The position numbers and the translations under genes were made by a program. The notes beneath the pieces were generated by a model that had not been told where the DNA came from, made no database searches, and saw nothing but the letters and a program-made list of their open reading frames with translations. A DNA stretch of 34,369 nucleotides. It comes from Niabella sp. GTDB lineage: Bacteria; Bacteroidota; Bacteroidia; Chitinophagales; Chitinophagaceae. Location of the stretch: contig JAPUDO010000125.1 in assembly GCA_027493055.1 (NCBI GenBank), positions 1-34,369 on the forward strand. Reading direction: 5' to 3'. Of the stretch, positions 1 through 34,369 are shown piece after piece (position 1 is the stretch's first letter; each line of letters starts with the position of its first letter).

Positions 1-26
1 ATTCACAAATACGTCTACTGATAATA

Positions 27-45
27 ACACTATCTGCGATAGTGT
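27..45 (-). terminator. possible terminator hairpin after the NTF2-like lipoprotein gene
   Basis: An 8-bp perfect stem (ACACTATC with GATAGTGT) encloses a 3-base loop, about 60 bases past the stop of the minus-strand lipoprotein gene. On the minus strand it is followed by a mixed T/A tract rather than a clean T run, so termination is only one reading. Otherwise 1-106 shows nothing recognisable. Confidence 0.35.
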
Positions 46-106
46 ATTCCACGACACCCTATGCCAAAAGCACATTCGCGCATTAGCTGCAGTTAAACAG
101 CCAGCC

Positions 107-640
107 CTATTTAATATCAGCAATAGGGATCAGCTTGCTATAATCCCAGAACGCGGATACATTCACGATCTTCCATTCACCGTTTTGTTTTTCCATTAAC
201 CGCACTTCCTTGCTGAACATGGCTGAGTCCTTTACGCTGTTGTATTGATCCCACAGTAAATAAGCAACCGTATCAGCATAAAACTTTGTAATAATATTTT
301 TACGCAGCACTTCCGGGTGGCTGCTACCACCAGGCGCTACAGGGTTCGCTTTAATATAATTACCAATGCCGGAATCTACTGCCGGCCATCCCGTTTTGGC
401 ATCCACAGTGCCATCATGGTTATTCCAGGCCTGAAAGGCATAAGCGGTTTGTGCATAATACTTTTTCCAGCTTTCATAATCCCGTTTATAAAAAGAGCGG
501 GTTTCTCCTTCTATCACCTTCATAATAGCCTCCTGTTCCTTTTTTTCATCAAAGATCCCGTTCCTTGTTTGTGCATTTTCAGGTTGTTGATTACACGCTG
601 CAAAACATATAGCAGCTGCAATGGTGATTAGTTGTTTCAT
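107..640 (-). CDS. lipoprotein with NTF2/SnoaL-like domain
   Basis: A 177-residue protein with a bacterial lipoprotein signal: a charged start (MK), a hydrophobic stretch and the lipobox FAAC, with Cys16 as the probable lipidated residue. The rest (about 35-170) looks like the nuclear-transport-factor-2/SnoaL fold common in Bacteroidota lipoproteins: an N-terminal helix with the pattern 'Y..RDYESWKKYY', then strands containing 'VAYLLWDQY' and 'NGEWKIVNVSAFWDY'. The fold often serves as a small-ligand pocket or stress-response domain; no catalytic residue can be assigned. It stands alone, divergent from uup, with its own -7 element upstream. Fold assignment is by pattern, not by search. Confidence 0.72.
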   Translation of the reverse strand: MKQLITIAAAICFAACNQQPENAQTRNGIFDEKKEQEAIMKVIEGETRSFYKRDYESWKKYYAQTAYAFQAWNNHDGTVDAKTGWPAVDSGIGNYIKANPVAPGGSSHPEVLRKNIITKFYADTVAYLLWDQYNSVKDSAMFSKEVRLMEKQNGEWKIVNVSAFWDYSKLIPIADIK

Positions 641-708
641 GGCATTTATTTTATATTATGAAAAAAAGCAGCGAGTTGTGTCAGGCAATTCAACGGTATA
701 ATATAATA

Positions 709-716
709 CAAATATA
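709..716 (-). promoter_or_regulatory. -7 promoter element of the NTF2-like lipoprotein gene
   Basis: On the minus strand this reads TATATTTG, an exact match to the Bacteroidota consensus TAnnTTTG. It lies about 69 bases before the start codon. A TTG occurs about 15 bases further upstream, but the -33 element is not convincing. Confidence 0.5.
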
Positions 717-787
717 AGGCTCCGCATCATACAATACCTCTTTGGGTGATTTTGAAAATGCAATACCACATACATCCGCATTCTGCG

Positions 788-795
788 TACCTTTG
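788..795 (+). promoter_or_regulatory. -7 promoter element of uup
   Basis: TACCTTTG matches TAnnTTTG exactly, 37 bases before the uup ATG. No TTTG sits at the usual distance upstream; the nearest is 33 bases away at 751-754. Confidence 0.5.
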
Positions 796-832
796 CCCAT
801 TAGCATATTGTCACATTATCACATTGAAATAA

Positions 833-2716
833 ATGCATTACGTATCTGCAGAAGGGTTAGAAAAAAGTTATGGCATCCAGCCATTGTTTTCAGATATTTC
901 TTTTCATATAGAAGAAGGCGATAAAATTGCTTTGGTAGCCCGTAACGGAACGGGGAAATCTACCTTATTAAAAATATTAGCAGGCAAAGAAACGCCCGAT
1001 ACGGGTAAGCTCTGGATCAATAAGGATGTGGATGTGGTTTTATTTGAACAGGAGCCCGACCTAGATGCGGAAAGAACTATTGCCGACAATGTATTCTTTC
1101 ATAGCAATCCTGTTATCAATGCCATCAAAAAATATGAATCGGCCAGCGAATCCAATGATGCGGACAAAATAGCCGAAGCACTGGTGAACATGGACGAATT
1201 ACAGGCCTGGGATTTCGACGCTAAAGTAAAGCAGATATTTGGCAAGCTGAATATACATCACCTGGACGCTTTGGTAAAAAACCTCAGCGGCGGACAGAAA
1301 AAGCGGGTAGCACTGGCCAAAACCCTTATTGACATTGGCTTTGAGCACAAGCATGTATTGCTGATCATGGACGAACCTACCAACCACCTGGATGTGGAAA
1401 TGGTAGAATGGCTGGAGCATTTCCTGAACAAAGAAAACGTAACCCTGCTGCTGGTTACGCACGACCGCTATTTTTTAGATGCGGTTTGTAAAGAAATATG
1501 GGAAATGGAAGGCAGCAACCTGTATGTGCACAAAGGAGACTATGAAAACTATCTCGAAAAGAAAGCGCAGCGTATAGAAAATGAGCTGGCCAGTATTGAT
1601 AAAGCTAAAAACCTATACCGCCGTGAGCTGGAGTGGATGCGCAAACAACCTAAAGCCCGTACCACCAAATCGCGCAGCAGGGAAGATAATTTTTATGAGG
1701 TAGAAAAGCGTGCCAAACAACAGGTAGTAAACGAGCAGGTGCAGCTGCAGATGAAAATGAACCGCCTGGGCGGCAAAGTGGTGGAGATAAAGAAAGTGTA
1801 CAAATCCTACGGCAACAAAAAAATACTTAATGGTTTTGATTACACTTTTAATAAAGGGGAACGTGTAGGAATAATCGGTAAAAACGGAGCTGGCAAATCT
1901 ACTTTCATCAACATTCTGCAAGGGTTACAGGAAGCGGACAGTGGTAAAATAAATATAGGTGATACCGTAATTTTTGGTAATTATTCACAGCAGGGCCTGG
2001 AAATAAAAAGCGATATGCGCGTGATTGAATTTGTGAAGAATATTGCCGAAAATTTTCCTTTGGCCAAAGGTGGAACCTTAAGCGCGGCACAGTTCCTTGA
2101 ACTGTTTCTCTTTAATCCTGATAAACAATATACTTATATCAGCAAATTAAGCGGCGGCGAAAAACGCAGGCTGCACCTGCTTTCTATCCTATTCAGGAAT
2201 CCGAACTTCTTAATTTTAGATGAGCCTACCAACGATCTGGATCTTCCTACATTAGGCGTTTTGGAAAACTTCCTGATGGAATATCCCGGCTGTCTTTTGA
2301 TCGTAAGCCACGACCGTTATTTCATGGACAGACTGGTGGATCACCTCCTGGTATTTGAAGGGGAAGGCGTGGTAAAGGATTTTCCGGGAAATTATACGCA
2401 ATACCGTTTGCAGGAAGAGAAGAAGGAGGAGCTGACAGATAGCGGTTCACAGATGACAGCAAAGACCCTATCAAAGGAAAATAATACATCCGGGAAAAAG
2501 AAGGTTTCTTTTAAGGAAAAACGGGAATTTGAACTGCTGCAGAAAGAAATTGAAGACCTTACCAAAGAAAAAGAATCCATTACAGTGCAACTGAACAGTG
2601 GCAGTACGGCCTATGAAGAATTACAAAAGCTGGCTGAAAGGATTGGGGAGGTAACCAGCCTGTTAGATGAAAAGGAAATGCGCTGGTTAGAGTTGAGTGA
2701 ATGGATAGAAGGATAA
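833..2716 (+). CDS. uup: ABC-F family ATPase, Uup type
   Basis: A soluble 627-residue twin-ATPase of the ABC-F family. It has no membrane segments, so it acts in the cytosol, where family members act on ribosomes or, for Uup, on DNA/ribosome-linked processes. First ATPase: Walker A ARNGTGKST at about 36-44, signature LSGGQ at 151-155, Walker B ending DEPTNHLD at 180-187, switch His210. Second ATPase: GKNGAGKST at about 349-357, LSGGE at 439-443, DEPTNDLD at 463-470. A charged linker (about 240-310) separates them. The C-terminal 65 residues form a predicted coiled coil, which points to Uup rather than EttA. Walker A begins with Ala instead of Gly. The gene is followed by the acyltransferase after 36 bases. 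Confidence 0.92.
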   Translation: MHYVSAEGLEKSYGIQPLFSDISFHIEEGDKIALVARNGTGKSTLLKILAGKETPDTGKLWINKDVDVVLFEQEPDLDAERTIADNVFFHSNPVINAIKKYESASESNDADKIAEALVNMDELQAWDFDAKVKQIFGKLNIHHLDALVKNLSGGQKKRVALAKTLIDIGFEHKHVLLIMDEPTNHLDVEMVEWLEHFLNKENVTLLLVTHDRYFLDAVCKEIWEMEGSNLYVHKGDYENYLEKKAQRIENELASIDKAKNLYRRELEWMRKQPKARTTKSRSREDNFYEVEKRAKQQVVNEQVQLQMKMNRLGGKVVEIKKVYKSYGNKKILNGFDYTFNKGERVGIIGKNGAGKSTFINILQGLQEADSGKINIGDTVIFGNYSQQGLEIKSDMRVIEFVKNIAENFPLAKGGTLSAAQFLELFLFNPDKQYTYISKLSGGEKRRLHLLSILFRNPNFLILDEPTNDLDLPTLGVLENFLMEYPGCLLIVSHDRYFMDRLVDHLLVFEGEGVVKDFPGNYTQYRLQEEKKEELTDSGSQMTAKTLSKENNTSGKKKVSFKEKREFELLQKEIEDLTKEKESITVQLNSGSTAYEELQKLAERIGEVTSLLDEKEMRWLELSEWIEG

Positions 2717-2752
2717 GTAATATCCGGATCGGTAACTGAATAATCAAAACTA

Positions 2753-3943
2753 ATGAATACAAGAAATTACGGGATGGATTTGCTGAGATGTCTGTCAATT
2801 GCCTTTGTAGTATTGGCCCACCTGTACCTCATTTATCCGCCAGGCGGCAAAATGCAGGCAGTTTCGATGGTATTTTCACTATTAGATGGAGTGACCATAT
2901 TTTTTGTATTGAGTGGGTTTCTTATCGGTTACCAGTTATTCTCCTGCTTCGAATCTGCCGGTAATGCCAACAACGCCAGGCTGCGCCGGTTTTTTATCAG
3001 CAGGTGGTTTAAAACCTTACCCAGTTACTATACTATCCTTATATTACTGTATTTTCTCAACTATGCCTATATTCGGGAAAGCGGTATACAGGTAAGTGAA
3101 TACCTGATCTTTATACAGAACTTCAACAAAAACCATCCAAAATTTTTCCTGGAGGCCTGGAGTTTAAGTACAGAAGAATGGTTTTATTTGGCTACACCCG
3201 CTTTATTGCTACTGCTTATCAAGGGATTAAGAATCCGCCCGAAACTTGCGTTTCTATACGTAAGTCTTTTATTCTGGATTGGCGCACACGTCACAAGATT
3301 ATACTATCTATATAATGCCAGCTTTGCCACTATGGAAGATTTTGGGCTTATTCTCAGAAACCGTGTTCTACCCAGAATGGACGCGCCTGCGTTCGGCATA
3401 CTCGCTGCCTGGCTATATGTTTACCGGCCATCCTTTTTTCTCAGGCAAAACAGCAAACGCTCCATACTGTTATGGATACTGATCTTGCTGCTGGTAGCCT
3501 GCAATTACTTCCTTTACCAGATCATTAAAGATGGCTTTACAGTAAACCTGGGCTACCATCCTGTTCTAGGTTTATCAGGACTTCTATACTTTGATCTTTC
3601 CCAGGGCATTATACTGCTGCTGCTGCCCCATTTCTTTCGCATAAAAGCACCACAGAATGCATTGCGCAAAGTGATTACCTACATCAGTAAACTGAGTTAC
3701 AGCATTTATCTTGTGCACAGCAGCCTGGTTATTGGCAGCCTGCTGCCTTTTTTCAATCAATGGGTAGGGCATCAAAAAATAATGATGCTAATGATTTACC
3801 TGGTACTGGTAGCCATTTGCGCTCTATTACTCTATTACGTTATAGAGCAACCCTTTTTCCGTTTGAAGAAACGGCTCATTAAAGGTACGCAGCCGCCATC
3901 CAACAATTTATTGTCAGCACCCCAGGCTGCTGCTCCAATGTAA
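2753..3943 (+). CDS. acyltransferase 3 family membrane protein
   Basis: A 396-residue polytopic membrane protein of the acyltransferase-3 (OafA/NodX) family, which transfers acyl groups from the cytosol to cell-surface glycans or lipids. The N-terminal helix carries the family pattern 'GMDLLRCLSIAFVVLAH', with the conserved Arg12 and a His about 11 residues later, followed by about nine further hydrophobic helices and a basic C-terminal tail. 'W..STEEWFY' near 140-150 is typical of the family. The acceptor cannot be read from sequence and no glycan cluster surrounds it. It may be co-transcribed with uup (36-base gap). The last 15 residues are low-complexity and Ala/Pro rich. Confidence 0.85.
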   Translation: MNTRNYGMDLLRCLSIAFVVLAHLYLIYPPGGKMQAVSMVFSLLDGVTIFFVLSGFLIGYQLFSCFESAGNANNARLRRFFISRWFKTLPSYYTILILLYFLNYAYIRESGIQVSEYLIFIQNFNKNHPKFFLEAWSLSTEEWFYLATPALLLLLIKGLRIRPKLAFLYVSLLFWIGAHVTRLYYLYNASFATMEDFGLILRNRVLPRMDAPAFGILAAWLYVYRPSFFLRQNSKRSILLWILILLLVACNYFLYQIIKDGFTVNLGYHPVLGLSGLLYFDLSQGIILLLLPHFFRIKAPQNALRKVITYISKLSYSIYLVHSSLVIGSLLPFFNQWVGHQKIMMLMIYLVLVAICALLLYYVIEQPFFRLKKRLIKGTQPPSNNLLSAPQAAAPM

Positions 3944-4008
3944 CAGTATCGAAGTATTTATATATCTTATCATTCCGGTTTCATTAAAGAAAATAGGAAA
4001 ATTCGTAT

Positions 4009-4016
4009 TATTTTTG
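4009..4016 (+). promoter_or_regulatory. -7 promoter element of mqo
   Basis: TATTTTTG matches TAnnTTTG exactly. It puts transcription start near 4024, downstream of a possible TTG start at 4014, which favours the internal ATG at 4125 and a leader of about 100 bases. Confidence 0.45.
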
Positions 4017-4124
4017 CGCCTGTTTTTGCAACGGGAAGCACACCCATTACTTATCTCTTACTACCAGGCGGTGTTCCTCTCTCTAAAAGTACAGCAGCAA
4101 AAACCTGAAATAAACCATACAGAA

Positions 4125-5606
4125 ATGAAAGAGACGATAGAAACCGATATAGCCCTTATTGGAGGTGGGATCATGAGCGCCACCCTGGGCATGCTCATCA
4201 ACCAGTTAGCTCCCGGTAAAACCATACATATTTTTGAAAGATTAAATTATGTGGCAGGAGAAAGCTCTGACGCATGGAATAATGCCGGCACCGGGCATGC
4301 CGCCTTATGCGAGCTGAATTATACACCTGAAGACGAAAACGGTGTGGTGCATATTGATAAGGCACGTGCCATTATGGAGCAGTTTGAAGTGTCCAAGCAA
4401 TTCTGGGCCTATCTTATTGAACAGGAAAAACTCGGTAATCCTGAAGATTTCATCCGCTCCACACCTCACATGAGCTTTGTACGGGGCGAGAAAGATGTGG
4501 AATATCTCAGGAAAAGATACGCTGCATTGCAGCAGAGCATCCTCTTTCAGAACATGCAATATTCCGAAGACCCGGAAGTTATTAAACAATGGACGCCTTT
4601 AATTATTAACGGCCGTGATGCCACTGAAAAAATTGCCGCTACACACTCTGTTTTAGGAACCGATGTAAATTTTGGTGCTATCACCGGGGCTCTTATCAAA
4701 GCGCTTCAAAAGTCGGGGCAGGCAACACTGCACCTGCATCATGAAGTTAGAAAGCTGAACCAGCAACCCGATAAGCGCTGGGAAATAAGAGTGAAAGACC
4801 TGAGTTCCGGTAAAAAATATAATGTGCTGGCAAAATTTGTATTCATTGGTGCGGGTGGTGGCTCGCTGGAGCTGTTACAAAAAGCCGATGTGCCTGAAGG
4901 GAAAAAATACGGAGGCTTCCCTGTAGGTGGCCAATGGCTGGTTTGTAAAAATCCCGAAGTAAGCAGCAGGCACCAGGCAAAAGTGTACGGGCAGGCCGAA
5001 GTAGGTGCCCCGCCCATGAGTGTGCCGCACCTGGATGCCCGTATTATTGATGGTGAAAAAGCCATTCTATTTGGGCCCTTTGCCAGCTTCTCTACTAAAT
5101 TTTTAAAAGAGGGCTCTTACTGGGATCTGTTTGGAACCGTTAAGTACTGGAATATTTTCCCGCTTATAAAAGTGGGCATTAAAAATATAGATCTTGAAAA
5201 ATACCTGATCCGCCAGCTAAGCCTTTCTTTTGAGGACAGGATGAATGTTTTGAAACAGTTTTATCCTGATGCAAACCCTGCCGACTGGAAACTGCAGGAA
5301 GCCGGGCAGCGCGTGCAGGTGATCCATAATGATCCCGACAGCGGTCCTACGTTACAGTTCGGTACAGAAATAGTAACTGCTGCCGATGGCACTATTTCAG
5401 CACTTCTTGGCGCATCACCCGGTGCTTCTACCGCAGTGTCTATCATGCTGAGGCTATTGTATCAATGCTTCCCCGACAGGGCCGAAGCCAATATGCAGCG
5501 ACTCCTGGCCATGATACCTTCCTACGGCCGGAATCTCGAAGAGCATCCTGAACTGCTGGCCGAAGTAAGAACGCGCACCAGCCGTATATTGGAATTGCAG
5601 GCTTAG
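4125..5606 (+). CDS. mqo: malate:quinone oxidoreductase
   Basis: A 493-residue FAD-dependent malate:quinone oxidoreductase, a peripheral inner-membrane enzyme that oxidises malate to oxaloacetate and passes electrons to quinone, bypassing NAD-dependent malate dehydrogenase. The dinucleotide-binding motif IALIGGGIMSATLG is at residues 9-22. Family landmarks include 'ERLNYVAGESSDAWNNAGTG', 'GAGGGSLELLQ', 'GGFPVGGQWL' and the C-terminal 'LLGASPGASTAVSIML'. The frame stays open 37 codons upstream, but that stretch is not Mqo-like and begins inside the -7 element, so I chose ATG 4125. The length fits the roughly 500-residue family. It is monocistronic, with a clear terminator behind it. Confidence 0.93.
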   Translation: MKETIETDIALIGGGIMSATLGMLINQLAPGKTIHIFERLNYVAGESSDAWNNAGTGHAALCELNYTPEDENGVVHIDKARAIMEQFEVSKQFWAYLIEQEKLGNPEDFIRSTPHMSFVRGEKDVEYLRKRYAALQQSILFQNMQYSEDPEVIKQWTPLIINGRDATEKIAATHSVLGTDVNFGAITGALIKALQKSGQATLHLHHEVRKLNQQPDKRWEIRVKDLSSGKKYNVLAKFVFIGAGGGSLELLQKADVPEGKKYGGFPVGGQWLVCKNPEVSSRHQAKVYGQAEVGAPPMSVPHLDARIIDGEKAILFGPFASFSTKFLKEGSYWDLFGTVKYWNIFPLIKVGIKNIDLEKYLIRQLSLSFEDRMNVLKQFYPDANPADWKLQEAGQRVQVIHNDPDSGPTLQFGTEIVTAADGTISALLGASPGASTAVSIMLRLLYQCFPDRAEANMQRLLAMIPSYGRNLEEHPELLAEVRTRTSRILELQA

Positions 5607-5670
5607 TATTTATCCGCAGTTAAAGCTCAGCATGGCTGTTCGTCATTTAGCGAATCCTTAGCTTATTGTA

Positions 5671-5697
5671 AAGCCTGTCAGTGTGCAGGCTTTTTTA
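5671..5697 (+). terminator. Rho-independent terminator after mqo
   Basis: A 7-bp stem (AAGCCTG with CAGGCTT), an 8-base loop and a T-rich tail lie 65 bases past the mqo stop. From here to 5906 the DNA is AT-rich and holds no recognisable gene or promoter match. Confidence 0.8.
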
Positions 5698-5906
5698 TTG
5701 CATCTAATATCCCAATTAAAGGGGTACAGGCAAAAGGTTATTGTTCATCTTATTAAGTTGTACGCTGCCTACGATATACTCTTAACTCCAAATGCGGAAG
5801 TACACAATTAAGAAAAACTCTTTTAACAGGTTAGCTTTAACAACAATTTTAAAAAATAAAACATACTGTTGCCCTATGAAAAAAACTATAAAACCGCTGG
5901 TACGAA

Positions 5907-6689
5907 GTGGACAAAACATTGTACAGCCAGTTAGCAACAATTAATACTTACCTCATAATGAAAGACAAAATATTAAAAGACATCCGGTATTACGAAAGTG
6001 ACAAACCCAACATTGAAGGGCTAAGCATGCCCGGCAGTTTAGGAAGAATTTTTACGCCAACAAAAGAAACAAATTATATCGGGCAGAGAATAGCAAGGAA
6101 ACTTAATGAATTGAAATATTCATTAGGTGCGTGCGACCATGTTTATATCAACCTGACGACAGTTTTAAATGAAGGTCAAATTGAGGCCTCAAACAGAAAT
6201 ATTAACAAAGCTATTAAATATATTGATTTTGGCGTCAATCAGTCCAAATTTAATGCGCTGACAGACGAACAAAAAAATGACTTTCTGCAATCTTCAACCA
6301 TAGATATTTTTCGGACCATCAGCAATGACAATAACCTGATGCCCGTAAATGAAACAGCCAGGCAATTTTTGCTGTTTGGCACCGAAATGACCATTCACTA
6401 CAAAACAAAAGAAACACAATCATACCATATTGATATCTATTACCAGATTGCACCAAAGAACAGTTACACAAAAGCCATAGTTGAATATCAGGATAAGAAA
6501 ATAAATGCCCGCTACAGAACAACCTTCAGGTTACAATTCTATGACGACATATACCCCCTGGTTGACACAATAACCGTAAAGGATGATACAATAATTCTTA
6601 ATCCGAAAAAATCATTTAGAGCAGACTTATATAATGAAAGATACAAAACACCCATTGAATTAAAATTTAGCAGCTTTGAAAAATTTTAA
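5907..6689 (+). CDS. unrecognised 260-aa protein
   Basis: I do not recognise this protein. It is 260 residues, soluble-looking, with no signal peptide, membrane helix or cysteine-rich part. The first 160 residues look helical and charged ('YYESDKPNIEGLSMPGSLGR', 'NRNINKAIKYIDFG'). The last 100 look beta-rich with alternating aromatic and polar residues ('HIDIYYQIAPKNSYTKA', 'RYRTTFRLQFYDD'). Codon use is AT-richer than in mqo or dnaE, which fits horizontal acquisition. The start may instead be Met18 (5958), since residues 1-17 precede a cleaner start (MKDKILKDIR). It stands alone between a terminator and a 410-base gap. Confidence 0.6.
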   Translation: MDKTLYSQLATINTYLIMKDKILKDIRYYESDKPNIEGLSMPGSLGRIFTPTKETNYIGQRIARKLNELKYSLGACDHVYINLTTVLNEGQIEASNRNINKAIKYIDFGVNQSKFNALTDEQKNDFLQSSTIDIFRTISNDNNLMPVNETARQFLLFGTEMTIHYKTKETQSYHIDIYYQIAPKNSYTKAIVEYQDKKINARYRTTFRLQFYDDIYPLVDTITVKDDTIILNPKKSFRADLYNERYKTPIELKFSSFEKF

Positions 6690-7099
6690 ATTTTAAATGC
6701 CGACATTGTATTACATATTATGTAGGTAAATCCCTGACCCGGCAGAAATAATCCTGTCTCAGCTTCAGCTATCTATCATCTGCAGTCCCGGCAGGAAATT
6801 ATAAATTGGACTATAAGGTAAACGTATCGGATTTTGAATACTTCGATGTGTTAATGTCACTCCTTACGGAGTTTTATAGCAAGCCTACTTTTATTTTTAT
6901 CATCCTGTCAGCCCTTCGCGCTTATTGGCCCGGTCATTTTTTAAATCTGCCGTGGCAGATGGTATTATATGTCTGAATGGGTAACTTTCGTCCTGAATTT
7001 AAAATGCGTTTGCCCTGACATAACTTATAGATAATACTAATGTAAAATTTTATTATCTTTAAACAGTAAAACCTTTGATTAACAACTAAAGCAACCTAT
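6690..7099 (+). other. 410-base gap without a recognisable gene
   Basis: No credible reading frame was found. AAATTTT is tandemly repeated twice across the preceding stop codon (6681-6694). A small hairpin with arms ATCTGC and GCAGAT lies at 6945-6960. A near-match to the -7 element (TATCTTTA, 7054-7061) lies 38 bases before the HRDC gene. Confidence 0.5.
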
Positions 7100-7558
7100 A
7101 TGAAAGTAAAACACTTCCCCATCAGGCTGAATGAGGAAAACAGCCAACAAGACGAAAGAACGCTAAACTTTTTTATGCAAAGCGTTTCAGTTAAGAAAAC
7201 CGCAGCACAACACATTACATCAGAACAGGCCGGTTATTGGTCAGTACTGGTTTTTTATGAAGAGCTTGCGAATATGGAAGCGCAGCTTCCCCCTTCAACG
7301 GAAAAGCATCCGCCATTTAATCCATCAACGCTTGATGGAGAAGAGATAGATCGTTATGAAGCATTAAAAGCCTGGCGGGCAGACACGGCAGCAAAAGACA
7401 ATTTTCCCAATTACATTGTAGCGTCTAACTCGCAGCTTGGAGCAATAGCAAAACTCAATCCCTCCTCTAAAGAAGAGTTATGTGATCTGAAAGGATTCGG
7501 AGAAAAGAAAGCGGCCAAATATGGTGACGAGATCATCGCTATATTAAATTCAATCTGA
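7100..7558 (+). CDS. HRDC domain protein
   Basis: A 152-residue protein. Residues 1-80 form a conserved-looking N-terminal part ('WSVLVFYEELANMEAQLP'). Residues about 85-150 are an HRDC domain, the small helical nucleic-acid-binding module found at the end of RecQ and RNase D. Its marks are 'YEALKAWRADTAAK', 'FPNYIVASNSQLGAIAKLNP' and the helix-hairpin-like 'LCDLKGFGEKKAAKYGDEII'. No helicase or nuclease domain is attached, so it may be an adaptor or a regulator of nucleic-acid enzymes; the partner is unknown. Similar stand-alone HRDC proteins are known to me from other Bacteroidota. It is monocistronic. Confidence 0.82.
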   Translation: MKVKHFPIRLNEENSQQDERTLNFFMQSVSVKKTAAQHITSEQAGYWSVLVFYEELANMEAQLPPSTEKHPPFNPSTLDGEEIDRYEALKAWRADTAAKDNFPNYIVASNSQLGAIAKLNPSSKEELCDLKGFGEKKAAKYGDEIIAILNSI

Positions 7559-7725
7559 CCTGATAATGCAACGGAGACAATCCCCGTAAACAATTGCACC
7601 AGGAATTTATCTGATATAGCTCACAATTTAATCTATCCGCGACAGAGACTTGCCGGAATACCAGGAACTGTCAAAACCTATATATCGAACTTGTTAAAAT
7701 GTTCAAAAATGATCGTAAAAGTGAA

Positions 7726-7926
7726 TGTCAGGCTGAGCCTGACGAAGCCGACTCACGGGAAACACATCCTTCGTCAAGCTGTTAATAACACGTAGTTTAA
7801 GTAAATGAAAATCAATGTCGTCCTGTTCCGATAGCCCCGATAGCTATCGGGGGAAGATGAGGGACATTTTGTTTGAAAGATACGGTTCGTCTCCGAAGGA
7901 GTCCTTAGGACAGGCTCACCGTGACA
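7726..7926. repeat. composite inverted-repeat element of about 200 bp
   Basis: Two 18-base arms in inverted orientation (7726-7743 and 7909-7926) match at about 15 of 18 positions. The left arm is itself a hairpin (GTCAGGC with GCCTGAC), and a 7-bp pair (GACGAAG 7741-7747, CTTCGTC 7769-7775) follows it. Near the centre is a perfect 18-base palindrome, CCCCGATAGCTATCGGGG (7835-7852). The whole sits in the 514-base gap 7559-8072, which has no credible gene. Motifs of this kind recur between genes in many Bacteroidota; a non-autonomous mobile element is my inference. Confidence 0.55.
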
Positions 7927-8072
7927 GGGATTTTATCATTTGCTTTGTCATTCTAATAAACTTAAATGCAATGCTTTTATTTGTGCTCAGGACGACATTT
8001 TTCTTTCAAAAAACTCAATAATAAAAACTTAAACAGCTTATCCTATAAGCCCATTAATTGAGATCAATAACA

Positions 8073-8759
8073 CTATTTCCTGTAATGTCTGAAAATGCCA
8101 TCTTTCAGCAAAGTCCATATTGCCGCTTTCTGGTGTGCGGCCTTTAATGCGCCGTTTGCCCAGGTATTGCAGGTGCGGAATAAGTTGTAAGAGCCCTTTG
8201 CTTCGTAAAAAGCATCCATATCGCCATAACCATCATTCACGCTCGGTATATGGATAGCGCTCCCGCTGGCATCAAGATCAAAGCTATTGACAATATAGCC
8301 GATAAGGGCCTTGTAATCTTCCTTGCTAATGTTTAAAGCTACGGTGGAAAAATCTGCTGCCATGTGCTTATAAAAAGTGGCATGCATGGCTGAGCTGCTC
8401 AACCCCGTCATTGCTTTGAAGGCCACTGAAAATTTCAAATCGGCCCAGGTGGGTGTTTGCAGGTAAAAGCCTTTATCACCCCAGCCTATACCCACATAGG
8501 CATAGCTGGTATCCTTCAGGTCGGTATCTGCATACTTTACATACCGGTCCCAGTTCATCCATTCGCTTTTTACAGGCATCACGATGTCTGTATGAACACC
8601 GTTTGTTGTTATATAAACAGTAATATCATTGGGCGATTGATAGTTCTTGTTTTTATTTACTGCTATACGAGGGATTAACAAGCCTGCTGCTACATAAACA
8701 GCAAATACGCCAATAATGTAAAGTAATATTTTACCGGTCCGTTTTAACGCCTTTTTCAT
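8073..8759 (-). CDS. TIGR02117/DUF2459 family membrane-anchored protein
   Basis: A 228-residue protein with one N-terminal membrane helix (about 10-31) and a periplasmic domain of the TIGR02117 (DUF2459) family, named for genes near urease clusters in other bacteria. Landmarks are 'ITTNGVHTDIVMPV' with a conserved His, 'YVGIGWGDKGFYLQTPTWAD', 'MHATFY' and 'FRTCNTWANGALKAA' near the C-terminus. The ordered His and Cys in 'GVHTD' and 'CNTW' recall an NlpC/LRAT-like cysteine peptidase arrangement, but that is inference. No urease genes are nearby. It is read towards the 7.5-8.0 kb repeat region and is probably monocistronic. Confidence 0.82.
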   Translation of the reverse strand: MKKALKRTGKILLYIIGVFAVYVAAGLLIPRIAVNKNKNYQSPNDITVYITTNGVHTDIVMPVKSEWMNWDRYVKYADTDLKDTSYAYVGIGWGDKGFYLQTPTWADLKFSVAFKAMTGLSSSAMHATFYKHMAADFSTVALNISKEDYKALIGYIVNSFDLDASGSAIHIPSVNDGYGDMDAFYEAKGSYNLFRTCNTWANGALKAAHQKAAIWTLLKDGIFRHYRK

Positions 8760-8860
8760 TTACTATGGTTTTCAAACCCGGTAAAAGTAGATAATTGTTG
8801 AAATACCTAAACGATGCAGATATCGTTGTTGCAGGCGCAACGAGGCCGGCCTCATCAATA

Positions 8861-9430
8861 TCACGGGTTTACTTTGCTCAATAGCTCAACGATCTCCTTT
8901 TGCGTGCTTAAAGATTTATCCGCATTATAATAGTTCTGGATCGCTGTTTTGATCTCTTCAAAGTCGGCTTTACGTTCAGCCAGCTCCAGGTACATCTCCT
9001 GCCCTTCTTTGGGACGCGGTCCCCAATGAAACAGGTCTTTGTCATGCTCATCGCGCACTATTAAAATGGGAATGGATTTACTGCCATTGGTCAGATAGCT
9101 GTCTATCTCAGAGCCACTGTCACGAAGCTGAAGCGTGAACGAAATTTTATCGTTCAGCGTGCTCATCAAATAAATAATGGGAACAATATGTGCCGCATCG
9201 CCACACCAGGGTTCGGTAATCACTACCCAGTGCTGGGGTTTATCAATACGCTTTATTAAAGCTGCCGTTTCTTCTGTTACAGGATTAGTTTTGATCCAGC
9301 GCCTCATCCGTGTCTCATTCATTTTGGCATAATGATGATAATCCGGATTATCATAAGGAGGCTGAGGGGTATCAGCAATTAATAACTCATGCGTATAGTC
9401 CAGGTATTCGTTCCAGTTCATTGTTTTCAT
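8861..9430 (-). CDS. thioredoxin-fold protein with a single active-site cysteine
   Basis: A 189-residue protein of the thioredoxin-9 type (PF14595-like). The core strand 'HWVVITEPWCGDAAHIVP' places a WCGDA motif where thioredoxins have CxxC, so only the first cysteine remains and it cannot act as a normal dithiol oxidoreductase. 'SIPILIVRD' supplies the cis-proline region and 'FHWGPRP' is typical of the family. I chose the ATG at 9430; 15 further codons upstream are open but give a short hydrophobic stretch unlike the family. A second ATG at 9421 is equally possible. It lies 200 bases past dnaE on the same strand, separated by repeats. Confidence 0.75.
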   Translation of the reverse strand: MKTMNWNEYLDYTHELLIADTPQPPYDNPDYHHYAKMNETRMRRWIKTNPVTEETAALIKRIDKPQHWVVITEPWCGDAAHIVPIIYLMSTLNDKISFTLQLRDSGSEIDSYLTNGSKSIPILIVRDEHDKDLFHWGPRPKEGQEMYLELAERKADFEEIKTAIQNYYNADKSLSTQKEIVELLSKVNP

Positions 9431-9504
9431 GCAAAAGATAACAAGATATAAAATAAAAAGTTGTATTGGATGCAATGATTGGCTTTATTCGTCTATAAAT
9501 GTTC

Positions 9505-9553
9505 ATCGCCCGGAGGCGATAACATAAATAATGCGAGGCGAGGACGCCTCGCA
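9505..9553. repeat. two-hairpin element, copy 1
   Basis: Hairpin 1 has arms ATCGCC (9505-9510) and GGCGAT (9515-9520) with loop CGGA. After 11 bases, hairpin 2 has arms TGCGAGGCG (9532-9540) and CGCCTCGCA (9545-9553) with loop AGGA. Related pairs lie at 23745-23793 and 24670-24716. The form is REP-like; no RAYT transposase gene is in the window. Confidence 0.65.
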
Positions 9554-9596
9554 CAACGGCATTTCACTTCAATACACAATTTCCAATAATCATTTT

Positions 9597-9658
9597 ACCT
9601 CACCATTCACTACTCACTACTCACTATTCACTATTCACCACTCATCTTTCACTACTCC
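9597..9658. repeat. degenerate heptanucleotide array ending at the dnaE stop
   Basis: Nine consecutive 7-base units with consensus YAYTCAC: ACCTCAC, CATTCAC, TACTCAC twice, TATTCAC twice, CACTCAT, CTTTCAC, TACTCCC. The period is strictly seven, and the last unit runs into the dnaE stop codon. Confidence 0.85.
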
Positions 9659-12600
9659 CTAATTACATTCCACCCTGATCTTCCACTTCTCCTTATCTTT
9701 TAAAAATCCGATCAGCTCGCTATTCATTTCAAAGCCCCTGCCATTGGTCAACAATTCTACCTCTATATCCTCCTCTTCATCCCTGATAGTGAAATTGATG
9801 GCAGCTGTTCCTTTATAGCTTTTAAAGTTCTGCTGTACAAATGCTATCATATTCTCCGTTACATCTGCAGCAGGCAACTGTACACTTACCTTTTTAGTAA
9901 AGTTTTTCTTTACACTTTCTGCCAGGCAGATAGACGATATTTTAAAATCATAATCACCGTTAAAGCGTTGTTTGAAAAAGCCTGTTATATATACCGTAGC
10001 ACCCAATTGCAAAATAGCTGAATGTTTCAGGTAATCTTCGGAGAACAGCATCAGCTCCAGCTTCCCGCTATAATCTTCAATTACAAAGCTGCCAAATTTA
10101 TTACCGCTTTTAGCTACCCGGTGCTGTGCATCGCTTACAAGGCCCATTATTTTAAACGTAACATTGGCATTCACTCTTTCCGGGTCCTCTTTAAACCCGT
10201 TCACATACCCGATCCTTGAAATACCATAGTTTTCCATTTCAAAACGATAGTCATCCAGTGGGTGACCGCTGATAAAGATGCCGGTTACTTCTTTTTCATT
10301 ATCCAGCTGCACTACCAAAGGCCAGGGCAAACAATCCGGTATTTTCGGGGGCTGCACTTCCATGCTTTCGCTAAGGTTTCCAAAAAGCGTGTTGGCGCTG
10401 TTTTGTGCCTGTGCCTGGCAAACCTGCCCATACTTAATAATTTTTTCCAGCCCGTTCATGGTATCATTAGGGGCTGTGTGGAAATACTGGGCGCGATGCA
10501 GATCTGTAAAGCAATCAAAGGCGCCGGCATAGGCCAGGCTTTCCATTGTTTTTTTATTCACCGTACGCTGATTCACCCGCTTCACCAGTTCAAAGATCGT
10601 AGTATAAGCGCCGCCCTTCTCTCTTTCCGCGATAATGCTTTCCACCGCTGCTTCTCCCACTCCTTTCAGTCCGCCTAAACCAAAACGGATCTCCCCTCTC
10701 TTATTTACGGCAAAACCTTTCAGAGACTCGTTAATATCAGGCCCCAGCACCGGCAGGTTCATGCGCTTACATTCTTCCATAAAGAAAGTGATCTTTTCCA
10801 GCGAGCCGGCGTTATTCAATACCGCCGCCATGTACTCGCTCGGATAATGCGCCTTTAAATAGGCTGTCTGATAAGCTACGAACGCATAGCAGGTAGAGTG
10901 TGATTTATTGAACGCGTATTGCGCAAAAGCTTCCCAGTCTGTCCATATCTTTTCCAGCTTATCAGCAGGATGACCTTTCTCTACTGCGCCTTCAATAAAC
11001 TGCTTTTTCATTTTGTCCAGTACGGACTTTTGCTTTTTACCCATCGCCTTACGCAGCACATCCGCATCCCCCTTACTAAATCCGCCCAAGCTCTGGCTCA
11101 GCAGCATCACCTGCTCCTGGTACACGGTAATACCATAAGTTTCGGCCAGGTACTCCTCCATTTCAGGTAAGTCGTAAGCAATCTCTTCATGCCCGTGTTT
11201 ACGCTTGATAAAGTTGGGAATGTACTGTAATGGCCCCGGCCGATATAGCGCGTTCATAGCTATCAGGTCTGCAAACTTATCCGGCTTCAGGTCGCGCAGG
11301 TGTTTTTGCATACCCGGACTTTCAAACTGGAACGTACCGTTGGTCTCTCCTTTCTGGTATAGCTGGTAGGTTAGCTCATCATCCAGCGGTATAGTATCTA
11401 TATCGATGTCCTTACCATAGTTCAGCTTAATAAGCTGCAAGGCATTTTTAATAATCGTCAGCGTTTTCAGCCCCAGGAAGTCCATCTTAATTACGCCGGC
11501 TTCCTCAATCACGCTTCCTTCTATCTGCGTTACCCACAAGTCAGAGTCTTTGGCAGTGCTTACAGGAAGCAGTTCCGTGAGGTCTTTAGGTGCAATGATA
11601 ATACCCGCAGCATGGATACCGGTATTCCGGACTGACCCTTCCAATATCTCCGCTTCATGCAGCACTTTAGCCCTCAGGTCATCACCATTATATATTTCGC
11701 GGATCTTCTTCACATTTTCAAGGTCTTCCGCAACCAGCCCTTCTTTTTCAATCAGCGATTTTTCCCCTTCTTTCGGCTGTAAAGGCGCATGCAGCACCCG
11801 TTTTAAGGATATGCCCGGTTTTTCCGGCACCAGCTTGGCTAAAGCATTTGATTCGGGCAGCGGCAGGTCCATTACCCGCGCCACATCCTTAATGCTCATT
11901 TTAGCAGCCATTGTACCATAAGTAATAATCTGTGCCACCTGGCTCTTACCATATTTCTGCACCACGTAATCAATCACTTTCTGCCGGCCTTCATCATCAA
12001 AATCCGTATCAATATCCGGCATGGATTTACGGTCGGGGTTCAGGAAACGCTCAAACAGCAAGTTGTACTTGATGGGATCTATATTGGTAATGCCGATACA
12101 GTAGGCCACTACCGATCCCGCTGCAGAACCACGCCCGGGCCCGATAAATACGCCCGTGTCTCTCCCAGCTTTAATAAAATCACTTACAATAAGGAAGTAA
12201 CCCGCAAAGCCCATGGTTTTGATGGTAAACAGCTCAAAATCTATGCGCTCTTTCACATCCCCTTCAAAGGCATCACCGTAACGTTCCCTGGCGCCTTCAT
12301 AAGTAAGATGCTTCAGGAATTCCCACTGGTTCAGCGAATCGGCGCTCATAGTGTCTCCCTTCTCTGTTTTCTGATCCGCTGTATGGGTTTTATATTCATC
12401 CGGAATAGGAAAGTTAGGCAGCAGGATGCTGCGCTTTAAGTCGAGCAGCTCTATTTTATCAACAATAGCGTTGGTATTATCAATAGCTTCAGGGAGGTCA
12501 TGAAACAGTTTTGTCATTTCCTCCGTGGTCTTAAAATAAAACTGGTCGTTGGCAAAGGCAAAGCGCATATTCTTCATGTTCACATCATCATCGGCAAAAT

Positions 12601-13333
12601 CTCCCCTGAAGGCTGGTGTGGATTGTTTTTCGCCGGTGTTGATACAAAGCAGGATATCATGCGCATTAAAATCATCCTGCTCTACATAATGTGAATCGTT
12701 ACTGGCAATAATGGGCACTTTATATTTTTGCGCAAACTTCACCAGCACTTCGTTTACCTTATCCTGGTCGGGAATATCGTGGCGTTGCAGCTCTACATAA
12801 AAATCCTCACCAAACAGGTCCAGCCACCATTTAAATTCCTGCTCGGCTTCAGCCTCACCCTTTCTTAAAATAGCCTGCGGCACCGAAGCACCCAAGCAGC
12901 AGGTAGTTGCAATAAGGCCTTCATGATACTGCACAATCAGCTCTTTGTCAATACGGGGATATTTACCGTACAGGCCTTCTATAAAACCTAAAGAAGTGAG
13001 CTTGGTAAGATTCCGGTAGCCGGTTTCATTTTTTGCCAGTAAGATCTGGTGATAGCGTTTATCTTTTTTGTCTTTGGTAAATGTTTTTTCATGGCGACTT
13101 TCTACCACATAAAATTCACACCCCACCACCGGCTTCACCTTAGGTTTGCCATTTTCATCCAGGTTTTTATAGGCTTCGGCCACAAACTGGAACACACCAA
13201 ACATATTTCCATGATCGCTGATGGCCAGCGCGGGCATGCCGTCTTTGATGGCCTTTTTATAAAGGCTGCCGATGGGCGCTGCTCCATCTAAAAGCGAGTA
13301 CTGCGTATGAACATGTAAATGCGAGAATTTCAT
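9659..13333 (-). CDS. dnaE: DNA polymerase III alpha subunit
   Basis: A 1224-residue replicative polymerase subunit of the DnaE1 type. It starts with a PHP domain ('HLHVHTQYSLLDG', residues 5-17). The palm carries 'GPGRGSAAGSVVAYC' and the catalytic aspartates in PDIDTDFDD (Asp440 and Asp442), with the third in 'KMDFLGLKTL' (Asp618). The fingers region, tandem helix-hairpin-helix ('LGGLKGVGEAAVESI') and C-terminal OB fold ('ITGFFKQRFNGDYDFKISS') follow in normal order. The length is slightly above that of the E. coli enzyme. No proofreading exonuclease is fused. The start at 13333 gives the conserved MKFSHLHVHT opening. No SD is present and no -7 match is clear; an inverted repeat lies just upstream. 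Confidence 0.96.
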   Translation of the reverse strand: MKFSHLHVHTQYSLLDGAAPIGSLYKKAIKDGMPALAISDHGNMFGVFQFVAEAYKNLDENGKPKVKPVVGCEFYVVESRHEKTFTKDKKDKRYHQILLAKNETGYRNLTKLTSLGFIEGLYGKYPRIDKELIVQYHEGLIATTCCLGASVPQAILRKGEAEAEQEFKWWLDLFGEDFYVELQRHDIPDQDKVNEVLVKFAQKYKVPIIASNDSHYVEQDDFNAHDILLCINTGEKQSTPAFRGDFADDDVNMKNMRFAFANDQFYFKTTEEMTKLFHDLPEAIDNTNAIVDKIELLDLKRSILLPNFPIPDEYKTHTADQKTEKGDTMSADSLNQWEFLKHLTYEGARERYGDAFEGDVKERIDFELFTIKTMGFAGYFLIVSDFIKAGRDTGVFIGPGRGSAAGSVVAYCIGITNIDPIKYNLLFERFLNPDRKSMPDIDTDFDDEGRQKVIDYVVQKYGKSQVAQIITYGTMAAKMSIKDVARVMDLPLPESNALAKLVPEKPGISLKRVLHAPLQPKEGEKSLIEKEGLVAEDLENVKKIREIYNGDDLRAKVLHEAEILEGSVRNTGIHAAGIIIAPKDLTELLPVSTAKDSDLWVTQIEGSVIEEAGVIKMDFLGLKTLTIIKNALQLIKLNYGKDIDIDTIPLDDELTYQLYQKGETNGTFQFESPGMQKHLRDLKPDKFADLIAMNALYRPGPLQYIPNFIKRKHGHEEIAYDLPEMEEYLAETYGITVYQEQVMLLSQSLGGFSKGDADVLRKAMGKKQKSVLDKMKKQFIEGAVEKGHPADKLEKIWTDWEAFAQYAFNKSHSTCYAFVAYQTAYLKAHYPSEYMAAVLNNAGSLEKITFFMEECKRMNLPVLGPDINESLKGFAVNKRGEIRFGLGGLKGVGEAAVESIIAEREKGGAYTTIFELVKRVNQRTVNKKTMESLAYAGAFDCFTDLHRAQYFHTAPNDTMNGLEKIIKYGQVCQAQAQNSANTLFGNLSESMEVQPPKIPDCLPWPLVVQLDNEKEVTGIFISGHPLDDYRFEMENYGISRIGYVNGFKEDPERVNANVTFKIMGLVSDAQHRVAKSGNKFGSFVIEDYSGKLELMLFSEDYLKHSAILQLGATVYITGFFKQRFNGDYDFKISSICLAESVKKNFTKKVSVQLPAADVTENMIAFVQQNFKSYKGTAAINFTIRDEEEDIEVELLTNGRGFEMNSELIGFLKDKEKWKIRVECN

Positions 13334-13816
13334 CCGTAATTATTTGTTGCAATCTGCAATAAAAATCATTTTTAAACCAATCTGTTTATGCACATTTAGG
13401 AGCCAACATGCCCCGAATGCGTCAGGATACAGGCTTTGACAATTTATCCACAGCCCTGAAAATTAACAGTTGCTAACCGGTAAATGTTGAGTAAAAAATA
13501 AATACATTACAATTTATACTCATACAATATCCATCCCGGATCTGTTAATAAATTGGCCGGTTTTGTTAGTTCCGGCTCTAAATAAGCAAAAAATCCTGAA
13601 CCGCAGGAAGGGTATAAATACACGCTCCAACTATCAAAAATCATCTAAAAAGAACCCTAAAATAAATAACAAAATAATGATAATCAGATATTTATATATT
13701 TTTCTAAAAATAGTTAGCCAACAGCACAATATTATAGTCAAACTGACGTTTTATAATATTCGAAAATTGACGTTTACTCATTTTAGATAGGAAATAATTA
13801 AAAGGATCTGATATTT
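13334..13816. other. divergent intergenic region between dnaE and the NlpC/P60 gene
   Basis: 483 AT-rich bases separate the divergent dnaE and NlpC/P60 starts. An open frame of about 75 codons here (13563-13790) is Lys/Asn/Ile-rich and probably chance. An inverted repeat TTGCA-ATC-TGCAA (13347-13359) lies 14 bases before the dnaE start and could be an operator. No exact TAnnTTTG at a suitable distance from either gene was found. Confidence 0.5.
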
Positions 13817-14515
13817 ATGTTACGTGTGTGTTTTTTGGGGTTGATCATCTCTCTTTTAATGACCAGCTGCTCTACTCCTCTTAAATTGAACAACCAATAC
13901 AGGACAAATACGATGCCTGATGCTGAAGAAGCGTACAAGTCTCAGCAAGTGGGGGTTTCTTCTTTTAGCCTGCCATCTTTCCTTAGTGAACAGCGTATAG
14001 AACATATAAAAGAAAGCAAAGCAGCCAAAATTGATGCTTCCCATATTGAAGTTCCCGCTCGTAAGGTTTCTGCTCCTACTACTATACAGGTTAAATACGC
14101 CTCTCTTTTAAATATGCTGCCCGGCATGTTAACTAATATAAGATTACTGGAAACTATTGACGAATGGTATGGTACACGCTACAGGTATGGCGGCACCACC
14201 AAAAGCGGAATTGATTGCTCGGCTTTTGTACGGGCAGTTTATAAAGTGGCATTTGATATAGATTTACCCAGAACCGCCCGCGAACAGTTCAGGGCAGCAG
14301 TATTGGCCGTTTCTAACTTACAAACAGGCGACCTGCTTTTCTTTAATACCAGCGGAGGTATTTCGCATGTGGGCATGTACTTAGGTAATAATAAGTTTGT
14401 GCATGCATCTACCAGCAGGGGCGTTATTGTCAGCGACCTGGATGAAAATTATTATGCTGCCCGCTATTTGGGCGCCCGCCGGATGCGCGAACCGGATTCT
14501 TACGCGGTTAATTAA
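13817..14515 (+). CDS. NlpC/P60 cell-wall peptidase lipoprotein
   Basis: A 232-residue lipoprotein (lipobox MTSC, Cys18) with a C-terminal NlpC/P60 cysteine peptidase domain, expected to cut peptide cross-links in peptidoglycan from the periplasmic side of a membrane. The catalytic Cys134 lies in 'GIDCSAFVRAVY', His184 in 'ISHVGMYLG', and a third polar residue, His196, in 'KFVHAS'. 'RYRYGGTTKSGIDCSAF' is the classic Spr/NlpC signature. Residues 20-110 are a Ser/Ala-rich linker. The length is a little above that of E. coli Spr (MepS). It is monocistronic and followed by a strong terminator. Confidence 0.9.
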   Translation: MLRVCFLGLIISLLMTSCSTPLKLNNQYRTNTMPDAEEAYKSQQVGVSSFSLPSFLSEQRIEHIKESKAAKIDASHIEVPARKVSAPTTIQVKYASLLNMLPGMLTNIRLLETIDEWYGTRYRYGGTTKSGIDCSAFVRAVYKVAFDIDLPRTAREQFRAAVLAVSNLQTGDLLFFNTSGGISHVGMYLGNNKFVHASTSRGVIVSDLDENYYAARYLGARRMREPDSYAVN

Positions 14516-14538
14516 AACATTTTGTATAGCCTCTTTTA

Positions 14539-14564
14539 AAAAGTTCCGTAACCGGAACTTTTTT
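14539..14564 (+). terminator. Rho-independent terminator after the NlpC/P60 gene
   Basis: A 10-bp perfect stem (AAAAGTTCCG with CGGAACTTTT), a TAAC loop and a T run. It lies between two convergent genes; the symmetric A/T ends may let it serve both strands. Confidence 0.85.
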
Positions 14565-14591
14565 ATTACCCATTATAAGTCTTAGCATACT

Positions 14592-14990
14592 TTAAACGGC
14601 CGCTTTATTCACCAGGTTGTTCTTTACAATATTCAAAAAGCTAACCAGGTTCCCGTTCTTTTCTACCACCCTGTCAAATTCGGTAATGGCCTGAAGTGAT
14701 AGCATCAGCAGCTCATTCTTTTTATCCAGCTCTTTTTTTAACAGCCTGATGATCTCTGTATATACTGCACTTTTTTCCTGCTGAAAATAGCCCTCCTTAT
14801 ATTCAAAAAGCTCATTGGGAGAAATGTCAAAAGCGCTGCAAATATCCGGCACCAAAGCTGCATCTATTTTTGAACGGCCCGACTCCATCATGCTATAAGC
14901 GTTCTGGCTTTTATTTAATATTGAGGCCATCTGGAATTGGGATATTCCCCGGGACTTGCGTAGTTGTTTTAGTGTTTGATGAATGGTCAT
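14592..14990 (-). CDS. XRE-family helix-turn-helix regulator
   Basis: A 132-residue DNA-binding protein. Residues 5-60 are an XRE/Cro-type helix-turn-helix ('LRKSRGISQFQMASILNKSQ', 'YSMMESGRSKIDAALVPDI'). Residues 65-130 are a charged, probably coiled-coil dimerisation or sensing tail ('IIRLLKKELDKKNELLMLSL'). It is divergent from the bacteriocin-like peptide genes, the usual position for the regulator of such a locus, so I infer that it controls them and itself. A good -7 element lies 28 bases before its start. The target sequence is not evident. Confidence 0.85.
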   Translation of the reverse strand: MTIHQTLKQLRKSRGISQFQMASILNKSQNAYSMMESGRSKIDAALVPDICSAFDISPNELFEYKEGYFQQEKSAVYTEIIRLLKKELDKKNELLMLSLQAITEFDRVVEKNGNLVSFLNIVKNNLVNKAAV

Positions 14991-15018
14991 AAGTTTAGCA
15001 TTATATTATATATAGAAA

Positions 15019-15026
15019 CAAATTTA
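15019..15026 (-). promoter_or_regulatory. -7 promoter element of the XRE regulator gene
   Basis: The minus strand reads TAAATTTG, an exact TAnnTTTG match, 28 bases upstream of the start codon, in a very AT-rich stretch where chance matches are more likely. The rest of 14991-15270 probably holds the promoter of the peptide genes, but I could not place it. Confidence 0.45.
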
Positions 15027-15270
15027 TATAAATAATTGATATAATTATACGGATTTTGGGTTGTTTTATTACTTTTTGTTAAATAATTTTACGGTGCAAG
15101 GATCTGGTAATTCCTGGGCCGTTGTTAATAACCTGAAGTTTACCAGCTTTGAATGATCAACACCAACCAGGATTGGCGGACGCGCCATGAGGGAAGAAAA
15201 ACACTGTATGCCCTGTGCCTGCAAAGCACACAAGACGAGATTTTGAAAAACACTTTAAAAATTAAAACTT

Positions 15271-15474
15271 ATGAAACAATTAATGGATTTAAACAAAATG
15301 GGGTTGACTGAAATGTCAACTTTTGAATTGCTTGACATTGAAGGTAGTAAAATGCCTTCCTGGGCAAAAAAAATAGGTATTGCCGGAGTATTGACTTGGA
15401 TTGCAGACAACTGGACCGATATAAAAAGCGGAGCCGCAAGCGGATGGGAGGACTACGAAAAACAACATCGCTAA
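15271..15474 (+). CDS. bacteriocin-like precursor peptide 1 (double-glycine-type leader)
   Basis: A 67-residue precursor. The N-terminal 26 residues resemble a C39-peptidase leader: 'LTEMSTFELLDIEGS' aligns residue by residue with the leader of the next peptide, and Gly-Ser replaces Gly-Gly at the cut site. Cleavage would release a 41-residue peptide that begins KMPSW, has an amphipathic stretch 'IGIAGVLTWIADNW' and a GxxxG motif (GAASG), and ends in a charged tail. GxxxG and tryptophans are typical of two-peptide (class IIb) bacteriocins. A C39 exporter lies downstream in the same island. The killing role is inferred; a signalling peptide is the alternative. Confidence 0.72.
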   Translation: MKQLMDLNKMGLTEMSTFELLDIEGSKMPSWAKKIGIAGVLTWIADNWTDIKSGAASGWEDYEKQHR

Positions 15475-15499
15475 TTTTTTAACACAAAAACTAAAAGTC

Positions 15500-15697
15500 A
15501 TGAATCCTTGTATAGAACTTACCGAATTAACCAAAGAAGAGCTAATAGAAATTGACGGTGGTAAAACTCCTTCTAGGGATACATCTTTGGCGAACGATAT
15601 TGCTTATTGTTTTGTCTACGGAGGGCGCGCTATTTGGGATAGCTTCGGAGCTTTTATTGATGGAGCAAGTAAAAGTAAAGATATTTTTTACAAATAA
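15500..15697 (+). CDS. bacteriocin-like precursor peptide 2 (double-glycine leader)
   Basis: A 65-residue precursor, 25 bases after peptide 1. The leader 'IELTELTKEELIEIDGG' is a textbook double-glycine leader, with cleavage after Gly21. The 44-residue product starts KTPS, like KMPS in peptide 1, and has a glycine-rich amphipathic centre ('VYGGRAIWDSFGAFIDGAS') with one cysteine and a basic end. The shared leader, similar mature starts and adjacency suggest a two-component pair. A very strong hairpin terminator follows 11 bases after the stop. Confidence 0.78.
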   Translation: MNPCIELTELTKEELIEIDGGKTPSRDTSLANDIAYCFVYGGRAIWDSFGAFIDGASKSKDIFYK

Positions 15698-15708
15698 ACC
15701 AATACTTC

Positions 15709-15747
15709 CACAATGTGCTAAAAGGGTTTTAGCACATTGTGTTTTTT
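15709..15747 (+). terminator. 15-bp perfect hairpin terminator between the peptides and the CPBP gene
   Basis: Perfect 15-bp arms (15709-15723 and 15727-15741), loop GGG, then six T. This is the strongest terminator in the window, and the next start codon comes two bases after the T run, so downstream genes need read-through or a promoter inside the hairpin. Confidence 0.92.
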
Positions 15748-15749
15748 GA

Positions 15750-16235
15750 ATGATGATTCTTTTCAAACCAGTATATACGAAGTTCATTTTTGCAGTTGTT
15801 GTATTTAATTTTTTACTTGCAATAATTATAGCTTTTTTATCAAACCTGTTTTTTGCCGGTGTTTTATCTGAAAATACTATTACCTGGGATTCGACAGCAG
15901 AAGAATTTGTAGTTGTTGTTTTGATAGGCCCGGTTATGGAAACACTCTTCTTCCAGGTAGCCTCTTACAGTTTTTTTTCGTATGTAATCAAAGGCGTTAA
16001 ACTTGGCAGTAGAAGCAAAAGAACACTATTCATTTTAAGCAGCAGCCTGCTATTTGCGGCCTTTCACCAATACAACTGGCTGTATTGCATCAGTGCTTTT
16101 TTGGGTGGGCTTTCGTTGAACTATAGTTATCTCTATTTTAAAAAACAGAGGTTCTTCCCGTTTCTTTCCGTTGTAATTATACACTCGCTATATAATCTGC
16201 TTGTTTTTATCGTCAAAAATTTATTTGCAGAATAA
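15750..16235 (+). CDS. CPBP family intramembrane protein, probable bacteriocin immunity
   Basis: A 161-residue membrane protein with about four hydrophobic helices and the CPBP (CAAX protease/bacteriocin-processing, Abi) motifs. Motif 1 is a variant: 'GPVMETLFFQ', with Glu64 kept, Thr for the second Glu and Gln for the Arg of EExxxR. Motif 2 is 'FAAFH' (Phe102, His106). Motif 3 is 'HSLYN' (His145, Asn149). CPBP proteins next to class II bacteriocin genes act as self-immunity proteins in Gram-positive bacteria, and the position here fits. The altered motif 1 may alter or abolish proteolysis. The next gene starts 44 bases on. Confidence 0.8.
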   Translation: MMILFKPVYTKFIFAVVVFNFLLAIIIAFLSNLFFAGVLSENTITWDSTAEEFVVVVLIGPVMETLFFQVASYSFFSYVIKGVKLGSRSKRTLFILSSSLLFAAFHQYNWLYCISAFLGGLSLNYSYLYFKKQRFFPFLSVVIIHSLYNLLVFIVKNLFAE

Positions 16236-16279
16236 ATATATCCCCGGCTTAAAAATAAAGGGTTTAAGTTTAATTACTA

Positions 16280-17437
16280 ATGCCTCATAACAACTCTCTT
16301 TTCTTGTCCCCACAAAAACGAAGCACATCCGCTATTTACCGGCTTTTACTCTTGTTGGTAGTGGCTGCCCTGTCTGCCCTGCCCTTTATCGCCACCACTA
16401 TTTCCACCCGTGCCTCCGGCATCACCCGCCCTGCTACAGAGCGTACCGAAATAAGGCCGGTGCTTACAGGCATTGTGGACAAAGTCTTATACAAAGAAGG
16501 GCAGGCCGTACAGGAAGGGGCGGTTATAGCTATTATAAGAGATGATGTATCATCGGCGCAGGAGGCAAGTAATCAATACGATATCAACCAGAGACAGCAG
16601 TTTGTACACGATTTAAAGATGCTAACCTCCCCTTCCTTCGGAGAGGGGCGGGGGGAGGCTCTGCAAAGCCCCCTATACAGGCAACAGCTCAACCGCTTTC
16701 AATACCAGTTGGCCGATCATCAGGCTTCGCTTAAAAAAGTACAGCATGAAGTAGACATGAATAATGCGCTTTTAAAAGCTAAAGTAATAGCCCCTAAAGA
16801 AGCTTTCGACAAACAGGTTGAGCATGAAAAGCTGCAGGCTGCTTATGAGGCTTTCAGGCGCAACCAGGTAGCCCAGTGGCAACAGGAACTGGTAAACTAT
16901 GAGGCAGAATTGTCGCAACTAAATGCTGCCCGCTCTAAAATACATGCAGATAAAAAGAACTATGAAATAAAAGCGCCTGTATGCGGCATTCTACAGGGCA
17001 TAAACAATTTGTATCCGGGCAATGTAGTGCAGGCCGGGCAGTCTATTGCTACACTTTCACCCCAAAGCGACCTCATTGCAGAATGCTATGTGCATACAAG
17101 AGACGTTGGCCTGTTGCGTACCGGCCAGCCAACACGGTTCCAGGTAGACGCTTTCGATTATAATTATTTCGGCATCCTTACAGGAAAAGTGATCAGTATA
17201 GATAACGACTTTACAATGGCAGACAACAATCCTGTATTTAAAGTACGCTGCAGTTTCGACACTACACAATTGCATCTGAAAAACGGTTTTACCGGACAGC
17301 TAAAGAAAGGGCTTACCCTGCAGGCACGGTTTATTATTGGTGAGCGTACGTTGTGGCAATTGCTATGGGATAATATAGACGACTGGCTGAATCCCGCAGC
17401 GCCAGGAAAGTCTTCCACTGATGATAGTGCTGATTAA
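16280..17437 (+). CDS. HlyD-family membrane fusion protein for peptide export
   Basis: A 385-residue periplasmic adaptor of the HlyD type, linking an inner-membrane exporter to a TolC channel. It has one N-terminal membrane helix (about 20-42), a first half-lipoyl strand set ('PVLTGIVDKVLYKEGQAVQEGAVIAII'), a long coiled-coil hairpin (about 140-225, 'EVDMNNALLKAKVIAPKEAF'), the second lipoyl half ('KAPVCGILQGINNLYPGNVV') and a beta-barrel. It lacks the strong C-terminal domain of RND adaptors, which fits a partner of the C39 ABC exporter downstream. A GC-rich palindrome is inserted in frame at about residues 114-127. Its expected neighbour, the exporter, is displaced by an antiparallel gene pair. 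Confidence 0.86.
   Translation: MPHNNSLFLSPQKRSTSAIYRLLLLLVVAALSALPFIATTISTRASGITRPATERTEIRPVLTGIVDKVLYKEGQAVQEGAVIAIIRDDVSSAQEASNQYDINQRQQFVHDLKMLTSPSFGEGRGEALQSPLYRQQLNRFQYQLADHQASLKKVQHEVDMNNALLKAKVIAPKEAFDKQVEHEKLQAAYEAFRRNQVAQWQQELVNYEAELSQLNAARSKIHADKKNYEIKAPVCGILQGINNLYPGNVVQAGQSIATLSPQSDLIAECYVHTRDVGLLRTGQPTRFQVDAFDYNYFGILTGKVISIDNDFTMADNNPVFKVRCSFDTTQLHLKNGFTGQLKKGLTLQARFIIGERTLWQLLWDNIDDWLNPAAPGKSSTDDSAD
16621..16660 (+). repeat. GC-rich palindromic element inside the HlyD coding sequence
   Basis: Outer arms CCTCCCC (16626-16632) and GGGGAGG (16652-16658). An inner hairpin CCCCTTCC/GAGAGGGG closes on a TTCG tetraloop (16637-16640). It is translated in frame as 'TSPSFGEGRGEA'. I recall very similar palindromes between and inside genes of other Bacteroidota. 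Confidence 0.7.
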
Positions 17438-17523
17438 AACATAACACTAATAACAGATGATATCAGCGAAAACCTGCACCATTCACAGGACAGAATAGTA
17501 GATTGTTCACCAACAAAAATAAA

Positions 17524-17862
17524 TCAGATGATAACCTGTATTTCAGATGGCCATAAAACCAATAGCCGATGGCTGAGGAGTAGCTGCTCAATATCAGGAG
17601 CTAATTTTAAAAAAGTATCGAAAAGTACCTGGTTGTTGCAGTTACCTAAACGAAATAAAACGATTTTGGGAATTGTATTCAATTGCAATGCCCTGTAATA
17701 AAAATCCTTATCGCGTGTAAGAATAACATAGTCATTTTTTAAGGCTATGTCCCAAACTTCATTATCCGGCAAACTGGCAGAATAATCATGCACAAAAACA
17801 AAACGAAATGAATGTAACTCTGAAAAATTTTTTGGCAGGTTTACGTCAACAAAATAAGTCAT
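17524..17862 (-). CDS. DUF5615 PIN-like protein, probable toxin
   Basis: A 112-residue protein of the DUF5615/Mut7-C-like PIN-related group, paired in many genomes with DUF433. The N-terminal 'FVDVNLPKNF' corresponds to the family's DENLP, with Asp retained and Val for Glu. 'NDYVILTRDKDFYYRAL' holds the conserved second acidic motif, and 'PKIVLFRLGNCNNQ' the third. These acidic residues would form a metal site for RNA cleavage if it acts as a PIN-type nuclease, which is inference. Its ATG overlaps the stop of the DUF433 gene by 4 bases. The pair runs against the surrounding export genes. Confidence 0.78.
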   Translation of the reverse strand: MTYFVDVNLPKNFSELHSFRFVFVHDYSASLPDNEVWDIALKNDYVILTRDKDFYYRALQLNTIPKIVLFRLGNCNNQVLFDTFLKLAPDIEQLLLSHRLLVLWPSEIQVII

Positions 17863-18104
17863 GCAGAATGGAGTAAAACATTACTGGATACAGGTGTCAG
17901 GTCAGACAGCCTTGCGGCATACAAAAGGCAGGCCTGCAAGTCTTCTTTTTCCAAAAAAGGAAAGGCCTTTAGAATATCATCGGTACTATCCCCTCCCGAA
18001 AGGTGTTCCAATATCATACTAACCGTAATACGCAAGCCCCTGATGGTGGGTTTACCACCACAAATACCAGGAACAATTGTAATTCTATTTAATAATTCAT
18101 CCAT
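17859..18104 (-). CDS. DUF433 protein, probable antitoxin
   Basis: An 81-residue DUF433 protein, a small winged-helix-like family found as the antitoxin or regulator partner of DUF5615. The core 'RITIVPGICGGKPTIRGLRI' followed by 'ILEHLSGGDSTDDILKAFPF' is diagnostic. The frame is open 20 codons further upstream, but the family begins at MDELLNRITI, so I placed the start at 18104. This leaves 19 bases to the divergent exporter start at 18124. Likely autoregulated through that gap, which would also touch the exporter's promoter. Confidence 0.82.
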   Translation of the reverse strand: MDELLNRITIVPGICGGKPTIRGLRITVSMILEHLSGGDSTDDILKAFPFLEKEDLQACLLYAARLSDLTPVSSNVLLHSA

Positions 18105-18123
18105 ACAAACTATATTTTCATCA

Positions 18124-20289
18124 GTGAAGTTACGAAAAGAGCTTAAAATCAAACAAAGAGACATAACTGATTGCGGCGCGGCCTGCCTGGCTTCTATTGC
18201 AGCCTTTTATAAACTAAAGCTACCTGTAAGCCGCATACGCCAATATGCAGGTACTGATAAGCGCGGCACTAACGTGCTGGGACTTATAGAAGCCGCTGAA
18301 AAGCTGGGGTTCCAGGCTAAAGGAGCTAAAGGTTCCTTTGAGAGCCTGTTCAAAATACCATTACCAGCCATTACACATCTGGTATTAAAAAACGGGATGC
18401 ATCATTATGTGGTTATTTACAAAGCCACAAAAAAGCATATCGGAATTATGGACCCCGCTGATGGACGGGTTCAGAAGAAAACGCATGATGAATTTAAAGA
18501 AATATGGAGCGGAGTGATTATATTAATGATGCCTTATGAAAGCTTTGCAACTGGAAATGAAAAAACATCCAATATAAAAAGGTTCTGGGAACTAATAAAG
18601 CCTCATAGAGTTATAATGATGCAAGCCTTAGCCGGAGCAATTGTTTACACCATCCTGGGACTTTCTACTTCCATCTATATACAAAAAATTATTGATTTTG
18701 TATTAGTGGAGGGTAATACAAGATTACTTAATCTGCTCAGTGTGGCTATGATTGTAATACTTATTTTCCAGTTGCTGATTGGCTATTATAAATCACTTTT
18801 TGCATTACAAACAGGTCAAAACATAGATGCAAGGCTTATATTGGGTTACTACAAGCACCTGCTGAAATTACCACAGCGTTTTTTTGATACCATGCGCGTT
18901 GGTGAAATTATCAGCCGGGTAAATGATGCCGTTAAAATAAGATTATTTATAAACGATATAGCATTAAGCATCATTGTAAATGTATTGACACTGCTATTCT
19001 CAATAGCACTGATGTTCTTATACTACTGGAGACTGGCACTTGTTATACTGGCTATAATCCCCATATACGCCTTGCTCTATTTCATCAGTAATAAGATCAA
19101 TAAAAAATGGCAGCGCATGCTAATGGAAGACAGCGCCGGGCTGGAAACCCAACTGGTAGAAAGCCTGAACGCCGTTGGTACTATAAAAAGATTTGGCTTG
19201 GAGTCCTATGCTAACGATAAAACGGAGAACAGGTTTTATAAGCTGCTGCAAACAATATATAAAACAGGCGTGTACGGCCTGTACACTGGCAATGCGTCCG
19301 AATTTTTCACACGACTTTTTACCATTATCTTACTTTGGACAGGTAGTTATTTCGTTGTCAACAGGGAATTATCGCCCGGCGAGCTGCTTTCATTTTATGC
19401 GCTGACAGGATACCTTACCGGCCCTGCAGCCTCGCTTATCGGTGCCAATCGCAGCATACAGGACGCATTGATCGCATCTGACCGGCTGTTTGAGATCATT
19501 GACCTGGAAACAGAACAAAACAATGAAAGCAAAGTAACCCTCACTCCGGCCAATACAGGCAATATTAAGTTTCAAAACGTTTCTTTCCGTTACGGTACCC
19601 GCACACAGGTATTCAAAAACCTGAGTATGATAATTGAAAAAGGCAAAAGCACCGCTATAGTAGGAGAAAGTGGAAGCGGCAAGTCCACTTTAATCTCTCT
19701 GATGCAGAACCTGTACCCGTTAAGTGAAGGCAGCATTTTTATCGGCGACTATGATTTGAAATACATAAACAATAACAGCCTGAGAGAAACTATAGGCGTA
19801 GTGCCGCAACATATTGATCTTTTCGCCGGTAGTGTTATCGAAAATATTGCTATCGGAGATAGCGAGCCCGATATGCAAAAGATATTAAGCTTATCCCATT
19901 TAACGGGCGTTAATGATTTTATAGAAAAACTGCCCAATACCTATCACACCTTTATCAGTGAACAGGGAGTGAACTTTTCCGGAGGCGAAAGGCAAAGGCT
20001 GGCAATAGCCCGTGCACTGTACCGCAATCCCGGAATACTTATTTTAGATGAAGCCACCAGCAACCTGGATCCGGCCAGTGAAAATCAAATCCGCCGGGTA
20101 TTGGACTGGTATAGCAACCAGGGAAAAACCATTATTATCATAGCCCACCGGTTATCCACTATAAAAAGTTGCGATACTATTTTAGTTTTGCAGAACGGCG
20201 TTTTAGCAGAATGTGGTACTCATGAAACATTGCTGGCTGCCCAAAACGTTTATGCCCGTTTATGGCAGTATCACACAGGAAATATTTAA
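18124..20289 (+). CDS. peptidase-containing ABC exporter (C39 domain, double-glycine cutting)
   Basis: A 721-residue exporter that removes double-glycine leaders and moves the peptide across the inner membrane. The N-terminal C39 peptidase has Cys17 in 'DITDCGAACLA', His94 in 'MHHYVVIY' and Asp110 in 'MDPADG'. About six membrane helices follow (roughly 160-420). The ATPase has Walker A GESGSGKST at 514-522, signature FSGGE near 619 and Walker B ending LILDEATSNLD near 640-650. I chose the GTG at 18124: the domain begins a few residues later, and the earlier in-frame ATG at 18043 lies inside the DUF433 gene and adds a non-homologous stretch. Partners are the HlyD and TolC genes; substrates are probably the two peptides. 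Confidence 0.92.
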   Translation: MKLRKELKIKQRDITDCGAACLASIAAFYKLKLPVSRIRQYAGTDKRGTNVLGLIEAAEKLGFQAKGAKGSFESLFKIPLPAITHLVLKNGMHHYVVIYKATKKHIGIMDPADGRVQKKTHDEFKEIWSGVIILMMPYESFATGNEKTSNIKRFWELIKPHRVIMMQALAGAIVYTILGLSTSIYIQKIIDFVLVEGNTRLLNLLSVAMIVILIFQLLIGYYKSLFALQTGQNIDARLILGYYKHLLKLPQRFFDTMRVGEIISRVNDAVKIRLFINDIALSIIVNVLTLLFSIALMFLYYWRLALVILAIIPIYALLYFISNKINKKWQRMLMEDSAGLETQLVESLNAVGTIKRFGLESYANDKTENRFYKLLQTIYKTGVYGLYTGNASEFFTRLFTIILLWTGSYFVVNRELSPGELLSFYALTGYLTGPAASLIGANRSIQDALIASDRLFEIIDLETEQNNESKVTLTPANTGNIKFQNVSFRYGTRTQVFKNLSMIIEKGKSTAIVGESGSGKSTLISLMQNLYPLSEGSIFIGDYDLKYINNNSLRETIGVVPQHIDLFAGSVIENIAIGDSEPDMQKILSLSHLTGVNDFIEKLPNTYHTFISEQGVNFSGGERQRLAIARALYRNPGILILDEATSNLDPASENQIRRVLDWYSNQGKTIIIIAHRLSTIKSCDTILVLQNGVLAECGTHETLLAAQNVYARLWQYHTGNI

Positions 20290-20366
20290 ATTTTTAGGAT
20301 AGTGTATCAGAAAATGTACAAATTCTTGATTCTATTGTATTTTTACCATTAACTATTTAGTACTTT

Positions 20367-21794
20367 ATGAAAAAGGGGTTGGTTGTATTGATTATAAGCA
20401 TGTTTTCAATGGCTGTTCAGGCCCAGGAAAAATGGAACCTTAAACAGTGTGTGGATTATGCCATCTCCAATAATATATCGGTGAAGCAGGCTGATGTGCA
20501 GGCCCGTTTTGATAAGCTTACCCACCATCAAAGCACCCTGGCGCTTTACCCAAGGATCAGCAGCCAGCATAGCACGGGGTTTCAGTTTGGACGTTCTATT
20601 GACCCTACCTCCAACCAGTTTACCACCAACCAGATATTATTTGCCAACCACGGGTTGGACCTGGGGCTGGACCTGTTTAATTGGTTCAGTAAAAAAAACA
20701 CCATAAAAGCTAACGAATACCTGGCGCAGGCAAGCGTTGCCAGGCTTGAAAAAGCTAAAAATGACGTGGCGCTCAATGTAGCTAATGCCTACCTGGCAGC
20801 GCTGTTAAATAAGGAGCAGATCAATATCAGCAAAGTTCAGGTAGCGCAGAGCCGGGAACAGGTAGATTTAATCAGCAAGCAGGTAGATGCCGGCGCCCTC
20901 CCCGAACTGAATCTTGCCGAAACGCAAACACAATATGCTACTGACAGCTCCAACCTTATAACAGCGCAAACCAATTATATCCTGTCTTTACTTCAATTAA
21001 AGGCTTTGCTGAACCTTGAAGCCGATGCGCCTTTCGATATTGAAGTGCCGCCGGTAGCATCTATTCCTGTTGAGCCTTTATCAGCTTTAGATCCTGCTGT
21101 GGTTTACCAGTCTGCGCTGGAAAATCTGCCCCAGCAAAAAATAAATAACCTGAACCTGAAGGCCAGTGAAAAAAATGTGGCCATAGCCAAAGCGGGCTTA
21201 TATCCCTCCCTATCATTTTTCGGCGGTCTTAACTCCCGCTATTCCAATGCCCAGAAAAAGATTGCCAGCAGCTTTCAAACAATAGACATGCCTGTTGGAA
21301 GTGTACATATAAATGGTATCAGCTACCCGGTCATCTCGCCCGTTAACCAGCCAGCGGGATATGACAGGAATACTTATTTCAGGCAGCTGAATAATAACTT
21401 TAGCCAGAATGCAGGTATAGGGCTGAGCATCCCGATCTTTAACGGCGGAATGGCCCGTATCAACTGGCAAAAAGCAAAGCTGGATGTAGAAAACCAGCAG
21501 CTGCTGAAAGAGCAGGATACCCGTACCCTTAAACAGGATATTTACCAGGCGCATACCAATGCAGTGGCCGCTATTGAAAAATATAATGCCACCCGCATAG
21601 CGGTAGAGTCGGCACAAAAAGCCTATGACTTTGCCAGGAAGAGATTTGACGTAGGATTGCTGCAACCCATTGACCTTATATTGAATCAGAATAATTTATT
21701 CAGGGCTAAAATAAATATGGTATCGGCCCAGTACGATTATGTATTTAAAATGAAACTGCTGGAGTTTTACAAAGGGCTGGGGCTGAAGCTGTGA
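20367..21794 (+). CDS. TolC-family outer membrane efflux protein
   Basis: A 475-residue outer-membrane channel protein. It has a Sec signal peptide with cleavage after 'MAVQAQ' (about residue 20), then two repeats of the outer-membrane efflux protein domain, each rich in long helices ('DVALNVANAYLAALLNKEQI', 'YPSLSFFGGLNSRY', 'GLSIPIFNGG', 'RFDVGLLQPIDLI'). Trimers would form the trans-envelope tunnel. It follows the C39 exporter after 77 bases and so completes a type I system; it may be shared with the second adaptor downstream. Confidence 0.9.
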   Translation: MKKGLVVLIISMFSMAVQAQEKWNLKQCVDYAISNNISVKQADVQARFDKLTHHQSTLALYPRISSQHSTGFQFGRSIDPTSNQFTTNQILFANHGLDLGLDLFNWFSKKNTIKANEYLAQASVARLEKAKNDVALNVANAYLAALLNKEQINISKVQVAQSREQVDLISKQVDAGALPELNLAETQTQYATDSSNLITAQTNYILSLLQLKALLNLEADAPFDIEVPPVASIPVEPLSALDPAVVYQSALENLPQQKINNLNLKASEKNVAIAKAGLYPSLSFFGGLNSRYSNAQKKIASSFQTIDMPVGSVHINGISYPVISPVNQPAGYDRNTYFRQLNNNFSQNAGIGLSIPIFNGGMARINWQKAKLDVENQQLLKEQDTRTLKQDIYQAHTNAVAAIEKYNATRIAVESAQKAYDFARKRFDVGLLQPIDLILNQNNLFRAKINMVSAQYDYVFKMKLLEFYKGLGLKL

Positions 21795-21799
21795 GTAAA

Positions 21800-21841
21800 A
21801 ATGATGTACGGTATACGGTGTACGATATATGGTATACGATG
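21800..21841. repeat. degenerate heptanucleotide array A between the TolC and adaptor genes
   Basis: Six 7-base units with consensus TAYGRTR: AATGATG, TACGGTA, TACGGTG, TACGATA, TATGGTA, TACGATG. It begins five bases after the TolC stop. Confidence 0.8.
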
Positions 21842-21860
21842 TGTGAATTTCGGACATATC

Positions 21861-21881
21861 AACTATGAACTATAAACTATA
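21861..21881. repeat. heptanucleotide array B before the MacA-type adaptor
   Basis: Three units AACTATG, AACTATA, AACTATA, ending six bases before the GTG start of the adaptor gene. Confidence 0.7.
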
Positions 21882-21887
21882 TAAAAA

Positions 21888-23249
21888 GTGAACAAACGTT
21901 GGCAAAAAATATTGATCATTGGGGCGGCTGTTATTGGCGCGGCTTTCATTGTTTTGGTAAATCTTAATAAAGGCAAGAATGCAGTCCTTGTTACTGCTGA
22001 AAAGGCTGCAGCCCGGTCTATTACAGAAACAGTAACGGCAAGCGGGCAAATATACCCCGAGTATGAAGTAAAGATCAGTCCCGATATAAGTGGCGAGGTA
22101 ACTGAGCTTACCGTTGCTGAGGGCGACAGCGTTACCAGGGGGCAGGTGCTGGCACGGGTATACGCCGATGTGTATGCCTTGCAAAGAGACGAAGCTGCCG
22201 CGCGGGTAAGCCAGTCGCAGGCTACTGTAGCCAACAGCAAAGCGGCCCAGGGCGCACTGAAAGCTACCCTGGATCAGGCCCAGCAACAGTACGACAGGAA
22301 TAAAAAGCTGTTTGATGAAAAAGTAATTTCAAAAGCCGAGTTTGAGCAGTTTGACGCTGCGCTGGCTTCGGCAAAAGCCAATTATAATGCAGCCTTAGAA
22401 AATATCCGCAGCCTGCAGGCAGGCGTTCAATCTTCACAAACAGGTCTTACTTCGGCTAATAAAACTTTAAGCAGGGCTACTATTGTAGCGCCTATAAGCG
22501 GTATTGTATCTTCCTTAAAAATAGAAAAGGGAGAGCGCGTTGTGGGTACCGCCCAAATGGCCGGAACAGAAATGATGACGGTTGCTGATATGAACAGTAT
22601 GGAAGTAAGGGTTGATGTAGGCGAGAACGATATTGTGAAAGTGAGCATAGGGGATATGGCCGATGTGGAAGTAGATGCTTATAACGACAGAAAATTTAAG
22701 GGAATTGTTACCAAGATCGCAAGCAGTGTAAAATCGTCTGGTGCCGTAGCCTCCAGCACCGAAGTTACCAATTATGAAGTGAGGATACGCCTCGACAAAT
22801 CATCTTACCAGGATCTGCTTAAAGCAAGTGGCAAAAACAGGTTTCCCTTCAGGCCGGGCATGAACGCAAGAGCCGACATTAAAACCAGGCAAAAAGACAA
22901 TGTAATTTCAGTGCCTATTGCCTCGGTAAACGCGCGTATAAAGGATAGTGACAAAAGCATTGCCGAAGCTAAAAAAGACAAGTCCGCCGCTAATACCACC
23001 GATGCCGCTGAAAGCGAAAGCGCGAATAATGATATGGAAGAAGTGGTGTTCATGGTTATGAAAGATGGCGTGGTAAAAAAACGCGTGGTAAAAACAGGCA
23101 TACAGGATATTAATTATATTGAGGTTACCAAAGGAATACAGGCAGGAGACCTGATTGTTACGGGCCCTTACAGCGTGATCAGCCAGACCTTAAAAGACGG
23201 GGACAAAGTAAAAGTGGTGAATAAGGACGAATTGTTTAAGAAAAAATAA
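21888..23249 (+). CDS. MacA/RND-type periplasmic adaptor
   Basis: A 453-residue periplasmic adaptor with a GTG start; no ATG near the N-terminus is in frame. A signal-anchor helix (about 7-24) is followed by the lipoyl half 'VKISPDISGEVTELTVAEGD', a long coiled-coil hairpin (about 95-190), the second lipoyl half 'RATIVAPISGIVSSLKIEKG', a beta-barrel with 'MEVRVDVGENDIVKVSIGD' and a C-terminal membrane-proximal domain ('VVKTGIQDINYIEVTKG'). The domain order is MacA-like. MacA adaptors normally sit beside a MacB permease, but none follows; the next gene, 6 bases on, is a VOC protein. A Lys/Ala/Asn-rich insert lies at about 355-380. Confidence 0.88.
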   Translation: MNKRWQKILIIGAAVIGAAFIVLVNLNKGKNAVLVTAEKAAARSITETVTASGQIYPEYEVKISPDISGEVTELTVAEGDSVTRGQVLARVYADVYALQRDEAAARVSQSQATVANSKAAQGALKATLDQAQQQYDRNKKLFDEKVISKAEFEQFDAALASAKANYNAALENIRSLQAGVQSSQTGLTSANKTLSRATIVAPISGIVSSLKIEKGERVVGTAQMAGTEMMTVADMNSMEVRVDVGENDIVKVSIGDMADVEVDAYNDRKFKGIVTKIASSVKSSGAVASSTEVTNYEVRIRLDKSSYQDLLKASGKNRFPFRPGMNARADIKTRQKDNVISVPIASVNARIKDSDKSIAEAKKDKSAANTTDAAESESANNDMEEVVFMVMKDGVVKKRVVKTGIQDINYIEVTKGIQAGDLIVTGPYSVISQTLKDGDKVKVVNKDELFKKK

Positions 23250-23255
23250 TACATT

Positions 23256-23723
23256 ATGCTTAAAGGTATTTTCACCTTTACACTTACATTTTTGATGATA
23301 TGCGCAACCTGTGCGCAGGATACGGCCAGGCCCAAAGCTGTTTTAAACCACCAGGCTTTGTATGTGCAGGATTTAGGGCGTGCAGCTGCCTTTTACAAAA
23401 ACATTATTGGCCTGGAGCAAATAGATGAGCCTTTTAAGATAGGAAAGCATGTATGGCTTAAAACCGGGCCGCACACATCGCTGCATCTTATATTGGGCGC
23501 ACCTGCCAAAAAGGAATACTATAAGAACCATCATATTTGCTTTAGCGTGCCTTCGCTTGAAGCGTTCATTAAAATCTTAAAAAAGAACAAGATCAGCTGG
23601 GAAGATGCCGGGGGTAAAAAAGATACGGTAACTGCCCGGCCCGATGGTATACAGCAGCTATGGATACAGGATCCTGATGGCTATTGGCTGGAGATCAATA
23701 ATGATCAGCAAGGCTTTGAATAA
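23256..23723 (+). CDS. exported VOC-fold (glyoxalase-like) protein
   Basis: A 155-residue protein of the vicinal-oxygen-chelate superfamily with an N-terminal signal peptide (cleavage near 'TCAQ', residue 21), so it is probably periplasmic, which is unusual for this family. 'LNHQALYVQDLGRAAAFYKN' is the standard opening with a candidate metal His, 'SLHLIL' and 'HHICFSV' supply more His, and 'YWLEINN' ends with the usual metal Glu. The metal site looks complete. The substrate is not predictable; relatives are lyases, dioxygenases and resistance proteins. Co-transcribed with the adaptor (6-base gap). Confidence 0.84.
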   Translation: MLKGIFTFTLTFLMICATCAQDTARPKAVLNHQALYVQDLGRAAAFYKNIIGLEQIDEPFKIGKHVWLKTGPHTSLHLILGAPAKKEYYKNHHICFSVPSLEAFIKILKKNKISWEDAGGKKDTVTARPDGIQQLWIQDPDGYWLEINNDQQGFE

Positions 23724-23744
23724 TCAGCAAAAGAGAGGTGTATT

Positions 23745-23793
23745 TATATCGCTGCAAGCGATATAATAAACGCCTGAGACGAAGCACGTCTCA
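23745..23793. repeat. two-hairpin element, copy 2
   Basis: Hairpin 1: arms TATATCGCT (23745-23753) and AGCGATATA (23757-23765), loop GCA. Hairpin 2: arms TGAGACG (23775-23781) and CGTCTCA (23787-23793), loop AAGCA. It lies between convergent genes, so one hairpin may also terminate transcription. Compared with copy 1, both stems differ by paired changes. Confidence 0.65.
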
Positions 23794-23804
23794 AGCAGAG
23801 CTGT

Positions 23805-24086
23805 TTACATCACCGGCCTGAGGTAATACTCAAACAGCAAATCATTGCCCAGCTCACCAGCTGCATCTTCAAACAAGGTGATGAGTTTTTCAAAAGTTTC
23901 CAACTGGCTCATCGACATATTGATAAACCGGACGGACAAAGGCAATTCAATATCACCGGTGATACAATCCCAAAGAGCGTCTAAATTGTTTCCGAAATAT
24001 TCAGGCAGGTCGAGCTCCCGCTTTGCAATAAGATAAAAATCGCTCATAGAGCCTATCCTTTCAAAATCAAATATCACCTGTTTCAT
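23805..24086 (-). CDS. barstar-family ribonuclease inhibitor
   Basis: A 93-residue barstar homologue, the cytosolic inhibitor of barnase-type ribonucleases. The core 'LPEYFGNNLDALWDCITGDI' matches the barstar helix that plugs the barnase active site, including the Asp residues equivalent to Asp35 and Asp39. Its ATG overlaps the stop of the ribonuclease gene by 4 bases, so toxin and inhibitor are translationally coupled, with the toxin first. The length matches Bacillus barstar (about 90 residues). Confidence 0.9.
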   Translation of the reverse strand: MKQVIFDFERIGSMSDFYLIAKRELDLPEYFGNNLDALWDCITGDIELPLSVRFINMSMSQLETFEKLITLFEDAAGELGNDLLFEYYLRPVM

Positions 24087-24541
24087 TGCCGTTCAAAAGT
24101 TTTATAATGATCGTGTGTTACATATATTAACCCGTCGTTGGAATATAACAACCGGTCTGTATTTCGCCTGCCACATTTATAATTCAGATCCGCTTCGTAC
24201 CATTTTCTGTTACCTGAAGAAGGCAGATTCCCTTCGCGATTGCTGAATACATCTCCACCAATGGCTTTACCAGGCAACACCTCGCAAAGGTTACCCTCCG
24301 CTGCGATCCATCCCTGTTTGCGTGCTTCATTTTTAGTGATATAACAGTCTGGCAGCTTCTGATGTTTTTTTACATACGGCACCACCACTTCTTCGCTGGT
24401 AAGTTTGTCAATGCTAACAATTGCCGTATCTGCACGCAGAAGACTACCCGAATTGGTTTCTTTTTTATTTGTAAAAAGAATAAAGCCGGCCACCACCAGC
24501 AGCAGCACAACAATATATCCCCAGCTTTTACTGTTTAACAT
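24083..24541 (-). CDS. barnase-type ribonuclease with N-terminal membrane segment
   Basis: A 152-residue guanyl-preferring ribonuclease closely resembling barnase. Catalytic equivalents are all present: Glu116 (barnase Glu73), Arg126 and Arg130 (Arg83, Arg87), His145 (His102), Lys70 (Lys27) and Arg102 (Arg59), a constant offset of 43. Landmarks are 'LPDCYITKNEARKQGW', 'GKAIGGDVFSNREGNLP' and 'THDHYKTF'. Residues 8-24 are a hydrophobic helix without an obvious cleavage site, so it is exported or membrane-anchored. Three cysteines (66, 86, 123), absent from barnase, could form a disulfide. It would cut RNA in competitors or foreign cells, or serve nutrition; barstar next door protects the host. 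Confidence 0.93.
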   Translation of the reverse strand: MLNSKSWGYIVVLLLVVAGFILFTNKKETNSGSLLRADTAIVSIDKLTSEEVVVPYVKKHQKLPDCYITKNEARKQGWIAAEGNLCEVLPGKAIGGDVFSNREGNLPSSGNRKWYEADLNYKCGRRNTDRLLYSNDGLIYVTHDHYKTFERQ

Positions 24542-24545
24542 ATTA

Positions 24546-24553
24546 CAAACTTA
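24546..24553 (-). promoter_or_regulatory. -7-like element directly before the barnase gene
   Basis: The minus strand reads TAAGTTTG (exact TAnnTTTG), ending four bases before the ATG. If used, transcription would start at or just inside the start codon, giving a leaderless mRNA. It may be a chance match. Confidence 0.3.
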
Positions 24554-24669
24554 GTTAAATAATGCAGCCGACCAGCAATTTTATATGACAGGAGGTATAG
24601 CAAGACCTCAAACAGGTCAAATACTTATAGAAAAATGAATACACAATATATACGACACAAGTTCTGGGT

Positions 24670-24748
24670 TGTAGCCAAAGGCTACAGCATATTCCTGCGA
24701 AACAAAATGTTTCGCAGAACATCGAATAAAATGTTTCGCAGAACATCG
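24670..24748. repeat. two-hairpin element, copy 3, with a duplicated hairpin arm
   Basis: Hairpin 1: arms TGTAGCC (24670-24676) and GGCTACA (24680-24686), loop AAA. Hairpin 2: arms TGCGAAACA (24696-24704) and TGTTTCGCA (24708-24716), loop AAA, 10 bp if the flanking C-G pair is counted. The 3' arm and its flank (21 bases, 24704-24724) are repeated at 24728-24748 with a period of 24, so the 5' arm has two possible partners. Confidence 0.7.
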
Positions 24749-24772
24749 CTATTTCGCCAAAAGCTAAAAACG

Positions 24773-24840
24773 CTTCCAGCTTCCGACCCCGGACCTCGAA
24801 CTTCCGGACTTCCGGACTTCCCAACTTTCCGACTTTCCTT
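24773..24840. repeat. pyrimidine-rich array, period 7 then 8
   Basis: Units in order: CTTCCAG, CTTCCGA, CCCCGGA, CCTCGAA (7 bases), then CTTCCGGA twice, CTTCCCAA, CTTTCCGA, CTTTCCTT (8 bases). It lies 25 bases after the two-hairpin element and ends 36 bases before the next gene. Open frames here on either strand are artefacts of the repeat. Confidence 0.75.
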
Positions 24841-24876
24841 CTTTTTCCCTACCTTTCTATTCACTAAATTGCCTGT

Positions 24877-25770
24877 ATGATAAAAAATGTTTCTGTTATA
24901 GGCTCTGGCACTATGGGGAATGGTATCGCCCATGTCTTTGCACTGCATGGTTTTGACGTTACACTTATTGACGTATCCCGGCAACAGCTTGATAAGGCCC
25001 TTAGAACCATCTCAAAAAACCTTGACCGGCAGATAGCGAAAGAGCAGATCACAGAAGAGCAAAAAAATATAACTCTTCAAAAGATCGTAACCGGAACAGA
25101 TATTTCAAAAGGCGTATCTGCAGCGCACCTGGTAGTAGAAGCCGCTACAGAAAACGAAGCGCTGAAAACAGCAATATTTAAACAGATTGATGCAGCAGCT
25201 CCACAAGATTGTATATTGGCAAGCAATACATCTTCCATATCTATTACCCGGATTGCTGCTGCAACAAAACGCGCGGAACAGGTAGTAGGGATGCACTTTA
25301 TGAACCCGGTGCCAGTAATGAAACTGGTGGAAGTGATTAACGGGTATGCAACCAGCCCTTATGTAACCGGTATCATTACAGCGCTTAGTAAACAATTAGG
25401 AAAAACACCAGCCTTAGTTAACGACTATCCGGGCTTTGCAGCCAACCGCATTTTAATGCCTATGATCAACGAAGCCATTTATACTTTACATGAAGGTGTA
25501 GCAGGCGTGGAAGCTATTGATACTATTATGAAGCTGGGCATGGCGCATCCGATGGGACCTTTGCAGCTGGCTGATTTTATCGGTCTTGATGTTTGCCTCT
25601 CTATTATGAAAGTGCTATTTGACGGAATGGGGCAGCCTAAATATGCGCCCTGTCCTTTGCTTGTAAATATGGTAGCAGCCGGTAAACTTGGTGTAAAAAG
25701 CGGTGAAGGTTTTTATACCTATACACCGGGCAGCAGGGAATTAACAGTGAGCAGCAAATTCGGGAAGTGA
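24877..25770 (+). CDS. 3-hydroxybutyryl-CoA dehydrogenase family enzyme
   Basis: A 297-residue NAD(P)-dependent 3-hydroxyacyl-CoA dehydrogenase (Hbd/PaaH type), which interconverts acetoacetyl-CoA and 3-hydroxybutyryl-CoA in fatty-acid and amino-acid degradation. Rossmann motif GSGTMG at residues 9-14, then 'VTLIDVS' with the acidic residue that selects NAD. The active-site His is in 'VVGMHFMNPVPVMKLVEVI'; 'SNTSSISITRIA' and 'NDYPGFAANRILMPM' are family landmarks. The C-terminal dimerisation domain has 'MGPLQLADFIGLDV' and 'GEGFYTY'. The length is typical of single-domain members. Its last 30 bases overlap the convergent gene behind it. Confidence 0.93.
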   Translation: MIKNVSVIGSGTMGNGIAHVFALHGFDVTLIDVSRQQLDKALRTISKNLDRQIAKEQITEEQKNITLQKIVTGTDISKGVSAAHLVVEAATENEALKTAIFKQIDAAAPQDCILASNTSSISITRIAAATKRAEQVVGMHFMNPVPVMKLVEVINGYATSPYVTGIITALSKQLGKTPALVNDYPGFAANRILMPMINEAIYTLHEGVAGVEAIDTIMKLGMAHPMGPLQLADFIGLDVCLSIMKVLFDGMGQPKYAPCPLLVNMVAAGKLGVKSGEGFYTYTPGSRELTVSSKFGK

Positions 25771-26187
25771 AGCTATTTCAATTAACTGTCCGCCCTTTTT
25801 CTGCCAGCCATAATTATGGTTGCCATTAGTAAGAATTAAATACTCCGCAGGCATAGAAATATTGTAACGCAATACCTGGTGCAATACTTTTTCAGTAACA
25901 GGCACGGCGGCGCTTTTGCACTCTACCAGCATCCAGGGTTTGTGATGCCGGTCATAAACAAGGATATCAAAACGCTTTTTTAAATCGCCTAAATAAATTT
26001 CTTTTTCCAGGGCAATCAGCGATTTGGGATAGCCCATCACCTGCAGCAGGTATTGAACAAAATTCTGGCGTACCCATTCTTCATCCTGCAACAGCAGCCA
26101 TTTCCGGCGAATGCTGTCAAATATGTAAGGCTGGTTATTTCTATGCTCGATCTTAAAATCGGGCCGGGGATATTCAATCAAAATCAT
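25741..26187 (-). CDS. HsdR_N-type PD-(D/E)xK nuclease-fold protein
   Basis: A 148-residue protein resembling the N-terminal domain of type I restriction HsdR subunits (HSDR_N_2, PF13588 group). The nuclease-fold core is visible: Asp in 'KKRFDILVYDRHHKPWMLVE' and the ECK in 'VECKSAAVPV', that is D-x(n)-E-x-K, then the Q-containing helix 'VLHQVLRYN'. No helicase, methylase or specificity subunit is nearby, so it is not a restriction system; stand-alone copies are common in Bacteroidota and their role is unknown to me. It overlaps the convergent dehydrogenase gene by 30 bases and is divergent from AMP nucleosidase 32 bases away. Confidence 0.84.
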   Translation of the reverse strand: MILIEYPRPDFKIEHRNNQPYIFDSIRRKWLLLQDEEWVRQNFVQYLLQVMGYPKSLIALEKEIYLGDLKKRFDILVYDRHHKPWMLVECKSAAVPVTEKVLHQVLRYNISMPAEYLILTNGNHNYGWQKKGGQLIEIASLPEFAAHC

Positions 26188-26219
26188 CAGTCCAAAAATA
26201 AAAGTTTAATTTAGCATAA

Positions 26220-26990
26220 ATGAAAACAAAACAGGACATAGTAGAAAACTGGCTGCCCCGCTACACAGGAGAAAGTCTTAAGAATTTTGGCAAATACATC
26301 CTATTAACCAACTTCAGCAACTATGTTACCATGTTTGCTGAATGGAATAAGGTAGAAATCATTGGCCAGGGCAAGCCTATGCAGTGCGCTACAGCCAATA
26401 ATATTACCATTATCAATTTCGGGATGGGCAGCCCTACTGCAGCTACTGTAATGGACCTGCTGACAGCCATCAAACCCGAAGCCGTTTTATTTTTAGGTAA
26501 GTGTGGCGGCTTAAAAAAACGTAATAAAGTGGGCGACCTGATCCTGCCCATTGCTGCAATAAGAGGCGAGGGAACATCTAACGATTATTTTCCGCCCGAA
26601 GTACCAGCACTACCGGCATTTGCTTTGCAAAAAGCAGTAAGCACCACTATTCGTGAAGCTAAAACAGACTACTGGACGGGTACGGTGTACACCACCAACC
26701 GCCGCGTATGGGAGCATGATGAACCTTTTAAAGAATACCTGAAAAAAATAAGGGCCTATGCTGTTGACATGGAAACAGCTACTATATTCATGGTAGGCTT
26801 TTACAACCAGATACCCACAGGAGCCTTGCTCCTGGTAAGCGATTCGCCCATGATCCCTGAAGGCGTAAAAACCGAGGAGAGCGACAAGAGCGTTACTGCC
26901 AATTACGTGGAGAATCATTTGAAAATAGGGGTCCAATCGTTAAGACAGCTGATAGAGAACGGGCAAACCATAAGGCATTTGAGGTTTTAG
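26220..26990 (+). CDS. amn: AMP nucleosidase
   Basis: A 256-residue nucleosidase of the shorter Bacteroidota AMP nucleosidase group (TIGR01721), hydrolysing AMP to adenine and ribose 5-phosphate in purine salvage. It is a phosphorylase/nucleosidase superfamily fold: 'ITIINFGMGSPTAATVMDLL', 'AVLFLGKCGGLK' and the catalytic region 'YAVDMETATIFMVGF', followed by 'LLLVSDSPMIPEG' with the conserved Asp of the family. It lacks the extra N-terminal domain of E. coli Amn. It is monocistronic; the gene behind it starts 138 bases later. Confidence 0.88.
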   Translation: MKTKQDIVENWLPRYTGESLKNFGKYILLTNFSNYVTMFAEWNKVEIIGQGKPMQCATANNITIINFGMGSPTAATVMDLLTAIKPEAVLFLGKCGGLKKRNKVGDLILPIAAIRGEGTSNDYFPPEVPALPAFALQKAVSTTIREAKTDYWTGTVYTTNRRVWEHDEPFKEYLKKIRAYAVDMETATIFMVGFYNQIPTGALLLVSDSPMIPEGVKTEESDKSVTANYVENHLKIGVQSLRQLIENGQTIRHLRF

Positions 26991-27128
26991 TTTTTTGCAG
27001 ACTGCAGCGTCACTTATGGCATCCATATTGCTATCATTTTACACAAGAGCCCAACTTATAGCGCTAATTATACGGCAGCATTGTTGCGACAGGAATACTT
27101 TTAACGTCTTTATTCTTAAACATGTACC

Positions 27129-27518
27129 ATGCAGCTTAAAATATCTTTCAGACTTTGCTTTCTTTTGGTATCTGCTCTTTTGGTTTTATCAGCATTTAGA
27201 TGCGGGAAAGAAAAAGCTATTGACGAGTTCCCCTATAAGGCCAGGTTAGAAACTACAGGAATCTGTTTTAACTATACTTTTACATTAATAGAAGGAGATA
27301 TTGACCCATCACTGGTTGAGGCTTCCTGGACCAACCCACAGACAAATAAGACCTATATAAACGCGTTCGGAATTGCCAATCCCTGCAACCTGCCTTCAAA
27401 CCTGAAAGAAGGCGATGAGTTTTATTTCAGCTTATCTTCACACCGAACAAATTCCTGTGCAGTATGTGAAGCCTACTATCCCAGTCCCGGCAAAAAACTG
27501 TATATAACTGTTAAATAA
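27129..27518 (+). CDS. unrecognised exported protein, paralogue 1
   Basis: A 129-residue exported protein. It has an N-terminal hydrophobic signal (about 5-25) ending in a cysteine, but the preceding 'AFR' is not a good lipobox, so lipidation is doubtful. The mature part shares most of its sequence with the next gene: 'YTF.LIEG.ID' then 'SWTNPQTNKTY.NAFGI.NPC' then 'LKEGDEFYF', and ends with a CxxC (CAVC) before 'AYYPSPGKKL'. I do not recognise the family. The conserved cysteines suggest a disulfide-stabilised small beta domain. The two copies are 7 bases apart. Confidence 0.7.
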   Translation: MQLKISFRLCFLLVSALLVLSAFRCGKEKAIDEFPYKARLETTGICFNYTFTLIEGDIDPSLVEASWTNPQTNKTYINAFGIANPCNLPSNLKEGDEFYFSLSSHRTNSCAVCEAYYPSPGKKLYITVK

Positions 27519-27525
27519 ACTTTTT

Positions 27526-27906
27526 ATGAAAAAACTTATCCTCCTTTTTACTATTACTATTGCAACAACAGCAATTTCCTGTCATAACAAAGTAATGCCT
27601 GTAAGTAAAAGTGATAAGCTCAAAGCCCGTTTTGAGGTTGCCGGCTTATGTTCCAATTATACATTCAGCTTAATTGAAGGCAACATAGATACAGCGCTGA
27701 TTGAGGGAAGCTGGACAAATCCGCAAACTAACAAAACCTATAAAAATGCATTCGGCATCAGCAATCCCTGCGATCTGCCCAAAGACCTGAAAGAAGGTGA
27801 TGAGTTTTATTTTGAGTTAGAAAAAAAGCCTTCAGAGCAATGTGTTGCCTGTATGGCTTATTATCCAACGCCGGTAAAGAAACTAGCGCTTAAAGTAATA
27901 AAATAA
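27526..27906 (+). CDS. unrecognised lipoprotein, paralogue 2
   Basis: A 126-residue lipoprotein with a good lipobox (AISC, Cys19) and the same domain as paralogue 1: 'LCSNYTFSLIEGNID', 'SWTNPQTNKTYKNAFGI', 'LKEGDEFYFELE' and the CxxC 'CVACMAYYPTP'. All cysteines of the mature domain are conserved between the copies. Tandem duplication with divergence mostly outside these blocks implies retained function. The family is unknown to me. A cysteine-rich cassette begins 254 bases downstream on the same strand; a link is possible but unproven. Confidence 0.75.
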   Translation: MKKLILLFTITIATTAISCHNKVMPVSKSDKLKARFEVAGLCSNYTFSLIEGNIDTALIEGSWTNPQTNKTYKNAFGISNPCDLPKDLKEGDEFYFELEKKPSEQCVACMAYYPTPVKKLALKVIK

Positions 27907-27944
27907 GCAGTTCCGGCACTATTTATTCCGGACAGGGCTTTTAT

Positions 27945-27989
27945 CTTGCAATGCTGCAAGGCGCTACCTGCTATCACTAATTATAGTGA
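27945..27989. repeat. possible two-hairpin element, copy 4 (weak)
   Basis: Hairpin 1: arms CTTGCA and TGCAAG (27945-27960), loop ATGC. After 13 bases, hairpin 2: arms TCACTA and TAGTGA (27974-27989), loop ATTA. The layout resembles copies 1-3, but the stems are short and share no sequence, so this may be unrelated; hairpin 1 might be a weak terminator for the lipoprotein genes. Confidence 0.4.
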
Positions 27990-28147
27990 CGCAGAGAAAT
28001 TCTGTGCTTAATTAACGCAAAGACGCTTTACTTTTACATCACAAACATTAACCCATTTAAAAAACACTACCCCTGTAATAAACACCCTTTATCACATTTC
28101 CTCAAAAGATTGCGCTACACAGAAATCTATTTTTAACACCTAAATAA

Positions 28148-28160
28148 AAGGAGGCTCCTT
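28148..28160 (+). promoter_or_regulatory. full Shine-Dalgarno sequence within a small hairpin
   Basis: AAGGAGG ends six bases before the ATG at 28161, an exact anti-16S match in a window where almost no gene has one. It overlaps an inverted repeat, AAGGA and TCCTT around GGC, which could sequester it. Confidence 0.7.
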
Positions 28161-29288
28161 ATGGCAAAAAGCATCAACCCCAAATCCATGCTAATAGCGG
28201 ATTTAAAAAAAGTAACCGGCAATGCAAGTGCTTTTGAAACAAAGTATCCAACCAAAGTAACTACTGCAGCCCAGAATAAACAAAATTATAAAGGCTGGGA
28301 AAAAACCCTTGGGGTTGCAACCAAGGACACCCCCCAGCCCATTAAATTACAGGCGGCAAAACTAACAGCAGCCACCCTTTCTAATGTGCGTACTATTAAA
28401 GAGAGCGCAACTCCGGCTGCAACAGCACTTCAAAAAGAGATGCCCCCATCAGATGTTTTAGGGAGCCTGTTCAGTGCCTTAAGCACCTTAGAGTTCACAA
28501 AAATGGAATCAGAGTACAAGACACGCCTCAACGCAGCAAAAACACCGGCAGCAAAAGCAGCGGTTACCGCTCAATGGAAAAATATTGTACAGGGCGCGCA
28601 AAATTCTTTCGCCTCTGCGGGATTAAAGAATATCGATGAAACTGAACTTCGAAAATTTTCCTCAACTTTGGTTGCCAATAAGCAAAACTTTAATGCAGTA
28701 GTACAATTATCTAACAGCGCCAAATCATCAGGTATTGCATCGATCAACCTGGTCCGGCCGGCTACGCTAACAGGCACCTTTATTCCTGTAACAGGAGTTG
28801 TAACCAACCCCGAAACTCCAATAGTGAATGCAATTCCCGACCTCTGCAGCAGACCTTTCGCACAGGGATCATACACCAAGCATATTTCGTATGGATTTAG
28901 CATCACGGTAAATGTTCCATACTGGTGCCCAACCTGGACAAGCCCATTCAGGGTTTGCCACAAAAAAGTAACACTTGCAGGAGCCCGGTTTACTGTAGAC
29001 CTTAATATGGGATACAGAGTTTCCTGTTGCGGCGCTGTGGCATGGGGATATGCTTCTGCCCAGGCCTGTGTTACATTCATTGGTAAGAGTTTTTGCGCTG
29101 GCTGCAGTGCGTCCATCACAGGTGTAGCCGGAATAGGCAGAACACCCGTTGCCGGAGGAAAATGTAATTATGGCTTAGGCATTAATGCACAGCTCAAATG
29201 CACATTTGCCGGGGTTACCATTTTAAATGTTTCTTATCCTTTTGGATATACCATACAGGGGCCTTGCCCACCGGCTGGTTTATGTTAA
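28161..29288 (+). CDS. unrecognised 375-aa protein with cysteine-rich C-terminal domain
   Basis: I do not recognise this protein. It has no signal peptide or membrane helix. Residues 1-200 are Ala/Lys/Thr-rich and look helical ('LNAAKTPAAKAAVTAQWKNI') without cysteines. Residues 229-375 hold all 12 cysteines (229, 256, 266, 289, 290, 303, 312, 315, 335, 347, 369, 375) among glycines, aromatics and short beta-like runs, with a CC pair and a CAGC motif, ending 'GPCPPAGLC'. The even number suggests six disulfides or a metal cluster. It has an exceptional SD and is followed by a 13-bp hairpin, suggesting high expression. Three small genes follow in one cassette. A non-classically secreted structural or effector protein is possible. 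Confidence 0.8.
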   Translation: MAKSINPKSMLIADLKKVTGNASAFETKYPTKVTTAAQNKQNYKGWEKTLGVATKDTPQPIKLQAAKLTAATLSNVRTIKESATPAATALQKEMPPSDVLGSLFSALSTLEFTKMESEYKTRLNAAKTPAAKAAVTAQWKNIVQGAQNSFASAGLKNIDETELRKFSSTLVANKQNFNAVVQLSNSAKSSGIASINLVRPATLTGTFIPVTGVVTNPETPIVNAIPDLCSRPFAQGSYTKHISYGFSITVNVPYWCPTWTSPFRVCHKKVTLAGARFTVDLNMGYRVSCCGAVAWGYASAQACVTFIGKSFCAGCSASITGVAGIGRTPVAGGKCNYGLGINAQLKCTFAGVTILNVSYPFGYTIQGPCPPAGLC

Positions 29289-29298
29289 CTCAAAATAC

Positions 29299-29333
29299 GG
29301 CTGCTTTGGTTTATGAACCAAAGCAGCCATTTT
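29299..29333 (+). terminator. 13-bp perfect hairpin between the cysteine-rich gene and the DUF1360 gene
   Basis: Arms GGCTGCTTTGGTT (29299-29311) and AACCAAAGCAGCC (29316-29328), loop TATG, then ATTTT. It lies 10 bases after the stop and ends 8 bases before the next ATG. The short T run suggests an attenuator or mRNA-stabilising hairpin rather than full termination. Confidence 0.75.
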
Positions 29334-29340
29334 AAACCTT

Positions 29341-29667
29341 ATGATCTTTGGTCTGAATACTGATTCATGGTTTTGGCTATGCATTTGTATACTATGCAAC
29401 TGGCGACTTACTACCCTCATCTGTTTTGAAAGAGGGCCGTTTTCTATAATGGTAACATTCAGAAAGTTTTTATACAGGATCAGGCTGGGCGCTCTCATTG
29501 AATGCTTTCACTGTACTTCAATCTGGATGGCGGCCATTATTTCTCTTCTTGCCTTTCAGCCCCTGCCTGTAGTTATTTTATTGATTTTTGCCATTGCCGG
29601 AGCCAGTTCAATAATTGAAAGGGCCATACAACCATCTTATAATACTGATAATTATGAAAATGATTAG
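29341..29667 (+). CDS. DUF1360-like small membrane protein
   Basis: A 108-residue membrane protein with two or three hydrophobic segments. 'ILCNWRLTTLICFERGPFSI' followed by 'ALIECFHCTSIWMAAIISLL' resembles DUF1360, in which a WRLTRL-type helix, a 'GPF' turn and a CxxCxxxW motif recur. DUF1360 proteins have no settled function; some are sporulation- or phage-associated. Here it is the first gene behind the intercistronic hairpin, and its CxxC could serve thiol chemistry for the cysteine-rich partner, which is inference. Its stop overlaps the start of the next gene. Confidence 0.65.
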   Translation: MIFGLNTDSWFWLCICILCNWRLTTLICFERGPFSIMVTFRKFLYRIRLGALIECFHCTSIWMAAIISLLAFQPLPVVILLIFAIAGASSIIERAIQPSYNTDNYEND

Positions 29668-29917
29668 CACAACCGGTACAACATTCTGCTGCGGCGCTTA
29701 CAGTAAAAAAATAAAGGAAGTAAAAGGTAAACTGCCCCCCAATCCTAAAATAGAAAAAGGGGTGGCGCTCATCTATCTGGGTGCAGGATTTGAAACCTTT
29801 ACCGGTAAGTTCTCGGGGCATAAATATTATGTATCTGACCATCAAAGGCATTTTAAAGCGGCACCAGACGATGCGGCAGACCTGCTGCACAACAAAGAGA
29901 TCATATTACGTCCTTAA
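29654..29917 (+). CDS. unrecognised 87-aa protein
   Basis: A small soluble protein of 87 residues, starting at the ATG at 29654 (overlapping the DUF1360 gene by 14 bases; a second ATG at 29660 is possible). The N-terminus has 'TTFCCGAYSKK' with paired cysteines. The C-terminal half, 'GVALIYLGAGFETFTGKFSG' then 'KYYVSDHQRHFKAAPDDAAD', reads like a compact SH3-like beta unit. It faintly recalls small phage structural proteins with a 'G..Y.F' core, but I cannot support that. The overlap argues for translational coupling to DUF1360. Confidence 0.6.
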   Translation: MKMISTTGTTFCCGAYSKKIKEVKGKLPPNPKIEKGVALIYLGAGFETFTGKFSGHKYYVSDHQRHFKAAPDDAADLLHNKEIILRP

Positions 29918-29921
29918 TATT

Positions 29922-30101
29922 ATGGAAGCCCAAAAATCACCCGAACCAATAGAAGAAATTTTGAACAGCCCACCCATGGATTCTGTCAAAGACATGCAAA
30001 ACAGCAAAGCGCGGTTTTCCTGCCTGGGTGTTGGCTGTGTTGGCTGGCTTATAATTATCGGCATCATTACAGCCTGTATCATTCTCTACCAAAAACTATA
30101 G
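29922..30101 (+). CDS. small single-helix membrane protein
   Basis: A 59-residue protein starting 4 bases after the previous stop. Residues 1-33 are acidic and proline-bearing ('EAQKSPEPIEEILNSPPMDS'), with 'CLGVGC' at the membrane entry. Residues about 35-56 are a single hydrophobic helix ('VGWLIIIGIITACIILYQKL'). The frame is open upstream, but the preceding 47 codons overlap the 87-aa gene. It could be a holin-like or anchoring component; unrecognised. Confidence 0.55.
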   Translation: MEAQKSPEPIEEILNSPPMDSVKDMQNSKARFSCLGVGCVGWLIIIGIITACIILYQKL

Positions 30102-30168
30102 ATCATTCAAATAACCTATAAATCGTATCTTCCCCATTAAAAAAATAATTTTATACGGACCAGGTACG

Positions 30169-31866
30169 ATGCCGGAACCTCTTCTTTCTATACAAAAACT
30201 TACAATCAATTTTACTACGGACGGTAAAATTAATCACGCTATAAAAGATATTTCATTTACCGTAAACAAAGGTGAAATTGTAGCACTTGTTGGTGAGAGC
30301 GGTTCGGGTAAATCAGTAACTTCCCTTTCTATATTGCGGCTGCTACCCTCCCCGCCTGCTGAGCTGGCGGAGGGCCATATTTTTTTCAGCGAAGATGACG
30401 CTGCGGCCTGTGATCTTACACAGGTATCTAAAGCTGAATTACAGCAGATCCGGGGCAATAAGATCTCCATGATCTTCCAGGAACCCATGACCTCGCTTAA
30501 CCCGGTGTTCACCTGCGGGCACCAGGTAGCCGAAGCCCTGCTGGTCCATAATAAAATATCAAAAAAAGAGGCTAAGGCGCAGGCTATATCATGGTTTGAA
30601 AAAGTAAAGCTTCCTCATCCCGCAGCTATTTACAACCGCTACCCGCACCAGCTAAGCGGCGGGCAAAAGCAAAGAGTAATGATTGCTATGGCTATGTGCT
30701 GCAAACCAGCCTTGTTGATCTGCGATGAACCAACAACTGCCTTAGATGTAACCGTACAAAAAAGCGTGCTGGAATTAATTAAGGAACTGCAGCAGGAAAC
30801 GGGCATGGGCGTTATTTTTATTACGCACGATCTTGGCGTAGTGGCGCAAATCGCAGACAGGGCCATTGTAATGTATAAAGGATCGATTATTGAACAGGGT
30901 TTTGTAAAGGACATTTTCACCAACCCGCAGGAGCCTTATACCCAGGCGCTGATTGCCTGTCGTCCGGTAAATCATAAACGAGGGGAAAGATTACCTGTTG
31001 TGAGCGATTTTTTAAATCCGGATGCTGGTGCTCAGGGCGTCCTCACTTCGAACGATGATACTGTCGTCTCCGGCAACATTTACAAGCCTTTAATCCGTGT
31101 TCAAAACCTGTCAGTTTATTTTTCCAACAAAAAAAACTGGTTAGGCAGACCTCTTCATTACACCAGGGCTGTAGACGATATAAGCTTTGAAGTTTTTGAA
31201 AATGAAACACTGGGAATTGTGGGCGAAAGCGGCTGTGGCAAAACCACATTAGGCAGAACTCTTTTACAACTGATACCGGCAACAAAAGGCACTATTCTTT
31301 ACGAAGAGCGGGAACTTAATACTTACAGTCCGGCTCAATTGCGGGAACTGAGACGCCACCTGCAGATTATTTTCCAGGATCCGTATTCCTCTCTTAACCC
31401 GCGCAAAAAAATAGGAGCGGCTATTGAAGAGCCGTTAGCAGTGCATGGTATTATTAAATCCGCAGCAGCAAGAAAACAAAAAGTTATAGACTTATTGCAA
31501 AAAGTGGGGCTGCAACCCGAACATTACAACCGCTACCCGCATGAGTTCAGCGGCGGGCAAAGGCAGCGTATAGTAATTGCCCGTGCGCTGGCGCTGCAAC
31601 CTTCATTTATTATATGTGATGAATCAGTATCTGCGCTGGATGTAAGCGTACAGGCCCAGGTATTGAATTTATTGAACGATCTTAAAAAAGAATTTGGATT
31701 CACCATTGTTTTTATCAGCCACGATTTAAGCGTGGTACGTTATTTCAGCAACCGCATCATTGTAATGAACAAAGGAAAGATCGAAGAAATGGGCGCTGCT
31801 GATGCTATTTATGAAAACCCTCAAAGTAATTACACCAAAAAGCTGATTGAGGCCATACCTGCATAA
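30169..31866 (+). CDS. fused double-ATPase of a peptide-type ABC importer (DppDF/GsiA-like)
   Basis: A 565-residue protein carrying two ATPase domains in tandem, equivalent to DppD plus DppF or GsiA, driving import of di- or oligopeptides or related solutes. Domain 1: Walker A GESGSGKS at 43-50, signature LSGGQ, 'ICDEPTTALD'. Domain 2: Walker A GESGCGKT, signature FSGGQ, 'ICDESVSALD', with Ser for the usual Pro but the catalytic Glu kept. Each domain has the oligopeptide-type C-terminal tail ('NPQEPYTQALI', 'NPQSNYTKKLI'). Permeases and the solute-binding protein are not in this window. 'LLPSPPAELAEGH' in domain 1 is encoded by a GC-rich near-palindrome. Confidence 0.93.
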   Translation: MPEPLLSIQKLTINFTTDGKINHAIKDISFTVNKGEIVALVGESGSGKSVTSLSILRLLPSPPAELAEGHIFFSEDDAAACDLTQVSKAELQQIRGNKISMIFQEPMTSLNPVFTCGHQVAEALLVHNKISKKEAKAQAISWFEKVKLPHPAAIYNRYPHQLSGGQKQRVMIAMAMCCKPALLICDEPTTALDVTVQKSVLELIKELQQETGMGVIFITHDLGVVAQIADRAIVMYKGSIIEQGFVKDIFTNPQEPYTQALIACRPVNHKRGERLPVVSDFLNPDAGAQGVLTSNDDTVVSGNIYKPLIRVQNLSVYFSNKKNWLGRPLHYTRAVDDISFEVFENETLGIVGESGCGKTTLGRTLLQLIPATKGTILYEERELNTYSPAQLRELRRHLQIIFQDPYSSLNPRKKIGAAIEEPLAVHGIIKSAAARKQKVIDLLQKVGLQPEHYNRYPHEFSGGQRQRIVIARALALQPSFIICDESVSALDVSVQAQVLNLLNDLKKEFGFTIVFISHDLSVVRYFSNRIIVMNKGKIEEMGAADAIYENPQSNYTKKLIEAIPA

Positions 31867-31998
31867 TTAAGTACCGATTGTAAAAATTGGGTCCAAAAAT
31901 ACACTCCTATAGTGCAAAAAAATAAAACGCACCATATAAGTGGGTTTTATTAAGCATAAAGTTGCAATCTGCAAATTGTCCGTAGTTTACTCTATAAA

Positions 31999-32109
31999 TC
32001 AGGCCAACAAAAGCCCGGGCGTTGTACTAAGTGGTATTTCCAGGGTGTAAGGAGTTGCGCCTATGGGGAGATGATTTGGATCCGGGTTGCAGCCTTTTTT
32101 ATAACCTGC
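31999..32109 (-). pseudogene. possible stub of a lipoprotein, perhaps a di-haem cytochrome c peroxidase
   Basis: A short minus-strand frame, closed by stops at both ends, reads 'GYKKGCNPDPN' then 'IGATPYTLEIPL'. A lipobox-like Cys followed by '.TPYTLEIP' resembles the beginning of Bacteroidota di-haem cytochrome c peroxidases (MauG/CcpA group) as I remember them. Neither the signal peptide start nor the haem domains are present. If real, it is the 5' remnant of a deleted gene. The rest of 31867-32351 has no gene apart from the stub at 32157-32303. Confidence 0.3.
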
Positions 32110-32156
32110 TTATCAAGTGGACACTAACGAACGCCCCAGCTACTTATAAGGTATAA

Positions 32157-32303
32157 TTAGAGATATGGCTCCGGATTTAAAATAGACGGGGGTGATGAAC
32201 CCAGAAGTGACATAGACTGCCCTATAAAAATAGTCCAATATCTTAATTTCCAAGTACCACTTGCGTCAGGATGTTCCAATTTCCACAGGTCCTTATTTTC
32301 CAT
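32157..32303 (-). pseudogene. N-terminal stub of an MFS transporter
   Basis: A 48-codon frame starting at ATG 32303 (MENKDLWKLEH...). Residues 18-37, 'WKLRYWTIFIGQSMSLLGSS', match the first helix of drug-type major facilitator transporters, whose usual form is W...F..IW.GQ..SLLGS. The match stops abruptly after GSS and the frame closes 11 residues later. It follows the GNAT gene by 48 bases on the same strand, so it was probably the next gene of that operon before deletion. Confidence 0.5.
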
Positions 32304-32333
32304 TTTACTGTTCTTCTTAATCAGGTTGAACAA

Positions 32334-32348
32334 AGTGGCCAGGCCACT
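32334..32348 (-). terminator. weak hairpin after the GNAT gene
   Basis: Arms AGTGGC and GCCACT with loop CAG, 3 bases past the GNAT stop on the minus strand, followed by TTTGTT. It lies between GNAT and the MFS stub, so it may only attenuate. Confidence 0.35.
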
Positions 32349-32351
32349 GTC

Positions 32352-32885
32352 TTAAAGCAGCTCCCATTCCTTTTTTAAAATGGCAAACTGCATCGTATTT
32401 TCATACTTAGGTGCACCATCCGGATTTTTAACGAAGGAAATATATTCTACGAAAGTACCTTCCGGTCGCATTCCGAGGCGTTTACAGAGGTTTTGTGAAC
32501 GAATATTACTTTCTTCAACATAGCAATAAATCCGACGGCCATTTTTTTTTGTGAAGAGATATTCAAGCAGCCCTTTTGCCGCTTCAAATGCCAATCCCCT
32601 TCCCTCATATTTCGGATTGATGTTCCAGCCCACACCAAAGGTATCGTCATCCCGTTCCGAATAGGCAAAGAGGTTTCCAATCAGTGTATCGTCGGGTAAA
32701 CATACCGCGTATTGTGATTGGTCGGTACTGCGTTTCAATACTTCGGCTCGGGCTTCGTCCAATGAGTTTAATTTTTCGTCGACGAAACAGTTTGAACGCG
32801 GCTTTTCAAAGTAATCCAACAACGCTTCCGCATCCCCTTCCTTAAAAGACCGAACTACCAATCGTTCAGTTTTAAAATATTCCAT
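32352..32885 (-). CDS. GNAT-family N-acetyltransferase (RimJ/RimL type)
   Basis: A 177-residue acetyltransferase of the RimJ/RimL-like GNAT group, transferring acetyl from acetyl-CoA to an amine on a protein or small molecule. 'TERLVVRSFKEGDAEALLDY' is the usual start. The CoA-binding motif is 'GWNINPKYEGRGLAFEAAKG', and 'IYCYVEESNIRSQNLCKRLG' with 'MRPEGTF' is the conserved C-terminal half. No key residue is missing. The acceptor is unknown. It is the third gene of a minus-strand run behind the histidine kinase and LytTR regulator (50-base gap) and may be under their control. Confidence 0.9.
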   Translation of the reverse strand: MEYFKTERLVVRSFKEGDAEALLDYFEKPRSNCFVDEKLNSLDEARAEVLKRSTDQSQYAVCLPDDTLIGNLFAYSERDDDTFGVGWNINPKYEGRGLAFEAAKGLLEYLFTKKNGRRIYCYVEESNIRSQNLCKRLGMRPEGTFVEYISFVKNPDGAPKYENTMQFAILKKEWELL

Positions 32886-32935
32886 TTCAAATAAATTTCC
32901 GGGTTAATTTCTCTCTGCAATGCTACTTCATTCTT

Positions 32936-33691
32936 TTACCGCTCCAGCCACAATTTAAATTGCGGCATTTTAATCCGGCTCACGATGACTTCCGCATCAC
33001 GATCACGTTTCAGGATGATTTTTGCTTTTTCATTGAAATGCTTGTGAATGGTCTCAATGCTGTGGATATGTAAAACATACTGCCGGTTGACACGGAAAAA
33101 ATATTGCGGATCGAGCTGTTCTTCCAGTTCTTCCAGGGTGTACGGAACGGCAATCACACTGCCATCCAACAACCGAAAATGAACGATTTTATGTTCCAGG
33201 AAAATGTAATCAATCGTTTCTACCGGGATCATTTTGTAGGTTTCGCGGTAATGCAGCAGAAACCTGCTTTTGTAGTTCTTCTTTTGCGTTTGCAGCATCT
33301 CTACAATGGCCCCGATATCATCGCCGGAAAATTGTGGCTGAATGCGTTTCACTTTTTCCAAAGCTTCCGCCAATTCTTCTTTCTCAATCGGTTTAAGCAA
33401 ATAAGCCGCACCATACACTTTAAATGCCTGCAAAGCATATTCATCATAAGCCGTGGTAAAAATCACAGGCGATCGGATGTCGGTTTGCTTAAAAATATCA
33501 AACGATAAACCATCTGCCAAACGAATATCCATAAAAATCAGGTCGGGTTTGGAATGTGCGTTTAACCATTCAACACTTTCCTGAATAGTAGGTAAAATGG
33601 CGAGCGAATCAGCATTACCATCCAGCTTTTCCACCAGGCTTTTCAGCAACTCAGCGTTGTAATGTTCATCTTCTATAATCAAATACTTCAT
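32936..33691 (-). CDS. LytTR-family response regulator
   Basis: A 251-residue response regulator. The receiver domain (1-120) has the acidic pair in 'IIEDEH', the phospho-acceptor Asp55 in 'LIFMDIRLADG', the 'FTTAYDEYAL' switch and Lys in 'YLLKPIEKEEL'. A short linker leads to a LytTR DNA-binding domain (about 145-248: 'YKMIPVETIDYIFLEHKIVH', 'FFRVNRQYVLHI'). It starts 7 bases after the histidine kinase stop, so the two form one operon. Targets are unknown; LytTR regulators often act on neighbouring genes. Confidence 0.94.
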   Translation of the reverse strand: MKYLIIEDEHYNAELLKSLVEKLDGNADSLAILPTIQESVEWLNAHSKPDLIFMDIRLADGLSFDIFKQTDIRSPVIFTTAYDEYALQAFKVYGAAYLLKPIEKEELAEALEKVKRIQPQFSGDDIGAIVEMLQTQKKNYKSRFLLHYRETYKMIPVETIDYIFLEHKIVHFRLLDGSVIAVPYTLEELEEQLDPQYFFRVNRQYVLHIHSIETIHKHFNEKAKIILKRDRDAEVIVSRIKMPQFKLWLER

Positions 33692-33698
33692 AGCCCGT

Positions 33699-34369
33699 TT
33701 AAATATTTAGCAAAGGCAATCGCACTTCGAAAGCAGTTTCTGTCCTTACAATTTCCGGTTGTATCCCCTGTAATAATTGGTAGCGTTCGCGGATATTTTT
33801 TAGTCCCATTCCGGTCGATTTATAGTCAATATTAATGAGTTGTAAGTTATTTTTTACCACGATGATGCCATCTCCCAAACTTTCAACCGAAAGGTACAAT
33901 GGTTGTTTCAAAGTTGAAATATTATGTTTGATAGCATTCTCAATCAGCAATTGCAACGTGACCGGAGGAATACCTTTGGTCCTGTCATTTTCATTAATAT
34001 GCATCGTCAGTTGAATGCTTTCCCCGTGTCTGATTTTAATGAGGTGAAAATACATTTCCACAAATCTCAATTCTTCTTCCAGTGCCACCACATCGCGTTT
34101 CCCCGTGGTTAAAATGTAACGATATACTCTGGAAAGATTAGACAAAAATTCCTGCGCCGAATGCTGATCAGTTTCAATCAATTGCGTCAGAATGCTGAAA
34201 TTATTAAACAAAAAATGGGGATCCAATTGCAGTTTCAACACTTCCAATTCCGATTCCAAAGCGTTTTCTTTCAATTGAAGTGCGTGTATTTCCAACTTAT
34301 TGCTTTCAATCACTTTGGCTTTCCACTGTTCAAAGAAGTAAAAAGAATTGTAAAAACTATTGACAAAGG
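33699..34369 (-). CDS. LytS/YehU-type sensor histidine kinase, 5' end outside the window
   Basis: The C-terminal 223 residues of a sensor kinase; the frame stays open through the window end, so the GTG at 34313 is internal and the true start lies outside. It has a coiled-coil helix ('LQLKENALESELEVLKLQLD'), the phospho-acceptor His in 'QLDPHFLFNNF' (His_kinase family, PF06580), the N box 'LLIENAIKHN' and the G box 'GMGLKNIRERYQLL'. The few residues upstream are aromatic (FYNSFYFFEQW), consistent with the end of a membrane segment or cytosolic linker. Cognate regulator directly downstream. Confidence 0.93.
   Translation of the reverse strand, partial: FVNSFYNSFYFFEQWKAKVIESNKLEIHALQLKENALESELEVLKLQLDPHFLFNNFSILTQLIETDQHSAQEFLSNLSRVYRYILTTGKRDVVALEEELRFVEMYFHLIKIRHGESIQLTMHINENDRTKGIPPVTLQLLIENAIKHNISTLKQPLYLSVESLGDGIIVVKNNLQLINIDYKSTGMGLKNIRERYQLLQGIQPEIVRTETAFEVRLPLLNI

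Follow-up and report, generated by a model that had tools for sequence, protein, structure and literature searches.

We describe in Niabella sp. a gene cassette that some relatives carry and others lack, with a peptide pair of the same kind found adjacent to one another in distant relatives, and we propose that this gain/loss cassette probably encodes a two-peptide, class-IIb-like bacteriocin together with a CPBP immunity protein. It lies in a window, meaning here the whole stretch of DNA that was analysed (34,369 nucleotides), which makes up all of contig C125; the genome measures 5.75 Mb and is split over 131 contigs. The cassette extends over 15271-20289 in the order peptide 1, peptide 2, CPBP protein, HlyD adaptor and C39 ABC exporter. 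The genes, their order, the pairing of the peptides, the linkage, the hairpin and the empty site can all be read from the DNA itself. The initial annotation had taken the locus for a two-peptide bacteriocin with immunity, full type I export and a divergent XRE regulator. The two-peptide reading gains comparative support from the pairing, the CPBP linkage, the linked exporter and the hairpin, and loses the completeness of export and the role given to XRE.

Gene content and boundaries of the cassette

All the open reading frames first named at 14592-21794 are present, and their family names match the Pfam hits: HTH_3 (XRE), CPBP, HlyD_3, Peptidase_C39 with ABC domains, and OEP score above the Pfam cut-offs in the window, where Rfam gave zero matches at gathering score. 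The locus as drawn is real, with the corrections that XRE and TolC fall outside the cassette and that a DUF433/DUF5615 pair had been overlooked. The cassette genes are all on the plus strand. They begin with the precursors of peptide 1 (67 aa, 15271-15474; leader of 26 aa at 15271-15348, ending in GS, and mature part of 41 aa) and peptide 2 (65 aa, 15500-15697; leader of 21 aa at 15500-15562, ending in GG, and mature part of 44 aa). After a hairpin (15709-15741) come the genes for the CPBP protein (15750-16235), the HlyD-family periplasmic adaptor (16280-17437, HlyD_3) and the C39-peptidase ABC exporter (18043-20289, with possible starts at GTG 18124 or ATG 18043).

The cassette is flanked by the XRE regulator gene on the minus strand (14592-14990, HTH_3) and by a gene for a TolC-family channel on the plus strand (20367-21794, OEP). 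Both had been counted as parts of the locus, and both were rejected as such. TolC, with an RND-type adaptor directly behind it, occurs in 17/17 same-genus genomes (window included) and persists at cassette-free sites: NlpC is followed directly by TolC in G022, NlpC-XRE by TolC in G394, and in G396 further genes, SusC/SusD-like as judged by eye, stand between XRE and TolC, with no peptide genes there. A role of the XRE as dedicated regulator is not supported, since an XRE of the same kind is kept in G394 and G396 without the peptides. Comparison of G394 with G119 by blastn gave a single gap at the site, where positions 5004-10586 of the oriented G119 stretch (5.6 kb) stand against 55 bp; the G119-specific 5.6 kb runs from ~80 bp before the first CPBP gene to 15 bp past the exporter stop and leaves XRE and TolC outside. 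Between G394 and N. hibiscisoli the gap measures 5.1 kb.

Between HlyD and the exporter start, Pfam and the maps of relatives reveal an inserted pair resembling a toxin-antitoxin (TA) module on the minus strand at 17524-18164. It comprises DUF5615 (PIN-like, putative toxin, 17524-17862) and DUF433 (putative antitoxin, 17859-18164, probable start 18101), the latter abutting the exporter start; DUF433 with a PIN-type partner has been predicted to be a toxin-antitoxin pair (PMC2701414). No such pair was seen between HlyD and C39 in the mapped relatives, in most of which these two genes overlap or are less than ~80 bp apart, against a gap of ~690 bp in the window. Where G119 and N. hibiscisoli have the ATG of the exporter, the window reads TTA. 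As the TA-like pair sits at the exporter start, peptide production in this strain may be weakened. The claim of full type I export was overstated: the cassette includes no outer-membrane channel, TolC is genus-wide and the TA-like pair lies where relatives have the exporter ATG. The window's genome contains one further C39 match over the cut-off, which is partial and has a stop.

Some observations on other exporter loci may be recorded here. The window's genome has, at ~69078 in L016 (G000:C120), a second and broken C39 gene, in whose vicinity are two small ORFs with GG leaders and a gene that looks thioredoxin-like by eye. Loci L057-L074 have the same exporter family with HlyD, their upstream GG peptide being unconvincing (few short regex hits), and a small XRE gene is located just 3' of the exporter in 13 of these 18 loci. 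L052 and L056 carry paired GG-leader precursors ~2-2.6 kb upstream of C39, whose mature part opens with a lipobox-like LLIIGA...GC followed by an S/N/V-rich tail.

Two peptide families

The likeness of the two leaders stood up to scrutiny, with 7 identical residues among the 15 that precede the cleavage site (shuffle mean 2.0, P = 0.0008), as did the mature lengths of 41 and 44 residues, the starts KMPS (peptide 1) and KTPS (peptide 2), and the GxxxG motif of peptide 1, which is GAASG. The description of the mature peptides as amphipathic and glycine-rich was not borne out: peptide 1 has a maximum helical moment no larger than expected by chance (P = 0.31), that of peptide 2 is weak (P = 0.07), and glycine accounts for only 4/41 and 4/44 residues, respectively. 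Mature peptide 1 of the window consists of a hydrophobic stretch and an NWxDIKxGxxxGW tail, this mature tail reading NWTDIKSGAASGW. Mature peptide 2 is aromatic and contains D-I-A-Y; it has one cysteine, and mature peptide 1 has none.

Across 17 pairs the mature lengths are 35-48 aa, and GG ends 33 of the 34 leaders, the sole exception being the GS of window peptide 1. The pattern G...[GA][WY], which was picked after the sequences had been seen, occurs in 14/17 peptide 1 sequences, window included (shuffles: mean 1.1, maximum 7). GxxxG is above chance in peptide 1 (13/17, shuffle mean 4.8) and at chance in peptide 2 (6/17, P = 0.19), and AxxxA and SxxxS showed no excess over chance in either peptide. 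A survey of two-component bacteriocins reports GxxxG, AxxxA or SxxxS in every predicted core peptide (PMC13289728); small-xxx-small motifs are expected by chance in most of the peptides studied here.

As judged from their sequences, peptides 1 and 2 are two separate families. Leader-free models built from nine loci pick up the held-out partners in 8/8 cases for peptide 1 and 7/8 for peptide 2. Peptide 2 gives sub-threshold scores with Bacteriocin_IIc (17.2 bits, cut-off 27.1) and TIGR03949 (17.1 bits, cut-off 21.5), and peptide 1 matches neither of these nor any other curated bacteriocin model searched; because of these scores the pair is filed as class-IIb-like and not as a family member. Searching PDB sequences with the peptides returned nothing better than E >= 0.2, and the AlphaFold model of peptide 1, with two helices in the mature part, is too weak for use (pLDDT 63).

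Conservation of the pair and its neighbours

The exporter was searched for at E <= 1e-150 in 394 sampled genomes of the family and found in 44 of them, at 45 places; of the 10 same-genus genomes listed within this sample, 2 have it. We mapped 44 of the 45 places (window counted, G301 left out) and 4 of the 5 loci from a contig scan, from which a distant Marinagarivorans locus (32%) was dropped. Linkage was counted in those 45 of the 48 loci whose upstream sequence covered 2.5 kb or more. Of these 45 exporter loci, 10 have a peptide-1-like ORF. CPBP accompanies 9 of these 10 as against 1 of the 35 loci without peptide 1, and peptide 2 is found in 9/10 as against 5/35; the associated P values (1e-7, 2e-5) are only indicative, since the loci are related by descent. 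The tenth peptide-1-like ORF (L052) is leaderless and 43 aa long. Hosts of the full set include Sediminibacterium (L017), a Sphingobacteriia MAG (L018) and N. hibiscisoli (L019), the last with frameshifts in CPBP, HlyD and C39.

A peptide-1 profile of nine sequences, run at E <= 0.01 on 396 genomes sampled from the order, matched 18 of them, and all 18 loci were inspected. Peptide 2 adjoins peptide 1 in 14, of which 13 are clear; the pair of G630 is doubtful because its peptide 2 fails to match without the leader. Six of the 14 had been profile rows (G000, G119, G231, G348, G391 and G621) and the other eight had not. The pair is joined by CPBP, HlyD and C39 in G000, G119, G231, G348, G391, G614, G621 and G666, by HlyD and C39 with no CPBP seen in G638 and G630, and by CPBP with no exporter within the fetched stretch in G555 and G108; G615 and G588 have the pair alone in the fetched stretch. 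The peptide order is reversed in G615, G588 and G630. The remaining four matches comprise one multi-peptide cluster (G626), two XRE proteins carrying a helix at the C-terminus (G139, G645) and one 48-aa ORF (G261). The reading of the initial annotation withstood the contrary case that it had named, of homologues always lacking an exporter or a CPBP neighbour. In the G348 locus (L089), which has both peptides and CPBP, HlyD appears by eye to be interrupted by a transposase-like gene.

Between the window and G119, identities are 79% for the exporter, 81% for TolC, 71% for HlyD, 63% for XRE and 56% for NlpC, and 54% for CPBP (second copy 49%), 57% for peptide 2 and 48% for peptide 1. These values speak only faintly for a co-change of toxin and immunity, as the peptides and CPBP diverge more than the exporter and hardly more than NlpC. 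The dN/dS ratio was left unused, dS being undefined or above 0.89 in every comparison.

The tail of peptide 1 has look-alikes, since ORFs of 38-53 aa that lack a leader, as well as XRE proteins, also show NWxDIKxGxxxGW after a hydrophobic helix. Leaderless single-helix ORFs of 38-48 aa with an NWxDIKxGxxxGWN-type tail were noted at L011:11807-11920, L019:6677-6790, L052:10295-10423 and L139:7799-7942, and XRE proteins whose C-terminal part has a hydrophobic helix and a similar YTxIKxGIxx[GA]W tail in L137 (5361) and L138 (6924), both of 126 aa, and L152 (1219), of 123 aa. A leaderless tail ORF lies between CPBP and HlyD in G119 and N. hibiscisoli and directly before HlyD in G239; none lies between CPBP and HlyD in the window. 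A search for the leaderless tail gave five strong matches (E <= 3e-6), the next, in G231, being peptide 1 itself. That the leaderless copies are purely an immunity family is not supported, since three of the five strong matches lie elsewhere (G261, G207 and G250, judged on 1.5-kb flanks); the tail-like frame of G207 has no ATG ORF. As the tail resembles the post-helix tail of leaderless proteins and XRE in the same bacterial family, peptide 1 might be a secreted mimic of resident single-pass membrane proteins, the toxin docking on their partner and the leaderless copies serving as decoy immunity, a second, mimicry-based layer beside the altered CPBP. We consider this very unlikely.

A hairpin between peptide 2 and CPBP

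In the window, the gap between peptide 2 and CPBP contains a perfect stem of 15 bp followed by T6 (15709-15741, plus strand). The best 50-nt stretch of this gap was compared by energy with 200 shuffles. Among 13 loci with both peptides and CPBP, no shuffle reached the native fold in 12 and 2/200 did in N. hibiscisoli, with z between -2.7 and -5.9; in L075, which has peptide 2 and CPBP only, 3/200 did (z -2.5). All 14 tested gaps thus beat at least 197/200 shuffles. As control, the 90-nt stretches that precede peptide 1 in these 13 loci gave a mean z of -0.3, with none in the lowest 5%. A test restricted to perfect stems, which leaves G-U pairs and long loops out of account, placed the stem above the shuffle maximum in just 6/13 gaps; the energy test took its place. 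The hairpin sequences differ among most loci, and a structure kept while its sequence changes points to a transcript end or an attenuator; we infer that the hairpin is one of these. As a T-run is missing from some hairpins, it may also play a role in mRNA stability.

The CPBP protein as candidate immunity protein

The CPBP protein (15750-16235) is Rce1-like, with five predicted helices, and matches PF02517 at 36 bits (cut-off 22.4); 12/12 aligned CPBP proteins match this family at E <= 1. Its motif 1, E64-T65-x3-Q69, is ETxxxQ and not EExxxR; E and T are found in 12/12 aligned proteins and Q in 11/12, one having I. F102, H106, H145 and N149 (FxxxH, HxxxN) are present in all 12. No PDB sequence was found at E <= 1 and no PDB structure by Foldseek at E <= 0.001; a second look gave SpdC, and MmRce1 is not among the matches listed. 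Upstream of TolC in the decayed locus L096 (G189), 5652-8666 holds two CPBP genes next to a GG-type peptide, and of the exporter only ~44 residues are left. The same locus has a 50-bp tandem array of 33.5 copies at 6990-8666. CPBP is the candidate immunity protein of the cassette.

Proposed mechanism and alternatives

We propose that the two GG-type precursors are made from adjacent genes and that the strong hairpin behind these would let only part of transcription into CPBP, HlyD and the exporter, such that partial read-through would yield the peptides in excess. The C39 domain would cut after GS or GG, and the HlyD-ABC pair would secrete both mature peptides via a housekeeping TolC-type channel. 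Peptides 1 and 2 would then act jointly on the inner membrane of related cells and kill them, and CPBP would confer immunity on the producer, whether it binds the inserted pair or works as an altered protease.

Two independent single-peptide bacteriocins that have one exporter and gene cluster in common, with no joint action, are an unlikely explanation. It would account for the peptide-2-type ORFs in 5/35 exporter loci without peptide 1 (e.g. L085, L088, L075) and for the other single GG peptides in several loci of the same exporter family; it is opposed by peptide 2 adjoining a GG-leader peptide 1 in 9/9 exporter loci and by the pair being kept where no exporter is near (G108, G555, G615, G588). 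A smaller chance is given to the peptides being not weapons against others but agents of self-lysis or signalling within the population, to which the XRE gene nearby would lend itself; this XRE remains, however, in genomes without peptides, the CPBP linkage is not in keeping with such a role, and mature lengths of 35-48 aa are long for signal peptides. A precedent does exist in Neisseria gonorrhoeae, whose GG-peptide islands are reported to work in autolysis and not in competitor killing (PMC11798529).

It is just as improbable, in our view, that CPBP serves in peptide processing or as a membrane receptor instead of immunity. CAAX-type proteins are reported to be capable of processing bacteriocins or acting as their receptors, and no immunity was found to come from SilX, whose motif is EExxxQ (PMC9298176); four pairs also have no CPBP in the fetched stretch. 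Nevertheless, a C39 peptidase is already there for processing, and CPBP is kept, and doubled, where the exporter has decayed (G189).

Comparison with known systems

The cassette resembles class IIb systems (lactococcin G, plantaricin E/F and J/K) in its two adjacent GG-type precursors, the neighbouring membrane-protein gene, the linked C39 ABC exporter with an accessory protein, and GxxxG in one peptide. It differs in that no curated family cut-off is reached, GxxxG is not above chance in peptide 2, export is of HlyD type and the host is Gram-negative. With the CPBP/Abi bacteriocin immunity proteins as described (PMC9298176), its CPBP shares PF02517, FxxxH, HxxxN and a gene beside the peptides, but motif 1 is ETxxxQ in 11/12 aligned proteins and not EExxxR. 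The Moraxella catarrhalis McbABCI operon likewise combines an HlyD-family protein, a CvaB-like ABC protein, a GG peptide and an immunity gene in a Gram-negative; killing and immunity are reported for it, while culture supernatants did not kill (PMC2761928). Unlike the cassette, Mcb has one peptide, and its immunity protein, of 74 aa, is described as having no high similarity to others (PMC2761928). Class II microcins (MccV type) use an HlyD-type adaptor, a C39 ABC protein and TolC together; the adaptor and the C39 ABC protein are in the cassette and TolC is a separate genus-wide gene. In the gonococcal nap island the GG peptides are reported to act in autolysis (PMC11798529).

Predictions of class II bacteriocin genes already cover phyla that include Bacteroidota (PMC12648078), and a single sentence of a genome paper on Sediminibacterium proposes that bacteriocins are produced (PMC9258536), so that finding a bacteriocin in this lineage is nothing new in kind. 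Among the titles and abstract openings of the literature, we found no two-peptide bacteriocin of Chitinophagaceae, nor any account of the paired mature-peptide families, of their CPBP partner whose motif is changed, of the hairpin or of the presence/absence unit. The paired families, the changed-motif CPBP and the decayed locus that keeps CPBP would make joint action and immunity testable in a Gram-negative. Bacteroidetocins are also Bacteroidota peptide toxins with a peptidase/transporter gene; they are reported to be class IIa-like and to come with a thiol oxidoreductase gene, an immunity protein not having been found (PMC6671954), whereas the cassette is without an oxidoreductase gene and has a candidate immunity gene. 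If our proposal is true, a Bacteroidota lineage would, unlike the producers of bacteroidetocins, possess a two-component peptide weapon together with its own immunity gene.
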